Program-made: the position numbers and the translations under genes | The notes under the pieces: generated by a model | Seen by the model: the letters and a program-made list of their open reading frames with translations, nothing else | Database searches by the model: none | Told to the model about the DNA's origin: nothing | Shown: positions 1 through 64,000 of the stretch, in pieces | How the letters are laid out: every line of letters starts with the position of its first letter | Numbering within the stretch: the stretch's first letter is position 1 | Origin: Paenibacillus sp. UNC451MF | GTDB taxonomy: Bacteria > Bacillota > Bacilli > Paenibacillales > NBRC-103111 | Direction of reading: 5' to 3' | Assembly: GCF_000686845.1 (NCBI RefSeq) | Contig: NZ_JMLS01000019.1 | Coordinates: 124,001-188,000 of the forward strand | DNA length: 64,000 bases

Positions 1-3000
1 AACCTTCACGGTTTGACTTAAGAAGGTGTTGCCCGTGTGACCCGGCTTCCCTGTCGTTGCAGATGTACCCGCATAATCACCATAGACAATAATAGTTTTG
101 TCTATGCCGTCCCCAACAAGGCTTACGTAAGGTCTATCCACGGTAAGCTTCTCAGTATAGGTTCCTGCCTTGATGTAAATCACGGTTCTTTCCGTATTTG
201 ATGTCGGAATGGCATTTACAGCGCTTTGAACCGTATTGAAAAGCGTTGTACCAAACCCAGTGCTAGCCGCTGTGGCAGCCTGGTCCACGGTAAGCACTTT
301 TGCTGGCAGAACGGCAATTTCATCCGTTATTGGGCCTGCCCCGTTAGCATTGGAAGCAGATATAACATAGTAGTACGTCGTTCCGTTGGTTACGCTCTTA
401 TCTTCATACGAGGTTTGATTTATTGAAGTAAGGGTCGTATAAGGTCCGCCACTCGTAGTTGCTCTTTTCACGGTATAACCGGTTACTCCGTCTACTTTAT
501 CCCACGTAAGACTGTCACTGCCTTCAGCAGCAACCGCTTTGAAGCCTGTCGGTGCAGCAGGGGCACCAGCCACAGCTGCATAAGGCGTAACCTTCAGCTG
601 GTTGGAGATCATACTTTCCTGAGCTAGCTGTTTGTCCACCACACGGCTTGCAACAACGACATAGTAGTAGGTTGTGTCGTTAGTTACTTTCTCATCTGTA
701 AAGCTAACTCCCCTCACATCGGATTCTACCGTTGTATAAGGTCCACCGTTAACTGTGCTTCTCTTAACACTGTAATACGTTGCGTCCGTAACCGAAGTCC
801 AGCTTAGACCCACCTTATTATTTGCGGGCACGGCGCTTAACAGGGTCGGCGTTTCTAACGGTGCCGCAGGAGTGACCTTAAGAAGCGCGGAGCTTGGACT
901 CGAGCCGCCCATATTTGCTGCCGTAACCTGGTAATAGTATTGCGTACCATTCGTTAAATTTTTATCCAGATAGGTGGTATCGGCAAGCTTCTGCACCACA
1001 GTTACAAACGGACCTTCCGGATGGGTGCTTCTGAGAAGCGTGTAAGTGGAAGCCACCGGTTTTCTGTCCCCATCAATGCCCTGGACTGAGCTCCAGTTCA
1101 AAGTAATTTGACTGTCCCGAATATCGATTTGCCCGAATGCAGGTGCAGTAGCGGGTGGTTTAACATTGTCTGGAGAACCGACAACCTCATTTGACCTGTC
1201 GCTCTCCCCATTCGCATTGACACCCGTCACGATATAGTAATATTTTTCCTTATTTGCAAGACCCGTATCCGTGTACGTAGGCGACTTTACTTCGTTCGCT
1301 ACACGAGTATAGGGACCTCCGGCTGCCGCACTCCGATAGACGTTATAGGAATCCACCCCGCTAGCTGCATTCCAGTTCAGCACGACCGTCTGGTCGGCTC
1401 CTGCCGAGGTTAGATTTTGCGGAGTTACCGCGCCTTGTTGGTAAACCTTCACGTTATCCACGTACATGCTTCCTGTGGAGGAGCCTGCTGTTCTTGCCTG
1501 AATTTTGGCGATGTTCGTGTCCTGCGTACTAAACTTGAAGTTGCCTCTGTAGACTCCATTGAAATATACATCTGCAGAATTCGTTCCTGTATCGGCAACA
1601 AACTTCAGTTGGTACCAGTTCACAGTATTACTAGGATTGACCGTTTCAAATACGTTCAAATTTGTCACGCTAAAAGAAAGCACCGTTTTACCCGAGCTAT
1701 CGATCAGCTCCAAAGGATAGGAATCACCGATGACCTTGGGCTGCATAAAGCTCAACTCTGCCGTCAGACCGTTTTTGCCGGAGACCGGTGTAAAAGCATT
1801 CGTGAAGCCGCCTCTTCGACCCGAATTGGCATTATCGTTGATCCACATCACATTGGTCGAGTTGCCTGTTATCGTCGCCGACTTGTTATTGGCTGGGGCA
1901 ACCTCGGATGGCGAATAATATTTATTCGTCAAATGATTGTTGTTGATGACGGTCACATTGTTGATCGTTTCATCCCCAGCATTAGCAATGGAAACATAAC
2001 CTTCTGGTGTATCACCCAGTGCGCTGGCTTCAAAATTATCATTGATGAAAAATACACCAGGTTTACCCGATACTTCACCGGAATTTGCACCTTCACCGAC
2101 CGCATTCACGGCACTAATCACATAGTAATAAGTGGAACCGTTCGTTAATCCCGTGTGAATGAAGCTAGTATCGTTGACAACGTTAGTTACAAGAGTGTAA
2201 GGTCCTCCAGCTGTCGCGCTCTGCTTGACGTTATAAGACGTCGCTCCGGATACGCTATTCCAGGTAAGCGTCATTTGCTTATTTCCTGCCGAAGCAGAAG
2301 CATTCGTTGGCGCACCAGGTACTGCAGGTGCAGTCGTTACTGTCGGTGTAACGGATACCTCGTTGGAATATACACTTGAGGATACCGAATTGGCAGCTGT
2401 GACGACATATTTATACGTCTGTCCATTCGTTACTGCACTATCCGTATAGCTTAATCCGTTTACCGGACCGCTGTTTAATTTGGTATACGGCCCGCCGCTA
2501 GCTGTACTGCGTCCTACATTGTAATAAACGGCGTCCGTTACTGCGTCCCAGTTGAGAGTAACCTTAGCATCACCAGCCGTACCGCTAAGTGCTGGAACTT
2601 CCAAGGATACCGGCAGCGTCGTGGTCAAACTAGATACCGCTGTGGTTGTGGCACTGTTATAGGAATTGAGCAGCGTTATACTATCGAACGATGCACTAGC
2701 CGCTTTACCCACAGCATAGCCGACATACATGGTTTGATTGGATGTTACATCCGTAATATTTTTTCCATTTATATTGGTCCATGTAATCGTAGTTCCGTCA
2801 GAGGTGCCGATATCAAAATACACATCCGCTTTACTTGTGCCCCCATTCCATTGCTTGCGGACACGCATGTAGCTTGGAGGCGTATCATAGGTTACATCCG
2901 CACCTGAAACCTTATATCCTGAATTACTTGCCGAACCGCTTCCAGCAGCAGATTTAGTAGTAACATATGGCTGGAATTTGCTCCCCGTACCATAATGGTA

Positions 3001-3378
3001 GCTATAAACAAAGGAGCTGCCTTGATCCAGAGTGCTGCGAACCAATACGCCCGCCTGGGCTCCGCTGACATACGGATAATTGGTCAGTCTAGATATTAGG
3101 GTGAAGTCTCCGCTTACAGGAGTATAAGCATATTGAAACTGCTCCGCTGTTGAGTTCTGATTCGTAATGCCATTCGATGAACTGCTAGTCACCGTAAGCT
3201 TACCCGTCGTTTTGTCATATGAGGTTGTCCCCGTGGAACCGTTATAGCTTAAGCTGCTCCAGCCCGTAGGAAGCGCAGCTGCCTCCGCATCAGGTATACC
3301 AAGGATCGGGATATACGATGCGAGCAGTAAAAAGCACAGCATGATGCGTAATGATTTGACCATATTGCCTTTTTTCAT
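1..3378 (-). CDS. Secreted multidomain FN3 / pectinesterase protein (partial, C-terminus beyond window)
   Basis: The frame is open from ATG at 3378 to base 1, giving 1126 residues without a stop. Residues 1-33 form a signal peptide ending AEA. A beta-sandwich (DUF1349/concanavalin-like, with AGVLVRS) follows to about 230, then two fibronectin III modules, a second sandwich-like domain (about 440-640) and four more FN3 modules, each ending in a TYYYVVTA-type strand. From about residue 1028 the sequence (AGTYTEKLTV, then VSLVGDG and GDYAGTS) matches the N-terminal part of CE8 pectin methylesterases. Such enzymes remove methyl esters from homogalacturonan outside the cell. The catalytic Asp residues would lie beyond the window. 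The RBS AAGGAGG lies 12 nt before the start. The domain calls come from reading motifs; the enzyme family call is fairly secure and the sandwich family is less so. Confidence 0.8.
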   Translation of the reverse strand, partial: MKKGNMVKSLRIMLCFLLLASYIPILGIPDAEAAALPTGWSSLSYNGSTGTTSYDKTTGKLTVTSSSSNGITNQNSTAEQFQYAYTPVSGDFTLISRLTNYPYVSGAQAGVLVRSTLDQGSSFVYSYHYGTGSKFQPYVTTKSAAGSGSASNSGYKVSGADVTYDTPPSYMRVRKQWNGGTSKADVYFDIGTSDGTTITWTNINGKNITDVTSNQTMYVGYAVGKAASASFDSITLLNSYNSATTTAVSSLTTTLPVSLEVPALSGTAGDAKVTLNWDAVTDAVYYNVGRSTASGGPYTKLNSGPVNGLSYTDSAVTNGQTYKYVVTAANSVSSSVYSNEVSVTPTVTTAPAVPGAPTNASASAGNKQMTLTWNSVSGATSYNVKQSATAGGPYTLVTNVVNDTSFIHTGLTNGSTYYYVISAVNAVGEGANSGEVSGKPGVFFINDNFEASALGDTPEGYVSIANAGDETINNVTVINNNHLTNKYYSPSEVAPANNKSATITGNSTNVMWINDNANSGRRGGFTNAFTPVSGKNGLTAELSFMQPKVIGDSYPLELIDSSGKTVLSFSVTNLNVFETVNPSNTVNWYQLKFVADTGTNSADVYFNGVYRGNFKFSTQDTNIAKIQARTAGSSTGSMYVDNVKVYQQGAVTPQNLTSAGADQTVVLNWNAASGVDSYNVYRSAAAGGPYTRVANEVKSPTYTDTGLANKEKYYYIVTGVNANGESDRSNEVVGSPDNVKPPATAPAFGQIDIRDSQITLNWSSVQGIDGDRKPVASTYTLLRSTHPEGPFVTVVQKLADTTYLDKNLTNGTQYYYQVTAANMGGSSPSSALLKVTPAAPLETPTLLSAVPANNKVGLSWTSVTDATYYSVKRSTVNGGPYTTVESDVRGVSFTDEKVTNDTTYYYVVVASRVVDKQLAQESMISNQLKVTPYAAVAGAPAAPTGFKAVAAEGSDSLTWDKVDGVTGYTVKRATTSGGPYTTLTSINQTSYEDKSVTNGTTYYYVISASNANGAGPITDEIAVLPAKVLTVDQAATAASTGFGTTLFNTVQSAVNAIPTSNTERTVIYIKAGTYTEKLTVDRPYVSLVGDGIDKTIIVYGDYAGTSATTGKPGHTGNTFLSQTVKV

Positions 3379-3695
3379 GTTGTCTATGAACCTCCTTAAC
3401 TCTATTGGTCTTACTGCAAATGCACCTTGAGATTTCCCACTCCTTTACACGGTCTGAACAACGCGACAAAGCTGCACCTATCCATGCTCCTTTCTACGAA
3501 GCAAACAACCTTGCCCGCTGCTCCCCCATTATGCATCCCGGAATATTTCCCGACTATAATCATCTTGTCTGAAGGTAGATGATTATCCAGGTGAACCGGC
3601 GTTACAGCCATATGCTGTTTTCAACCAGATATAGAGGCAATCTAGGAGACAGATTTAAATGGTCCATATGGTGGATGATTCCTTATCGAAGCATG
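3379..3695. other. Non-coding leader region upstream of the FN3/pectinesterase gene, with a 10-bp inverted repeat
   Basis: About 320 bases separate the upstream terminator from the start codon. No convincing gene is present. A perfect inverted repeat (ATAATCATCT / AGATGATTAT) lies at 3556-3565 and 3577-3586 with an 11-base loop and no U-run, so it may be a protein-binding site or an RNA hairpin of a long 5' leader. I compared it by eye with c-di-GMP, glycine and cobalamin riboswitch cores and saw no match. Confidence 0.4.
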
Positions 3696-3734
3696 AAAAA
3701 TAGCCCCTCAGAGGCTCATCACCTCCAAGGAGCT
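3696..3734 (-). terminator. Rho-independent terminator of the solute-binding protein gene
   Basis: On the minus strand a 13-bp stem with G-U pairs (AGCTCCTTGGAGG against CCTCTGAGGGGCT) is followed by a U-run (ATTTTT). It lies just after the stop of the solute-binding protein gene and separates that unit from the FN3/pectinesterase gene. Confidence 0.75.
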
Positions 3735-3741
3735 ATCGTAC

Positions 3742-5292
3742 TTATTTAACATTCATTTGTTTAATTTCAGCATATTCGCTATTTAGTTCGTCAATAATCC
3801 TATCGCCACCGCTTTTACGCCATCTTTCGACTTCTGTCGCGAATCCCCGTTCATCTCTTTTTCCCAAAATAAACTGATAGGTGGCATCCGTGATGATCGT
3901 TTGAAGTTCCGCTCCTTTTTCCGCCTGTGTCTGTGAAAATAAAGAGGTTGTCGGATCATTGATCGCCATCTTGGCATTGTCTTCAATCATGCTCTGGATC
4001 TTGTTCTGCATGTCGCTTGTTTCTTCAAGCTGCAAGTACCTAATGTCGAACGTTCGCAGCGCATTGGCGTAAGGCTCTACCTCCTGTTCCCGCAAGTTTT
4101 GCGTATCAGGGAAGATTTTGATCGTCAGCTGATCGTCGTTCAATTTATAATGACGGTCCTCTATGCCGTAGGTAAGCAGGTTGTTGATGTCTTCGGATAA
4201 CAGATTGTTAAAAAAAGCAAGAACGTCGCGGAGCTCGGCCTCATTTTTAATACTCGATTTGGGGAATAAGAACAGCCCGCCAAACCCGCTTCCTCCCCAT
4301 ATCCGTTCCCCTCTTGGCCCATTAATACGGTTTACGATATCTACATCGGCATCCTTATTTACCTTTTGAATACGGTACTGCACGGAAGAAGCCAGCACAT
4401 TGCTAATCATCATCCCGGCTTCTCCCCGGATGAAGCGATCCTCCTGCTGTACCTTGCTGGTCACAGTAAAGTCAGGGTTGATCAGCCTTTCTTCATACAG
4501 CCTCTTCATAAACTTCATCGCAGCATTATACTCCGGCGTCATGAAGTCAGGGGTTAGCTTCCCGTCCACAAGCCCCCAGCTGTTTGGAGCGCCTAAGTAA
4601 GCAGCAATATTTTTGAAGGCACCGTATACAAGATCATTGCGATCGATTAAGCCGTACGTATCCTGCTTGCCGTTTCCGTCCGGGTCCCCATAAGTAAAAG
4701 CTTTAAGCACCTCGTAGAGATCCTCAATACTCCTAGGTTCTTGCAGGCCCAGCCGATTCATCCAATCCTTGCGGAATTGAATCCCCTGTCTTGATTGCGG
4801 GCGCTCCCAATAAATTCCGTACGATTTTCCGAAATAAGATGCATTATTCATAATAGTCGGGTTCATAAACTTGCTGATTAACGGATAGTCCTTCAGATAA
4901 GGCCCAATTTCCCAGAATAAGCCGGATCGTATTCCGTTAACAATCGAAGGCTGCTTCACATCGACCGCCTTGACTTGCAGCACCTTAGGCAGTGTGCCTG
5001 CGGCTATGGCAGCCACCATCTTGTCCGAGTAAATCGTATCCGGTACCCATGCAATAGTAAGCCTCGTGTTCGTCTTGGACTCCAGCTTATGAAGGAGCGT
5101 ATCCTTAGGCGGATCGTCTTGATTCAAGACAAGCATAAAGCTTATTTCTGGGGATGCCGTTGTCTTAACGGCTTCCTGCTTTCCCTCGTTCTTCAATGAA
5201 GGCTGCAGTGAGCAGCCTACCGTTAAAACGGTAAGGAGCAGAGCCATACTAACATTAGAAATGTATCCTCTGATGCTCCAATTGTTCCGCAT
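3742..5292 (-). CDS. Extracellular solute-binding lipoprotein of a sugar ABC transporter
   Basis: A 516-residue protein with a lipoprotein signal peptide: a basic N-terminus, a hydrophobic stretch (MALLLTVLTVGC) and lipobox Cys27. The rest reads as a family 1 solute-binding protein of the LplA/YtcQ type common in Paenibacillus, with RKDWMNRLGL, a DPDGNGKQDTYG calcium-loop-like motif and GGSGFGGLFLFPKSS. It should be anchored to the outer membrane face and bind an oligosaccharide. The start lies two bases after the stop of the AraC-type sensor gene, with GGAGGG upstream, so the two are probably cotranslated. No permease or ATPase gene lies alongside, so it may serve a transporter encoded elsewhere or act as the sensor's ligand-presenting partner (inference). 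Confidence 0.85.
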   Translation of the reverse strand: MRNNWSIRGYISNVSMALLLTVLTVGCSLQPSLKNEGKQEAVKTTASPEISFMLVLNQDDPPKDTLLHKLESKTNTRLTIAWVPDTIYSDKMVAAIAAGTLPKVLQVKAVDVKQPSIVNGIRSGLFWEIGPYLKDYPLISKFMNPTIMNNASYFGKSYGIYWERPQSRQGIQFRKDWMNRLGLQEPRSIEDLYEVLKAFTYGDPDGNGKQDTYGLIDRNDLVYGAFKNIAAYLGAPNSWGLVDGKLTPDFMTPEYNAAMKFMKRLYEERLINPDFTVTSKVQQEDRFIRGEAGMMISNVLASSVQYRIQKVNKDADVDIVNRINGPRGERIWGGSGFGGLFLFPKSSIKNEAELRDVLAFFNNLLSEDINNLLTYGIEDRHYKLNDDQLTIKIFPDTQNLREQEVEPYANALRTFDIRYLQLEETSDMQNKIQSMIEDNAKMAINDPTTSLFSQTQAEKGAELQTIITDATYQFILGKRDERGFATEVERWRKSGGDRIIDELNSEYAEIKQMNVK

Positions 5293-5294
5293 GA

Positions 5295-7679
5295 CTATCC
5301 CTCCATGGATGCTGAACCATTCGAATTACCGTCATCCTGCCGCCCTAATTCACGGAATTTGCCCGGACTGTGGCCTTCTGTTTTACGGAAAGACCGTATG
5401 AAGTTTTGAGAATTATTGTATCGCAGCCGCTCAGCGATGTCTTTTATGGGCATATCCGTTTCCAAGAGCCATTTGATAGCAATCTGATGGCGGTGCTGAG
5501 CCAGATAGGCGCTGAAGGATAATTCCATGCTTTTTCGGAAAATGGTCGCCAAATAGCTTGAATTATAATGCAGACGATCTGCACATGTATCGATCGTAAT
5601 ATCGGTATCGAACTCCTCATGAATCATCTGTACCATTTGCTTTGACAAAGCAAGATGTCTCACTTCGGTGTGTCCCTCAATCCCTGTCATGATGGGGTCG
5701 ATGATTTGGTCCATGAACCATGTCTCACCAGACTCTGGTAAGCTCAACTGATACAATTCGTCGAACAGCGCCTGCTGCCGCTGCATCGGGATCGCCTGCC
5801 CTGTGACTCCATTGGCAAGACCCAGCGTATTCATCAGCAGACGTACGGCATTAAACTGCATATCATAGGGATTGGAATTGTTTTGTTCTATTTCGTGCAG
5901 CAGCTCGCTAAGCAGCGGTCTGACCCGCTCCCTATCCACCAGTTTGATCGAATCGAACAGCTCTGATTGGAGTGCAAACGGGTAGGAATAGTGCAAAATA
6001 TGGTTTTCGCCCAGGTCACCGAAGTAACCGATCCCTTCATCTCCGAAGAAAGCATGCCTTTTGGCCGCCTCAACCGCTTCTTCGTAGGCCCGGGGAATAT
6101 CCGGCAGACGCTGATACGGAACACTGATACCGATATTCACCCTCAAGTCCAGCACCTCGGCCGCTGTTTGCTGAACAAGCCTGGCAGCTGCGTATACTTC
6201 AGATAAAAATAACTCCTCGGAATCCGCTCCGCTGGTCAGGACTGTCGTTTGCGTTCTGCCAAGCACGATGGGATGCAGTCTTCGATCAGCAGCTATGAGC
6301 TCCCCGACCATATTATTCACGGCAAACAGCAGCAAATCGATATCCTTTTCCGTAAACCGGGTATTCTCCAGACTGCCGATCTGCAGGGCCAGCACACAGA
6401 AGCGTGAGAAATCCTGGCGCATGCCGAGGCTTTCCATCCGTTCGACAATTTCCCCTTCCCTCATACCGAACAGGAAGAGCTTGACCATCAAAAAAGTACG
6501 CAGAAGCTCGGTTTGTCCTTCCAGCCTGCTTTCCAGCCGTCTTTTCGTATCGAACAATGAATGAACCTGTTCCCCAATCATTTGAATTTCATCTAAAGGT
6601 TTCGTGGAGGCTGCCCTACCTATCTGGGACAAAACTTCTTTATATATTTGGGCAATCGGTCGGTACAGCCGCTTCGTCCACAGCAAGATTGCAATAATGG
6701 ACAACAATAACAATCCAATGCAAATGTACAAGGTGAACCAACCGATCTCTCGCGATGAACGGGTTAATTGATCCAACGTAACAACAGACACATACGTCCA
6801 GCTGTTATAGTCCGATTTACGGTACGTGACCATGAGGGATTGACTGTCTATGTTCAGGTTATACTGCCCTGTGCGCTCCTCGGGTAGCTGCTTCACAGAT
6901 TGCTGCAGCGATTCGTCCAGACCGTCCAGAGTCACCCCTTTATGTACAATTAAACGTCCATCTTGATCAAACAAAAGCACAGCTTCGTGGTCCGCATTGA
7001 CGGAAATCAGCTGGCTAATGCTGCAAGCGGGAATTTGAATCATTGCGGTTCCTGTACTCCGATAAGCAGTAAGCGGAAGCTTTTTCAGCAAATTAACATT
7101 TATTTGGCAGCTATTTACTGCAGCTAGCTGGATAGCGCTTTCATTCTGAGGACTGCTTGGTTGGATAGCAGGGATGACGGCATCCTTTGATCCAGATGGC
7201 GCTTTGGATCCGCTGATCTCCCATACGGAAGGCGCCTCCGGGTCAGGCATGGCTGAAGCGTTTCCTTTTATCCAGGCATCCAGCCTGTACAGACCGTCGT
7301 TTTTAATGAGCCAATTGCCGGCTGTACTCCATATTTGAATATCATCTATCCCAGTATCGAGGCGCTGCAGACTGCTGAGCTCCGTTTTCACCTGGGTATA
7401 CAGCTGGAACTGATCCGGATTTAAAGGTTCATTGAGTGCAGTTTGAATGATTTTGGAGCCCAGAAAATGAGTTGTGGCTTGATCGACTACCTTTAAGGAA
7501 TGCTCCACATTCATCTGCGTCTGCTGAAGACTGAGCGCTGTTTCTTTCTTCATTTTCTCCAGCACGACACCGGAAGACTTCGCATAGGAAAATAAACCAA
7601 GCAGCACAACGGGCAGCGTGGTGATAATAAAACATAATATTACCCATCTCACATAATAACGGTTCGGCTGCTTTTTCAT
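5295..7679 (-). CDS. Membrane-bound AraC-family transcriptional regulator (single-chain sensor)
   Basis: 794 residues: transmembrane helix 1 (about 12-31), an extracytoplasmic sensing region of about 270 residues, transmembrane helix 2 (about 305-325, with ICIGLLLLSIIAILLW), a cytoplasmic linker, and a C-terminal AraC double helix-turn-helix (about 685-785, with CADRLHYNSSYLATIF and IKDIAERLRYNNSQNFIRSF). These proteins sense an extracellular cue and directly activate adjacent genes, usually for polysaccharide uptake. It is the first gene of a two-gene unit with the lipoprotein behind it. The nearby pectinesterase suggests a pectin-derived signal (inference). The family call is secure; the ligand is unknown. 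Confidence 0.88.
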   Translation of the reverse strand: MKKQPNRYYVRWVILCFIITTLPVVLLGLFSYAKSSGVVLEKMKKETALSLQQTQMNVEHSLKVVDQATTHFLGSKIIQTALNEPLNPDQFQLYTQVKTELSSLQRLDTGIDDIQIWSTAGNWLIKNDGLYRLDAWIKGNASAMPDPEAPSVWEISGSKAPSGSKDAVIPAIQPSSPQNESAIQLAAVNSCQINVNLLKKLPLTAYRSTGTAMIQIPACSISQLISVNADHEAVLLFDQDGRLIVHKGVTLDGLDESLQQSVKQLPEERTGQYNLNIDSQSLMVTYRKSDYNSWTYVSVVTLDQLTRSSREIGWFTLYICIGLLLLSIIAILLWTKRLYRPIAQIYKEVLSQIGRAASTKPLDEIQMIGEQVHSLFDTKRRLESRLEGQTELLRTFLMVKLFLFGMREGEIVERMESLGMRQDFSRFCVLALQIGSLENTRFTEKDIDLLLFAVNNMVGELIAADRRLHPIVLGRTQTTVLTSGADSEELFLSEVYAAARLVQQTAAEVLDLRVNIGISVPYQRLPDIPRAYEEAVEAAKRHAFFGDEGIGYFGDLGENHILHYSYPFALQSELFDSIKLVDRERVRPLLSELLHEIEQNNSNPYDMQFNAVRLLMNTLGLANGVTGQAIPMQRQQALFDELYQLSLPESGETWFMDQIIDPIMTGIEGHTEVRHLALSKQMVQMIHEEFDTDITIDTCADRLHYNSSYLATIFRKSMELSFSAYLAQHRHQIAIKWLLETDMPIKDIAERLRYNNSQNFIRSFRKTEGHSPGKFRELGRQDDGNSNGSASMEG

Positions 7680-7776
7680 CTATTGTGTATTCACCCTTTG
7701 TCCTGTTCAACCGGTGGAAGCGCATTCTGGCTCTCATTTATAACATTGTAACATAAGCCCGAACCGTCAAGAAGAT

Positions 7777-7810
7777 AAAAAAGAGGATCGATCTCAGGCT
7801 ATAGCCCTCT
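7777..7810 (-). terminator. Terminator downstream of the UDG-like gene
   Basis: On the minus strand AGAGG pairs with CCTCT around an inner GGCTATAGCC palindrome, and a run of six U follows. Confidence 0.6.
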
Positions 7811-7822
7811 GCGCGGCAGACG

Positions 7823-8560
7823 CTAGAAAAGCGCCTTTATCCTATTTCGCATAGCTTCCTGGTGGTAGGCGAATTGCTTGTGCCTATGCCCGTTGGCTCC
7901 TGATGGATGCGGGAACCCCCATAAGCATTGCTCCGCATCCAGTCTACCTTCCCTTACGAGAAGCTGAAGAACATCTTCCACTCTTTTTCCTAACGGAATA
8001 ATGAGTGCTTGTTTCATAGGTTTGAGCTCTTCCAGCATAAAAGATAACGCAGTCTTCAAAAGGAATTCGCTGGATAGTAGGTTGGGGTGTGTGCCGCTAT
8101 AATTATTCTTACTAACGAAAACCGGATATCGCAGCAAAGAAGTAGAATGAAGCAGCCTTTGCTGCTCATGGAACAATGCTCCGCAGGACAGTATAGTCAA
8201 ATACCGATGAAGCTCCAGAGCATCCAGCATTCGGATTAGCTCGTTCCTCATTGTCCCCGCGAATCTTGCAGCTTCTTTCGCTTTTCTGCATACTTCCTCA
8301 TCTGAAATTCCTTCTTCCAAGCCGAATCTGGCCTCTTGCATGGCTATTCTCATTTGGTTCCAACCAGGTGTTAACCCGACTATGACCACCTTGGCTGAAG
8401 GATTGCTGTACTCATTGTGCGGCGCGTAGTACATTTCTAGTTGCCCGCTGCGCTCCATTAAAAAATCGTCTACCAGCAGCACTTCTTTGGTTAATACTGT
8501 ATCTTTGGGGAGCCGAAGTATCGCTTGTTTATACTTTTTGAAATGATTGGAAATGTACAT
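7823..8560 (-). CDS. Uracil-DNA glycosylase superfamily-like protein
   Basis: About 245 residues from ATG at 8560. An upstream in-frame start at 8608 would fall inside the terminator of the preceding gene, while GAGGG precedes 8560, so I prefer the shorter form. Two motifs recall the UDG superfamily: VIVGLTPGWNQ (glycine-proline motif of the uracil pocket) about 60 residues in, and GFPHPSGANGH near the C-terminus (HPS motif of the DNA-binding loop). Members remove uracil or other damaged bases, but divergent ones have other roles. Between the motifs I see no iron-sulfur cysteine set. It is a single-gene unit with its own terminator. The fold is likely and the activity unproven. Confidence 0.55.
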   Translation of the reverse strand: MYISNHFKKYKQAILRLPKDTVLTKEVLLVDDFLMERSGQLEMYYAPHNEYSNPSAKVVIVGLTPGWNQMRIAMQEARFGLEEGISDEEVCRKAKEAARFAGTMRNELIRMLDALELHRYLTILSCGALFHEQQRLLHSTSLLRYPVFVSKNNYSGTHPNLLSSEFLLKTALSFMLEELKPMKQALIIPLGKRVEDVLQLLVREGRLDAEQCLWGFPHPSGANGHRHKQFAYHQEAMRNRIKALF

Positions 8561-8596
8561 ACGACCCTCTTCTCTACACGCTATTATCAGGCTATG

Positions 8597-8643
8597 AAAA
8601 AAAAGCAATAAGCATAGTCTTTGTGTGACTACATTTATTGCTT
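8597..8643 (-). terminator. Rho-independent terminator of the GIY-YIG gene
   Basis: On the minus strand AAGCAATAA (8643-8635) pairs perfectly with TTATTGCTT (8611-8603). Inside is a second stem of GTAGTC with GACTAT, and U8 follows. It lies 12 bases after the GIY-YIG stop codon. Confidence 0.85.
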
Positions 8644-8655
8644 GTTCTACTTCAT

Positions 8656-9024
8656 TTATTTGTACAACACTTTATCTACATTGTATTTTGCTTTTAATTT
8701 ATTGATGATATAGGTCTCGTAAATCTCTCTATCGACAGCGTCCTCAACAATACAAACATCAATTTTAGTTACTTCGTTTCTATGGTCTTTCATTGGGGAC
8801 ACCGTATCTTCAAAATGTTTCTTAATTCTTGGTCTTAATTTTCTGGCCTTTCCAACAAACAGCAGCTCATCCTTGGCATTATAAAACATAAAAATGCCGC
8901 CTTTTTCTCTAGAAATCAGGTGAAAATCCGTAAATCCGTAAATGTTGCTTAACTCGGGGTTAATCTGTTTGTCAATGGAAACATCCGTTGCTGGAATAGT
9001 TATATTTATCAAGGTATAGTTCAC
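8656..9024 (-). CDS. GIY-YIG nuclease-fold protein
   Basis: 122 residues from a GTG start with a weak AGAAGAAAGAA upstream. The central part, GGIFMFYNAKDELLFVGKA then RIKKHF, has the beta-strand pattern and conserved Gly/Lys/Arg of the GIY-YIG fold as seen in UvrC N-terminal domains and small DUF-type relatives. The C-terminal half has an E-x-Y-I-I-N-K-L-K helix, placed where such proteins carry their catalytic Glu and Asn. It may act on DNA repair or recombination intermediates, but small stand-alone members are mostly uncharacterised. It forms its own transcription unit. The 131-base gap to the next gene upstream shows nothing notable. Confidence 0.7.
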   Translation of the reverse strand: MNYTLINITIPATDVSIDKQINPELSNIYGFTDFHLISREKGGIFMFYNAKDELLFVGKARKLRPRIKKHFEDTVSPMKDHRNEVTKIDVCIVEDAVDREIYETYIINKLKAKYNVDKVLYK

Positions 9025-9155
9025 TTCTTTCTTCTATTTAGAAGTAAATCTTATCATATAACTTGAGCTAAAACCATGTTCTATATTGGGATTAACCAGC
9101 GGAATATAAGTTCCATTTACTTTCGGTATACCGTGAGTATATCCAGTTGAGAAAC

Positions 9156-10748
9156 CTAATTGCTGACTCTTGCGGAAGGCAGCGGTCTCGGTGCCGCTTC
9201 CGTTGCCGGAGCCTCTGCAGAAGGCACCACTCTTGGTGTATCTTCACTGCCTTTTGCTCCCGCCCTTACGGAAGGTGCTGGTCTTGGCGTATCATTCGAT
9301 GCTGTCGGTAGTGGGCTTACGGCTTCTGGCTGTCTTGAAGTACTATTCGTACCTGATTCTTGTGCCCCTTCGGTCGGTACCAGTCTAGGTTTATCACTTG
9401 AAGCCGCCGGTAATGGTCTTGCGGCCTCCGACTGTCTTGACGTACCCTTCGTACCTGCAACCCCCGCCCCCTCGCTCTGTGCCTGTTTGGGCTTATCATT
9501 CGAGGCCATCGGTTGTGGCTCTACGGAAGTCGATTGTTTAAGCATGTCATCCGACTGTGTCGGCTGTGCTCCAGACGAAGCCTCCTGTTTCGATGTGTCA
9601 TCCGATACTGTCGATTGCTGTTCTCCTAAAGCCGCCTGCTTCGACGCCTCATCCGTGGCCGTTGACTGCTGTTCTTCGGATGTGGACCCTGCCGGTGCTT
9701 TCCCTTCGGAGACGGTTGAACTAGCCCATTGTGTCGATGTTGAACTAACCTTAGGGCTCGTTAATGTACAGCCGCTTATGAAGACGATAGTCGCTATGCC
9801 AAGAAACGACCAACGGTATGAGTTTGATTTATATTGTTTGATCATTTTGATTCTCCTTTGCAATTGTGTTCTGCTTCCTGTAAGATTTACGTTTCCTATA
9901 ACTCGGACAGGCTGCGAGAAGCTTTCTAACAATTTTATAAGTGTGTATCCATAATCTTGACGCTGGTCAGCAGCGAGGCAGCTAAGCGCCAGCGCGTCAC
10001 TTGCGATCTCCTGATCCTCCCGCATTCGGCGATAAGCATACCAAAGAACCGGATTAAACCAATGAATAATCAACAAAACATGCATGAACCAATTCACTCC
10101 TATGTCATTGCGCTTGCTGTGCGCCAGTTCATGTAAGAACACATGCCTCAATTGATCGTTATTCAAGCTGCTTGAAATCTGTTGGGGCATGATCAACTGG
10201 GGCTTCACAAGACCAAAAAGGGTCGGAGTCGCCAAATGCCGGGATTCAACAAGAACGATGGGTTTATTGACTGACATTCTTGCTTTACATTCAGCAAAAA
10301 TCTCCAACACTCTTGCGTCCGTTATCGCAACTGTCCCTCTCTTTATCTTTTGGGCAAATTTCCTGTTAACCCAGATTGTATAGGTTCCCAATACGCATAC
10401 GCCAACCAGCCATAAAATAAATAAATTTCGGTAAATGAAGTGAGCAGCACTTTCCGATACAGCAACTCCTGTAGGAATAGCCTCGTGATTCAGTTGCGGA
10501 GCGGAATGAATCGAATTGGTATAACCGATCCAGTTATAAATACTGAGTTCACTCTCCGGCCCCCATGGCAGAATTAAGCGTAAAATCACCAAAAGCCACA
10601 TTAAGTAATGCCATCTTGGTTTCAAACGATTCCTTAGCACCAGCTTCATTACCAGAATGAGCAATACCAAAACACTCGCCATGGTAGAGACGGAGCAAAC
10701 CCAATAGAAGAGACTCACAAGGTGTTCTATTAATTGATTCACATTCAC
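9156..10748 (-). CDS. M56-family (BlaR1/MecR1-like) membrane metalloprotease with repetitive C-terminal tail
   Basis: 530 residues. Transmembrane segments lie at about 20-38, 47-62 and 105-125, then the zinc protease core with HELAH (206-210) and the downstream Glu in EDQEIASDA. A fourth hydrophobic segment (about 313-326) ends in ISGC with Cys327, a lipobox-like sequence. In BlaR1 a beta-lactam-binding transpeptidase domain follows; here there is none. Instead about 200 residues of Ser/Thr/Pro/Ala/Gln-rich imperfect repeats (units such as TSRQ, SDKP, PLPAAS) run to the end. The gene follows a BlaI-type repressor by 63 bases, so it probably senses an envelope signal and triggers cleavage of that repressor. 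The signal cannot be a beta-lactam bound in the usual way (inference). Confidence 0.8.
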   Translation of the reverse strand: MNVNQLIEHLVSLFYWVCSVSTMASVLVLLILVMKLVLRNRLKPRWHYLMWLLVILRLILPWGPESELSIYNWIGYTNSIHSAPQLNHEAIPTGVAVSESAAHFIYRNLFILWLVGVCVLGTYTIWVNRKFAQKIKRGTVAITDARVLEIFAECKARMSVNKPIVLVESRHLATPTLFGLVKPQLIMPQQISSSLNNDQLRHVFLHELAHSKRNDIGVNWFMHVLLIIHWFNPVLWYAYRRMREDQEIASDALALSCLAADQRQDYGYTLIKLLESFSQPVRVIGNVNLTGSRTQLQRRIKMIKQYKSNSYRWSFLGIATIVFISGCTLTSPKVSSTSTQWASSTVSEGKAPAGSTSEEQQSTATDEASKQAALGEQQSTVSDDTSKQEASSGAQPTQSDDMLKQSTSVEPQPMASNDKPKQAQSEGAGVAGTKGTSRQSEAARPLPAASSDKPRLVPTEGAQESGTNSTSRQPEAVSPLPTASNDTPRPAPSVRAGAKGSEDTPRVVPSAEAPATEAAPRPLPSARVSN

Positions 10749-10811
10749 CCTACCCTTTCCTTACACGAGTCTGTGAGATAATGGCCAGTGTAAAACAATA
10801 TCGCAAATCTT

Positions 10812-11186
10812 TCATTTCGACTTGTCATCAAGAATATTTTTCAATTCTTTTATCTCTTCTGGAGATAGCTTTTCCTCTTTTAAAAAGTTCACCAGCAGAG
10901 GCTTAAATGCTCCTCCATAAATTCTCTTCAGGAAGGATGCCGTTTCCGACCTTACACATTCGTCTTCGGAAACTAAAGGGAAATAGGCATATACCTTGCC
11001 TTCCTGCGAATAGGAAATGGCTTGTTTTTGCACTAATCTGTTTAAAAGTGTTCTTATTGTTTTCGGTTTCCAATCTGTTTGATCTTCCAACGCCTCAATC
11101 ACCTCATTCGCTGAACTAGGTGACTTAGACCAGAGGACTTTCATGACTTCCCATTCCGCGTCCGAAATTTGGGGAATATTATTCAT
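10812..11186 (-). CDS. BlaI/MecI-family transcriptional repressor
   Basis: 124 residues from ATG at 11186, chosen because AGGAGGT lies seven bases upstream; an upstream in-frame start at 11228 would lie within the operator. The N-terminal winged helix (ISDAEWEVMKVLW, then KTIRTLLNRLVQK) is the family's signature, followed by a dimerisation and cleavage region. It represses its own promoter and the M56 gene behind it until proteolysis. Two dyad operators overlap the promoter. The pairing with an M56 protein is the standard bla/mec arrangement, but no beta-lactamase gene is nearby. Confidence 0.88.
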   Translation of the reverse strand: MNNIPQISDAEWEVMKVLWSKSPSSANEVIEALEDQTDWKPKTIRTLLNRLVQKQAISYSQEGKVYAYFPLVSEDECVRSETASFLKRIYGGAFKPLLVNFLKEEKLSPEEIKELKNILDDKSK

Positions 11187-11209
11187 CCTTCTACCTCCTG
11201 ATATTAATT

Positions 11210-11250
11210 GATTACACATGTAATACAATATTGATATTACATGTGTAATC
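11210..11250 (-). promoter_or_regulatory. Double BlaI-type operator (two TTACA-N2-TGTAA dyads)
   Basis: Two dyads, ATTACACATGTAAT (11211-11224) and ATTACATGTGTAAT (11236-11249), are themselves arranged as a perfect 16-bp inverted repeat (11210-11225 and 11235-11250) around a 9-base spacer. The centres are 25 bp apart. The TACA-N2-TGTA core is that of BlaI/MecI operators. One dyad overlaps the promoter spacer; the other covers the start-site region. Confidence 0.85.
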
Positions 11251-11262
11251 TTGGATTGTCAA
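11234..11262 (-). promoter_or_regulatory. SigA-type promoter of the blaI-M56 operon
   Basis: On the minus strand TTGACA (11262-11257) is separated by 17 bases from TAATAT (11239-11234). It is a near-consensus promoter, with an operator dyad lying between the two boxes, so a bound repressor would block polymerase. Confidence 0.85.
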
Positions 11263-11279
11263 ATTCATATTTACATCAC

Positions 11280-11320
11280 AAAAAAGCCGCTCTCCACATT
11301 AATCACAGGGACCAGCGGCT
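11280..11320 (-). terminator. Terminator upstream of the blaI promoter
   Basis: AGCCGCT (11285-11291) pairs with AGCGGCT (11314-11320). Read on the minus strand it ends in U6, so it would stop transcripts arriving from the accessory region. Read on the plus strand it is followed only by TTGGCCTTTT. Confidence 0.6.
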
Positions 11321-11415
11321 TGGCCTTTTATGCACTTTTATGCAATTTGTATTTATCCAAGTAAATGAGCAGTCATTCTCCACTACTACAGTCTCATATC
11401 CTCCTCAGCACTCTA

Positions 11416-11443
11416 TTTTTCGCCGTCATTTATGGTATGGTTC
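11416..11443 (+). repeat. Distal copy of a 28-bp direct repeat (candidate attachment site)
   Basis: Identical over 28 bases to 19373-19400, in the same orientation. On the minus strand it reads GAACCATACCATAAATGA plus ten further bases, that is, the last codons and stop of rlmH without the rest of the gene. A 10-bp inverted repeat (TTTTCGCCGT at 11417-11426, ACGGCGAAAA at 11459-11468) spans its inner boundary. It is probably one end of an integrated element. Confidence 0.8.
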
Positions 11444-11589
11444 AGCTTAACGGGGCTAACGGCGAAAACAATGGCGGCCCTGAGGCCGCCAGACTTCGCT
11501 GTGCCTACTCACTTTGGCAGACTCATTCAATTAATACCGGTGCTGGCCAGCAATGCGTCGACGTTACGCAACAAGCGATTGTATTAAAA

Positions 11590-11990
11590 TCCCGTTTTCC
11601 TTAAAGTGTACTTTAGCCTTATGTTCTGCTCCGATCTCCGTTCTCCAGCATATCAAGCAGCAGACTGGAAAGCGGGGCTGGAACTTGTGCATTTTGCGAC
11701 GCCGACAGCAAGAGGCCGACATCTTTCTGCGGAATTTTGCTTGCGATATAGATGCTGAATTTTCGGCAATCATTTTGCCATAGCTTTGATAGCTGGGGGC
11801 GGTAAACAGTGTGCTCGTAAGCATATTGACCGCTGCGGTGGGATCAACCCCGCCGTGCTCAGCTATTCCTAGTGCTTCTTCCAGTAAGCGTATGGTTTCA
11901 ATACTTCTAGACAAAAGCAAATCACCTGTGTACCTCTCCCCTGATGCAAACTCGTTCTCGGCTAACCGTTCAAGGGCAGAGCAATAGCGA
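11590..11990 (-). pseudogene. C-terminal remnant of a beta-hydroxyacid dehydrogenase (NAD-binding_11 domain), frameshifted
   Basis: The minus strand encodes LLLSRSIETIRLLEEALG, then GVDPTAAVNML, then SYQSYGKMIAE. This is the helical C-terminal domain of 6-phosphogluconate dehydrogenase-like oxidoreductases. After about 11740 the frame shifts, and the other frame continues the family pattern (DVGLLLSASQNAQVPAPLSS, then LLLDML) before a stop. The N-terminal Rossmann domain with its glycine motif is missing, and the fragment abuts the end of the TetR gene. It is broken in at least two ways, so it is probably non-functional and marks decay or recombination at this end of the island. Confidence 0.65.
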
Positions 11991-11996
11991 AAGAAC

Positions 11997-12587
11997 CTAT
12001 CCCAGCAGTTCTTTGGCTCCTTTCATCACTAAGGGCAAGGACTGTTTAACGAATGATTCCGCACTTATTAGACACCCCTCTTTGTTCCAAGTGTAAGCCG
12101 CCCCATACATCCCCCAACTTAACATGATAGATGCTGTATTTATTAAAAATTGCTCGTTTGAATTCGATAGCATCTTGTCTTTGTCTATAAAGGAAAGAAG
12201 GATCGTTTGAATTTTTTCCTTTATTTGAATTTCGAATACAGGTACAAGTGATGTACTTCTTCTTTTGCATATTGTGTTTAGACTCTTGTGAAATTCGCAT
12301 ATCCCCAGAAAAATACTTTTGATTGTTTCTTCATTTAACACTTCATGACCGTTTATTCTAGGATTCATGATTGTCATAAATGATTCCATTAGTCTGACCT
12401 CAAGAATTTCGAACTTATCTACAAAGTGCGCATAAAAAGTCGCCCTGTTAACAGTAGCCCGCTCTGCAATATCCCTAACGGTTATCAATTCAAAGTCTTT
12501 TTCTTGAATTAATGAAGCAAAAGCGTCTTGAAGGAGTCTCCGTGTACGTATCACACGAGGATCAGCTTCACTTTTTTTTATTGTCAT
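11997..12587 (-). CDS. TetR/AcrR-family repressor, divergent from the MFS efflux gene
   Basis: 196 residues. The N-terminal helix-turn-helix (FELITVRDIAERATVNRATFY) is typical of TetR/AcrR proteins; the C-terminal ligand domain is of the small type. It is transcribed away from the MFS gene, with about 420 bases between. That gap holds two TGTTGT/ACAACA-type dyads, the likely operators. It should repress itself and the transporter until a ligand binds. The start is ATG with no strong RBS in the bases just upstream (ATTTTAACT). Confidence 0.85.
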   Translation of the reverse strand: MTIKKSEADPRVIRTRRLLQDAFASLIQEKDFELITVRDIAERATVNRATFYAHFVDKFEILEVRLMESFMTIMNPRINGHEVLNEETIKSIFLGICEFHKSLNTICKRRSTSLVPVFEIQIKEKIQTILLSFIDKDKMLSNSNEQFLINTASIMLSWGMYGAAYTWNKEGCLISAESFVKQSLPLVMKGAKELLG

Positions 12588-12627
12588 AGTTAAAATCTCC
12601 CCAGTAAAACGACATTATAGAAAGGGT

Positions 12628-12711
12628 GTTGTTAATACAACGGTTCATGGATATTGATGATTGCGTACCAATCGATTGTTATTATAACATAAAAAATACA
12701 ACAAGTGTTGT
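12628..12711. promoter_or_regulatory. Candidate TetR operators between tetR and the MFS gene
   Basis: GTTGT-TAAT-ACAAC lies at 12628-12641 and ACAACA-AG-TGTTGT at 12698-12711; a further half site (ATGTTGTA) follows near 12723. The shared TGTTGT element and placement between divergent genes indicate repressor binding sites. Confidence 0.6.
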
Positions 12712-12761
12712 TCAAACGACTAATGTTGTATTGAATAATACTAAACGCCATTTTTTACAAA

Positions 12762-12822
12762 AGGGGGAGAACACCATGTCGGTTTCATAACAGTCTCAAA
12801 CGAGGGAGCACCGACTTTTTTT
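12762..12822 (+). promoter_or_regulatory. Leader with 4-codon ORF and intrinsic terminator (possible attenuator) ahead of the MFS gene
   Basis: AGGGGGAG is followed six bases later by ATG and a four-codon frame (MSVS, stop at 12788-12790). The ORF's second codon lies in the left arm of a terminator: GTCGGT (12778-12783) pairs with ACCGAC (12810-12815), then U7. The MFS gene starts 187 bases further on. This could be translational attenuation or the stump of a deleted gene. Confidence 0.5.
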
Positions 12823-13008
12823 GTTATTATTCGAGAACGTCTGTCGGTTAGTAGCGATGTTCCCGAGATTAAGATTTCTCGGAAGGAATTGACCAAAACA
12901 TTTCGGCAGCCCCGCGCTACCTCCTTCAGCCGCTAACATAAAGGCGTGGCAGTTTCTCGTTATCGACTAAAATATAATTTTTTTTAAAACACATCAGGAG
13001 TGTGAATT

Positions 13009-14181
13009 ATGAAGAGCACCTGGAAAGTTTACGTTCTAGTCTTGATCACTTTTTTGGTAGGAACATCTAATTATGTCATCTCCGGGATTTTGGACCGGAT
13101 CGCAGAGGCATTAGGAACAAGCGTTGCGGCAGCAGGCCAGCTCATTACGGTCTATTCTCTGGCCTATGCGGTCGGCACGCCTATTCTAATGGCGTTAACG
13201 GCTAAAATGGACCGTCGTAAGCTCCTCCTTTATTCGCTGGGCTTCTTTATTGCTGCAAATCTGCTGACATTTATATTGTCCGGCTTTGGTTTCTTCATTG
13301 CGGCGAGAATCATTACGGCATTAGGCGCCGGGGTGGTTACTGTTAACGCACTCAGCATCGCCGCCAAAATCGCTCCGCCAGGCAAGCAGGCCAGCGCCAT
13401 CGCCAACGTCACCATGGGCTTAACCGCATCGCTCATCATCGGAGTCCCGCTCGGCAGAATGATAGCCTCGTCTTTTGGCTGGAAAGCTGTATTTCTGGCC
13501 ATCGCAATTGTCGGGGGCATGGCCATGTTTGTCATTGCTGCAGTTTTTCCACGTATTGAGGGCGACAAGCCTGTTCGTTTAATCAAGCAATTAGCTTTGT
13601 TAAAAAAACCTCAGGTTTTGGTTGCATTGGCGATTACTTTTTTCTGGTTAGGAGGATATTCTCTCGCTTATACCTACATCTCCCCATTTCTGCTAGAGGT
13701 GACTCATTTAAATGAATCATTGATTAGCACAGCCCTGCTCATGTTCGGCATTGCTAGCTTGATAGGGTCGAAAGTCGGCGGCTACAGCGCAGATAAACGT
13801 GGCATTCTATTCACGCTCGTTTCAGGGATGGTACTTCACGTCATTTCGTTGATTTTGCTATCCTTCGTCGGACAGTCGGTCATTGTCGTATTCGCCATTT
13901 TGATCCTCTGGTCTTTTGCCGCCTGGTCATCTGCTCCGGCACAGCAATTCAACCTGGTTACACTCGTTCCTGAATCCTCGGGCGTCATGCTGAGCTTGAA
14001 CAGTTCCATGATGCAGCTTGCCATGGCATTCGGCGCAGGAATCGGCGGGTTGATCGTTAACCATGTTTCTCTTGCATCCATTACTTGGTTCGGGATACTC
14101 GGCGTACTCATCGCCATCATTACCGCGTTTGTATTGTCCAGCATGTCATCACGGTATTCGGCGGTGCAGTCAGCGAATTAA
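13009..14181 (+). CDS. MFS transporter, DHA1 drug-efflux type (AraJ/YdhP-like)
   Basis: 390 residues with twelve predicted membrane spans, the usual size for DHA1 drug:H+ antiporters. The loop 2-3 motif ALTAKMDRRKLLLYSLGFF corresponds to the family's motif A, and helix 5 has the GVPLGRMIASSFGWKAVF motif C-like region. Members export drugs, sugars or purine analogues; the substrate here is unknown. RBS AGGAG lies upstream. It is divergent from a TetR repressor and preceded by a leader that contains a terminator, so expression is probably inducible. Confidence 0.87.
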   Translation: MKSTWKVYVLVLITFLVGTSNYVISGILDRIAEALGTSVAAAGQLITVYSLAYAVGTPILMALTAKMDRRKLLLYSLGFFIAANLLTFILSGFGFFIAARIITALGAGVVTVNALSIAAKIAPPGKQASAIANVTMGLTASLIIGVPLGRMIASSFGWKAVFLAIAIVGGMAMFVIAAVFPRIEGDKPVRLIKQLALLKKPQVLVALAITFFWLGGYSLAYTYISPFLLEVTHLNESLISTALLMFGIASLIGSKVGGYSADKRGILFTLVSGMVLHVISLILLSFVGQSVIVVFAILILWSFAAWSSAPAQQFNLVTLVPESSGVMLSLNSSMMQLAMAFGAGIGGLIVNHVSLASITWFGILGVLIAIITAFVLSSMSSRYSAVQSAN

Positions 14182-14785
14182 GGGTATAGTAAACATTGAA
14201 TATTTGATAAAGGACTCTGATCACTAAGTTGAGCAAACCGCAAACGAACTGCACCTCAATTGTTGGATCTCGTTCAAGTTTGATTCACTAATAAACTGAA
14301 GAGCGTAGAAAAGAAAATTCTTTTTAAGCAAAGGAAGTGCAGTGTCGCTTATGGATTGATTTGGTCTTCCTATGATGTCATTGTCTTTTACGGAAGAAAC
14401 GGATTTGTATCGGAGGCTACAATTTTAACATTTATTACTGCCTTATAAAACGAGAACTCTCCAGACATGGAGAGTTCTCGTTTTTATCCATGCGTTTGCG
14501 GGTGGTGTCAGCTACGGTGGTATTACCCCATTCTGTATGCCATTATAAGCGACAACCCGATTCCCGCGGCGCAAACATTTCTGCATTCTCAAAACAACAA
14601 TGGCATCATTTGTGGAATACCTATTATTTACGCTCCCTTTTGCAAATTTAGCATCGCAGCCTCAACCTTTAATTCGATTTCTGCTTTACCACTATTTGTG
14701 GTACGGCTCTCCATATCATCTATAGTGCGAAAATGGAGGCAGATATGCAAAGGCACCCTAATGGTTGCCCAAAGAGATGATTTTA
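14182..14785. other. Intergenic stretch in the island with no supported gene
   Basis: Besides the terminator at 14447-14485, the only coding hint is a minus-strand frame ending at 14628, with ATG at 14714 (28 residues, containing KAEIELKVEAAMLNLQKGA). It lacks an RBS and could be the tail of a lost gene. I see nothing else recognisable. Confidence 0.4.
14447..14485 (+). terminator. Strong terminator downstream of the MFS gene
   Basis: A perfect 16-bp stem from AAAACGAGAACTCTCC (14447-14462) to its complement (14469-14484), with a 6-base loop and U5. It carries A-runs and U-runs on both sides, so it can also act on minus-strand transcripts from the permease gene. Confidence 0.85.
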
Positions 14786-15979
14786 TTAGAGGTTATGCGC
14801 AATTTCAACCTCTTGTTTCTGTTCCGGTTGACGGGAATGTTTAAAGGCAGATGCAAGTAAGACCAAGAGGCCGCAGGCGCCGATCCAGATTAAGACGATC
14901 GTCGAATGGTTCATGCTCAGCCCTTGCCTAAAGAAGAACAACTCACGCAGCCCATCAACCAAGAAGCGCATCGGCAACCATGACAGTATCCAATCACGGT
15001 AAAACGGAGACAACAACTCAGGAGCGAAACTAAGGAGTGGCGCACCGAAAAATAGGAACAGTACAAAAATAACCATGCCTTTTAACCCAATCCAAGAGAA
15101 AACAGCAGCTATCATGAGGAAAAACGCTAAATAAGCAATGGCCAAAAATAAAGCCGTATCCATGAAATGAGAAATGTGTAAGCCCCAGCTCTCGGCGAAC
15201 CAAGTGAAGCTAAATCCAGCTATCAAAGCAATAACCGCTCCCCAAAAGACTTGGACGATATTCGCCCGAAGCCGTTCATTGCGATTCGCGGAATTTGATT
15301 TGTTTTTTACAAGCAAGAATATTACATTTGCGATTAGACTGGCCATCCACAAAGGTTGGAACATCAAAACCGGTGAATTCCCGTTCGCACTATGCGTACC
15401 GATTGCATTCGCATGGATGACTTCGCTAACGATAGGCGAAGCGAACGCGGCGGCTTGTTTCGTCGTAATCGCAGCGCCTTGCTGATCGAAAATCGCTAAC
15501 AGTTCGGCACGCATCTCCTCATTCATGCCTCTAATCGCTTGATCTAGCATTTGTTCAGCCATACTAGGTGCCGATGCATTCATGCCTTGGTTGATATAAA
15601 TCCGCACCCGGGATGAAGACGGATCCGGTGTCATCAGCGATGCTTGCTTCTCGCTAAAATCCTCGGGAATCACCAATGCTGCATAATATTCCTGGTTATC
15701 GAGTCCTGCTTTTACTTCTTCTTCGCTGCCAACTTCGATCCATTTCATCGCCGGCTCTCCATCCGAATTCGCAGAGGTTACCGACTGAATGTTAGACACA
15801 ACCGTATCGGCCATATTTACGTTTGAAGCCGTCAAGCCTTGATCCTCATTCACAATGGCAATTGGTAAGTGATGGGAAACAGGATTGATGCTAGGAATCA
15901 TGGCAAGGCTAAAGATGAAGATGACTGCAATAACGATAAGGGGTAATGCCACAATCAATCTGTTTTTAAATAAGCCCAT
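14786..15979 (-). CDS. YhgE/Pip-like ABC-2 family membrane protein (DUF3533-like)
   Basis: 397 residues. An N-terminal membrane helix (about 7-29, VALPLIVIAVIFIFSLAMIP) is followed by an extracytoplasmic domain with HHLPIAIVNEDQG, the hallmark of the YhgE/Pip N-terminus, then a C-terminal block of about six helices (205-385). These are ABC-2-type permease relatives that lack their own ATPase; some work in toxin or drug export. The gene follows the SnoaL-type gene by 41 bases in the same direction, so the two form one operon controlled by the divergent TetR. The permease fold is secure, the substrate unknown. Confidence 0.75.
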   Translation of the reverse strand: MGLFKNRLIVALPLIVIAVIFIFSLAMIPSINPVSHHLPIAIVNEDQGLTASNVNMADTVVSNIQSVTSANSDGEPAMKWIEVGSEEEVKAGLDNQEYYAALVIPEDFSEKQASLMTPDPSSSRVRIYINQGMNASAPSMAEQMLDQAIRGMNEEMRAELLAIFDQQGAAITTKQAAAFASPIVSEVIHANAIGTHSANGNSPVLMFQPLWMASLIANVIFLLVKNKSNSANRNERLRANIVQVFWGAVIALIAGFSFTWFAESWGLHISHFMDTALFLAIAYLAFFLMIAAVFSWIGLKGMVIFVLFLFFGAPLLSFAPELLSPFYRDWILSWLPMRFLVDGLRELFFFRQGLSMNHSTIVLIWIGACGLLVLLASAFKHSRQPEQKQEVEIAHNL

Positions 15980-16020
15980 ACGTTTTCCTCTGTCTTTCTT
16001 GCGATTCAGCTACACCAACC

Positions 16021-16800
16021 TCAAAATCTACTGTTCGAATTCTTTCTTTTTTCTGCCGGCAGTATGGCCTCGATGACGTCCCAATGTTCGGCGATCTTTC
16101 CATTCTCCACGCGGAACAAATCGTAGAAAGCGGTAGGCTGGCCATCGAAGGAACCTTCACTCGCCGTAAGCACAAAATCGCCTTGTCCGATTACCTGATG
16201 AACATGAGTATATTGAAATTCAATATTTTTCTCCTTCAGCGCCTGCAAAGCAGCATGAAGACCGGAAAGCCCGTCTGCAATATGCGGACTATGCTGAATG
16301 TAGTTATCGCCATCAAAGTAAGAGGCAAGCAGCTCAGGCTTCATCCCAAGCAAAATGTTCTCCACATAGCTTTTGACCAATACTTTGTTGGCATCCGTCT
16401 TGTAGATATCCTTAATCGTGACCGGTCCGTCGATCATCGTATGATTACTTGGCGTCTTGTCCGCCATTTCTTGCAAATTGTCCCAATGCTCGACGATGAA
16501 TCCATTCTCAAAACGGAAAATATCAAAGGCGATTTTAGGGCCGTGAAAATCATATACGGAATGAAGAGCCACATAATCTCCGTCGACTAAAGTACGCTTA
16601 ATGCTTACCTTTGTACCAACTTTCTTCAAATGATCAAGTGCACCAAGCATGGCTTCACGACCATCAAGTAAGGCCCGGTTGTGCTGAATGTATTTGTCCG
16701 GATGAACGTAAGCCGTAATCGCTTCGGGGTTGCCGCTCTCTAAACTTTCCAGCACAGCGGTTGCTTTAAGGACAAGCTCATTTTGATGGTTGAATGTCAT
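16021..16800 (-). CDS. Tandem SnoaL-like (NTF2-fold) protein
   Basis: 259 residues made of two related SnoaL-like domains. Domain 1 has YIQHNRALLDG and FDIFRFENGFIVEHWD; domain 2 has YIQHSPHIADG and YDLFRVENGKIAEHWD. The repeated His and HWD motifs line the pocket in polyketide cyclase-like NTF2 proteins, which act on small hydrophobic ligands as hydrolases or isomerases. Most members have one domain, so the internal duplication is notable. It is the first gene of the operon with the YhgE-like permease and is divergent from a TetR gene. RBS AAGGAGG lies upstream of the ATG. The function is unknown; handling of a toxic small molecule is a guess from context. Confidence 0.8.
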   Translation of the reverse strand: MTFNHQNELVLKATAVLESLESGNPEAITAYVHPDKYIQHNRALLDGREAMLGALDHLKKVGTKVSIKRTLVDGDYVALHSVYDFHGPKIAFDIFRFENGFIVEHWDNLQEMADKTPSNHTMIDGPVTIKDIYKTDANKVLVKSYVENILLGMKPELLASYFDGDNYIQHSPHIADGLSGLHAALQALKEKNIEFQYTHVHQVIGQGDFVLTASEGSFDGQPTAFYDLFRVENGKIAEHWDVIEAILPAEKRKNSNSRF

Positions 16801-16833
16801 TGTAAATATCCTCCTTAGAATTTATAGTCATTA

Positions 16834-16866
16834 GATAAATAATGAACATAATGTTGTTTATTTATC
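16834..16866. promoter_or_regulatory. 33-bp near-perfect palindrome, probable TetR operator
   Basis: Arms GATAAATAA (16834-16842) and TTATTTATC (16858-16866) enclose AACAT-A-ATGTT (16845-16855). Only two positions per arm break symmetry. It lies between the divergent SnoaL-like and TetR genes. Confidence 0.75.
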
Positions 16867-16994
16867 TTTCGCTCATTATAATAGAGACGAATACAACGCT
16901 CAATATTTAATATTTTTGTTTTTGCAGGATAAGATACAATTCATAGAACTTTGTCGCTTAACGGTCTAAATTAATTTGGGGAGGAACGAAAATC

Positions 16995-17600
16995 ATGAAT
17001 GGAAAAACGGATCTAAGAGTACTGCGCACTAGACAATCGATTCGAATGGCGTTTTATGAGCTTATTGAGGAAAAAGGATATGAAGCGATAACGATCCAGG
17101 ATATTGCAGATCGGGCAATGATCAATCGAAACACATTTTATCTTCATCACCAAAATAAACCCGATTTATTGGACACATGTATGGATGAGTTGTTGAGCGA
17201 ACTAAAGAATGCAGTCGTACTATGTCCATTCAATATGAGTCCTTTCCATATTTCTACACTTGAGACAGTCATGCAAACTGTACTGGAGCATATTTCGCGG
17301 AACACCACCTTTTACTATGCCATGTTAATTGAAGAGAATAGAATCTACCAGTTTCGGGCGAAAATGGAGAATATCATTAAAGATAAACTGAATGAAGGCT
17401 GGATTCTTGCTCAGGGAAATTCCCCTTTAGCGCTATCCAAGGAATTACTGCTTGAATACCTCGTATCGTCTTTCATGGGGATTGTCATGTGGTGGATTAA
17501 GAACGATCTTCCTCTTCCTGCGGGTGAAGCTGCATCTCAATTTAGCAGGATCGTTGCCTACGGGCACTTGAAAGCTGCCGGCATCGCCGTCGGGGAATGA
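16995..17600 (+). CDS. TetR/AcrR-family regulator of the SnoaL-permease operon
   Basis: 201 residues with an N-terminal helix-turn-helix (YEAITIQDIADRAMINRNTFY). The C-terminal region (from about residue 75) resembles the TetR_C_8-type domain, with a hydrophobic FMGIVMWWI helix near residue 165. RBS GGGGAGG lies 11 bases before the ATG. It is divergent from the SnoaL/YhgE-like pair and faces a 33-bp palindrome. It is related in its first 60 residues to the other TetR in this island (shared RTR, ITV/IQDIA and NR.TFY positions), but not a recent duplicate. Confidence 0.85.
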   Translation: MNGKTDLRVLRTRQSIRMAFYELIEEKGYEAITIQDIADRAMINRNTFYLHHQNKPDLLDTCMDELLSELKNAVVLCPFNMSPFHISTLETVMQTVLEHISRNTTFYYAMLIEENRIYQFRAKMENIIKDKLNEGWILAQGNSPLALSKELLLEYLVSSFMGIVMWWIKNDLPLPAGEAASQFSRIVAYGHLKAAGIAVGE

Positions 17601-17644
17601 AACTGCATAGCAACATTGAAAAGAGGGAGTTGCGTCGCAAGCGA

Positions 17645-17690
17645 AACGAAAGGAGCTGCCGCGGCATGCTCCTTTCGTTGCTTTAATATA
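17645..17690 (+). terminator. Terminator-like hairpin after tetR
   Basis: AACGAAAGGAGC (17645-17656) pairs perfectly with GCTCCTTTCGTT (17668-17679); TGCCGCGGCA inside is itself a palindrome. The tail is GCTTTAATAT, so termination is likely but not textbook. Confidence 0.6.
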
Positions 17691-17712
17691 GAACGTAGAC
17701 GCTGTAATTCAA

Positions 17713-18291
17713 TTACACGAATGATCTCCCACCTATATTTCTCAACTTTATAACAGAGTCATTGTTCTGAATTGACAATACACCAGGGCTAAGTTCACAG
17801 AGAGTCTCAACATCCTTGGGATTTAAACGTATCTGTTTCTGCACCAGTTCAAAAGCATCCATGCCCGATTGAATTATCGCATCGAAATCTGTTTCTGAAG
17901 AGAGGTGTACCGACTGAGTGAAATCAACCCTAAGTCTTTTGCACGATGAATCATAGCGGCAATGGAGACCCGCCAATACTTCTTAAGCTCTTTGTATCCA
18001 TCCAGTGTAGTATCGCTTGACACCATTGATGCGAATGCCTCTTCAGGAAGTAAAAACGCAGAGGCGAAATGGTTAGCCTGTTGTCCCCTAATTTTAAATT
18101 CTTCTTTAGATAAGTTCTCTTGATTGTGAATTCAAATGCATTAATAAATGCCCTAATTCGTGCGCTGCATCAAAATGCCTTCTTGCAGCTGATTTTTTAT
18201 CTTCACCTAATAGACTCGTATCGCCAAGGCAGTTTAGCCTATCATGCCCGCCACTCCATGTAAAGCCTTTCTGAGTTACTTTGATTCGTTA
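17713..18291 (-). pseudogene. ImmA/IrrE-family metallopeptidase, broken by frameshifts
   Basis: The minus strand encodes GFTWSGGHDRLNCLGD, then HFDAAHELGHLLMHLN, the zinc-binding HELGH motif of ImmA/IrrE proteases. Near 18115 the frame changes and the family pattern continues (QQANHFASAFLLPEEAF, then KKYWRVSIAAMIHRAKDLGL), stopping near 17870. A third frame (DAIIQSGMDAFELV, then DVETLCELSPGVL) restores the C-terminal piece to 17713. The N-terminus is missing beyond a stop at about 18291. ImmA cleaves phage-type repressors such as ImmR to induce mobile elements, so its ruins in a repeat-bounded island are informative. Two frameshifts make it inactive unless sequencing errors are involved. Confidence 0.75.
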
Positions 18292-18323
18292 AAATTCATT
18301 TACACAAAATAATTTACATCCCC

Positions 18324-19169
18324 TTAATTTTTGAATCTATTCCTTAATTTCTCGTCTGCTACAACGAAAGGAAATTCCATATGTATATTATTGTTTGCTG
18401 TAAGGGTGTCTGTAATGATGGAATTAAATCTCTGCAACCAAGATTTAACTCCATCATCTTCAAAATCAATCTGAGCACCAAAAGCAAAATTACGAATTGC
18501 CGATCTTATTCTACTTATCACAATTGTTAGTATTACATATTTATTTGGAGTATCTTCCTCTCTAATATCAGGTACTGCCATTATGACATATTCCCCTTCA
18601 CGATGCGTTGATGCTCCAGTATCATGTATTGCAGATGGCATTGTTGGATGTTTAATTTTACACAACCATCTATATGCGCCATACAATTGTACCCAAGTCA
18701 TCTCATATTCCTGTTCAGAAAACTCATTTTCAAGAACCTGAGCTTCTTCTTTTGCTTGATCGGCATGAAACTTGCATAAATTAACAACCGACCAAGGAGA
18801 ATCACCTGATTTATTATTCATGATAAGACTTGCCCGCTCATCATTGTTGGATATCGCTTCAACTATTAAGGCATTTTCAAACGCCGCCGCAGCAACGCAT
18901 CCTGCTTGCGATGTGTAACCTGTCTGTAATAAGCTCCAAATGGCCCTTAAATCAGTTAGACACCTTTTAAGAAATATCCCTCCAATTTTCGTGCTATTAC
19001 TACCTTCTTGGGCGTTGTTCTTTAACATCGCAACCCCTATACCGCATTCATACAATTTTTCTATCGGTTCTTCGAATACTTTAAGAACTTCATTTAGAGT
19101 TAACGCAGCCGATATCTCCATCTTATAACATGTCTTCCATAGTCCCTTTGCTGATTTGATTTCTTCCAC
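18324..19169 (-). CDS. Hypothetical protein, possibly DUF5677-like
   Basis: 281 residues, soluble, without signal peptide or clear catalytic motif. A helical stretch around residues 70-110 (LKRCLTDLRAIWSLLQTGY, then QAGCVAAAAFENALIVEAI) recalls the RxxLE/AAxxLRxLFEA helix of the DUF5677/HEPN-like group, and a KIKHPTMPSAIHD segment follows near 175. I cannot assign a function. The gene is visibly richer in A+T than rlmH next to it, consistent with transfer. It lies against the rlmH-proximal end of the island, beside the broken ImmA/IrrE gene. A further 200 bases to rlmH hold nothing recognisable. Confidence 0.6.
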   Translation of the reverse strand: MEEIKSAKGLWKTCYKMEISAALTLNEVLKVFEEPIEKLYECGIGVAMLKNNAQEGSNSTKIGGIFLKRCLTDLRAIWSLLQTGYTSQAGCVAAAAFENALIVEAISNNDERASLIMNNKSGDSPWSVVNLCKFHADQAKEEAQVLENEFSEQEYEMTWVQLYGAYRWLCKIKHPTMPSAIHDTGASTHREGEYVIMAVPDIREEDTPNKYVILTIVISRIRSAIRNFAFGAQIDFEDDGVKSWLQRFNSIITDTLTANNNIHMEFPFVVADEKLRNRFKN

Positions 19170-19372
19170 TACACCACATCCTTTATTTTGATTTTCATAA
19201 CATCTTGGATTCAGAACACCCCACTACCTCAAAACTTAGAAGAAACAAACACGTTATCTTCTTATGGTTACAATTATTTTCCTAAGCCCAAAGCGATGTC
19301 TTTTTAAGTATCGTGAACTAGTTACTTGGGAGCAGGGCAAATATATGACGAACCGAACTTTCTACAACAATT

Positions 19373-19400
19373 TTTTTCGCCGTCATTTATGGTATGGTTC
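19373..19400 (+). repeat. rlmH-proximal copy of the 28-bp direct repeat (candidate attachment site)
   Basis: On the minus strand it comprises the last rlmH codons for EPYHK, the TGA stop (19385-19383) and ten downstream bases, identical to 11416-11443. Because ten bases outside the gene are also identical, the match is not explained by protein conservation. Confidence 0.8.
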
Positions 19401-19862
19401 CCCCCGCATAATCTTAAACGCCCTATAAATCTGCTCCACCAGCACCAGCCGCATCAGCTGATGCGGCAAGGTCATGCGGCCGAACGACAGCTTCAGTTCG
19501 GCGCGTGCCAGCACCGCGGGGGCTAGCCCTAGCGAGCCCCCGATGACGAAGGCCACGTGGCTGCGCCCGTACGTGGCCAAGCCCTCCACATGCCGCGCGA
19601 GCTCATCGCTCGATAGCGGCTTGCCGTCAAGAGCGAGCGCCACGACGTAGGCGTCGCTCTTGATCTGCGCGAGGATGCGTTCGCCCTCGCGTTGACGTAC
19701 GAGCGCCTCCTCTGCGGCGCTCATGTTCTCCGGTGCCTTCTCGTCAGGCACCTCACTGATCTGCACTTTGGCATAGGGTCCAAGGCGTTTGACATACTCC
19801 GCAATCCCCTGTACCAAGTACGATTCCTTCAGCTTACCTACAGCAACAATCTGTATTTGCAT
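19383..19862 (-). CDS. rlmH: 23S rRNA (pseudouridine1915-N3)-methyltransferase RlmH
   Basis: 159 residues from ATG at 19862, the family's standard length; AGGATG lies eight bases upstream, whereas an ATG at 19874 would add four extra residues. It is a SPOUT-fold enzyme that methylates pseudouridine 1915 in helix 69 of 23S rRNA, using S-adenosylmethionine bound at the knot ([11 protein letters not shown]). The C-terminus [20 protein letters not shown], then PYHK, is the conserved family ending and forms part of the active site. The gene is strikingly GC-rich. Its 3' end is duplicated 8 kb away, yet the reading frame is intact, as expected if a mobile element inserted just at its end. Confidence 0.97.
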
Positions 19863-19931
19863 AACCGACAACATCCTTTTCTCTCTTTATGCTTTTGTGG
19901 ATCTCTTGGATCCATCAAGAACTTCTCTAAA

Positions 19932-19971
19932 ATAAAAAGAAGGCCCCGTCTACATCCGAACGTAGGGCCTC
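19932..19971 (-). terminator. Terminator downstream of the CxxH/CxxC gene
   Basis: On the minus strand AGGCCC (19970-19965) pairs with GGGCCT (19946-19941), extended by a weaker inner stem, and a TTCTTTTTATTTT tail follows. It separates the htrA-side transcript from rlmH. Confidence 0.65.
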
Positions 19972-19997
19972 CTCCAACATGCTTGTTTATCCTGCCG

Positions 19998-20165
19998 CTA
20001 TACGACCAAGAATCTTGCACGCTCCATGCAGCGTTCACAATGCGCGGGCGGCTCCCATGCCGGGAAGCGCGTTTCTTCCAAGTCAACAATGTCTGGAGCA
20101 TCCTCATATTCATCGACGAATTGATCGATAGCCAGCTCCAAATGATCTTTACACACTACATACAT
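19998..20165 (-). CDS. CxxH/CxxC small protein (BA_5709 family)
   Basis: A 55-residue protein starting MYVVCKDHLELAIDQF. It has the family's defining N-terminal CKDH and C-terminal CERC motifs, which could bind a metal, and an acidic middle (DEYEDAPDIVDLEE). GGGGT lies eight bases before the ATG. The gene lies between htrA and rlmH, the position these small proteins usually occupy in Bacillales. The function is unknown. The length and both motifs support it as a real gene. Confidence 0.85.
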   Translation of the reverse strand: MYVVCKDHLELAIDQFVDEYEDAPDIVDLEETRFPAWEPPAHCERCMERARFLVV

Positions 20166-20199
20166 AATAAGACCCCATTCTGCTCTGTATACTCCCTTA

Positions 20200-21435
20200 T
20201 TACCGGTCCGTCAGCTCTGCCATTGTTACCGTAGCCGTTGCTTTTTTACCGGCACGGTAATAGGTAATGCTAATTTTGTCGCCAATTTTCTTCTGGCTGT
20301 AAATGTACTTCCTCAGCGCAAGCGTACTGTCTACCGGCTTACCGTCCAGTTCGACGATAACATCATTGGTTTTTAAGCCGGCATCCTTCGCCGGTCCGGT
20401 CGCTTCAATAATGATAATACCAGTTTTCACATTCGCAGGCAGCTTTAATACTTCCGTCCCTTTAAAAGATTGCAAATTTTGCGTCACAACACCAATATAT
20501 GGCCTTTTAATCTTATGATCCTTAATTAACGTATCCACGATCGGCTTAACCGAATTAATAGGAATTGCGAAGCCGAGTCCTTCGACTCCTGTGTCCGCTA
20601 CCTTTAAGGTATTGATGCCGACGACCTTGCCTTCCAAATTCACTAAGGCTCCGCCGCTATTTCCCTGATTAATGGCCGCATCGGTCTGGATGACATCCAT
20701 TTCCCAATCATAATCTCCTTGCTGCCCCAGGGAAACGGGTATCGTCCGTTTGGGCCAACTGATAATTCCCTTCGTCACCGTTGGCGCGTAGCCCAGACCC
20801 AGTGGATTGCCTACCGCAATAGCCGTCTCACCGGCCTTCAATGCATCGGAATCCCCGAACTCCGCAACCTGCTTAATTCCGCTCCCGTCCATCTCCAGCA
20901 CCGCTAAATCGGTCATCTGGTCACGGCCGAGGATCGTTGCTTTTTTCCGTTCGCCGGTGGATGTCACAACCTCTAGCTGACTGAAGCCCTCCACTACGTG
21001 ATTGTTGGTCACGATACGGACTTTGTCTCCCGCCTTTTGAAAAAGAATGCCGGAACCGAGTCCTACAGCTCCCGGAGTGACTCCTTTATCGCCTTCCTTG
21101 TTAAAGGCAACAACACTTATGACAGTCGGGCTAACCTTGGCCGCGGCGCGAACAACGGAATCGCTGGATAACTGCTGCTCATCTGCAGCACCTACCGGAG
21201 CGCCCGCCTTACCGGCTTCTGCAGAAGCAGCAGCAGGCAGTGCCTGATCGGCAGACTGGCCCCCTGCTCCGAATAAGAGCACCAGTGCCAGTGTTACAGC
21301 CGCTCCACCAAACGCAGGCAGCAGCCAGGGAGCTTTGAGCCCTTTTAACCGGCTTCCGGTTGGCTTTCCTGGAGGTGTCCACCCATTCCATCGCGAAACC
21401 TTGGTGGAATAAAAATCATCATCGAACAGACTCAT
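20200..21435 (-). CDS. htrA: HtrA-like trypsin-family serine protease with PDZ domain
   Basis: 411 residues from ATG at 21435 (GGGAG ten bases upstream); a start nine codons earlier is less likely. There is a cytoplasmic N-terminus, one membrane helix (about 36-58), a linker, then the S1C protease domain with His in TNNHVVEG, Asp in DLAVLEMD and Ser in QGNSGGALVNLEG, and a C-terminal PDZ domain (about 305-400, with GIIIIEATGPAKDAGLKTNDVIVELDGK split by a short loop). It faces the cell exterior and degrades misfolded secreted proteins. Its place after walJ matches htrC/yyxA of Bacillus subtilis, an orthologue on synteny. Confidence 0.93.
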   Translation of the reverse strand: MSLFDDDFYSTKVSRWNGWTPPGKPTGSRLKGLKAPWLLPAFGGAAVTLALVLLFGAGGQSADQALPAAASAEAGKAGAPVGAADEQQLSSDSVVRAAAKVSPTVISVVAFNKEGDKGVTPGAVGLGSGILFQKAGDKVRIVTNNHVVEGFSQLEVVTSTGERKKATILGRDQMTDLAVLEMDGSGIKQVAEFGDSDALKAGETAIAVGNPLGLGYAPTVTKGIISWPKRTIPVSLGQQGDYDWEMDVIQTDAAINQGNSGGALVNLEGKVVGINTLKVADTGVEGLGFAIPINSVKPIVDTLIKDHKIKRPYIGVVTQNLQSFKGTEVLKLPANVKTGIIIIEATGPAKDAGLKTNDVIVELDGKPVDSTLALRKYIYSQKKIGDKISITYYRAGKKATATVTMAELTDR

Positions 21436-21645
21436 CACTACCCGCTCCCTTCTCTGCCTCATGCAGAGCCACCATTCTAGTAATCTTTCAAACTTTTACG
21501 AAAAAAAAGGAATGTTTTACCCATCGTAAGACTAGAATAAGAGTATGAACCCGGTAGTAATCCAAGAGAAGCACTCCCGGCAGTAAACTCTGTTGCTTCA
21601 AGGGGAGCCCCCAAAACTCGTTATACGGAAAGGATGCCGAACCCT

Positions 21646-21873
21646 ATGAATCGTATTTCCAACCATTTAGAACAAGTAGATTTGATTGCTAAGGTAGCCG
21701 ACTTGAAGAACGCTCACTACCAGAACTCTTTGCTGGTCAGCGCCCTTATCGAGGTCCTTGTTGAAAAAGGAATTATTACCGCACAAGACATTGCAGCGAT
21801 GTCCGCTCAGTTAGACGCCGCCTTCACTCCGGAACCAGAGCTTACTCCTCATCCAAGCGATCCCACTCCGTAG
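21646..21873 (+). CDS. Conserved hypothetical small protein
   Basis: 75 residues from ATG at 21646, with GGAAAGGATG ten bases upstream (the ATG at 21634 sits on top of that RBS). It is mostly helical: HLEQVDLIAKVADLKNAHYQ, then SALIEVLVEKGIITAQDIAA, then a proline-rich tail. The second helix pair resembles the short helical repeats of nitrile hydratase-accessory-like proteins, but I do not recognise a family with certainty. It runs against the walJ operon and overlaps the 3' end of walJ by 32 bases. Confidence 0.6.
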   Translation: MNRISNHLEQVDLIAKVADLKNAHYQNSLLVSALIEVLVEKGIITAQDIAAMSAQLDAAFTPEPELTPHPSDPTP

Positions 21874-22645
21874 CGCGATCATAATATGTATCCATCAGCC
21901 GGGCGCGGTGGTCATCGGGAGCGAGTCGCTCTTCTACTACATTATTCACCGTTAGCCTGGCCAAATCCATCATGTTATGATCCCGGCTCAAGTGAGCCAA
22001 ATAGACCCGCTTCGTTCTGGAAGTCATGATATCGACGAGGCCTGTTCCGGCGGCTTCATTGGATAAATGCCCCAAATCGCTTAAGATACGCCTTTTAATA
22101 TTCCAGGGGTATCTCCCCATTCGCAGCATCTCGATATCATGATTAGATTCAAGGATCAGCACGTCGCTGTCCTGAATCTTCTCTTTTACCTTGGAGCTCA
22201 TATATCCTAAATCGGTTGCCAAGCTCAGCTTTTGGTCCTCATGGTAGAAACAGTACCCTACTGGCTCCGCCGCGTCATGAGAGATTCCATAGGATTCTAC
22301 CTGAAGCGACCCGAAATTGCGCACTTCACCGGTCTCCATCACACAACGCTTATCCTCAGCAATTTCCCCGATATGCTTGTTCAGCTCTTCCCATGTTTTT
22401 TCATTGGCATATACCGGCAAATCGTATTTCCGTGCTACGGCACCCAACCCTTTAATATGGTCCGCATGTTCATGTGTCACCAGAATCGCATCCAGCTCCG
22501 AGGCGGCCATATCTTTCTCCTTCAGCAGCTGATCTATCTTCTTGGCGCTTAGGCCCGCATCGATTAATACTTTGCCTTCGTCCGTCGCAACAACCAGCGC
22601 ATTCCCTGTAGAACCGCTGGACAATACTGTAAAGCGCATCCCCAT
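21842..22645 (-). CDS. walJ: WalJ (YycJ) metallo-beta-lactamase-fold hydrolase
   Basis: About 268 residues from ATG at 22645, with GGGAG nine bases upstream (alternative starts at 22669 and 22639). The N-terminal FTVLSSGSTGNALVV is the family signature, followed by the zinc motif THEHADHIKG and Asp/His ligands further on (LATDLGYMS, LESNHD, HLSRDHN). WalJ/YycJ proteins are MBL-fold phosphodiesterases or exonucleases encoded in the walRK operon and linked to coordination of cell division and replication. It is cotranscribed with yycI 34 bases upstream. Confidence 0.93.
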   Translation of the reverse strand: MGMRFTVLSSGSTGNALVVATDEGKVLIDAGLSAKKIDQLLKEKDMAASELDAILVTHEHADHIKGLGAVARKYDLPVYANEKTWEELNKHIGEIAEDKRCVMETGEVRNFGSLQVESYGISHDAAEPVGYCFYHEDQKLSLATDLGYMSSKVKEKIQDSDVLILESNHDIEMLRMGRYPWNIKRRILSDLGHLSNEAAGTGLVDIMTSRTKRVYLAHLSRDHNMMDLARLTVNNVVEERLAPDDHRARLMDTYYDRATEWDRLDEE

Positions 22646-22679
22646 GCCTCTAAACTCCCATCCTGACAACTTGCCAAAG

Positions 22680-23417
22680 CTACTTTTTGTTTTTTTGCGG
22701 CGGATCGACCGCCCCGTTCAACGCATGAACGTAATAGATATCTCCATTGCCGACAACCCGCCAGTATGGCACCAAAAACATCGTTTGAGAATTAAACGTC
22801 TGTCCATGATACCCAAGCTTGATGCTGCTGACGACCGTGCCGCTCGGGAAATAATTTTCGATCAGACTGCCCAGTACTGTGTAAGGGGAAATAACCTTCT
22901 GATCCTTTTGCTCTCCCTCCGGCTTAACGTCCGCATACTCTTGGCGATAGGCTACGATCATCCCGTTTTGCTCGGTGAGCTCCAGCTTAACCTCGAACAT
23001 CGGATACGCCCCATACAGCTCATGAAATACGTAGGTACCGTTAGTGCTAAGCACCGGGTCATATAAATATTTATCCATATTCGGTATCACGGCCCGTGCA
23101 GCGGTATCCCTTGACGTCCCCTTACTTAACAACGGACTGTATTTAAACGGTGTCTCCAAAGGAACCGATTTTTCCATCGTCAGCTTTTCATCGTACTGAA
23201 CAACAATTTCCTTCATCCGCGGTACTTCTTTAGGCATCTCTGCGGTAATCTGAATATTTTTGCTCTTCATCAGCCGTTGGATCTCTTCTGTCGCGCTTGC
23301 CGTACTCGGGTCGAACTCCAGAAGATCGGAACGGGTCGTCCATAACTGGTAGCCGAGCACCAAATTCAGCAGAAAAAACGATAGAATTAATATAGTTTTG
23401 GCTCGACTCCAGTCCAT
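22680..23417 (-). CDS. yycI: YycI, membrane regulator of the WalRK system
   Basis: 245 residues with a single N-terminal membrane helix (KTILILSFFLLNLVLGYQLW, residues 7-26), followed by an extracytoplasmic YycI/YycH-like domain. In Bacillus subtilis YycH and YycI contact the WalK sensor through their membrane helices and restrain it. AAGGAGGG precedes the ATG. Unlike the tight walK-yycH junction, 73 bases separate it from yycH. Confidence 0.92.
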   Translation of the reverse strand: MDWSRAKTILILSFFLLNLVLGYQLWTTRSDLLEFDPSTASATEEIQRLMKSKNIQITAEMPKEVPRMKEIVVQYDEKLTMEKSVPLETPFKYSPLLSKGTSRDTAARAVIPNMDKYLYDPVLSTNGTYVFHELYGAYPMFEVKLELTEQNGMIVAYRQEYADVKPEGEQKDQKVISPYTVLGSLIENYFPSGTVVSSIKLGYHGQTFNSQTMFLVPYWRVVGNGDIYYVHALNGAVDPPQKNKK

Positions 23418-23490
23418 GGGTTCCCTCCTTAAAGCTTACTCAGCAATGCTCGATTCATTACTATTTTGGATCTAATGGTATAATCGGCCT

Positions 23491-24768
23491 TTACTCCAAA
23501 AACTCATAAGTGCCGTCCCGCAGCTCTACGGTCCATGCCGGCACTAATTCCATCTTCTGTTCCCCTACGATCGGGCGATATCCCGGAAATACGGAGATCA
23601 CCGCGTTTTTCTTCGGGTATTGGTTCAGCTTGGCATCGAGCACTTCGCCATAGCTTAGCGGTACTTCCTTACTCGTAACCCCTTGCGAATCCGGTATGAT
23701 TGTCGAGCGCTCATAGCTTGAAACGATGCCCTTTTGCAGCACCATCTTAATAAATCCGATATTTTCACTGCGCTGATTTATGATCGGAAGTGAACCGTAA
23801 TACTGTCGGAATATAAAGGCTTGATTCACCGGAAGCAGCCGCTGCGGTACCTTTTGCACCCCATACTGGCCATTCCAGCCGCCATGCTGATTGACAAACT
23901 GCACAGCTGAAATTAAGTTTTCCTGCACATCGATCTTGCTGTCGGCAGGTGCAACTGGGTCCGAGTAAATAAGCCAATGCTGATCGTTTTTCAGCTGCAA
24001 TCCCCGTTTGGCGTCCGTATATATTTCCGTCCCATCCCATTCCGACAAGTTTCTTGTAATGGCTGGATCTACGAAGAACGTTCGTTTCAGCTGATCGCCT
24101 GTAAATTGCGTGTACGAGAATTTATAACTAGGGAACGCAACCGGCTTGGTCGGCAAATAGTAATCACCGTCGACTTTGTACGGTACCGTGCCTTCCACCA
24201 CCATTAGCCGCTCGATATCCTTAGCGGAAATGTCCGCCTTCTGCACCTCATATACCGTACTGGCCGTATCCGTGAATAATATCGTACGAACCTCGTCCTT
24301 TGCTTCCCTGGCGATAATCCAAATCCGCGTAATGATATCGTTGTCCGGTGGCAAGTCGCCTTTTAGCTGCATAATGCGTTGTAAAATATTTATCGGAACT
24401 CCATCGCGAAATGTCAGTTCAATCCCCTGTTGTTTGCCACGAACCTCATCCAGATTCATGTTTAAGGCAGATACGGTTGTTTTACGAAATCCTGAAAGCG
24501 TCCTCTGCTTCACACTATCCAGCACCTGATTGTAAGCAGCCGTATTCGGGTACAGCACTGTATGCACCTGATTGCCCATATGAAGGATCACTTGATCTGC
24601 AAACAACAGATCTTCTAATTTTGCCTGCGTTCCAATAGGATCGGTCTTAACGTAGTCCTGCTGAACGAGTGGATCGAACTTAGGAGAACTGTAGGAAAGG
24701 TAGTACGTCTGCACCAAGCTAAGTCCGACCAGCAGCACCAACAGCCATGTTTTCAGCTTATCGATCAT
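23491..24768 (-). CDS. yycH: YycH, membrane regulator of the WalRK system
   Basis: 425 residues: an N-terminal membrane helix (LKTWLLVLLVGLSLVQTYYL, residues 5-24) and a large extracytoplasmic region of YycH type. It partners YycI in controlling WalK activity. The start ATG overlaps the walK stop in ATGA, indicating translational coupling. The length is close to other YycH proteins. Confidence 0.92.
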   Translation of the reverse strand: MIDKLKTWLLVLLVGLSLVQTYYLSYSSPKFDPLVQQDYVKTDPIGTQAKLEDLLFADQVILHMGNQVHTVLYPNTAAYNQVLDSVKQRTLSGFRKTTVSALNMNLDEVRGKQQGIELTFRDGVPINILQRIMQLKGDLPPDNDIITRIWIIAREAKDEVRTILFTDTASTVYEVQKADISAKDIERLMVVEGTVPYKVDGDYYLPTKPVAFPSYKFSYTQFTGDQLKRTFFVDPAITRNLSEWDGTEIYTDAKRGLQLKNDQHWLIYSDPVAPADSKIDVQENLISAVQFVNQHGGWNGQYGVQKVPQRLLPVNQAFIFRQYYGSLPIINQRSENIGFIKMVLQKGIVSSYERSTIIPDSQGVTSKEVPLSYGEVLDAKLNQYPKKNAVISVFPGYRPIVGEQKMELVPAWTVELRDGTYEFLE

Positions 24769-26594
24769 ATCGCAGCCTCCTCCAACGTATAAGGAATCGT
24801 GAAGGTGACCTTCGTTCCTTGCTCCAAATCGGACTCCAGCAAAATCGCTCCTCCGTGCGCCCTTACTATTTCCCGGGCAATCGATAAGCCAAGTCCCGTG
24901 CCTCCCATACTGCGTGATCTTGCCTTGTCGACCCTGTAAAACCGTTCAAAAATACGGTTCAAATCCTTCTTAGGAATCCCAATACCGTTATCCTGAACAT
25001 TGATTTCTAACAGCTTTGGATCGGGACGATGAGCACGAATCGAGATATGACCGCCATCCGGCGTATACTTAATCGCATTGGAAACCAGATTGTCGAGCAC
25101 TTGATCAATACGATCCCTGTCCAGCATAATCTCATCTACAGAAGACTCTACATCCATGTCAATTTTGATGCCTCTATGATCTAATTGGAACGAGAAGCGG
25201 TCTACCACTTCTTCCAGCATCTCTGCTACATCCGTAATTTCACGGCTTATAATAGCTTGCTTCGAATCGAGGCGAGACAGCTGCAATAAATCTGTTACGA
25301 GCCGGATCATTCGTTCGGTTTCATTGCGCGTCACACTGACGAATTTCCCTGCCAGCTTAGGCTCTTCTAGGGCACCATCCTCCAATGCCTCCAGGTAGCT
25401 CTTAATCGTTGTTAACGGGGTCCTGAGCTCGTGAGATACATTAGCTACGAATTCCCGCCTGGATTCCTCCAGCTTCTCTTGATCTGTAACGTCCTGCAAC
25501 ATCGCGATGGTGCTTGCAGAGCCCTTTTCCTTGCTGTACACGGTTGTAAAACTCACCCGGACGGACAAATGCTCCTCCTCGACTTCGTGATAAAACTGCA
25601 TCATCATCGTCGAATCCTCGGTGGTTTGAAGCTCTTTCATCGTCTCCTTGGTAATGCCCAACACTTCAGGGAGCGGCCGTCCCAATGTCGTATCCTCGTT
25701 CAATTGAAGAATTTGCTTAGCTCTCCGGTTGATAACCATAACTCTTCCGTCATCATCCGTTGCGATAAGCCCATCATTCATATTCGTCAGAATGGATGCG
25801 AGCTTCTCCTTCTCCTCTTCATTCAACGACAAGGCATCCTTTAACCGCTCCATCATATAGTTGAATGTTTGTCCGAGCTGACCGATCTCGTCCTTCCCCA
25901 ATACAGGGACCTTATCATTAAAGCGTCCCTCGGCCACAGCTGTAGCTTGTCGAGTGATCGCCTTAATCGGACTCGTAATCGTAGCGGAAAGCATGATACC
26001 AAGGGCAGCCGTTAAACCTAGCGCAATAATTGTCCCCGTAATAAGAAATTGATTAATTCGATTGATCGTATTGTACAGCTCTTCCATCGAAGCAATGATA
26101 TAGACCGCTCCGTTGACTTTAACTCCAGATGCAACTGGCTTCGTGATAATCATTTTACGGACCCCGTCAAAATCCGTGAACATCCGCTGATTATCCTTAA
26201 TCCCCTGCAGCGCCCGGCTCACCTCAGGCTGTGTGTTCTTCTGTCCGATAATAGCCTGATGCGTTGCCATCGAAGTAGTCAGAACAAACCCATTCTGATC
26301 GATGACCTGAATCTCTGACCCACTGTTAGCGAACAGCTTGTTCACCACATCGTTCATTTCAGCGTACGTTTTCTTCATATCCCCTTGCCGGGTCTCTTCA
26401 TTTAAGTACTTTTCCACCCATTGGGTCAGCAATGCCGCTTGAATATTATGTGATTCAATGAAATCGTTCTTAAAGTAACTCTCGAGCGTCCGGACAAAGT
26501 AAACCCCGATCAGCTGCATTGCAATCAGGATCAACAGCACATAAATGATGATGATCTTCGCTTGAATCGATTGAAAGAAGCGAATTCCTTTCAT
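24765..26594 (-). CDS. walK: WalK sensor histidine kinase
   Basis: 609 residues, a typical length. Two membrane helices (about 12-32 and 183-203) flank an extracytoplasmic sensor domain; then come HAMP, a PAS domain, the phosphoacceptor helix FVANVSHELRTPLTTI (His near 385), and the ATP-binding domain with NAIKYTPDGG (N box), DNGIGIPKKD and GGTGLGLSIARE. It phosphorylates WalR to control cell-wall hydrolase genes and is essential in many Firmicutes. It follows walR by four bases. A near-match to a Noc-binding site lies inside the gene at 24868-24881. Confidence 0.97.
   Translation of the reverse strand: MKGIRFFQSIQAKIIIIYVLLILIAMQLIGVYFVRTLESYFKNDFIESHNIQAALLTQWVEKYLNEETRQGDMKKTYAEMNDVVNKLFANSGSEIQVIDQNGFVLTTSMATHQAIIGQKNTQPEVSRALQGIKDNQRMFTDFDGVRKMIITKPVASGVKVNGAVYIIASMEELYNTINRINQFLITGTIIALGLTAALGIMLSATITSPIKAITRQATAVAEGRFNDKVPVLGKDEIGQLGQTFNYMMERLKDALSLNEEEKEKLASILTNMNDGLIATDDDGRVMVINRRAKQILQLNEDTTLGRPLPEVLGITKETMKELQTTEDSTMMMQFYHEVEEEHLSVRVSFTTVYSKEKGSASTIAMLQDVTDQEKLEESRREFVANVSHELRTPLTTIKSYLEALEDGALEEPKLAGKFVSVTRNETERMIRLVTDLLQLSRLDSKQAIISREITDVAEMLEEVVDRFSFQLDHRGIKIDMDVESSVDEIMLDRDRIDQVLDNLVSNAIKYTPDGGHISIRAHRPDPKLLEINVQDNGIGIPKKDLNRIFERFYRVDKARSRSMGGTGLGLSIAREIVRAHGGAILLESDLEQGTKVTFTIPYTLEEAAI
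24868..24881. promoter_or_regulatory. Near-consensus Noc-binding site inside walK
   Basis: ATTTCCCGGGCAAT differs in one base from the Noc-binding consensus described for Bacillus subtilis (ATTTCCCGGGAAAT). A noc gene is present in this window, so the site could be functional, but one hit can arise by chance. Confidence 0.4.
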
Positions 26595-26598
26595 GGGA

Positions 26599-27315
26599 TC
26601 AGAAGCCTCCGCTTTTCGGGTTGCGCATCATATAGCCCAGCCCTCTGCGGGTCAGTATATACTCAGGGCGACTCGGATCATCCTCGATTTTTTCCCTGAG
26701 CCGACGAATCGTCACATCAACCGTTCTGACATCGCCATAATATTCGAAGCCCCAGACCGCCTGCAGCAAGTGCTCCCGGGTCATTACCTTACCGCTGTTT
26801 TTGGCCAAATACTGAACCAGCTCGAACTCCCGATGCGTAAGATCCAGAGCGACGTCGTCCTTGTACACGACATACATATCGGTATCAATAAATAAGCCCT
26901 GAATCCGCATGCCTTGCCGTGGTTCTGCTTCTGCCTGAGGGGCATTCTGTGCCTTCGTTTGCCGCCGCAAATGCGCTTTCACGCGCGCCAGCAGCTCCCT
27001 GGTTCCAAAGGGCTTGGTCACATAATCGTCAGCCCCAAGCTCCAAACCAAGCACTTTATCGATTTCATTATCTTTGGCCGTCAGCATAATGATGGGTGTA
27101 TTAAGCCGCACACGCACTTCACGGCACACATCCATTCCATCCTTCACAGGAAGCATGAGATCGAGCAATATTAAATCGGGCTCTTCCTTGAACGCAAGCT
27201 CAACCGCTGTCCCACCGTCATAAGCACAAATGACCTCGTGCCCTTCCTTCTCCAAGTTAAACTTCAATATATCCGCAATCGGTTGTTCATCATCGACAAC
27301 GAGTATTTTCGCCAT
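26599..27315 (-). CDS. walR: WalR response regulator
   Basis: 238 residues. A receiver domain with VVDDEQPI and phosphoacceptor Asp52 (LILLDLMLP), then an OmpR/PhoB winged helix (about 135-232, with [15 protein letters not shown] and [17 protein letters not shown]). It is the DNA-binding partner of WalK, controlling autolysins and wall metabolism. It is the first gene of the walRK-yycHI-walJ operon; the terminator upstream (27407-27456) separates it from the M23 gene, so its promoter must lie in 27316-27406. Confidence 0.97.
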
Positions 27316-27406
27316 CCTTTTCGATCACCGCCTATGAGCAAACTTTAACCTTAATTCCTTGCTTTACCCAAATAAACCGTATCCCTATCTTACCACACCT
27401 TGAAAC

Positions 27407-27456
27407 AAAAAGAGACATGGTCAAGCAGGTTTCCCTGCTTTTTCCATGCCCCTTTT
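27407..27456 (-). terminator. Terminator after the M23 peptidase gene
   Basis: On the minus strand a two-part stem (GGGGCATGG with CCATGTCTC, and AAGCAGG with CCTGCTT) is followed by U5. It insulates walR. Confidence 0.75.
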
Positions 27457-27495
27457 TCTATATATAATCTCTCTTTAATAAATCTAAATGAGTGC

Positions 27496-29055
27496 TTATC
27501 GATTCAAATATTTCAAAGGATTTTGCGGTGAATCGCTTTGCTGAACTTCAAAGTGCAAATGTACTCCAGTGGAGTCGCCAGTACTGCCCATATAACCGAT
27601 TTTTTCGCCCTTCTCGACGATTTTACCGACACTCGTATAGATTTGGCTTAAATGTCCATACAGCGTCTTATATCCGTTCATATGGTCAATAATGATGCAA
27701 TTCCCGTATCCGCTTTTTACTCCGGCAAAGATAACTTTACCGTTATCCGATGACATAATGTTTTTATTAGGAGAAGTTAAGTCAATTCCTTTGTGGAATA
27801 CACCCCAACGTGTTCCGAACGTACTTGTAATGGTTGAAGATACGACCGGCCAAGCGAACTTCCCTGTTCCCTCGCCTTTAATAACTTTTGTTCCTTTACG
27901 GACAACGGCTTTGATCGGTTCTTGAACGACTTGCTCGCTCAGCACCGTCTCATCTGTCATCAATCCGTTTACTTTCGTAACCTGGATCATGACCTGTTTC
28001 ATTCCGTTCTTGCCTTGTTTAATAACTTGTGTAGTTCCCTCACGCATACTGTCGTCCGTCTGATACTCCGTGTCATACTGAATCTCTTGGGACTCGGCGA
28101 ATTTCTCTACCGTACGTACGGCAAGCTTCGGCTGCAGTACGGTCAAGTCTAGCTGCTGTCCAACTTTAATCATATCATCGCTGATGGTAGGATTATTCTG
28201 ATAGATAACCTGCTTCGGAATATCGAGCTTCTTAGCTATGCAAGACACGCAATCGCCCTTTTCCACCGTATACTTGGTCGGTTGCACATCACCGGTCTCA
28301 AGCTTCTTCTTAAGCTCTTCAGGACTCATAACATCCTGCGGTTGTATCTTGATTTCTTTCAGCTCTACCTTTTGTACGAACTCTACCTTTTGCAATTCTA
28401 CTTCAGATGCAGGCACGGAAGGAGAAGCCGAGAGCACTTTAACTTTCCCTGAGTCCTTCTTCTTTTCCAACGCCGTATTCTTGATATCCTCCAACAGCTG
28501 ATCTGCTGTCTGTTCATCCTTCAGAACACCCATCGGATTTCCATCGACAACAATCTCGGTTCCAACCGGATAGGCAGTAACCGATTCGGCTACCTTTTCC
28601 AACACCTTTTGATCATTTGTGTCTGGCATGAAAGCCTTTTCAACCTGGAATGTGACCTCGGGCTCCTTAACCTTCATGCGAACAAACGAATTATTCGTCA
28701 ACTCCTGCGCCTTCGCTTGCTTAATTTCTTCTACCTCTGTCGTATTTTCGACGGTTCCGACATCTTGCCCATCAATAGACACGTGGTATACGTTTTTCAA
28801 TCCTGCATGCACAAAAACATTGCCGCCCCAAACCACTGCGGAAACTACGCCCAATACAGATACAGCTTTTACCAGCGTCCATTTATGTAAAAAAGGATTA
28901 TTCTTAGCTTTATGTTCAGATGGTTCCTTTTGCTCTTCCACTGTCGGCTCGACCCTCGTCTTGGCAGTCAAGTTGCTCAATTGAATGGAAGAGAGCTTCT
29001 GTTTGGACTTGTCCAACTTCTCTTTGATCCAACTCATTCCCTTGAAAACTGTCAT
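27496..29055 (-). CDS. M23 family endopeptidase with LysM and G5 domains
   Basis: 519 residues. The cytoplasmic N-terminus is followed by one membrane helix (about 73-92). A LysM motif lies at about 262-308 (YTVEKGDCVSCIAKKLDI), then a G5 domain (about 315-390) and a C-terminal lysostaphin-like M23 peptidase (about 410-515) with HKGIDLTSP, GYGNCIIIDHMNGYKT and HLHFEV, whose His and Asp bind zinc. It should cut peptide cross-links in peptidoglycan outside the cell while staying membrane-anchored. It is a single-gene unit beside walRK, a reasonable place for a wall hydrolase. Two cysteines in the LysM (CVSC) are unusual. Confidence 0.9.
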   Translation of the reverse strand: MTVFKGMSWIKEKLDKSKQKLSSIQLSNLTAKTRVEPTVEEQKEPSEHKAKNNPFLHKWTLVKAVSVLGVVSAVVWGGNVFVHAGLKNVYHVSIDGQDVGTVENTTEVEEIKQAKAQELTNNSFVRMKVKEPEVTFQVEKAFMPDTNDQKVLEKVAESVTAYPVGTEIVVDGNPMGVLKDEQTADQLLEDIKNTALEKKKDSGKVKVLSASPSVPASEVELQKVEFVQKVELKEIKIQPQDVMSPEELKKKLETGDVQPTKYTVEKGDCVSCIAKKLDIPKQVIYQNNPTISDDMIKVGQQLDLTVLQPKLAVRTVEKFAESQEIQYDTEYQTDDSMREGTTQVIKQGKNGMKQVMIQVTKVNGLMTDETVLSEQVVQEPIKAVVRKGTKVIKGEGTGKFAWPVVSSTITSTFGTRWGVFHKGIDLTSPNKNIMSSDNGKVIFAGVKSGYGNCIIIDHMNGYKTLYGHLSQIYTSVGKIVEKGEKIGYMGSTGDSTGVHLHFEVQQSDSPQNPLKYLNR

Positions 29056-29235
29056 GTTCTACTCCTTTTAAGCCGTTTTCTACGAAAAATACATAAAAAC
29101 ACCTAAAATAGGGACACTAACCATATAAGATGACTCCTTTTATCAATTTACCACAATTGCTCTTCTTTTTTCAACAATATTCACGGGTCTGGGAGCCAAT
29201 TCCGCAGTTTCGTGGCAGGGGTGTGAAGTAAAACT

Positions 29236-29499
29236 ATGGAAAACATTACGGCATTTTTCAAAAATAGCTCGGATATGAATCAAGCAGCAGCGGCACTGCG
29301 TGAGCAAGGAGCTATTGATATTCAATTGCATACGGATGATAATTCAGCGACTTCATTAGTGGCACCATCCCTTCTCCACTCCAGCATGATGGAGGAATAT
29401 CAAGGAAACGAGCATAGCTACATCCTGCAGGTTGTCGTCGAATCGTCCCGATATCGGCAAGCGGTGGATACGTTAGCCCAATTTGGAGGACAGCAGTAA
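29236..29499 (+). CDS. Hypothetical protein, ferredoxin-like fold predicted
   Basis: 87 residues on the opposite strand to its neighbours. The beginning (ITAFFKNSSDMNQAAAALRE) and end (YILQVVVESSRYRQAVDTLA) have the alternating strand-helix pattern seen in general-stress-protein-like small domains, where a strand is followed by a helix that starts with a segment of alternating Ala/Leu. I do not recognise a named family. GGGG lies about 14 bases before the ATG, a weak RBS position. A good terminator follows directly. Confidence 0.6.
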   Translation: MENITAFFKNSSDMNQAAAALREQGAIDIQLHTDDNSATSLVAPSLLHSSMMEEYQGNEHSYILQVVVESSRYRQAVDTLAQFGGQQ

Positions 29500-29517
29500 A
29501 GGATAGACAACACAAGG

Positions 29518-29548
29518 AAGCCCCAGCACGATTGTGCCAGGGCTTTTT
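29518..29548 (+). terminator. Terminator after the small plus-strand gene
   Basis: AAGCCC with GGGCTT and an inner GCAC/GTGC stem, followed by U5. Confidence 0.8.
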
Positions 29549-29583
29549 CTGCTTTTATACTCAAGCAGGATCTATATGCTAGG

Positions 29584-30339
29584 TTAATTGTCTACTTTAA
29601 TCATAGCAAGAAGCTGCGCATATTCATCCGGCTTCAAATATTGCTGCAGGATCTTCTCGATTTGCTTCAATTCACCGGCCGTAATCCCATCTTCCATTAA
29701 TGAAGAGATGGTCTGCATTTCATTTTGAGGTACACGTGTGACAAGCATATTAAATATTTTGTTTTTCTCGTCATTGGATAACTGCTCTTTCTTCTTGGTA
29801 AATTCCTCACCCGACACAACGATCTTTTTATTGTCCTCTACTCCGGATACTCCACTGTTCGATTTATCGTTTTGGGTTTGGCTGCTCTGATGACCGAATA
29901 CGGCAATCGCATCTTCTGGTGGTTTTTTGGTCGTTGTCCCGCTTCCGTTTGTCGTGGAAGAGGAGTTGCCAGAGGAATTCCCGTCTGTTTGCTCCGTCGT
30001 TCCTGTACTGTTAGGAATAATGGGGCTTGTCGACGTACTTGAGTCAATTGACCCTGCTGTAGGAACATCCGCCGGAGTTCCACTTTGCGGAGTAGTAGAG
30101 GCCACTTTACGTTGAGAGGGCGCGACCGTACTTTGACCGAGGAATCCCGTCATCTGCTTACTCATTTGTCCGACGAACTGCGACCAATTGGGTGCTGCGC
30201 TTACAGCCGATTTTAAATTGTACTGCTCCAACAACATATCCGCATAAGTGCTTACAGCCCAAAAGGTCGAGGCGATACAAACCGCAGATGTAATCAAAGC
30301 ACTCAAAACCAATCTTATCAACCATTGTAACCCTTTCAT
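29584..30339 (-). CDS. Membrane-anchored hypothetical protein with Ser/Thr-rich linker
   Basis: About 251 residues from ATG at 30339, with GGGAG eight bases upstream; a start 13 codons earlier is also open. One N-terminal membrane helix (WLIRLVLSALITSAVCIAST), a low-complexity Ser/Thr/Gly/Pro linker in the middle, and a C-terminal helical domain of about 80 residues (KKKEQLSNDEKNKIFNMLVT, then ISSLMEDGITAGELKQIEKI). It is probably anchored with the bulk outside the cell. I do not recognise the C-terminal domain. It lies downstream of purA but beyond a terminator, so it has its own promoter. Confidence 0.65.
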   Translation of the reverse strand: MKGLQWLIRLVLSALITSAVCIASTFWAVSTYADMLLEQYNLKSAVSAAPNWSQFVGQMSKQMTGFLGQSTVAPSQRKVASTTPQSGTPADVPTAGSIDSSTSTSPIIPNSTGTTEQTDGNSSGNSSSTTNGSGTTTKKPPEDAIAVFGHQSSQTQNDKSNSGVSGVEDNKKIVVSGEEFTKKKEQLSNDEKNKIFNMLVTRVPQNEMQTISSLMEDGITAGELKQIEKILQQYLKPDEYAQLLAMIKVDN

Positions 30340-30443
30340 GTCCACTTCTCCCGTCAGTCTGGTATGCTTCTCTCTCAATCAGTATTGACGACATTAGGGA
30401 AAAACATCCATCTGGATGGAGAATCTTTACTTTTACGCAGCAT

Positions 30444-30487
30444 AAAAAAGAACCTCGCAGGCCTTACTTTCAAGGCTTACGAGATTC
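30444..30487 (-). terminator. Terminator downstream of purA
   Basis: On the minus strand a 16-bp stem with a few G-U pairs (30487-30472 with 30465-30450) and U6. Confidence 0.8.
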
Positions 30488-30506
30488 TATTGGGTCAAAT
30501 CATTTA

Positions 30507-31790
30507 TTAGTAGATAGGTCTTACCAGATTCGTTTGCTCACGGTTACGACCTACAGAGAAGATTGCGATCGGAATACCAGTCAGCTCAGATACGCGCTCT
30601 ACATAGCGTCTTGCATTAGCCGGCAAATCCTCCAGCTTGCGAACACCTGTAATATCTTCGCTCCAGCCTGGAAGCTCTTCATATACAGCTTCACATTCAG
30701 CGAGCATATTCAAGCTTGCAGGATAATGCTCGATCACTTCACCGCGGTATTTATAAGCGGTACAGATTTTTACCGTTTCCAGGCCTGCCAGAACGTCCAG
30801 TGAGTTCAGGGACAATCCTGTAATCCCGCTCACGCGGCGGGCATGGCGTACAACAACACTGTCAAACCAGCCTACACGACGCGGTCTGCCTGTAACCGTA
30901 CCATACTCGTGGCCTTTTTCACGAATCCAGTTCCCTGTCTCATTATGCAGCTCCGTAGGGAAAGGACCATCGCCGACACGAGTGGTATAGGACTTAGCTA
31001 CACCGATGATTTGCTGAATCTTAGTCGGACCTACGCCAGAACCGATACAAACGCCGCCCGCAGAAGGGTTCGACGATGTAACGTACGGATACGTTCCTTG
31101 GTCGATATCCAACATAACGCCTTGAGCGCCTTCGAACAGCACTTTTTTCCCGTCATCGATCAGATCGTTCAATACAACGGAAGTATCGGTAACATAATGG
31201 CGAATACGTTCAGCATAACCAAGATATTCGGTGATAATAGCATCAGCATCCAAGCCTTCGCCATTGTATACTTGTTGAATCAATACATTCTTCTCGGCAA
31301 CAAGATGACGTACTTTGCGTTCAAATTCTTTAGCATCCATCAGATCGGCAATACGGATACCGTTTCTTGCCGCTTTATCCATGTAGCAAGGACCAATCCC
31401 TTTGCGTGTTGTTCCGATTTTATTATCGCCTTTACGCTCTTCTTCCAATCCGTCCAACAGCAAATGATACGGCATGATAACATGCGCACGATCACTGATT
31501 TTCAGATTATCGGTCGTAAAGCCATTCTCGTGAATATATGCGATTTCTTCGAGCAAAGCGCCTGGATTAATAACCATGCCGTTGCCAATAACGCATACTT
31601 TATCATTGTAGAAAATGCCCGATGGAATCATCGTCAATTTATATTTCTTTTCATCAATTAAAATCGTATGGCCAGCATTGTTACCGCCTTGGTAACGTGC
31701 TACCACTTCAGCAGATTCAGCAAGGAAATCGGTAATCTTCCCTTTTCCTTCATCGCCCCATTGGGTTCCTACAACCACTACCGTAGACAT
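30507..31790 (-). CDS. purA: Adenylosuccinate synthetase
   Basis: 427 residues from ATG at 31790, preceded by GGGGG; an open frame 22 codons longer upstream has no family similarity. It catalyses GTP-dependent joining of IMP and aspartate, the first committed step to AMP. The N-terminal [18 protein letters not shown] holds the P-loop-like motif and catalytic Asp; the middle has [19 protein letters not shown] and the C-terminal SVGRNREQT. It is a single gene with its own promoter and terminators on both sides. Confidence 0.97.
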
Positions 31791-31860
31791 GCACATAACC
31801 CCCATCAGGTGAGTTTCACCTTCACCTATAATTGGCCAAAAGGCCTTAAGCACCATGAAT

Positions 31861-31889
31861 ATTTTATCAGTCTGCTATGGCAAAGTCAA
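31861..31889 (-). promoter_or_regulatory. SigA-type promoter of purA
   Basis: On the minus strand TTGACT (31889-31884), a 17-base spacer and TAAAAT (31866-31861), placed 70 bases before the purA start and directly after the dnaB terminator. Confidence 0.7.
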
Positions 31890-31890
31890 T

Positions 31891-31930
31891 AAAAAACGAA
31901 CAATGCTACAGGGGCCTGTAGCATTGTTCG
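31891..31930 (-). terminator. Terminator downstream of dnaB
   Basis: A perfect 16-bp stem (31897-31912 with 31915-31930), ending on the minus strand in U6. Confidence 0.9.
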
Positions 31931-31982
31931 GAAATCATTCATACATATACAACCAGGATGTTCCCCGTGCAACATAGAACCA

Positions 31983-33335
31983 TTAGCTGGCTGACTCCTG
32001 ATGGGTTCGATCCAATCCGACGAACTTATTGAAGTTTTTCAAGAAGGCTAACTCTACCGTTCCGACCGGACCATTCCGCTGTTTGGCGATAATAATCTCG
32101 ATAATATTTTTCTTCTCGGATTCTTTATCATAGTAATCGTCACGATACAAGAAAGCGACGATATCGGCATCTTGCTCAATTGAACCGGATTCCCGCAAGT
32201 CAGACATCATCGGACGCTTATCCTGACGCTGCTCTACGCCCCGGCTCAGCTGCGACAAGGCAATAACAGGAACGTCAAGCTCACGGGCAATTTGCTTAAG
32301 CGTACGTGAAATTTCCGATACTTCCTGCTGACGGTTATCGCCTTTACCCCGGCCATGAATAAGCTGGAGATAGTCTATGAGGATCATGCCGAGCCCCTTC
32401 TCCTGCTTCAGCCGGCGGCACTTGGCTCGAATATCGGCAACCGTAACTGACGGGGAATCGTCGATATAAATATTGGCTTCCGACAAGGCGCCAATCGCCA
32501 TCGTCAGTTTTTCCCAGTCGTCCGACTCGAGGAAACCTGTCCGCATCCGCCCGGCATCCACATTTGCCTCTGCACAAATCATACGCTGTACAAGCTGGGC
32601 CGCCCCCATCTCCAGACTGAAGATAGCGACGGTCTCCTTCTCGCGCACACCTACGTTTTGCGCGATATTCAAAGCAAACGCCGTCTTACCTACGGAAGGA
32701 CGGGCCGCTACAATAATTAAGTCCGACCGTTGAAAGCCGGACGTCATTTTGTCCAAGTCCTGGAAGCCGGATTTGACCCCGGTCGTTCCCCCTTTATTGT
32801 TATAAAGGAATTCGACCTTATCAAACACTTCCATCAGGACATCTCGTATCGCGATGAAGCCTGTACTGGAGCGGCGCTGCGAAATCTCTAGAATCCGCTT
32901 CTCCGCATCGCTTAGCAGGTCGCCCACGTCGTCCGTGGCTGCATAGCCTTCGGTTACGATGTTCGTCGCGGCGCGAATCAACCGCCGCAGCATCGACTTC
33001 TCTTCTACGATCTGCGCATAGTAATCTATGTTCGCTGCCGTCGGTACTGCATTCGCGAGCTCCGACAAATACTTGATTCCGCCAATCTCCTCGAGCTGCT
33101 GTTTGTTTTGCAGCAGCGCGGTGAGCGTGATCAAGTCTATCGGCTCATTCCCCTCCGCCAGCTCGATCATGGACTCAAAGATGCGTTGATGCGATGTACG
33201 ATAGAAGTCATCGTTCGTAATACGTTCCATCGCGGTGACTAACGAATCACTGTCAAGCAAAATAGCGCCGAGCACGGCCTGCTCGGCTTCCAAATTTTGC
33301 GGAGGGATTCGATCCATAAACATACCTTCGTTCAA
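31983..33335 (-). CDS. dnaB: Replicative DNA helicase DnaB
   Basis: 450 residues. The N-terminal domain starts RIPPQNLEAEQAVLGAILLD; the C-terminal RecA-like motor has Walker A AARPSVGKTAFALNIA, Walker B-like MILIDYLQLI and the DnaB-specific LSQLSRGVEQR. This hexameric helicase unwinds DNA ahead of the fork (named dnaC in Bacillus subtilis). I keep the TTG at 33335 because AGGAGGAG lies six bases upstream; ATG codons four and six codons later are alternatives. It follows rplI in a gdpP-rplI-dnaB series, as in B. subtilis. Confidence 0.96.
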   Translation of the reverse strand: MNEGMFMDRIPPQNLEAEQAVLGAILLDSDSLVTAMERITNDDFYRTSHQRIFESMIELAEGNEPIDLITLTALLQNKQQLEEIGGIKYLSELANAVPTAANIDYYAQIVEEKSMLRRLIRAATNIVTEGYAATDDVGDLLSDAEKRILEISQRRSSTGFIAIRDVLMEVFDKVEFLYNNKGGTTGVKSGFQDLDKMTSGFQRSDLIIVAARPSVGKTAFALNIAQNVGVREKETVAIFSLEMGAAQLVQRMICAEANVDAGRMRTGFLESDDWEKLTMAIGALSEANIYIDDSPSVTVADIRAKCRRLKQEKGLGMILIDYLQLIHGRGKGDNRQQEVSEISRTLKQIARELDVPVIALSQLSRGVEQRQDKRPMMSDLRESGSIEQDADIVAFLYRDDYYDKESEKKNIIEIIIAKQRNGPVGTVELAFLKNFNKFVGLDRTHQESAS

Positions 33336-33379
33336 GTTCGTCTCCTCCTAAACATTTCCTTGGGGAAAACTTACCTCAC

Positions 33380-33408
33380 AAGCGCTGAACCACAAGGGGT
33401 CAGCGCTT
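33380..33408 (-). other. Hairpin between rplI and dnaB
   Basis: A perfect 9-bp inverted repeat, AAGCGCTGA and TCAGCGCTT with an 11-base loop, without a U-run. It may be an RNA processing or stabilising hairpin rather than a terminator, so rplI and dnaB may share a transcript. Confidence 0.5.
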
Positions 33409-33436
33409 CTATCCAACTAATTGACTGATTAACGAC

Positions 33437-33883
33437 TTATTCTTCCGCTGCATGAACCTTCAGCTTCGAAGTGACTTCCGGATGAAGCTTCACGGCTACC
33501 TCGGTTACACCCAAAGTACGGATAGGCTCTTCCATAATGATTTTACGCTTGTCCAGCTTGATTTTGTGCTGCTTTTCCATCTCTTCGGCTACTTGCTTGC
33601 TTGTAATAGCTCCGAACAAACGGCCGTCCTTACCGGATTTGGCTTTTAGCTCTACTGTCAGGGACTCCAGCTTTTTACCAAGCTCGACAGCGTCGGCTTT
33701 CTCCTGATCCTTCTTGCGCTGCTCTGCTTTTTTCTGAGTCTCCAATACTTTCATGGATGAGTCGTTTGCAGGTGCAGCTAACTGCTGCGGAAACAAAAAG
33801 TTATTGGCATACCCTTCGGATACGTTTTTAACTTCCCCTTTTTTTCCTTGGCCTTTTACGTCCTTCAGCAATATCACTTTCAT
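33437..33883 (-). CDS. rplI: Ribosomal protein bL9
   Basis: 148 residues, the usual length. The N-terminal [20 protein letters not shown], then [15 protein letters not shown], is the rRNA-binding domain; a long helix leads to the C-terminal domain. It overlaps gdpP by four bases (ATGA), so the two are translationally coupled, an order conserved in Firmicutes. Confidence 0.97.
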
Positions 33884-35841
33884 TCGAAAAGCCCCTCCTC
33901 TGCTTCTATGTCACTTAAAATTTGTTTTAATCTTTCTTTCGCTTCACCGATGGTGCTTTCTAATTGGGTCGCCGCGTTAGTCAAATGACCACCACCACCC
34001 ATTCGTTCCATGACAACCTGAACGTTCATTTGTCCAAGAGATCTCGCACTGATACCAATTAATCCGTCCGGACGTTCACTTATGACAAAAGAAGCCATTA
34101 CACCCGTCATAGTTAACAATGTATCAGCTGCTTGCGCAATGAGCAACTGAGAATATTTGCGATTTGGCTCCGTCACCGCCAAGGCGATGTGGTCATACAG
34201 GATGACCGCATTCTTAATAACCTCAGAACGCTGAATAAAGGCGTCCAAATCTTCCTTAAGCAGCCGCTGGATCAGAGAAGAATCCGCTCCATTCCGTCTT
34301 AAGAAAGAAGCTGCCTCGAACGTCCTGGCACCCGTGCGAAGACTGAAGCTCTTCGTATCTACGACAATCCCTGCGAGGAGTGCAGTTGCTTCCAGTACGC
34401 CCATCGTCAACCGATCATTAAAGTACTGGAGCAGCTCCGTCACTAATTCGCATGTCGATGATGCGTAAGGCTCCATATACACCAGTGTCGCATCCTGGAT
34501 GAACTCCTCTCCGCGGCGGTGATGATCGACGACGAACTTGCGCTGTGTCTGCTGCAAAAGCTTTGGCTCCGCAACCATAGATGCCTTATGCGTATCTACG
34601 ACGACGGCCAATGTACGGCCATTCGTAATTTGCATCGCCTGCTCTGGTGTAATAAACCAACGGTTCAGCTTTTCATCCTCATAGATCGTATCCATAAGCT
34701 TTTGAATCGATGGATTAACGCCTTCTAGTACGATGTAGCCTTCTTTGTTGCTTACATGAACGGCCTTAAGCACCCCTATCGCCGCGCCAATGGCATCCAT
34801 ATCCGGATAACGATGGCCCATGATAATGACCTTATCGCATTCCTTGATCAAATCCCGCAGCGCGTGAGAAATGACTCGGGCTCTTACGCGAGTACGCTTC
34901 TCAATAGCATTGGAGCGCCCTCCGTAGAAGGACAACCTCTCCCCTACCTTAACGGCCACCTGATCGCCACCACGCCCCAATGCCATGTCTAAGCTCGTCT
35001 GAGCCAGCTGTCCAAGCTCTGTAAGCGAATCTATTCCGGAGGCGATCCCTATGCTAAGCGTTAAAGGCAGCTTGTTCTCGATCGTTAAATCCCGAACCTC
35101 GTCCAATATTTCAAACCGGGATTGCTCCAACGATTTTAATCCCTTTTGATTCATTAGAATCAAATAGCGGTCCGATGCAGTACGACGGAGATGAACATTG
35201 TTCTTTTGCGCCCATTCCGTAATTTCACCAGTGACTCTTGCCATCATAATACTTCGCGTCTGATCGTCCATTCCCTGCGTCGCTTCGTCCAGATTGTCCA
35301 TCATGACAATCCCTATAGCAAGCCGCTCTTCCTCGTATCTGGCGGACAACGTCTTGTAATTGGTTATATCGGTGAAATAAAGCAGTCTTTCATCCGGCTT
35401 GACCTGCACCAGGTAGATGCACTTACCGACCGTTATTTCCAGCTTCAGATCCTTATCCTTACGTGTCTTTAAAGCAGGAAACAATTCATTGACCGATTCA
35501 CCGATCAAAGTCTCTTTATTAACCATCTTCGCTACGAACGGATTATGCCATTCCACGATCTTCTCTTCGTTATAGAGCAGAATCCCTATAGGAAGCTCGT
35601 GAACTACCTCATTGCCCGCCTTTTTAATCCGGTGGGACAGCGTGGTTACATAATGGTTGAAATCTTTGCGAAAAGCCTGTTCAGCCTGCAAAGTATAGTA
35701 AGCCAATATACCACATAGAAACAAGGCGATCACACCGATCACCCATTGGTAAATCATCAAAGTAAAAATCAATACGATCAAAAGAGCAAAAATCCATACG
35801 ATATGCAAGCCGTGCCATCGCTTTAACAGGAACTTTGGCAT
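33880..35841 (-). CDS. gdpP: Cyclic-di-AMP phosphodiesterase GdpP
   Basis: 653 residues. Two N-terminal membrane helices (about 10-50), a PAS-like domain (about 65-140), a degenerate GGDEF domain (about 150-310, where the GGDEF position reads RTASDRYLI), and a DHH-DHHA1 phosphodiesterase (about 335-645) with [26 protein letters not shown] and [12 protein letters not shown]. It hydrolyses c-di-AMP to pApA, tuning potassium balance and wall stress. It lies between yybS and rplI as in Bacillus subtilis. Confidence 0.96.
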
Positions 35842-35863
35842 TCCACTCGCCCCTAATCCATCA

Positions 35864-36796
35864 TTATTTTCGCGTCATACGTTCACGGATCGGAAACGCT
35901 ACGTCAAAAACCCCGAGCATGCTGAAAATAAAATAAGCTGGCGGAAAAAAAAGCAGCAGCACAATGCCGGCTATAGGCAAAGTCCGATTCCAGCGATTCG
36001 TATGAGCCACGAAAAACAAAAACGCTAGAGCTTGAATTGCAAAAGCTGCCGTCAGCAAGGGAAGCAAATTAATCAATATAGTGAAAAAAATCGAGTTCGT
36101 GTCCTTAACAAAAAACTCCATAAACAAGGCAATCATATAGTACCAGACAAAAGAACGCGGCAGCATCCACTCCCGCATCGGTTTAAAGGCCGGAATGCCC
36201 TCGCCGGAACGGTTCAATATTTTTCTGGACAGCCAATGCGCAATCACAACAAGCACTAATGAAATGCCGATCATATAGAGTGGCAGCATTTGGCTCATCA
36301 ATTGGATCAACACATCTTGATCCAACGCGATCATACCTTTAAGCTGCTCTGGCAGCGTATTGATGCTTTCCTGCATAAATTGCTTGATTTTATCAATCAA
36401 ATTAAGTCCGAACATGTAGCTGACGACCAGGCTTAAGAGAAACTCTGCCAGCAAGGTCACGGTACCTACGGTCAACACGGTGCGCGCAGGCGCCCTCTTT
36501 TTATACAAATTCCCCATTTGAATAACGGGAGGTAAAAAGAACAGCGACATAGATACCAAAAGAATACCTGCCCATCCTCCTAGAACCAAGGAGGTCAACA
36601 CATACACAATGGCGAGGCTCACGCCGTAATGCAGCAGAAACCGCTTCGTATCCAGCTTAACGAACTGTACGATCACGGGGATCATCAATAAACAAAATGT
36701 AATGATACTAAGCGGTGTAATCACCGAAAGGAGCAATAAGATCGTCGCAGCGCTCCAGCCGAGCATTCGTACGGAACCTTTCCCCAACACCTTCAC
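35864..36796 (-). CDS. yybS: YybS-like membrane protein (DUF2232)
   Basis: 310 residues with about seven to eight hydrophobic segments covering most of the length, for example ATILLLLSVITPLSIITFCL near the start and PIAGIVLLLFFPPAYFIFSM near the end. DUF2232 proteins resemble substrate-binding S components of transporters, but the substrate is unknown. It lies 22 bases before gdpP in the same direction, the conserved yybS-gdpP-rplI arrangement, which supports the name. No enzyme motif is seen. Confidence 0.85.
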   Translation of the reverse strand: MKVLGKGSVRMLGWSAATILLLLSVITPLSIITFCLLMIPVIVQFVKLDTKRFLLHYGVSLAIVYVLTSLVLGGWAGILLVSMSLFFLPPVIQMGNLYKKRAPARTVLTVGTVTLLAEFLLSLVVSYMFGLNLIDKIKQFMQESINTLPEQLKGMIALDQDVLIQLMSQMLPLYMIGISLVLVVIAHWLSRKILNRSGEGIPAFKPMREWMLPRSFVWYYMIALFMEFFVKDTNSIFFTILINLLPLLTAAFAIQALAFLFFVAHTNRWNRTLPIAGIVLLLFFPPAYFIFSMLGVFDVAFPIRERMTRK

Positions 36797-37005
36797 CTCT
36801 TACGCAAATGTTCTTCCAAAGCGGATATATCGCCAAGCCGTTCCTACAACTGATGTCCATCTTGCCTATGCTTCTTCATTTTCTCCAAAACCGCTTCGTC
36901 TAAACTGCGCAATGAGTACCCAAACGTCTTCCGAGAATACAGCAGAAGGCTACCAGACAACCGCCTCTCAATTAACATGGCACTTTAGTTAATTATACCA
37001 CAATT

Positions 37006-37422
37006 CTATACCTTTTGTTCGGCCTGCCATAGTTTGAAGCAATAATCGATAATCTCTCTTCTACGTATGATGCCGATAAATACCTCATTGTCATCTATGA
37101 CGGGGACGTAGTTTTGGTTGGTTGCAAGAGTTATCAAATCCTGCATTTGCTGGTCAATCCGAACCGGTTTAATGTTCATATGCTGCGGGACGTCCTTGAG
37201 TTGGACTTTGTGTGTATTTTCAAAACCGATCTCCGGTGAATGCTTCAGCTTCCACAGCAAATCACCCTCTGTAATGTTACCAACATATTTTCCGCCCTCA
37301 TCAACCAGCGGAACCGCTGAATAGCGGTGGTATTCCATTCGTTCCAATGCCTGACGCATCGTAGAATTAGGGGATAAATAAATGACGTCATCTTTCGGCA
37401 GTAGAAAAAAAGCGATGTTCAC
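37006..37422 (-). CDS. CBS-domain protein
   Basis: 138 residues from GTG at 37422 with AAAGGGTGG just upstream; an ATG 17 codons earlier is open but the family sequence begins MNIAFFLLPKDDV-like here. Two CBS motifs follow: STMRQALERMEYHRYSAVPL with VGNITEGDLL, and MQDLITLATNQNYVPVIDD with FIGIIRRREII. CBS pairs bind adenine nucleotides and regulate partners; this one is free-standing. The 209 bases between it and yybS contain no feature I recognise. Confidence 0.8.
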   Translation of the reverse strand: MNIAFFLLPKDDVIYLSPNSTMRQALERMEYHRYSAVPLVDEGGKYVGNITEGDLLWKLKHSPEIGFENTHKVQLKDVPQHMNIKPVRIDQQMQDLITLATNQNYVPVIDDNEVFIGIIRRREIIDYCFKLWQAEQKV

Positions 37423-37606
37423 CCAAGCCACCCTTTCCAATCTAAACTTCCTTGGTGCGATCCTCTTTATCATACACTATGATTCAGAAGGAAGATATAC
37501 AACGATCATCTGGATATCCCCTCTTATTTTACCAAAAGAATGGATTGCCTTCATCTTTTACCCTTATAACCTAACGGTTGCATCAGTCAGAGCTTGTATA
37601 AATAGC

Positions 37607-37636
37607 AAAAAAGACAGTTGGTTTCCCAACTGTCTT
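37607..37636 (-). terminator. Terminator of the rpsF-ssb-rpsR operon
   Basis: A perfect 10-bp stem, AGACAGTTGG with CCAACTGTCT, with U6 on the minus strand, just after the rpsR stop. Confidence 0.9.
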
Positions 37637-37650
37637 CTTCGAAATATTGC

Positions 37651-37938
37651 CTACTCCGTTGTGTATGGAAGCAACGCTACTTGACGGGAGCGTTTGATCG
37701 CAATCGTCAGCATACGTTGATACTTAGCGGAAGTACCAGTGACACGACGCGGAAGAATTTTACCGCGCTCGCTGATAAACTTCTTCAGCGTTTCGATGTC
37801 TTTATAGTCAATGTGTTTAATTTTGTTTACTGTAAAGTAACACACTTTACGGCGTTTGCCGCCTTTTTTTCCACCACGACCGCCGAATTTACGCTCGCCG
37901 CGCTCTTCGCCACCGTTGTCTCTTCTTTGGAAACTCAT
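37651..37938 (-). CDS. rpsR: Ribosomal protein bS18
   Basis: 95 residues. The core [19 protein letters not shown], then [18 protein letters not shown], is the S18 signature. It has an extended Gly/Arg-rich N-terminus. Last gene of the rpsF-ssb-rpsR operon. Confidence 0.97.
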
Positions 37939-37958
37939 CGAATTCAGTCCTTTCTACG

Positions 37959-38450
37959 TTAGAATGGCAAATCATCATCAGAAATATCAATCGGTTTTCC
38001 ATCATCCTGGAACGGATCTTGATTATCACGTGGTCCGCCGTAGCGCTGTTGACTTTGGCTCTGCCCTTGGCCTTGACCTTGATTGTAGCCTCCGCCGCCA
38101 CCCATACCTTCTTCACGATTTGCACCACTGTTGGAAGATTCCAAGAAACGAACGTTATCGGCAATAACTTCCGTCACGTATACGCGGCGGCCTTCGTTAT
38201 TATCGTAGTTACGCACTTGAAGTCGGCCTTCCACTGCTGCTAGTCGGCCTTTACGCAAGTAATTGGCACATGTTTCAGCAAGCTGACGCCATGTCACAAT
38301 ACTGATAAAGTCCGCTTCACGCTCACGTTGCTGGTTCGTAAAAGGACGATCCACAGCCAGCGTAAATGTCGTTACAGCAACGCCTGACGGGGTATAGCGC
38401 AATTCGGGGTCACGAGTCAGCCTTCCGATCAGAATCACACGATTTAGCAA
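37959..38450 (-). CDS. ssb: Single-stranded DNA-binding protein
   Basis: 163 residues from TTG at 38450. GGGAGGG ends seven bases upstream; an ATG at 38474 lies before that RBS and adds residues unlike the family. The OB-fold begins [21 protein letters not shown] Gly/Gln-rich linker and the acidic C-terminal tip DISDDDLPF, which recruits replication and repair proteins, follow. It sits between rpsF and rpsR, the standard Firmicutes operon. Confidence 0.96.
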
Positions 38451-38495
38451 CCTAAAACCCTCCCAGCATGTCAATTACGGCACGGATGCCTTGTC

Positions 38496-38780
38496 TTACG
38501 CTACGTCTTTAGTGATCAGGTAACGAATGACTTCATCAGAAATCTTCATCACACGGTCAAGCTCAGCAATTACTTCGTTGTTAGCATTGAAATGAACTAA
38601 CACGTAGTGACCATCACGGAACTTGTTGATCTCATACGCAAGACGGCGTTTGCCCATTACATCGTGTTTCGTAACTTCGCCACCGTTGTTGATGATGTTT
38701 TGGAACTTCTCAACCGCAGATTGAACAGCTTCTTGCTCGATGTCCGGACGAATGATGTACATTACTTCATATTTGCGCAT
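38496..38780 (-). CDS. rpsF: Ribosomal protein bS6
   Basis: 94 residues from ATG at 38780, seven bases after AGGAGGTG; an upstream in-frame start at 38825 would lie in the leader. MRKYEVMYIIRPDIEQEAVQ is the family start. It binds 16S rRNA as a pair with bS18, which is encoded in the same operon. Confidence 0.97.
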   Translation of the reverse strand: MRKYEVMYIIRPDIEQEAVQSAVEKFQNIINNGGEVTKHDVMGKRRLAYEINKFRDGHYVLVHFNANNEVIAELDRVMKISDEVIRYLITKDVA

Positions 38781-38829
38781 GTTTTCACCTCCTTTTGGAC
38801 TAACGGCCCCTCTGATGAGGAGCAAGGAG
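38781..38829 (-). ncRNA. Candidate S6:S18-binding leader of the rpsF operon
   Basis: On the minus strand an outer stem (CTCCTT 38829-38824 with AAGGAG 38794-38789, which contains the ribosome binding site) encloses an inner stem GCTCCTC/GAGGGGC with a four-base loop, followed by CCG in the bulge. This is the plan of the S6:S18 autoregulatory leader described in bacteria. The structure was folded by eye. Confidence 0.5.
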
Positions 38830-38866
38830 CGAGAATTTCAATTACTATCAAAACTCGCACCATAAT

Positions 38867-38895
38867 ACTATAGCAAAATCACCGATCAATGACAA
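38867..38895 (-). promoter_or_regulatory. SigA-type promoter of the rpsF operon
   Basis: On the minus strand TTGTCA (38895-38890), a 17-base spacer and TATAGT (38872-38867). Confidence 0.75.
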
Positions 38896-39027
38896 GTTTA
38901 TTTTCGTTTTTCATCGTATCCCTTCATCTAATGCGATTTATCGGCTTGGTAAAATTTTAAGCTCATGCAATGTGGCTTTCTTGGAAAACCTAGCATTACA
39001 CTTCGCACAGGAGGTGACTGACCAGCT

Positions 39028-39207
39028 ATGGGCGAATGGAGCCAATTCAGTCCTGGAGATACTGCTCCCAATGACGGCGATTATTTGGAGATTGGGGAAA
39101 ACGCCTTTCATATGGGCATTAACAATCCCAAAATCATCACGTTAAAAAAAGGAGACACGTTCCCGGAAACAAGCAACCATAACCGTAAATGGAAACGTAA
39201 GTATTAG
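39028..39207 (+). CDS. YjzC-like small protein
   Basis: 59 residues starting MGEWSQFSPGDTAPNDGDYL and ending NRKWKRKY. The order F-x-PGD-x-APN-x-G then NPK-x-I-x-L-x-x-GD-x-FP-x-T-x-N-x-x-R-x-WK-x-K fits the YjzC family of small Bacillales proteins of unknown role. AGGAGGTGA lies 12 bases before the ATG. Confidence 0.75.
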   Translation: MGEWSQFSPGDTAPNDGDYLEIGENAFHMGINNPKIITLKKGDTFPETSNHNRKWKRKY

Positions 39208-39276
39208 CCCTCCTCCCTCTGAATTGGTTCGTTCAATGTTCAGAGGGGGTCAAAATTCATTAAAGGAGCTCTATCC

Positions 39277-39525
39277 ATGAAATATACTGTTACCCTGCTT
39301 TTCGCTGCCATCGGTGCCGCACTTAGTCTGGTGCATTACTTCGGTCATGACTCGGAGCCCATTTACATTTTATTTTACTGCCTAAGTGTTCCTGCCTGGT
39401 TTTATCCTATAGCAGGTACCACCAATGTGAACCCTGTGCTGCTCTATTCACTAACTATTTTATCGTGGGCGGTGATCGGATATTTCGTCGATCTCTACTC
39501 CGTTCGTAGAAAAAGCCACTACTAG
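39277..39525 (+). CDS. Small integral membrane protein
   Basis: 82 residues with three hydrophobic segments (TVTLLFAAIGAALSLVHYF; ILFYCLSVPAWFYPIAG; LLYSLTILSWAVIGYFVDLY) and a basic C-terminus facing the cytoplasm. AAAGGAG lies about nine bases before the ATG, and a terminator follows, so it is a real gene. No family is recognised. A hairpin with CCCTCTGAA/TTCAGAGGG arms sits between it and the yjzC-like gene. Confidence 0.65.
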   Translation: MKYTVTLLFAAIGAALSLVHYFGHDSEPIYILFYCLSVPAWFYPIAGTTNVNPVLLYSLTILSWAVIGYFVDLYSVRRKSHY

Positions 39526-39531
39526 TCTGGA

Positions 39532-39575
39532 AGCCTCCTTATGCACATTCTTATGCAAAGGAGGTTTTTCATTTT
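39532..39575 (+). terminator. Terminator after the small membrane protein gene
   Basis: GCCTCCTT pairs with AAGGAGG around a GCA.../TGC inner stem, then TTTTTCATTTTT. Confidence 0.75.
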
Positions 39576-39673
39576 TCATCCACATGTGAATAACTCTTTC
39601 TTCAGACTTATCCACTGTATTTCCTGTTTTTATTCACATTATCCCTTCAAGCCCTTACTTACATTTATCCACA
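39576..39673. promoter_or_regulatory. Cluster of five DnaA-box-like sites away from oriC
   Basis: Sites: TCATCCACA (39576-39584), TTATTCACA on the minus strand (39585-39593), TTATCCACT (39608-39616), TTATTCACA (39630-39638) and perfect TTATCCACA (39665-39673). All but the perfect one have one mismatch. Density is like that of an origin, yet dnaA is 14 kb away. Confidence 0.6.
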
Positions 39674-39955
39674 ACTGTATTCTCATATCCTTCTATTATC
39701 TATTATCCTTCCGAACAGCTTCCTTCCATCCCAATCCATGCTCATTATCTTCGCTATCAGACGATATCCTGTTGAATCTTTGAATCCGTGCTATGGTTCA
39801 TGATCCATTCCTTATGAATGGCTTCCTGCCAAACTAACTGGCGAACAGATTAATATGACAAGCCAGTTTCAAACAGCTGGAAAGCTCTAATGCCAAACGT
39901 TCTTATGGGAAGAGCAGCGCTGTACGGCGAGTGATTCCAAGGGAGTAAAAGCAAC
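39674..39955. other. Non-coding stretch between the DnaA-box cluster and the tRNA terminator
   Basis: I see no gene, RNA or repeat here. It lies downstream of the tRNA-Ser 3' end. I looked for a duplicated tRNA end as a sign of an integrated element and found none. Confidence 0.4.
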
Positions 39956-39982
39956 AAAAAAACGACTCTTTACAGAGTCGTT
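39956..39982 (-). terminator. Terminator downstream of tRNA-Ser
   Basis: ACGACTCT with AGAGTCGT and a short loop, followed on the minus strand by U7. Confidence 0.85.
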
Positions 39983-39999
39983 GTCGCTTGTGTACTATG

Positions 40000-40090
40000 T
40001 GGCGGAAAGAGTGGGATTCGAACCCACGCACGGCTTGCGCCGCCTAGCTGATTTCGAGTCAGCCCCCTTGGGCCTCTTGGGTACCTTTCC
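40000..40090 (-). tRNA. tRNA-Ser(CGA)
   Basis: 91 bases including an encoded CCA. Acceptor stem GGAAAGG pairs with TCTTTCC (one G-T), with discriminator G. The anticodon loop CTCGAAA lies in a CTGA/TCAG stem, so the anticodon is CGA, reading UCG. A long variable arm (GGCGGCGCAAGCCG-like) and T-loop GTTCGAATC are those of class II serine tRNA. Confidence 0.95.
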
Positions 40091-40146
40091 GCATTAAAAA
40101 GGGACAAGTGTTATTCTACCACAACAAATACCAGTATGGCAAGCCT

Positions 40147-40356
40147 TTATTCTACTTTAAAATTCGGGTTCGAACGCAGTACTTTTTTCAGCTTGCTTTC
40201 GAATTTGGCTCTAGGCACTAGTACGCTGTGCTTACAGCCTACACACTTAATTCGGATATCCATGCCAAGCCGGATTATTTCCATTTCGTTAACGCCACAG
40301 GGGTGAGGCTTTTTCATTTCAACGATATCGCCCAATTCATACTGCTTGCGTTCCAT
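40147..40356 (-). CDS. yyzM: DUF951 family protein (YyzM-like)
   Basis: 69 residues: YELGDIVEMKKPHPCGVNEM, then DIRIKCVGCKHSVLVPR, the DUF951 pattern with three conserved cysteines (one in HPCG, two in CVGC) that may bind metal. It lies three bases after the MscS gene and is probably cotranscribed with it, an order shared by many Bacillales. Function unknown. Confidence 0.88.
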   Translation of the reverse strand: MERKQYELGDIVEMKKPHPCGVNEMEIIRLGMDIRIKCVGCKHSVLVPRAKFESKLKKVLRSNPNFKVE

Positions 40357-40359
40357 GGC

Positions 40360-41280
40360 TCACTCCCCCTTTTCATTCTTATGATAATTGACAACCCTAG
40401 GGTATGGAATTTCAATGCCCCGGGTATCAAATGCTTTTTTAATATCTGCATAAAGCTCTCTAGCTACAGCAAATTGCATATTCGGCTTGCATTCAACCGT
40501 CACGCGCAGCGTCACATTGGCTCCGACCAACGCTTGGACGCCTAAAACTTCCGGTTCTTTAACCATATTGACATTCGTTTCGTAGTTTTTATTGACGGTT
40601 TGCCTCATGATCTCTATCGCTTTGTCCGTATCTTCCTCATATGCAATAGATACATCGACAACAGCAATGGAGTTATTTACTGAGAAATTCGTAACCTGAG
40701 TAATCGTTCCGTTCGGAATAATATGTACTTCGCCCGTCCAGCTTTTAATGCGAGTGACCCTCATGCCGATTTCCTCGACCGTTCCCTTGAAGTTCCCTGT
40801 CTGAATAACGTCTCCTACAGCGAATTGATCTTCGAATATAATGAAAAATCCAGTGATGACATCCTTAACCAAGCTTTGCGCTCCAAAGCCTACCGCTAAG
40901 CCAACCACTCCAGCTCCCGCCAGCAGCGGCTCGAGTCGTATGCCAAATTGATTCAGTATCATGAGCACCATCGTAAAATTAACGGCGTATTTAATAATGT
41001 TGCCCATAAGCTTGCCGATCGTCCGCGTCCTTCTAGCGTCAAATTTCAAAGGACTTTTTTCACGTTCAACCAGCATGTGCTCCAATGCCTTATTGGCGAC
41101 CTTAATAATGACTCGTCCAATAACGTAGATCAGCACAATTTTTATTGTTGTAAATAAGAAATTAGTCCAAACTGCAGGATTCGAGATGTATCCAATTATC
41201 TGCTCCTGAAATTGCTCCCAGGTTGTCATGACAGCTCCTGCCTTCTCGTCAGCAAGGAACAGATGAAGCCACTGATCCAT
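40360..41280 (-). CDS. MscS-family mechanosensitive ion channel
   Basis: 306 residues. Two to three membrane helices: about 39-60 (TNFLFTTIKIVLIYVIGRVI) and a block at 93-130, whose second part is the pore-lining helix GAGVVGLAVGFGAQSLVKDV. After it comes the beta domain FFIIFEDQFAVGDVIQTGNFKGTVEEI (in two pieces) and a C-terminal alpha/beta domain. It opens under membrane tension to release solutes. The start ATG at 41280 has AAGGTGGTG upstream; an internal ATG at 41229 also has AGGAG. Confidence 0.92.
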   Translation of the reverse strand: MDQWLHLFLADEKAGAVMTTWEQFQEQIIGYISNPAVWTNFLFTTIKIVLIYVIGRVIIKVANKALEHMLVEREKSPLKFDARRTRTIGKLMGNIIKYAVNFTMVLMILNQFGIRLEPLLAGAGVVGLAVGFGAQSLVKDVITGFFIIFEDQFAVGDVIQTGNFKGTVEEIGMRVTRIKSWTGEVHIIPNGTITQVTNFSVNNSIAVVDVSIAYEEDTDKAIEIMRQTVNKNYETNVNMVKEPEVLGVQALVGANVTLRVTVECKPNMQFAVARELYADIKKAFDTRGIEIPYPRVVNYHKNEKGE

Positions 41281-41293
41281 GCTTTACACCACC

Positions 41294-41536
41294 TTATAAT
41301 TCCATGTTAACATACTGATCGCCTATTTTGGAATAGATGCCGCGAATCTCCACACGTTCCTCTTTAACAATACGCTTCACTTCTTCGAACGATTCCTTGG
41401 GAAATTCAAGCGACAGCGCACAGCCTGCCGTAATCTGCTTAGGTGTAGGACACATATCGTTTTCAATGTCGGCATATTCCAGCAGCATTTCCGCACGCAG
41501 AGCCTGCTGGGTTGAATCGAACGCCATTAACAGCAA
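41294..41536 (-). CDS. DUF3343 family protein
   Basis: 80 residues with LLMAFDSTQQALRAEMLLEY, then MCPTPKQITAGCALSLEF. The CPTP and GCALS cysteines are typical of DUF3343, a family proposed as a selenium or sulfur carrier-like protein. The gene stands 13 bases before the MscS gene. A cysteine desulfurase-like gene lies 1.3 kb away, which could supply the persulfide (inference). Confidence 0.85.
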   Translation of the reverse strand: MLLMAFDSTQQALRAEMLLEYADIENDMCPTPKQITAGCALSLEFPKESFEEVKRIVKEERVEIRGIYSKIGDQYVNMEL

Positions 41537-41643
41537 GGCTTAAGCCTCCTCTATTTTATTTCCAGGGTTACGTATAATTCGCAATCTCTTTCCGTATACT
41601 AGTAAAAATGTTTATATACTCCTAGTAAATGGAGGGTTATTAT

Positions 41644-42282
41644 ATGAAACTGCCTTTTCATAGAGACAAGGTCAATGCTTTAGAACCTGAGAAAACCGAA
41701 ATCGTCGAGACGTTTAAGGTGCAGCATACGGAAAGCAATATTATCGAGCTTCTGTCTGATAAGCTACTTTCTATTTTAGGTCAAATCCCATCCCATCAGC
41801 CTATCATTATTATTTGCGTTGGAACCGATCGCTCGACAGGAGATTCATTAGGTCCTCTTGTTGGGACTCAGCTTAAAAAATATCATCTAAGCGGAATTCA
41901 TCTTTACGGAACATTGGACCAGCCGGTACATGCCATGAACCTGAAGGACACGCTCTCATCTATCCAAGATCACTTTAACAATCCATACATTATTGCTATT
42001 GATGCATGTCTTGGCCAGCTTACAAGCGTTGGCTGCATTCAAGTAGGTAACGGACCGGTTAAGCCAGGTGCAGGCGTCAATAAAGATTTGCCTCCCGTTG
42101 GGAACATGCATATAACGGGTATCGTAAATGTTGGCGGATTTATGGAATATTTCGTCCTGCAAAATACCCGATTAAGCATTGTTATGAGTATGTCTGAGGT
42201 TATTGCCAAATCGTTCGATGTCGCTATTAGCAACTTAACTCGCCTTACCGCTTCTACTTCTTTTGCCCGACTCGATGGATAG
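41644..42282 (+). CDS. yyaC: YyaC-like spore protein (putative sporulation protease family)
   Basis: 212 residues from ATG at 41644, with GGAGGG eight bases upstream (an ATG at 41629 overlaps this RBS). IIIICVGTDRSTGDSLGPLV and YIIAIDACLG are characteristic of the YyaC/GPR-like hydrogenase-maturation-protease fold, which spore-forming Firmicutes express in sporulation. It lies near parAB as in Bacillus subtilis. It is convergent with the DUF4446 gene and overlaps its end by 29 bases. Confidence 0.88.
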   Translation: MKLPFHRDKVNALEPEKTEIVETFKVQHTESNIIELLSDKLLSILGQIPSHQPIIIICVGTDRSTGDSLGPLVGTQLKKYHLSGIHLYGTLDQPVHAMNLKDTLSSIQDHFNNPYIIAIDACLGQLTSVGCIQVGNGPVKPGAGVNKDLPPVGNMHITGIVNVGGFMEYFVLQNTRLSIVMSMSEVIAKSFDVAISNLTRLTASTSFARLDG

Positions 42283-42748
42283 CTTCCTTTTCCTCCGGTG
42301 ATAGAACATATTGGGATTGGCCTTGGTTTACAGGCTTTGCATACACATAGGTTTCTTCCCGGTTATGGATTCCCGTTATGACGACTCCATCCAAATCTTC
42401 ATCGAGCAATGCGACTGAAAAGCTTAAATCACTCCCGTTTTGAGCAAAAGCATTATAGCGGTATACACCTAAATTGGATTTCATTTTTCTCATCTGCTGC
42501 GCAATCCCGGCAATTTGCTGCTGGGATTGTTTCGTTTGGTCGTGCAGCTCTTGCGTCCGATTTTGCAAATCTATGAACGCTTGCTCCACATTTAAACTGC
42601 TGTCCCCATTCATCATGCTCATATAGGTTTTGCGAAGCTTGTTTAGCTTGCTCCACAACACAATAACCATAATTAAAAAAATCACAATGACGGCAGTCAT
42701 AATGATGACCATTACCCTCATGTCAAGCAAATCAAGCAGTTCCCCCAT
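42254..42748 (-). CDS. DUF4446 family protein
   Basis: 164 residues from ATG at 42748, with GGGGGATAGGAG upstream. One membrane helix (MVIIMTAVIVIFLIMVIVLW), then a coiled coil, then VYRYNAFAQNGSDLSFSVALLD, the pattern defining DUF4446. It is conserved near parAB in many Firmicutes but has no known role. It is convergent with yyaC. Confidence 0.85.
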   Translation of the reverse strand: MGELLDLLDMRVMVIIMTAVIVIFLIMVIVLWSKLNKLRKTYMSMMNGDSSLNVEQAFIDLQNRTQELHDQTKQSQQQIAGIAQQMRKMKSNLGVYRYNAFAQNGSDLSFSVALLDEDLDGVVITGIHNREETYVYAKPVNQGQSQYVLSPEEKEAIHRVGQKK

Positions 42749-42797
42749 ACTCCTATCCCCCTGTGTAATATACATGCTGTCTATTTCTCTCAACAGA

Positions 42798-43952
42798 TCA
42801 TTTCAGATGTGTCGCTATTTCTTTAACGGCTTGAATCAGCCTATCCGCTTCTTCGTTTGTCGTAAAATAGCCTACACTGGCTCTAACAGCCCCACGTTCC
42901 AGTGTACCTGCACTTTCATGCGCTAGCGGTGAGCAATGGAAGCCGGACCGGACAGCAATTTGAAATGAATGATCAAGAATGAAAGCAACTTCAGATGAAT
43001 CGGCTTCATGAACAGTGAAAGGAATTATGCCGGTTTTATTTTGCCCCAAATCAGGTCCCAACACCTTCACGCCATCAATTCCCATCAGGGAAGACATTAT
43101 GTATTGCGTCAGATCCCACTCTTTTTTATGTATTTTCTCCACCGTTTCCTTAAGCACGAATTTCACGCCTTCATTCAGTCCAGCAATGCCTGGCGTATTT
43201 TGCGTACCTGACTCATAACGGTCCGGCCTTACTGCAGGTTGGTCAATCGCCTCGGATTGGCTTCCCGTCCCCCCATGAATGAGCGGCTCCAAATCAAGGT
43301 CCGGATGAATATATAAGCCTCCCGTTCCTTGCGGTCCTAATAACCCCTTATGCCCCGGGAATGCGAGCATATGGATGCCCATTTGTTCCACATCAATGTG
43401 CAAAGTTCCGGCTGATTGCGCAGCATCTACTAAGAACACGATATTGTTCTGTTTACACAGCTGCCCTATTTGCTCCACGGGAAGAATGCTTCCTAGCAGG
43501 TTAGAGCTATGACTGCATACAAGAAGCGTTGTTTTATCAGTGATAGCCGAGGCTACATCATCGATATTCAATTCGCCCTTCTCATTGGTCAATACATAAG
43601 TAATCGTAACATTTTTTGTGCGTTTTAAAAACTCCAACGGTCTACGAACCGAATTATGCTCTACTGAAGTGCATACAACATGATCTCCATCCTTCACAAA
43701 CCCTTTGATTGCCTGGTTCAAAGCCATTGTTGTATTTTGTGCAAAAGAAATGTCGTTAGGATTTTTAACCGCGAACAGCTTGGCTAGATTTTTTCTTGTT
43801 TCAAATAGGGTCCGACTTGCCTTGACCGCCATCTGGTGACTGCCTCGCCCCGGGTTCGCAGCATAATGCAGCATACATTGCTGCATGGCCTCCAACACCT
43901 CAGGAGGTTTGGGCCAGGATGACGCTGCATGATCAAAATAAGCTACTTCCAC
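42798..43952 (-). CDS. Cysteine desulfurase-like class V aminotransferase
   Basis: About 384 residues from GTG at 43952, which has AAGGTGG at a good distance; a longer frame to 43988 is open. It opens EVAYFDHAASSWPKPPEV. The PLP lysine is in FPGHKGLLGPQGTGG, and the Cys-containing loop is SGFHCSPLAHE. Class V aminotransferases of this subfamily (the 'EF2568' type) remove sulfur or selenium from cysteine or selenocysteine. It sits alone upstream of the DUF4446 gene, within reach of DUF3343. Confidence 0.85.
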   Translation of the reverse strand: MEVAYFDHAASSWPKPPEVLEAMQQCMLHYAANPGRGSHQMAVKASRTLFETRKNLAKLFAVKNPNDISFAQNTTMALNQAIKGFVKDGDHVVCTSVEHNSVRRPLEFLKRTKNVTITYVLTNEKGELNIDDVASAITDKTTLLVCSHSSNLLGSILPVEQIGQLCKQNNIVFLVDAAQSAGTLHIDVEQMGIHMLAFPGHKGLLGPQGTGGLYIHPDLDLEPLIHGGTGSQSEAIDQPAVRPDRYESGTQNTPGIAGLNEGVKFVLKETVEKIHKKEWDLTQYIMSSLMGIDGVKVLGPDLGQNKTGIIPFTVHEADSSEVAFILDHSFQIAVRSGFHCSPLAHESAGTLERGAVRASVGYFTTNEEADRLIQAVKEIATHLK

Positions 43953-43975
43953 AAAATCCACCTTCCCTTCCTTCA

Positions 43976-44032
43976 CAAAAAGTAGCATACCTAGTTTGCC
44001 CTATATCCAAGGGCACTAACAGGGTATGCTAC
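43976..44032 (-). terminator. Terminator downstream of parB
   Basis: GTAGCATACC pairs with GGTATGCTAC around an inner TGCCC/GGGCA stem, with U5 on the minus strand. Confidence 0.8.
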
Positions 44033-44060
44033 GGTCCATTTATTCAACATCCATTGTTGA

Positions 44061-44915
44061 TCAGGAAATCTTGCCTTGAAGCAGATCCAAAATACGATCT
44101 AAATCATCCTTGGAAAAATATAGAAGTTCAATTTTCCCTTTGTTGTTGTTATGCTTAATTTTTACAGTTGTCCGATAAACCTCTCGCAAGCTTTCTTCCA
44201 GCTGATTGATATACGGATCTTTCCGTTTGGATTTCGCTGTAGGCTTTTTAGTATTGTTCTTCTCTTCAATTCGCTTCACTTCTTCTTCCAGCTCGCGAAC
44301 ACTCCACTGCTCTTTGATCGCTTGTTCAGCCAAAGCTTTGATCAGCTTGGCGTCCTTTAGACCAACAATCGCTTTAGCATGGCCCATTGTTAATGTTCCA
44401 CGTGAAACATGCTGTTTTACTTCCTCCGGTAAATGAATCAAACGAAGAAAGTTAGCAATATGAGATCTACTCTTGCCTACTTTCGCTGAAAGCTCTTCTT
44501 GCGTCAAAGAAAACTGGTCAATAAGCGCCTGATAGGCTACGGCAATTTCCATTGCATTCAAGTCTTCCCGCTGAACGTTTTCAATTAACGCGATTTCCAT
44601 AACCTGCTGGTCCGTAAACTTCTTAACGACAGCTGGAATCGTCGCTAGTCCACAAACCTGCGATGCACGGTAACGTCGTTCACCAGCAATAATTTCATAG
44701 CCTTTCAATACAGTCCTTACGATAATCGGTTGAATGACGCCATGTTCTTTAATCGATGCAGCTAGTTCATTAATAGACTCATCATTAAATGTTCTTCTAG
44801 GCTGATATGGATTCGCACGCAGCTGTGGAAGCGGAATTTCTACAACCTTATCATCATCATTAATGCTTAATGCAGGCAGCAGTGCATCCAGTCCTTTTCC
44901 TAAACGTTTACTCAA
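44061..44915 (-). CDS. parB: Chromosome partitioning protein ParB (Spo0J)
   Basis: 284 residues from TTG at 44915, overlapping the parA stop (TTGA). It begins SKRLGKGLDALLP. The CTP-binding N-terminal domain (NPYQPRRTFNDESINELAAS, GERRYRA), the central helix-turn-helix (LTQEELSAKVGKSRSHIANF) and the C-terminal dimerisation domain are in place. It loads on parS and slides as a CTP clamp to segregate the origin. A parS lies inside this gene, as in Bacillus subtilis. Confidence 0.96.
   Translation of the reverse strand: MSKRLGKGLDALLPALSINDDDKVVEIPLPQLRANPYQPRRTFNDESINELAASIKEHGVIQPIIVRTVLKGYEIIAGERRYRASQVCGLATIPAVVKKFTDQQVMEIALIENVQREDLNAMEIAVAYQALIDQFSLTQEELSAKVGKSRSHIANFLRLIHLPEEVKQHVSRGTLTMGHAKAIVGLKDAKLIKALAEQAIKEQWSVRELEEEVKRIEEKNNTKKPTAKSKRKDPYINQLEESLREVYRTTVKIKHNNNKGKIELLYFSKDDLDRILDLLQGKIS
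44394..44409. promoter_or_regulatory. parS site inside parB
   Basis: TGTTCCACGTGAAACA is one mismatch from the parS consensus TGTTTCACGTGAAACA and equals the variant known inside spo0J of Bacillus subtilis. Confidence 0.92.
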
Positions 44916-45670
44916 AGTGCGATCACTTCCTTTGCGAGCTCCATGTAGACTTCGGCTCCCTTTGATCGCGGATCATAGGTTATAATCGATTGACCATGGC
45001 TAGGTGCCTCACTCAATCTAACATTTCGCGGAATGATAGTTTGATATACTTTTTGTTGGAAATACTTTTTCACTTCTTCAATAACTTGCATTCCAAGATT
45101 TGTTCTAGCGTCAAACATCGTCAATAAAACGCCCTCGATTTGTAGGGTCGTATTCAGATGCTTCTGGACTAATCGAACTGTATTCAGCAGTTGACTCAAG
45201 CCTTCCAGAGCGTAATACTCGCATTGAATAGGAATGATGACCGAATCGGAAGCCGTCAAAGAATTGACCGTTAAAATACCTAGAGATGGAGGGCAATCGA
45301 TTAAAATGTAATCGAATAAATGCTTTACCAAATGCAGTGATTTTTTCAGACGTACCTCACGGGAAATCGTTGGAACAAGCTCGATCTCGGCACCTGCTAG
45401 TTGAATAGTGGCAGGAATAATCTTTAAATTGGGAATTGCCGTATCCACCATCGCTTCTTTGGGATGAATATCATTAATAATGACATCATAAATGCAATAC
45501 ACAACGTCCGCCTTATTAATCCCGATACCGCTTGTTGTATTCCCCTGGGGATCAATATCTACTAGAAGTACTTTTTTACCTAAGGCTGCTAATGATGCTC
45601 CCAAATTCACGGATGTTGTCGTTTTTCCGACACCGCCCTTTTGATTCGTTATTGCAATAATCTTAGACAA
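44912..45670 (-). CDS. parA: Chromosome partitioning ATPase ParA (Soj)
   Basis: 252 residues from TTG at 45670: GAGGTG ends eight bases before it, while the ATG two codons earlier sits too close to that RBS. The deviant Walker A KGGVGKTTTSVNLG, then DIDPQGNTTSG and LIDCPPSLGILT, are the ParA family motifs. It partners ParB, and in Bacillus it also controls DnaA. Cotranscribed with parB. Confidence 0.96.
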   Translation of the reverse strand: MSKIIAITNQKGGVGKTTTSVNLGASLAALGKKVLLVDIDPQGNTTSGIGINKADVVYCIYDVIINDIHPKEAMVDTAIPNLKIIPATIQLAGAEIELVPTISREVRLKKSLHLVKHLFDYILIDCPPSLGILTVNSLTASDSVIIPIQCEYYALEGLSQLLNTVRLVQKHLNTTLQIEGVLLTMFDARTNLGMQVIEEVKKYFQQKVYQTIIPRNVRLSEAPSHGQSIITYDPRSKGAEVYMELAKEVIAL

Positions 45671-45676
45671 AATCAT

Positions 45677-46170
45677 TTCACCTCAATAAAATACTAAGTA
45701 CGAGTATAACCAGGTCATTATACTCAACAAACGCTTCAGATCATCGGGACAATAGGCTAAGTTCTGAGCAACAAAGAATAACGATTAGGCCAGCCTCTTC
45801 GAGCTAAGTCTTTCATTTGATTGATGTAAGCTACCTTTGTTGAGCTATTGCAAATAACCCGTTTAGAGTTATGCTTCACAGCACAAAAAGGTACCGTTGA
45901 AAAAAAACGTCTGGCGACGTCTTTTCAGCAAATGATCGTTATCCATGCAATTCACTCTGACACATACGACTGTCTGAATCTCTTAAAACCATAACGAAAG
46001 ACGGCCTATCGTTTGAAAAGAAGCTTTTCATTAAAGTATTCGTAGGCTGTTGAGTTTTTTGCGGTTCATGCGCATAATACCCATTATTGGATGGAAACAA
46101 AAGCCCCGTAACGGAGCTTTTTATCTAAACTACATATAAAACTGTCTACTTTTCTATCATACTATATTTT
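45677..46170. other. Intergenic region between parA and noc
   Basis: 494 bases without a supported gene. It holds the noc terminator near 46098-46124, a weaker hairpin before a run of A's near 45901-45926 (ACGTC/GACGT), and the presumed parA promoter. No parS was seen inside. Confidence 0.5.
46098..46124 (-). terminator. Terminator downstream of noc
   Basis: On the minus strand AGCTCCGT pairs with ACGGGGCT, followed by TTTTG. Both arms have poly-A or poly-T flanks, so it is probably bidirectional. Confidence 0.65.
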
Positions 46171-46986
46171 TTACCGTTTTGGTATCTTGATTACGATTTC
46201 ATAGTGATCCTCGTAATCTTGCTCTGTCGTATTGATCTGCAGTCCTGAAGATGTAACCATATCAACGGATTGACGGATCGTATTCAATGCTAAACGAACA
46301 TCCTTTGAAAAGGATATGCGCTTTGATTTCTTCAGCTTTACCGCTTCTTTCAGCAGTTGAATTCTCGCTTCCGTCTGCTTAACATTCAGCTCTTTAGTTA
46401 GAATATCTTCCAGAACTTTAATCTGGAGCTCTTCCTGATCGAGAGAAAGCAGAGCACGTGCGTGCCGTTCTGTAATTTTTCTCTCCATTAGCGCTAACTT
46501 CACAGGCTCGCTCAAATTCAACAATCTGATTTTATTAGCAATTGTAGACTGGCTTTTACCAAGACGTTGAGCAAGACTTTCTTGAGTAAGCGAATGAATA
46601 TCAATCAATTGCTGATACGCCAAGGCTTCCTCTATTGCAGTCAAACCCTCACGCTGCAAATTTTCAATCAGCGCGATAGACGCTGCTTGAGAGTCATTGA
46701 AATCGCGAATAATTGCAGGTATCGTTTCCATACCCAGCTTCTTAACCGCTCTCCATCTTCTCTCTCCGGCAATTAATTCATATATATTATCCCTAATCCG
46801 TACAACGATCGGCTGTATGATGCCATGAGTTTTAATGGTTTGACACAGTTCATCAATTCGTTCATCATCAAAAATCGTTCTAGGCTGATACGGACTCGGA
46901 ACAATATCGCGCACAGGAATATTTTTAACTTCATCTGTCGAAGTTTTTTCCGTAAATCCAAACAATTTTGAGATCTGTTCTTTCAT
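46171..46986 (-). CDS. noc: Nucleoid occlusion protein Noc
   Basis: 271 residues, a ParB relative: [30 protein letters not shown], and a helix-turn-helix ([20 protein letters not shown]). The N-terminal [14 protein letters not shown] can form the amphipathic membrane-binding helix of Noc. It binds DNA sites over the chromosome and blocks FtsZ assembly there. Its place between parAB and rsmG is that of noc, not a second parB. Confidence 0.93.
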
Positions 46987-47113
46987 TAATTTACCACCCG
47001 ATCTTTTGCCATAAATATGGACCGATACATTAAATAGTTGCTATAATGATATAATTCTCCAAAAATATGAAATTTCCTGCAAGAATGGATGTCCAACTGT
47101 ATGAAATTAGTGA

Positions 47114-47141
47114 ACAAAAAAAGAAAACCTCTGTAAGAGGT
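47114..47141 (-). terminator. Terminator downstream of rsmG
   Basis: On the minus strand ACCTCT pairs with AGAGGT, followed by TTTCTTTTTTT. Confidence 0.75.
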
Positions 47142-47184
47142 CAACTATAAGCCGTAGACTTAATATCTGTTTATCACTTTACTA

Positions 47185-47200
47185 TGTTCCACGTGAAACA
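47185..47200. promoter_or_regulatory. parS site between noc and rsmG
   Basis: TGTTCCACGTGAAACA, identical to the site in parB 2.8 kb away. Two origin-proximal parS copies are typical for Firmicutes. Confidence 0.92.
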
Positions 47201-47227
47201 CGCATGCCAAATTTATACTGGAGATAT

Positions 47228-47956
47228 TTAACGTACAAGAGGTGTTTTTAAGGGCGTGCCCGCTTTCCTCGGATACTTTGCCTGCGTTGCTGCTGTTTTT
47301 TCAATCACAATCAGATGTCTTTTTGAAGTCTCTTGATCTGGTAAATCCAATCGATGCGTATGTATATACTTGCCTTTCAGTTCCTTTAGGCTAAACGCCG
47401 CTTCCTCCAGTTCCTCCCCAACTTCGCTGCCCTTCATTGCAATGAAATTGCCGTGGACCTTCGTGAACGGTAAACAAAACTCATTTAATACCGCTAGCCT
47501 AGCAACAGCCCGAGCCGTAACCATATCGTATAGATCGCGGTGCTCTTTCTGACGAGCTATATCCTCTGCTCTACCATGAATGCATTTAACTCCAGCTAGT
47601 TTCAATTCTGATGTGAGATGGTTTAAAAACTGAATCCGCTTATTCAACGAATCAACGATTGTGACCTCTAAATGAGGAAAAGCAATCTTCAAAGGAATAC
47701 TTGGGAAACCAGCCCCGGAGCCAATATCAGCTATGTTGCGTTTTCCCTTCATATCGATAAAAAAGGAAACGGAGAGCGAGTCATAAAAATGCTTAATATA
47801 AACTTGCTCTCTTTCCGTAATGCCCGTTAGGTTCATCTTCTCATTCCACTCTACCAATACCTTATAGTAGATTTCAAACTGAGAAATCTGATACTCAGTT
47901 AGATGAACCTCTTTTTCCTCGAGCCATTTATGAAACTGTGTTTGTATAGGATCCAT
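47228..47956 (-). CDS. rsmG: 16S rRNA (guanine527-N7)-methyltransferase RsmG
   Basis: 242 residues. The N-terminal helix bundle and LVEWNEKMNLTGI lead to the SAM-binding motif NIADIGSGAGFPSIPLKI and VTARAVARLAVL. It methylates G527 of 16S rRNA. It follows the mnmG stop by one base, with AGAGGTT as RBS inside the end of mnmG. Confidence 0.96.
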   Translation of the reverse strand: MDPIQTQFHKWLEEKEVHLTEYQISQFEIYYKVLVEWNEKMNLTGITEREQVYIKHFYDSLSVSFFIDMKGKRNIADIGSGAGFPSIPLKIAFPHLEVTIVDSLNKRIQFLNHLTSELKLAGVKCIHGRAEDIARQKEHRDLYDMVTARAVARLAVLNEFCLPFTKVHGNFIAMKGSEVGEELEEAAFSLKELKGKYIHTHRLDLPDQETSKRHLIVIEKTAATQAKYPRKAGTPLKTPLVR

Positions 47957-47957
47957 A

Positions 47958-49844
47958 TTAACCTCTGGCAGCTACCACTTTATTGTAATGTTCCAAATGC
48001 ACTAGCAAAATCGAAATATCAGCAGGTGTTACCCCCGCTATACGAGATGCTTGACCTATGGAAATAGGGCGGATTTTTGCAAGTTTTTGTTTTGCTTCCG
48101 TTGCAATTCCGTGAATATCCTCATAAACAATATCATCTGGAATTTTCTTTTTCTCCATCTTTTTCAACCGATCTACTTGAGCCAGCTGTTTCTCGATATA
48201 GCCCGTATACTTCACTTGAATCTCAACTTGCTCCATCACTTCCTCTGAAAGCTCAATTGGAGAAGGAGAGATCGAATGAATATGAGCATACGTCACTTCC
48301 GGACGGCGAAGCAATGTAAGCAGATCCACGGAGTTCACCAACTCAGCACTACCAAGCGAATTAAGCATTGCTTGAGCTTCGACCGGCTTAACCTTCGTCG
48401 TTTTCAACCGCTCCATCTCTTCAGCAATAAGCTGCTGCTTGAGTTGGAATCGTTGATAACGTTCCTCGCTAATTAATCCGATATCGTGTCCGATCGGGGT
48501 CAAGCGTTGGTCCGCATTGTCATGTCTCAGTAGCAAACGGTATTCGGCACGCGAAGTTAACAAGCGATAAGGTTCGTTCGTTCCTTTGGTAACCAAATCG
48601 TCGATCAACACGCCAATGTATCCTTCGGAACGATCCAATACAACAGCTTCTTGTCCTTGGACTTTGCGTGCAGCGTTAATTCCCGCCATCACGCCTTGGC
48701 CAGCAGCTTCCTCGTAACCGGATGTTCCATTAATTTGACCAGCTGTAAACAATCCGGATACTACTTTCGTCTCTAGCGATGGTTTCAATTGTGTTGGAAT
48801 AACGGCATCGTATTCAATCGCATAACCGGTACGCATCATTTCGACTTTTTCCAAGCCTGGAATGGAACGAAGAATACTTAACTGTACATCCTCAGGCATA
48901 CTGGTAGATAATCCTTGGACATAGTACTCTGACGTATGGCGCCCTTCAGGCTCTAGGAAGATCTGATGCTTCGGCTTATCGCTAAACCGAACAATTTTAT
49001 CTTCAATCGATGGGCAATAACGCGGCCCTGTTCCTTCAATTGCACCGGAAAACATAGGCGCACGGTGAAGGTTATCATTAATAATTTGATGTGTATCTTC
49101 CGAAGTATATGTGAGCCAGCAAGGAAGCTGATTCGGCACTTCCTCCGTCGTCTCGAACGAGAAAAACTTAGGCTTCTCATCACCGGGTTGAATGACGGTT
49201 TTGCTGAAATCGATGGTATCCTTATGAACCCGCGGTGGCGTTCCTGTTTTGAAACGAACGAGCTCCAGCCCGTGATCTTTCAATGATTGAGATAACTTAA
49301 CAGCCGGCTGCTGATTGTTAGGTCCACTTTCGTACATCAGCTCACCCATAATAATTTTGCCGCGCAGATAAGTTCCTGTCGTAATAACAACCGCTTTCCC
49401 CATATAACGGGCTCCGGTTTTGGTGATAACCCCTTTGCATACTCCATCTTCCACGATCAGCTCTTCTACCAAGCCTTGGCGAAGTGTCAGCTTTTTCTCA
49501 TTCTCCATCGTTTGCTTCATCATATGCTGGTACAAAAATTTATCCGCTTGTGCACGAAGAGCATGCACCGCTGGACCCTTACCTGTATTCAGCATCCGCA
49601 TTTGGATGTAGGTTTTATCGATATTCCGGCCCATTTCTCCGCCCAACGCGTCAATCTCACGCACCACATGCCCTTTAGCAGGTCCACCGATCGAAGGGTT
49701 GCACGGCATAAAAGCAACCATATCCAAATTGATTGTAATCATCAGCGTTTCACAGCCCATACGCGCTGCTGCAAGAGCTGCTTCGCAGCCTGCATGTCCG
49801 GCACCGACTACAATAACATCATATTCACCAGCTACATAACTCAT
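47958..49844 (-). CDS. mnmG: tRNA uridine-5-carboxymethylaminomethyl synthesis protein MnmG (GidA)
   Basis: 628 residues from ATG at 49844, with AGGAGGT about ten bases upstream; a TTG at 49853 is too close. The FAD-binding motif [20 protein letters not shown] and the conserved [18 protein letters not shown] and TGTYLRGKI are present, with the C-terminal helical domain. With MnmE it builds the 5-carboxymethylaminomethyl group at the wobble uridine of tRNA. Cotranscribed with mnmE and rsmG. Confidence 0.97.
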
Positions 49845-49874
49845 AATATACAATACCTCCTCGCTAACAACCTA

Positions 49875-51251
49875 TTATTTACCCAAACAAAATTGAGAGA
49901 AAATTTGATCTATCAATGAATCTCCAACGGAATCACCTATAATCTCGCCTAGATGCTCCCAGGCATTGCGAATATCGATTTGAACCATATCTATAGGAAC
50001 GAACGCCTCTGTAGCGCTAAATGCTTCATCTAAAGAACCTTTTGCCTTTTTCAGCAAAGAAATGTGTCGCACATTGCTCACATAAGTCAGGTCACTTGAT
50101 TCTACCTGACCGCTAAAGAAAATACTAGCGATAGCTTTTTCCAAATCCGTAATGCCCTGCTGCTCTAGCAGTGACATCTTCACAACCCGCTCCGGCGGAA
50201 AATGCTGTGTCAGCACATCCAGTTCAATCCTCTGTGCCAAATCCAGCTTATTCACGATAATAATCGTCTGCTTCTCCTTCAGCTGCTCAATTAGAGCGAA
50301 CTCATCCACTTGAAGAGACTCGGCACCGTTGAACACAAGAAGGATCAAATCAGCATCTGCCAGTGCGCTGCGCGATTTCTCCACACCGATCTGCTCGACA
50401 ATATCCGACGTTTCCCGAATACCTGCTGTATCTAGCAGCTTGAGGGGAATTCCGTTCACATTGACATATTCCTCGATGACATCCCGCGTCGTACCTGGGA
50501 TATCGGTAACAATCGCCCGATTATCCTGCGCCAATGTATTCAGTAACGACGATTTGCCTACATTCGGTTTTCCGACAATTGCCGTCACAATACCTTCTCT
50601 TAAAATCTTCCCTTGCTGCGCCGTATTGAGCAGATCATCGATTTGGACCATCGCATTCGAACACTTCTCTTTTATAAAAGCATTCGTCATCTCTTCAACA
50701 TCATGTTCCGGATAATCGATATTGACTTCAATGTGAGCCATCAATTCAACGAGATCGTGACGAAGCGCCTTAATTCTTTTGGAGAGACTTCCCTCCGATT
50801 GCTTCATCGCCACACTATACGCCCGGTCCGACTTGGCCCGGATCAAATCGATAACCGCTTCAGCTTGGGATAGATCAATTCGTCCATTAAGAAAAGCACG
50901 CTTAGTGAACTCACCTGGTTCTGCTAATCGAACGTCATGCTCCAACAGCAGGTCGAGTACTTTTTTCACGGAAATGAATCCACCGTGACAACTAATTTCC
51001 ACAACATCTTCCGTTGTAAAAGAACGCGGCGCCCGCATAACGGTAACGAGCACTTCATCGATTCGCTCCATCGTTGCCGGATCTTTAATAAAGCCGTAAT
51101 GAACCGTATGCGTAGCCACTTCGGAAAGCTTGCTTTTTCCGAAAAATACACGATCTGCCGCAGCAACTGCTCCTTCTCCGCTAACCCGTATGATGGCTAT
51201 TCCGCCTTCTCCTAGCGGAGTGGAAATAGCCGCAATAGTATCCTGAATCAT
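49875..51251 (-). CDS. mnmE: tRNA modification GTPase MnmE (TrmE)
   Basis: 458 residues from ATG at 51251 (GAGGTT upstream; a TTG four codons earlier is possible). The start [20 protein letters not shown] is the tetrahydrofolate-binding domain; G domain motifs are [21 protein letters not shown] and NKLD; the protein ends CLGK, the conserved C-terminal motif needed for catalysis. Works with MnmG. Confidence 0.97.
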
Positions 51252-51307
51252 AGCTGTATTCAACCTCTTATCTTTTCGTGTCTATTACCAAAATGGATCT
51301 TCTATTG

Positions 51308-51343
51308 AAAAAAAGCAATGAGTCATAACAATGACATCATTGC
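51308..51343 (-). terminator. Terminator downstream of jag
   Basis: GCAATGA pairs with TCATTGC around an inner hairpin, followed by U7 on the minus strand. Confidence 0.8.
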
Positions 51344-51352
51344 AGCAATGGT

Positions 51353-51970
51353 TTATCTAGTAACAATAACGACTCTTCGATTCGGCTCCTCGCCTCTGCT
51401 GAACGTGCGAACCTTAGCATGATCCTGCAGCTTCGCATGAATCACTTTTCTCTCTTGTGGAGACATGGGCTCAAGCACTACTTCTTTTTTCGAACGAATG
51501 ACTTTATCCGCCAGCCTGGCTGCCAAATCCTCGAGCGTTTTTTTCCGTCGTTCACGGAACTGCTCTGCATCCAACACTATTCGCATATGCGAAGTGGAGT
51601 AGCGATTGGCTACAATGTTGACCAGGTATTGAAGAGCATCCAAGGTTTGCCCTCGTCTGCCAATCAGCATGCCGAGTTCGGATCCGTATAAATGGAACTC
51701 CAAGCCGTCTCTCGTAGACTTTTGTTCAATGCGTACTTGTACGCTCATCGTTTGGAAAACTTCTTGTAAAAAATGAATGGCTTCTTCAACAGCATCGGGA
51801 ATCAGCTCCAGCTCAACTTTCGCATCTCTAGTGCCAATTATGCCGAACAGCCCTTTTGAGGGCTGCTCCAACACCTGTATTTTGACCCGATCCTCCGTGG
51901 TATTCCATTGCTGAAGGCCATTTCTAACGGCTTCCTCAATCGATTTACCCGTAACCACTATTTTTTTCAT
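51353..51970 (-). CDS. jag: RNA-binding protein Jag/KhpB (SpoIIIJ-associated)
   Basis: 205 residues: a Jag_N domain (VVTGKSIEEAVRNGLQQW), a KH-like domain (GMLIGRRGQTLDALQYLVNI) and a C-terminal R3H domain (ERKVIHAKLQDHAKVRTFS). It binds RNA with KhpA and influences cell division and sporulation. It overlaps yidC by four bases (ATGA), the usual tight pairing. Confidence 0.94.
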   Translation of the reverse strand: MKKIVVTGKSIEEAVRNGLQQWNTTEDRVKIQVLEQPSKGLFGIIGTRDAKVELELIPDAVEEAIHFLQEVFQTMSVQVRIEQKSTRDGLEFHLYGSELGMLIGRRGQTLDALQYLVNIVANRYSTSHMRIVLDAEQFRERRKKTLEDLAARLADKVIRSKKEVVLEPMSPQERKVIHAKLQDHAKVRTFSRGEEPNRRVVIVTR

Positions 51971-52704
51971 TTTGAAGGGCCCACCTTATTTTGAGATGAT
52001 CCACCATAAATAAAGTATGACTGAATGATCGTGAAGATGTTACTGTAAATCCAGTAAAGTGGAAGTGCGGAAGCGAAGTTCATCGCCATAACGAAAATCA
52101 TAACTGGGAAGATGAACATCAAACTCTGCATTTGCGGGTTCATCTGAGTCTTCATCATTTTTTGTTGCAGGTAAGTGGTCAATGCGGCACATAGCGGTAA
52201 AATATAAAACGGATCTTTCGCTCCGAGCTGCATCCATAAGAACGAATGTTCATTAATATGGTGATTACGCATGATAGCATTATACAAAGCGATCAAAATC
52301 GGCATCTGAACGATCAAAGGCAAGCAGCCTGCCAGTGGGTTGACGCCATTGGATTGAAACAGCTTCATCGTTTCTTCCTGTTGCTTCTTGGCATCATCCT
52401 TGTATTTTTCTTTGATCTTTTTCATTTCAGGCTGTAATTCTTGCATCCGCTTCGAGCTCTTATATTGCTTCAGCGTAAGCGGTAATATAATTAATCGGAT
52501 AATAACCGTTACGACCAAAATGGACAAACCGTATTGTCCCCAAAGCACTGTCGCAAACCAGTCCAATACTTGTGCCAAGGGTCCGACAAAATACTTGTCC
52601 CAAACGCCGTTATTAGGGTCGATTGGAGTTGTCGCCGGAGTACACCCTGCAAGCAGAAGAAACAGGAATGAAAGCGGCAAATAGATAGCAAGTCGACGAG
52701 TCAA
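51967..52704 (-). CDS. yidC: Membrane protein insertase YidC1 (SpoIIIJ)
   Basis: 245 residues with lipobox LLLAGC (Cys21), so it is a lipoprotein as in other Gram-positive YidC. About five membrane helices follow, with the conserved arginine in VTVIIRLIILPLTLKQYKSS and a cytoplasmic coiled hairpin (MQELQPEMKKIKEKYKDD). It inserts proteins into the membrane alone or with SecYEG. It lies between rnpA and jag as in Bacillus subtilis spoIIIJ. Confidence 0.95.
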   Translation of the reverse strand: MTRRLAIYLPLSFLFLLLAGCTPATTPIDPNNGVWDKYFVGPLAQVLDWFATVLWGQYGLSILVVTVIIRLIILPLTLKQYKSSKRMQELQPEMKKIKEKYKDDAKKQQEETMKLFQSNGVNPLAGCLPLIVQMPILIALYNAIMRNHHINEHSFLWMQLGAKDPFYILPLCAALTTYLQQKMMKTQMNPQMQSLMFIFPVMIFVMAMNFASALPLYWIYSNIFTIIQSYFIYGGSSQNKVGPSK

Positions 52705-52781
52705 AATAATATCCTCCTAGATTTATCTTTTCCAATAATAAACTATATCATATCTCTTAATAAAAAAGAAATGAATTTGGG

Positions 52782-53126
52782 TTATTTTCGCGTTAAAAGC
52801 GAGGCCCTTTTAAAGACGTGGAGGATACTCTTTTCCGTTTCTTGATAAGATAATCCCACAACAGGTTTGCGGGCGATCAAAATAAAATCGTAACCGCATG
52901 CAAAACGCTGCTTGTTCAATCGGACAATTTCCTTAACGACTCGGCGGATCCGGTTGCGGACGACGGCATTACCAAGCTTCTTGCTGACCGAAATCCCTAA
53001 GCGAAACGACTCCAGCTGCGGCCGTGGATAATAATATAGTACAAACTGATGATTCGCCATCGATTTGCCGCCGCGATACACCTTGTCGAAATATTCTCTT
53101 TTCGTCAACCGATTTTTCTTTTCCAC
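52782..53126 (-). CDS. rnpA: Ribonuclease P protein component
   Basis: 114 residues. The start KKNRLTKREYFDKVYRGGKS and the RNR motif (VVRNRIRRVVKEIVRLNK) define RnpA, the protein cofactor of the RNase P ribozyme that matures tRNA 5' ends. It follows rpmH in the universal rpmH-rnpA order. Confidence 0.96.
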   Translation of the reverse strand: MEKKNRLTKREYFDKVYRGGKSMANHQFVLYYYPRPQLESFRLGISVSKKLGNAVVRNRIRRVVKEIVRLNKQRFACGYDFILIARKPVVGLSYQETEKSILHVFKRASLLTRK

Positions 53127-53275
53127 TATGAACTCTCCATCTTCGCCCCGATCAGAAACGCCAAAACAATACTATCCTGCGCCAAATCCGGTCATTTTAT
53201 AACATCACTCTTATAAGTACGGTTACAATACCGAGCAAATGGACCTTCCGTAACTGGCTTAATTCCTATAAAAAC

Positions 53276-53300
53276 AAAAAAGACCACCTAACAGTGGCCT
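53276..53300 (-). terminator. Terminator or attenuator between rpmH and rnpA
   Basis: On the minus strand GGCCAC pairs with GGTGGTC, then U6. It lies just after the rpmH stop and may reduce transcription into rnpA. Confidence 0.7.
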
Positions 53301-53306
53301 TTTGTA

Positions 53307-53441
53307 TTATGCGCTCAATACTTTTCTTCCTTTTAAACGACGAGCAGCGAGTACTTTACGACCATTCTTCGTACTCATTCTCTTACGGAAGCCGTGTACT
53401 TTCTTATGCTTTCTAACGTTCGGTTTGTATGTCGGTCTCAT
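53307..53441 (-). CDS. rpmH: Ribosomal protein bL34
   Basis: 44 residues: [19 protein letters not shown], then [15 protein letters not shown], the L34 sequence. AAGGAGGTG lies seven bases before the ATG. Its 5' end points toward oriC, and the gene marks the left edge of the origin. Confidence 0.97.
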
Positions 53442-53584
53442 TATTCTAGCACCTCCTTGAGGAAAATCCATTCCCAAAAATACCTTACAACATTAAAACA
53501 CTTTATCATCAAAAAGTCAACTTACCGCCCTTGCAAACTTTTGGCATCCCCATTATAGGTAATCCCCTTCCATACCCTCTGCGC

Positions 53585-54045
53585 AATTCGATGTGGATAT
53601 CTTTCTTATCTCATTATCGACAATCGAGTTGAAAGCTGCCGTCAACTTTTCGTCAAAAAAATATATCCACAACGCTATTTCTCTAAATTTCGCCGCAAAA
53701 AAATAGCCTGTGCATAAAAAAAGAGCGCTTATGCGCAGGTTTTGTCGAACTAATAACATTTTATAAACAATATCTTGTGTTGTTGATAAAAGTTACACAC
53801 AAGCTATAGAAGATGTGGATAAACGGAAACAATTCATTGATAAACCGAACATATTTTGATATTATGGTTATGCTTATCCTGTGGATATAGAACGGTTATC
53901 AACTATTTTATCAACAGCCTGTGGATATCTTTGTGAACAATTTACAACCCCTCTGTATAATATTTTCCCGCACTCTCTGGATGCTGTGGATATTTTGCGA
54001 CACAACCCGCTTTTTTTCTACACCCGTATGGCTTATGCCACACCG
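53585..54045. other. oriC part 1 (rpmH-dnaA intergenic DnaA-box cluster)
   Basis: Contains many DnaA-box-like 9-mers: TGTGGATAT at about 53592, ATATCCACA (53663-53671), TGTGCATAA (53709-53717), perfect TGTGGATAA (53814-53822), TGTGGATAT at 53880-53888, 53920-53928 and 53985-53993, and TTATCAACA (53908-53916). This is the upstream half (incA/B-like) of the bipartite Bacillus-type origin and also the autoregulatory region of dnaA. Confidence 0.9.
53931..53961 (+). promoter_or_regulatory. Possible dnaA promoter
   Basis: TTGTGA (53931-53936) with a 19-base spacer before a perfect TATAAT (53956-53961), between DnaA boxes. The spacer is long, so the -35 is uncertain; the -10 is good. Confidence 0.5.
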
Positions 54046-54073
54046 CTTATTTTTTTGAAGGAGTGAATACATT

Positions 54074-55438
54074 GTGGAAAGCCATCCAAACGAGCAATGG
54101 CAGCAAGTCCTTTCCATTATTCAAACAAGGCTGAGTAAACCAAGCTACGAAACCTGGTTTACATCCACAAGAGCCGTCATTTTCAACGAATCCAAAGTCG
54201 TGATCTGTGCACCGAACAACTTCGCCAGAGAATGGCTGGAGAACCGGTACACCAAGCTGATTAAGGATACGATTTTCGATTACATTGGAAAGCCAACGGA
54301 AGTGAAATTCATTATCGAATCCGAAGAAGAGAAAGCTGCAGGCACTCCCTCCTCCAATCCGAACATCCCGGTGAAAGCCCCAACCGCTGTCCCAGAAGAA
54401 ACGTTCAGCCATATGATGAACCCAAAATACACGTTTGACACTTTTGTCATCGGTTCTGGGAATCGTTTTGCTCATGCGGCTTCTCTTGCTGTGGCCGAAG
54501 CGCCGGCAAAGGCTTATAATCCGCTGTTTTTGTACGGAGGCGTTGGACTTGGAAAAACTCACTTGATGCACGCTATCGGGCATTACGTGCTTGAACATAA
54601 TCCAAGTGCCAAGGTTCTTTATATTTCTTCTGAGAAATTTACGAATGAATTTATTAACGCGATCCGCGATAACCGCGGCGAAAGCTTCCGCAATAAATAC
54701 CGCAACATCGATGTGCTGCTCATAGATGATATTCAGTTTCTTGCGGGAAAAGAACAGACGCAGGAAGAATTTTTTCATACGTTTAATGCACTTCACGAAG
54801 AACGCAAACAAATCATTATTTCGAGTGACCGCCCGCCTAAGGAGATCCCTACCTTGGAGGAACGTCTGCGCTCGCGCTTCGAATGGGGCTTGATAACCGA
54901 TATCCAGCCGCCGGATCTCGAAACGCGGATTGCGATTTTGCGCAAAAAGGCAAAAGCGGAAAACCTAGAAATACCTAATGAGGCCATGGTTTACATAGCC
55001 AATCAAATCGATACGAACATCCGGGAGCTCGAGGGCGCCTTAATTCGTGTCGTTGCCTATTCTTCGCTGATTAACGAGGACATTACATCCCACCTTGCCG
55101 CTGAAGCGCTGAAGGATATTATCCCGAGCAGCCGGCCAAAGGTTATTACGATTCAAGATATTCAACAAAAAGTCGGAGAGTTTTACGGTCTTAAAATGGA
55201 GGATTTCAAGGCGAGGAAACGTACGAAAATGGTCGCATATCCACGGCAAATCGCCATGTATCTGGCTAGGGAGATGACCGATTTTTCATTGCCTAAGATT
55301 GGTGAAGCGTTTGGCGGACGGGACCATACGACTGTCATCCATGCCCATGAGAAAATTTCGGAAGCACTGAAAAACGATCACGAGTTATCTAAAATTATTC
55401 AAAATCTTATGGAGAAAGTAAAAAACATAACGGCATAA
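54074..55438 (+). CDS. dnaA: Chromosomal replication initiator DnaA
   Basis: 454 residues from GTG at 54074, with AAGGAG upstream. Domain I begins [19 protein letters not shown]; domain III has Walker [20 protein letters not shown], Walker [14 protein letters not shown] and the arginine finger region; domain IV ends in the box-binding helix-turn-helix with [15 protein letters not shown]. It binds DnaA boxes on both sides of its gene and melts the trio element downstream. Confidence 0.98.
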
Positions 55439-55573
55439 GCGGTTTTTAACGCCCCAACCTGTTGTTTTTGCAAAACTATATATCCATTGTGGTATGAAGA
55501 GCAGCTCCTGCGAACTTTTTTCGTCCTTGGAGTTGGCTTTTCGCATCTGTATAACTATAAGCCTATGCACAAA

Positions 55574-55660
55574 CTATTCACATGTGGATAGGCTTTTGCT
55601 TTGCTACTTTTCTCCACATATCCACATATCCAGAGGCCCTACTACTATTACTAATAAAAA
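55574..55660. other. oriC part 2: DnaA boxes, GC-rich spacer, DnaA-trio unwinding element
   Basis: CTATTCACA (55574-55582) and TGTGGATAG (55583-55591) come first. Then TTCTCCACA (55610-55618) and ATATCCACA (55618-55626), the GC-rich GAGGCCC (55633-55639), TACTACTATTACTAA (55640-55654) and an A-rich run. This follows the basal unwinding system of Bacillus subtilis: two boxes, GC spacer, then 3-base DnaA-trio repeats. It marks the likely melting site. Confidence 0.88.
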
Positions 55661-55719
55661 AAAGGTATTATAGATGTATATGGCATCTCCATCATTTTCG
55701 TAACCATAGGAGTGACAAA

Positions 55720-56862
55720 ATGAAGTTAACAATCTTAAAAGAACACTTGAACGAGTCCATTCAACACGTATCCAAAGCGATTTCTAACAAAACGACGATT
55801 CCCATTTTGACCGGGATTAAAATAGACGCCGATGCTACGGGCATGACATTGACGGCAAGTGATACGGATATTTCTATTCAAAGCTTTATACCTATTGAGA
55901 AAAATGAACTTAGCATTATAGAATTGGAACGCCCGGGTAGCGTAGTCCTTTCTTCCAAGTTTTTTGTGGAAATCGTACGTAAGCTGCCTGCGCAAGTTGT
56001 TGAAATTGAGGTAAAGGACCATTTTCAAACGACCATTCGCTCCGGTTCTTCAGAGATCCAATTGGTTGGTCTAGATCCGGAGGAGTACCCTACCCTTCCA
56101 AGCATTGAAGAAAACAGACGCATTCAAATGCCGAGTGATCTGTTAAAAACGATGATCAAACAGACTTCATTTGCCGTTTCGACTAATGAGTCCACTCCTA
56201 TTTTGACTGGAGTCTTGTGGACGATTGCGGATCGCAAGCTCAAATTTACCGCCTGTGACCGTCATCGTTTGGGAAGTCGGGAGACGAACATCGAGGTAGA
56301 TGCGGATTTTCAGTTGAACAACGTTTCTATATCTGGTAAAACGCTCAACGAACTATCCAAAATTTTGCCTGATCAGAATACGTTGATCGATATCATTTTT
56401 GCCGAGAATCAAGTGCTCTTTAAATTAAGCTCCATTTTGTTCTATACCCGTATTTTGGATGGAACGTACCCGGATACGTCTAAGTTGATTCCTCAATCCT
56501 TTCAGACTGAGCTTGTCATCAATGCTCAACAGCTTGCTGAAGCGATTGATCGGGCCTATTTGCTGTCCAGGGAAGAGAAAACGAATATTGTTAAGCTCAT
56601 TATGAGGGAAGACCATACGATCGAAATTTCTTCCAGCTCCTCCGAGCTAGGAAAAGTAACGGAGCAGTTGGAGGTTTCCAGCTTAACCGGTGAGCTGCTT
56701 AGAATTTCGTTCAACTCCAAATATATGCTGGATGCTTTAAAGGTGATGGACGGGGAATTAATCCGTATAGGATTTACCGGTGCTATGCAGCCTATCATCT
56801 TTCGACCGGAAGAAACTTCAAGCTTGCTGCAGCTGATCCTGCCTTACCGGACTACGAACTAA
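55720..56862 (+). CDS. dnaN: DNA polymerase III beta sliding clamp
   Basis: 380 residues from ATG at 55720; the open frame upstream runs through the unwinding element and has no similarity. MKLTILKEHLNESIQHVSKA begins the first clamp domain, and the C-terminal LLQLILPYRTTN ends it. It forms the ring that tethers polymerase. It lies 281 bases after dnaA, the gap being filled by oriC part 2. Confidence 0.98.
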   Translation: MKLTILKEHLNESIQHVSKAISNKTTIPILTGIKIDADATGMTLTASDTDISIQSFIPIEKNELSIIELERPGSVVLSSKFFVEIVRKLPAQVVEIEVKDHFQTTIRSGSSEIQLVGLDPEEYPTLPSIEENRRIQMPSDLLKTMIKQTSFAVSTNESTPILTGVLWTIADRKLKFTACDRHRLGSRETNIEVDADFQLNNVSISGKTLNELSKILPDQNTLIDIIFAENQVLFKLSSILFYTRILDGTYPDTSKLIPQSFQTELVINAQQLAEAIDRAYLLSREEKTNIVKLIMREDHTIEISSSSSELGKVTEQLEVSSLTGELLRISFNSKYMLDALKVMDGELIRIGFTGAMQPIIFRPEETSSLLQLILPYRTTN

Positions 56863-56920
56863 CGTTCCGTGAACTGTAGGACCGATATGCTCAGCATGGA
56901 AAAAGGAGCCACTTAACAAC

Positions 56921-57136
56921 ATGAAAATGATCCAAATTCATACGGACTATATTACGTTAGGGCAGTTTCTGAAGCTGGCTGACTGCATATCCACAGGTGG
57001 ACAAGCCAAGAGCTTTCTTCAGGAAACGGAGATTTACGTTAACGGAGAGCCGGAAAACCGCCGCGGCAAAAAACTGGTACATCAAGACCAGGTTCGAGTT
57101 GAGGGGTGCGGCGAATTCCAGGTGGTTCGCAGCTAA
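56921..57136 (+). CDS. yaaA: S4-domain RNA-binding protein YaaA (RlbA-like)
   Basis: 71 residues with an S4-like domain: YITLGQFLKLADCISTGGQA, then FLQETEIYVNGEPENRRGKK. It lies between dnaN and recF, the conserved position of yaaA in Bacillales. It probably binds RNA, perhaps in ribosome biogenesis. The recF RBS follows 40 bases after its stop. Confidence 0.92.
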   Translation: MKMIQIHTDYITLGQFLKLADCISTGGQAKSFLQETEIYVNGEPENRRGKKLVHQDQVRVEGCGEFQVVRS

Positions 57137-57189
57137 GAGGTTTCGAAGCGGCCATGCCTTTCGCGCATGAGCCTGTAGGAGGAAATGCG

Positions 57190-58299
57190 TTGCAATTGAA
57201 AAAGCTGTCTTTACAGCATTACCGTAACTATGACGAGGTTTATTTTGAAACCGGGCATATGGTCAATATCATCGTAGGCCCTAATGCACAAGGGAAGACG
57301 AATTTGTTAGAGTCCATTTTTGTGCTGGCTTTAACCAAATCGCATCGGACGCACCAGGATAAGGAACTCATACAATGGGATTCACCCCATACCCTGCTTC
57401 ACGCTGAGGTAGATAAAAAGTACGGCACATGCCAACTGGATCTAACCATTTCGCAGCAAGGGAAAAAAGCGAAAATCAATGGCCTAGAGCAGAAAAAGCT
57501 CAGTAATTTCATAGGTTCTCTGAACGTGGTTATGTTTGCTCCCGAGGACCTGGAAATTGTCAAAGGCTCTCCTTCGGTGCGCCGCCGTTTCTTGGACATG
57601 GAGATCGGGCAGGTTCATCCCGCCTATTTGTACGATTTGTCACAATATCAAAAAATATTGGTGCAGCGGAACAATTATTTAAAGCAGCTGTTCACATCCC
57701 GAGATAGCAAAGCCAGCATGCTGGAAGTTTGGAATGAACAATTGGCTACTTTTGGTGTTAAAATTATTAAAAAACGTCAAAGCTTTATAAAGAAGCTGCA
57801 ATCCTGGGCGGAAAAGATTCATCTGGGCATTACCGGAGGCAACGAACAAGTGCGAATTGCCTATTCTACTTCGTTCGATTCGGCGGTTTTGGAAGATGAA
57901 ACTGTTTTATTTGACCAATTTATGATAAAGTTATCACAGGTGAAAGAACAGGAATTGCGGCGCGGTGTGACTATGGTAGGCCCTCATCGGGATGATTTAT
58001 TGTTTTATATTAACGATAAGGAAGTGCAGACGTTCGGCTCGCAAGGCCAGCAAAGAACAACCGCACTCTCTTTGAAGCTGGCTGAGATTGAACTGATTCG
58101 GGAGGAAGTAGGCGAATATCCTATCCTGCTGTTGGATGATGTCTTATCCGAGCTTGACCGTTCTAGGCAAACGCAGCTCATTGAGACGTTTCAAAATAAG
58201 GTTCAGACTTTCATAACAACGACCGGAATCGAGAGTGTGGATCTTGGCAAGCTGGAAAGTGCTTCTGTCATTCATGTACGGAACGGAAGCTTAACATAG
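57190..58299 (+). CDS. recF: DNA replication and repair protein RecF
   Basis: 369 residues from TTG at 57190: AGGAGG (57177-57182) is seven bases upstream, and the sequence QLKKLSLQHYRNYDEVYFE is the family start, while the longer frame from 57106 overlaps yaaA. Walker A VGPNAQGKTNLLESIF; the C-terminal signature FGSQGQQRTTALSLKLAE and DDVLSELDRSR. It loads RecA at single-strand gaps with RecO and RecR. Confidence 0.97.
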   Translation: MQLKKLSLQHYRNYDEVYFETGHMVNIIVGPNAQGKTNLLESIFVLALTKSHRTHQDKELIQWDSPHTLLHAEVDKKYGTCQLDLTISQQGKKAKINGLEQKKLSNFIGSLNVVMFAPEDLEIVKGSPSVRRRFLDMEIGQVHPAYLYDLSQYQKILVQRNNYLKQLFTSRDSKASMLEVWNEQLATFGVKIIKKRQSFIKKLQSWAEKIHLGITGGNEQVRIAYSTSFDSAVLEDETVLFDQFMIKLSQVKEQELRRGVTMVGPHRDDLLFYINDKEVQTFGSQGQQRTTALSLKLAEIELIREEVGEYPILLLDDVLSELDRSRQTQLIETFQNKVQTFITTTGIESVDLGKLESASVIHVRNGSLT

Positions 58300-58331
58300 A
58301 AAAGTCTCACGTTATAAGGAGATGGCCGACA

Positions 58332-60516
<2,185 letters not shown>

Positions 60517-60541
60517 CAAGTCTGAAGGAGCTTTGAGTTGG

Positions 60542-61384
60542 ATGCAGAGAGCCGGATTATGGCTGCTGGTAGTCGTTTTGCTGTGGCTTACTCCAGGCAT
60601 ATTCCAGCAAGCCCCGCTGATTGTATATAAAGATCGGGTATCCGTAATCGCGTATCATCATATAGATGATCAAATTGTTGGGGACGTAACGATCAAGACG
60701 GAATTATTCCGAGAGCAGCTGACAGATATGCTGCAACGAGGGTATCAATTTATTAGCTTGTCACAATTTAAAGCCTATTTGGCAGGAGGGCCCGTCCCTC
60801 CTAATGCTGTTCTAGTCACTTTTGATGACGGCTATCAGAGCTTTTATACTCGTGCTTACCCTGTTTTGAAGGAATTGAACATTCCCGCCGTTAATTTTGT
60901 CATTACGAAGGATATTGATCAGCCGTTGAGGAGTCTTCTACCGTCCCTATCGAAAGATCAAATCCGACAAATGACGCAAGAAATGGCGGGGATAGACGTT
61001 CAATGCCATACGGACAGCTTGCATGACCGAGCACCAAATGGCGGCGCATTATTCACGACTAAGCTGCCTAATGATCAAGGTGTAGTAGAAACAGAACGGC
61101 AGTTCGAGCAGCGAATCATAGATGATACACAGCTATGCCGCAAAAGGCTTGGAGAATTGTACAACCGGCCGATTGACTCCTTCGCCTATCCGTTTGGGAT
61201 ATACGATGCCAAATCAGCTGAATTATTGAACAGATCGGGAATACAGTACGCTTATACTACCGTTAGCGGGGTCACATCACGTGATACCGATCCGATGCAA
61301 ATTCCGCGGATCAATGCAGGCAGTCCTTTTGTTAAAGCGAACTCATTGAATAATTTAATTATACAAAGATTACACGGTCTTTAA
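60542..61384 (+). CDS. Polysaccharide deacetylase (NodB domain), membrane-anchored
   Basis: 280 residues from ATG at 60542, with GAAGGAG upstream. One N-terminal membrane helix (LWLLVVVLLWLTPGIF), then a NodB domain: the Asp pair in VTFDDGYQSFYTRAYP, a His motif in IDVQCHTDSLHDRA and the SFAYPFGIYD motif. These enzymes deacetylate peptidoglycan or other N-acetyl glycans outside the membrane. It lies between gyrB and gyrA in the same direction, with only 25 and 73 bases on each side, so it may be cotranscribed with the gyrase genes. Confidence 0.88.
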   Translation: MQRAGLWLLVVVLLWLTPGIFQQAPLIVYKDRVSVIAYHHIDDQIVGDVTIKTELFREQLTDMLQRGYQFISLSQFKAYLAGGPVPPNAVLVTFDDGYQSFYTRAYPVLKELNIPAVNFVITKDIDQPLRSLLPSLSKDQIRQMTQEMAGIDVQCHTDSLHDRAPNGGALFTTKLPNDQGVVETERQFEQRIIDDTQLCRKRLGELYNRPIDSFAYPFGIYDAKSAELLNRSGIQYAYTTVSGVTSRDTDPMQIPRINAGSPFVKANSLNNLIIQRLHGL

Positions 61385-61457
61385 TGGCAGTGGCCACAGC
61401 GTAATTTTTTAGGGTTACAAAGTGGCTTTGCCAAGGCAAACTTGCAGGAGGTAAACA

Positions 61458-63953
61458 ATGTCCGACGAACAGCGCTCACAAGTTAAAGAAATCGATATCA
61501 GCTCGGAGATGCGCACATCCTTTTTGGATTACGCAATGAGCATTATCGTAAGCCGTGCCCTGCCAGACGTTAGGGACGGGCTTAAGCCGGTACATCGCCG
61601 TATTTTGTTCGCCATGTCTGAGCTAGGAATGTATTCGGACAAACCCCATAAGAAATCGGCGAGAATCGTCGGTGAAGTTATTGGTAAGTATCACCCCCAT
61701 GGTGATGCTCCAGTTTATGAGACGATGGTGCGGATGGCACAAGATTTCTCACTCCGTTACATGCTCGTAGATGGTCACGGTAACTTTGGTTCCATTGATG
61801 GCGATTTTGCTGCGGCTATGCGTTACACCGAGGCTCGGTTGTCCAAGATCGCAATGGAGCTTTTGCGTGATATTAACAAAGAAACGGTCGATTTTGCTCC
61901 CAACTATGATGGAGAGGAACAGGAACCAGTAGTCCTCCCTGCTCGTTTTCCTAACTTATTGGTAAACGGTAGTTCGGGTATTGCCGTAGGGATGGCAACG
62001 AATATCCCTCCTCATAACTTAAGAGAAGTTATCGATGGAATTCAACAAATGATAGAGAATCCCGACGTCACTCCAATGGAGTTGATGCAATCGATCAAAG
62101 GTCCGGATTTCCCTACCGCTGGCTTTATCTTAGGTCGCGAAGGCATACGTCAAGCTTACAATACTGGCCGAGGCTCCGTTACGATGAGAGCTAGAGCAAC
62201 GATAGAAGAAAATAATAACAAGGCGCGCATTATTGTTCATGAGCTGCCATACCAGGTTATTAAAGCGCGGTTGATTGAAAAAATTGCTGAGCTGGTACGC
62301 GAGAAAAAAATCGAAGGCATTACTGATTTACGAGATGAGTCCGACCGCAATGGTATGCGGATAGTTATCGAGCTGCGTCGTGATGTGAATCCTAACGTCG
62401 TATTGAACAACCTTTACAAGCATACGGCTTTGCAATCCAATTTCGGTATTATCATGCTGGCATTGGTTAACGGCGAGCCGAAGGTTATGAACCTGAAGGA
62501 AATGCTTTACCATTACCTGGAGCATCAAAAGGTCGTTATTCGCCGCCGTACAGAGTATGAATTGCGCAAAGCAGAAGCTAGAGCCCATATTCTTGAAGGT
62601 TTACGAATTGCCCTTGACCACCTAGATCGAGTTATTGCCCTCATCCGTTCTTCGCGGACGACAGAAGAAGCTCGTGATGGTTTAATGACTCAATTTGAAC
62701 TAAGCTACGATCAAGCTCAAGCTATTCTGGACATGCGTCTACAACGTTTGACGGGCTTAGAACGTGAGAAGATCGAAGAGGAGTATGCAGAGCTGCTGGC
62801 TAAAATCGCGGAATACAAAGCGATTTTGGCAGATGAACAGTTGGTTCTGGCCATCATCAGCGAGGAGCTTAACGAAATCAAGGAGAAATTCGGCGATGAT
62901 CGCCGGTCCGAGATTACAATAGGTGAAGAAAGCATCGAGGATGAGGATCTTATTCCACGTGAAGAAGTTATCATCACCATTTCCCATACTGGCTATATTA
63001 AGAGATTGCCTGTATCCACTTATCGCAGTCAAAAACGGGGTGGTAAAGGCGTCATAGGTATGGATACGAAAGATAAAGACTTCGTAGAACATCTGTTCGT
63101 GACGAATACGCATCATTTCCTGATGTTCTTCACTAACAAAGGTAAAGTATACAAGCTGAAGGCTTACGAGATCCCTGATCTCAGTCGTACAGCTCGAGGA
63201 ACACCAATCATTAACCTGCTTCAGATCGAGCAAGGGGAAACCATCAACGCGGTTATACCGGTTGAGGGCTTTGAGTCCGAACAGTACTTGTTCTTTGCAA
63301 CCAAAAATGGTTTGGTGAAAAAGACCCCGTTGAACGACTACAGCAACATCCGCAAAGGCGGTTTGATTGCTATTACGCTTCGTGAGGATGACGATTTGAT
63401 CGGTGTTAAGCTGACAGATGGTAACCAAACGATCATTATGGGGACCAAACAAGGGATATCCATTCATTTCCCTGAAAACGAAGTGCGTTCCATGGGACGT
63501 TCGGCTACCGGGGTAAAAGGGATTAACATTGGCGATGATGATGCGGTTATTGATATGGACGTTGTCAAAGAAGATAACAGTGTCTTGATCGTAACTTCCA
63601 AGGGCTTCGGTAAACGTACGCCGGTATCGGAATACCGTCTGCAGTCGCGTGGAGGTAAAGGGATCAAAACGCTTAACGTTACGCCGAAGAATGGCCCTGT
63701 CGTAGGCCTCAAAATCGTTCAAGACGATGAGGATCTGATGATTATTACGGCGCTTGGAACGATCATTCGAACAAGCATGTCCGGCATATCGATGATGGGT
63801 CGCTATACTCAAGGGGTTAAGTTGATTAACATCCGTGACGAGGACGAAGTATCAACGGTTGCTCGTGTAGAGAAAAGTGAAGAGTCGGCTGAAGATCAAG
63901 AAGGCGAAGAAAACGTTGCGGAAACGAATGATGCAGGTGAAGGAGAGGAATAA
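61458..63953 (+). CDS. gyrA: DNA gyrase subunit A
   Basis: 831 residues, complete. AGGAGGT precedes the [23 protein letters not shown] is the start; the active-site Tyr is in [14 protein letters not shown] (about residue 121); the quinolone region contains [11 protein letters not shown]. The C-terminal beta-pinwheel carries the GyrA box QKRGGKG (gyrase rather than topoisomerase IV), and the tail is acidic ([13 protein letters not shown]). A weak parS-like sequence (13 of 16) lies at 62951-62966. The last 47 bases of the window hold no feature. Confidence 0.98.
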
Positions 63954-64000
63954 TCCTTTCTTTGCTTGAATAACCAAACGTATTGTTTCGACAAAAAACA

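Follow-up and report, generated by a model that had tools for sequence, protein, structure and literature searches.

A putative non-autonomous cassette at the 3′ end of rlmH in a Paenibacillus genome

Results

An accessory island abuts the 3′ end of rlmH

The genome of Paenibacillus sp. UNC451MF carries an island of about 8 kb of accessory genes that abuts the 3′ end of an intact rlmH gene. This island is very probably a non-autonomous rlmH cassette, for which a Ccr-type recombinase would have acted in trans or been lost later. In staphylococci, SCC elements insert at the 3′ end of rlmH (orfX) by the action of Ccr recombinases, leaving a repeat and an intact gene, and they are characterized by direct repeats, terminal inverted repeats, and variable cargo. 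An earlier note on the 64,000-nucleotide stretch of DNA analyzed here (the window) proposed an SCC-like attachment. The repeat and the Pfam match of rlmH support insertion at the gene's 3′ end with the gene left intact, and the SCC-like reading as a whole is largely right, but it is refined below with regard to the make-up of the repeat and to the site, which is not exceptional.

The sequence TTTTTCGCCGTCATTTATGGTATGGTTC occurs twice, at positions 11416 to 11443 and 19373 to 19400, with 100% identity, in one orientation, and with a spacing of 7957 bases, as had been claimed. A simple calculation puts the chance expectation for exact 28-base repeats at fewer than 1e-6 per 64 kb. Given the location and strand of rlmH (Table 1), nucleotides 19383 to 19400 comprise its final five codons together with the stop, and nucleotides 19373 to 19382 are the ten bases beyond the stop, in agreement with the earlier description of the right copy. 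However, equating the repeat with the rlmH 3′ end holds for only 18 of the 28 bases, since the other ten belong to an element terminus as judged from relatives. Identity over these additional ten bases hints that an older cassette was already present when this one was inserted ahead of it and that the older left end persists; the chromosomal side of the distal copy is perhaps a remnant of that older cassette. A search of the entire 7.49-Mb genome with a 21-base core, allowing up to 3 mismatches, returned exactly two copies and hence no third one, and the reversed-pattern control returned 0. The G+C content of the interval is 42.7%, compared with 46.4% on its left side and 47.8% on its right side.

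Table 1. Features of the rlmH-linked island and its borders (window coordinates)
Feature	Position	Strand	Evidence or remark
BlaI/MecI-type repressor gene, left flank outside the island	10812..11228	-	Pfam Penicillinase_R 8.4e-39
Chromosomal side of distal copy	11306..11425		Begins with element-type terminus CGGCGAAAAA; G009 homology stops at 11306
Distal 18-base core copy	11426..11443	-	0 mismatches to degenerate core
Right element end	11444..11469	-	Dyad with left end, 11/12 positions
Possible gene remnant near distal end	11567..11998	-	No Pfam family; 268-base stretch 82-85% identical in G004, G006
TetR-family regulator	11997..12587	-	Pfam TetR_N 4.7e-10
MFS transporter	13009..14181	+	Pfam MFS_1 3e-45; NCBIfam matches all under their cut-offs
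ABC-2 / YhgE-Pip-like membrane protein	14786..15979	-	Pfam ABC2_membrane_3 3e-21
Protein with two SnoaL-like domains	16021..16800	-	Pfam SnoaL_2 2.5e-18, SnoaL 1.3e-17
TetR-family regulator	16995..17600	+	Pfam TetR_C_8 3.9e-12, TetR_N 2.7e-10
Peptidase_M78 (ImmA/IrrE-type) pseudogene, two frames	17877..18288	-	PF06114 1.2e-5 and 6.8e-8, pieces searched separately
281-aa protein, family not assigned	18324..19169	-	No match in Pfam, NCBIfam, PADLOC
Left element end (rlmH side)	19303..19382	-	Begins CGGCGAAAAA
Core copy at rlmH (18 bases; final five codons plus stop)	19383..19400	-	GAACCATACCATAAATGA
rlmH, target gene, intact	19383..19874	-	Pfam SPOUT_MTase E 1e-57; present in 13/13 genus genomes

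The island ends form a dyad and resemble those of recombinase-bearing units

The interval from 11444 to 19382 would represent one cassette of a site-specific element family that targets the last 18 bases of rlmH. The core, a copy of the rlmH end, would be framed by the two element ends as the arms of a dyad, and crossover within it would be carried out by a large serine recombinase from the CcrB-like clade. Because the crossover would fall inside the core, rlmH would remain intact. After insertion, one element end would lie directly past the rlmH stop codon, and a second core together with the other element end would form the far boundary.

The island's own two ends pair as a dyad with fixed spacing (Table 1). 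Over 109 units, the mean dyad score is 7.20 versus 6.47 (sd 0.14) when ends are shuffled between units, where the highest of 1000 shuffles reached 6.93; random positions scored 4.29. When the comparison is confined to one region at a time, two ends of one unit score 7.36 (n = 77), which is only slightly above the 7.00 observed for ends of different units (n = 182).

The termini are also shared with recombinase-bearing units. The left end agrees at 59 of 78 aligned bases with a unit end in genome G103 and at 55 of 78 with a G079 unit that holds a recombinase of the clade, and the best among approximately 300 random 80-mers agreed at 46. The right-end type is common to 49 of the 104 family genomes (reversed-pattern control, 0) and was judged by eye to be common to recombinase-bearing units. 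The cassette ends may still be usable.

An origin without a site-specific enzyme, in which slippage or unequal exchange duplicated the rlmH end locally, would be favored by the fact that some extra copies in G079 run on into rlmH-like coding sequence. This origin is nevertheless extremely improbable for the island. Here, on the rlmH side, the match ends precisely with the core and gives way to a dyad arm, and unrelated genes lie between the copies; in relatives, the core is the point at which the flanks switch.

Parts of the cargo have homologues in other genomes of the genus

Of the two pseudogenes that had been claimed, the broken Peptidase_M78 gene is clear, but the one near the distal end is unproven because no Pfam family matched. 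A PADLOC search for a defense function of the cargo gave no match apart from a weak one to RmrA (2.1e-4), which falls on an 87-aa frame of the broken Peptidase_M78 gene. The stretch with the first TetR gene and the MFS gene (11972 to 14232) is 89% identical at G004 (contig C120) and G011 (C63), and the stretch with the SnoaL-like and second TetR genes (15991 to 17592) is 85 to 87% identical at G007, G002, and G011 (C17). Thus, homologues of the cargo exist elsewhere in the genus. The earlier note had raised the prospect that the cargo is ancestral at this locus, and it was not found beside rlmH in the other 12 genus genomes at >49% protein identity. Outside the island, the BlaI/MecI-type repressor gene is a 92% identical neighbor of the rlmH region in G009.

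Recombinases linked to rlmH form a CcrB-like clade that is absent from this genome

The claim that the island holds no recombinase is supported by a tblastn search with 16 recombinases, in which no Ccr-like gene was matched in the whole window at E 1e-3. The island has neither ccrAB nor ccrC genes of its own, and the genome has no clade member either. When the genome was checked for ccr-type recombinases, as the earlier note had suggested, one large serine recombinase was found (G000:C27, 523 aa as translated). This protein is not favored as the mover because it falls outside the rlmH-linked clade in the tree, scores 174 bits to CcrB versus 303 to 431 bits for nine clade members, and is encoded on another contig. 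Among the matches listed, those large serine recombinases beside rlmH whose length allowed placement group into one clade (100/100); the tree excludes two rlmH-linked pieces of <400 aa (L119 and L122). CcrB gave the best score for 9 of 9 clade members scanned, all under NCBI's CcrB cut-off of 900 bits.

These observations also bear on whether the island is a decayed autonomous element that lost its own CcrB-like recombinase by deletion and is now fixed. Such decay is possible, if somewhat doubtful. It is consistent with the broken Peptidase_M78 gene, with the decayed ccr-like pieces that adjoin an att-like site in G009, and with the resemblance of the left terminus to that of a recombinase-bearing unit. 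However, a ccr-like remnant is absent from the whole window, and the proportion of family units without a Ccr-like match (101/114) is above what occasional decay easily yields. For a non-autonomous cassette, the inserting enzyme was probably the CcrB-like one, which would have acted in trans or been lost later.

Cassette-like units are common downstream of rlmH in the family

We surveyed 102 rlmH-downstream regions from 104 family genomes, leaving out G038, where rlmH was not matched, and G100, where it is fragmented; several regions are truncated where their contig stops (to 123, 394, and 771 bases, for instance). Extra 18-base ends with up to 2 mismatches number 110 in one orientation and 1 in the other. 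The counts are 151 versus 3 at up to 3 mismatches, and the bias is weaker at up to 4 (219 versus 60). Bounded units, 114 in all, were found in 59 of the 102 regions, with a median length of 3.6 kb, and 13 of them contain a Ccr-like match. The longest row is that of G072, where the 64 kb following rlmH contain 11 cores; this five-contig genome has no large serine recombinase among the matches listed. The rlmH site in the window is thus not exceptional within the family. Use of this target outside the usual hosts, as put forward earlier, is real but neither rare in the family nor, given published examples, new.

The right-end pattern follows the same arrangement. Of its 110 copies, 51 are located downstream of rlmH at a distance of up to 100 kb, all in the expected orientation, with 0 in the opposite orientation and 0 upstream; 53 of the remaining 59 are on other contigs and 6 are far from rlmH. 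We considered whether the cores are a dispersed REP-like repeat of the genus whose match to rlmH is incidental. Core-like copies away from rlmH do exist in several relatives, but the presence of only two copies in this genome, together with the one orientation and the placement behind rlmH seen in the family survey (110 versus 1 and 51/51), leads us to reject this very improbable explanation here.

Flanking sequences switch at the site in relatives

In 15 pairs among relatives, what adjoins rlmH in one member is found behind a distal copy in the other, and the switch falls at the site. Nine of these pairs show 88 to 99% identity; the other six, at 80 to 82%, may reflect shared element ends instead of less occupied sites. 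For example, the sequence that immediately follows rlmH in G075, G088, and G097 is found after extra copy four of G096 (95 to 98%, 300 bases), and the corresponding sequence of G009, G052, and G059 is found after the extra copy in G043 (89 to 93%). Such occupied and less occupied pairs come from relatives only, and no empty site was found for the window's own left flank. In the close relative G009, homology to this flank ends at position 11306, 110 bases before the repeat, and rlmH is followed by a flank common to G052 and G059. Three pieces of this G009 flank sit on three separate contigs in the genome studied here (C31, 90%; C34, 93%; C10, 88%), so that G009 does not simply represent the locus in its empty state.

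Flanks of cassette rows that are common to different species would also be expected if the island had arrived through homologous recombination, from a donor with an existing cassette row at rlmH. The Enterococcus cassette chromosome (ECC) is reported to have also moved through homologous recombination between IS elements (PMC6222049). This route is unlikely, as it requires long flanking homology.

Discussion

Beyond the island itself, we tentatively propose that the Paenibacillaceae possess an integron-like gene-cassette system based on serine recombination. In such a system, rlmH would be the fixed receiving site, small dyad-ended cassettes would be stacked in one orientation, and the enzyme would be supplied mostly in trans from rare, transient CcrB-like units; the window's island would be one cassette. 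If this is true, rows as long as that of G072 would serve as gene stores such as have until now mainly been described for integrons and, at ssrA, for Dehalococcoides. The likeness to integron cassette arrays lies in array form only. No paper on rlmH cassette rows across the Paenibacillaceae was found among CC0, CC BY, and CC BY-SA full texts.

SCC elements matter because methicillin resistance spreads by them among staphylococci, and the present observations bear on the origin of the Ccr/rlmH system and on the movement of recombinase-less cassettes. This family from soil, with its many extra sites and units that lack a Ccr-like gene, offers numerous natural test cases of trans-mobilization and a large pool of recombinase/site pairs. 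For annotation, the region behind rlmH should be parsed by unit, cutting at the 18-base core.

Like SCC, the island lies at the 3′ end of an intact rlmH and has direct target repeats and terminal inverted repeats. It differs in its host family, its core sequence variants, its small size, and its lack of mec and ccr genes, and the recombinases of its relatives score far under NCBI's Ccr cut-offs. One report describes a region linked to orfX that has the terminal repeats of SCC but no ccr (PMC3637587). In Dehalococcoides, islands at ssrA are reported to have a CcrB homologue (DsiB) and to form tandem rows marked by direct repeats of the gene end, and 15 of these islands lack an integration module (PMC3146451). 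Those islands differ from ours in target and phylum.

Use of rlmH as a target in Bacillota, including Paenibacillus pinistramenti, appears in a further report (PMC10061031), so that target and host genus are the same as here. The P. pinistramenti recombinase was retrieved by a clade query (L261). The islands reported there include composites in which the rlmH end occurs more than once, and the present island likewise combines the rlmH target with a second end that matches the last rlmH bases. Unlike the islands described there, which carry polymerase-SSB pairs, a helicase, and recombinases, ours has none of these. In Enterococcus, which also uses rlmH, excision and transfer of ECC have been demonstrated (PMC6222049). 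ECC occupies another host and carries ccrAB_Ent, whereas the present island lacks ccr, but the ECC motif TATCATAA given there corresponds to TACCATAA in this island.

Repeat and layout of the rlmH locus

The 28-base direct repeat claimed in an earlier note matches exactly between its two copies, the right one consisting, as proposed, of the end of rlmH plus ten further bases. If the repeat were a dispersed element, additional copies would be expected; a genome-wide count of its 21-base core (≤3 mismatches) gave exactly two and no third. Below, the core means the last 18 bases of rlmH. Read in the orientation of rlmH, the order is the gene with its end GAACCATACCATAAATGA, CGGCGAAAAA and the island, GTTTTCGCCGTTAGCCCCGTTAAGCT, a second GAACCATACCATAAATGA and finally CGGCGAAAAATAGAG on the chromosomal side. 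The island ends (arms) pair with each other at 11 of 12 positions, and island G+C lies below that of both flanks. In relatives, the arm sits at a fixed 16-base distance from the core in distal copies and is mostly absent from copies at rlmH itself. The core plus right arm pattern (≤3 mismatches) is present in 49 of 104 family genomes, and the reversed pattern in none. The accessory genes reported inside the interval were likewise recovered.

Features of the island and of related loci
Feature	Location	Remark
rlmH	19383-19874	minus strand
Core at rlmH	19383-19400	
Distal core	11426-11443	
Island	11444-19382	
Two TetR genes	inside island	
MFS transporter gene	inside island	
ABC-2/YhgE-like membrane protein gene	inside island	
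Double SnoaL protein gene	inside island	
Peptidase_M78 gene	inside island	broken
281-aa protein	inside island	family unknown
268-base stretch	11625-11891	near distal end
Long open frame	1-3378	minus strand
Stretch matching long open frame	L080:6275-6850	upstream, same contig
Solo rlmH-end core	L328:6656-6673 (G011:C63)	1 mismatch; contig without rlmH
Row of 11 cores	G072 C1:2963831-3027749	5-contig genome
Decayed Ccr-like recombinase pair (pieces)	L061:5852-6859 (G009:C1:6936824-6937858)	
att-like core	L061:8212	~0.97 Mb from rlmH
Recombinase subclade	L110:3815-5599; L112:16852-19095; L117:298-2496	

A counterpart of the island's TetR-MFS cargo, 89% identical, lies about 85 bases away from the solo core. 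The 268-base stretch has counterparts of 82-85% identity at two places in the related genome G004 and at one in G006; of the contexts fetched, the two that contain a core (L336 and L337) have one with 2 mismatches ≤2.4 kb away. The long open frame matches its upstream counterpart in several registers, as in a repeat protein family.

A possible older cassette at the distal core

Directly after rlmH, the relatives G075, G088 and G097 carry cgcaaattttta... and G096 carries cggcgaaaaattgggg...; in G096 the cgcaaattttta... sequence is located 6.5 kb away, immediately preceded by ...TTTTTCGCCGATACCCCCGTTAAGCT and the core, and is 95-98% identical over 300 bases to those of the other three. Because this sequence adjoins rlmH in G075, G088 and G097 but the fourth extra core in G096, CGGCGAAAAA is the terminus of an inserted element. 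The source genome has these ten bases beside its distal core as well, on the chromosomal side, which suggests that the present cassette was inserted ahead of an older cassette, whose left end would still be there. Left-flank homology to the close relative G009 begins only at 11306.

Cassette rows behind rlmH

Extra copies of GAACCRTAYCATAARTGA were counted in 102 regions reaching ≤20 kb behind rlmH (1.70 Mb in total). Copies in rlmH orientation versus the opposite one numbered 110 versus 1 at ≤2 mismatches, 151 versus 3 at ≤3, and 219 versus 60 at ≤4; further pieces, picked for holding pattern hits, gave 38 versus 0. With sites defined by ≤2 mismatches or a dyad (pairing of the arms around the core) of ≥9, at least one extra site is present in 59 of the 102 regions, and the 114 units so bounded span 395 to 17,714 bases (median 3,597). 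A Ccr-like recombinase match (tblastn) falls inside 13 of these units and anywhere in 23 of the 102 regions, some matches being only short pieces. G072 has 11 cores ≤64 kb behind rlmH and no PF07508 (recombinase family) protein among the matches listed. Of 110 right-end pattern copies, 51 lie ≤100 kb downstream of rlmH, and each of these has the expected orientation; none lies ≤100 kb upstream, six are farther away on the same contig, and 53 are on other contigs, a number of these perhaps being detached pieces of rows.

Comparison of 250 sites with flanks gave 37 intergenomic pairs with a common right flank (≥80% over ≥100 bases from the core); left flanks differ in 25 of them. Fifteen pairs match rlmH itself with a distal copy: nine at 88-99% (G043 with G009, G052 and G059; G096 with G075, G088 and G097; G084 with G079 and G098; G072 with G093), and six at 80-82%, which may be shared element ends. 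In the G084 cases, and perhaps in that of G093, the number of cassettes is lower but the site is not bare.

SCC elements are known to use the rlmH target and the same kind of recombinase. Both are also described for ECC (PMC6222049) and for rlmH-linked islands of Bacillota, P. pinistramenti and composites among them (PMC10061031). In Dehalococcoides this recombinase kind is described with ssrA as target, and islands without an integration module were also counted (PMC3146451). S. haemolyticus has an orfX-linked region without ccr (PMC3637587). The single island adds a member to a known kind of element. The novelty lies in the cassette rows, at this frequency, behind rlmH; the literature searched yielded no report of small, mostly recombinase-less rlmH cassette rows across Paenibacillaceae.

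A CcrB-like recombinase as candidate mover

The element was said to carry no recombinase, and no Ccr-like match was found in the whole window (tblastn with 16 recombinases, E 1e-3). PF07508 proteins adjoin rlmH in at least 13 genomes; those of at least 400 aa, taken into a recombinase tree, form one clade with a G005 protein (support 100/100), separate from 22 other recombinases of the genus, among them the source genome's only one. CcrB is the best NCBI model for the nine clade members scanned (303-431 bits; cut-off 900), and the source genome's protein scores 174 bits against it. A search of that genome for ccr-type recombinases with the clade profile found only this same non-clade protein. 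Of 77 loci in named genomes that have a clade-type recombinase, 41 also include rlmH in the sequence fetched, and loci with both span Paenibacillus, Cohnella, Saccharibacillus, Brevibacillus, Alicyclobacillus, several Bacillaceae and Clostridium homopropionicum. The left 80 bases of the island match the end of a G103 unit at 59 of 78 positions and that of a recombinase-bearing G079 unit at 55 of 78 (at most 46 for ~300 random pieces), and the right arm is of the type found in recombinase-bearing units.

Insertion was most likely carried out by a CcrB-like large serine recombinase, which would join the element core to the rlmH end so that the inserted element is flanked by its two arms, one per side. 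As the source genome has no clade member, the candidate enzyme would have acted in trans and since disappeared, or been lost from the element; excision and transfer are putative.

In G009, the decayed Ccr-like pair is located near the att-like core. The open frame of one recombinase subclade overlaps the rlmH end (CATCGCTAA) on the opposite strand, resembling the dsiB-ssrA overlap described in PMC3146451.
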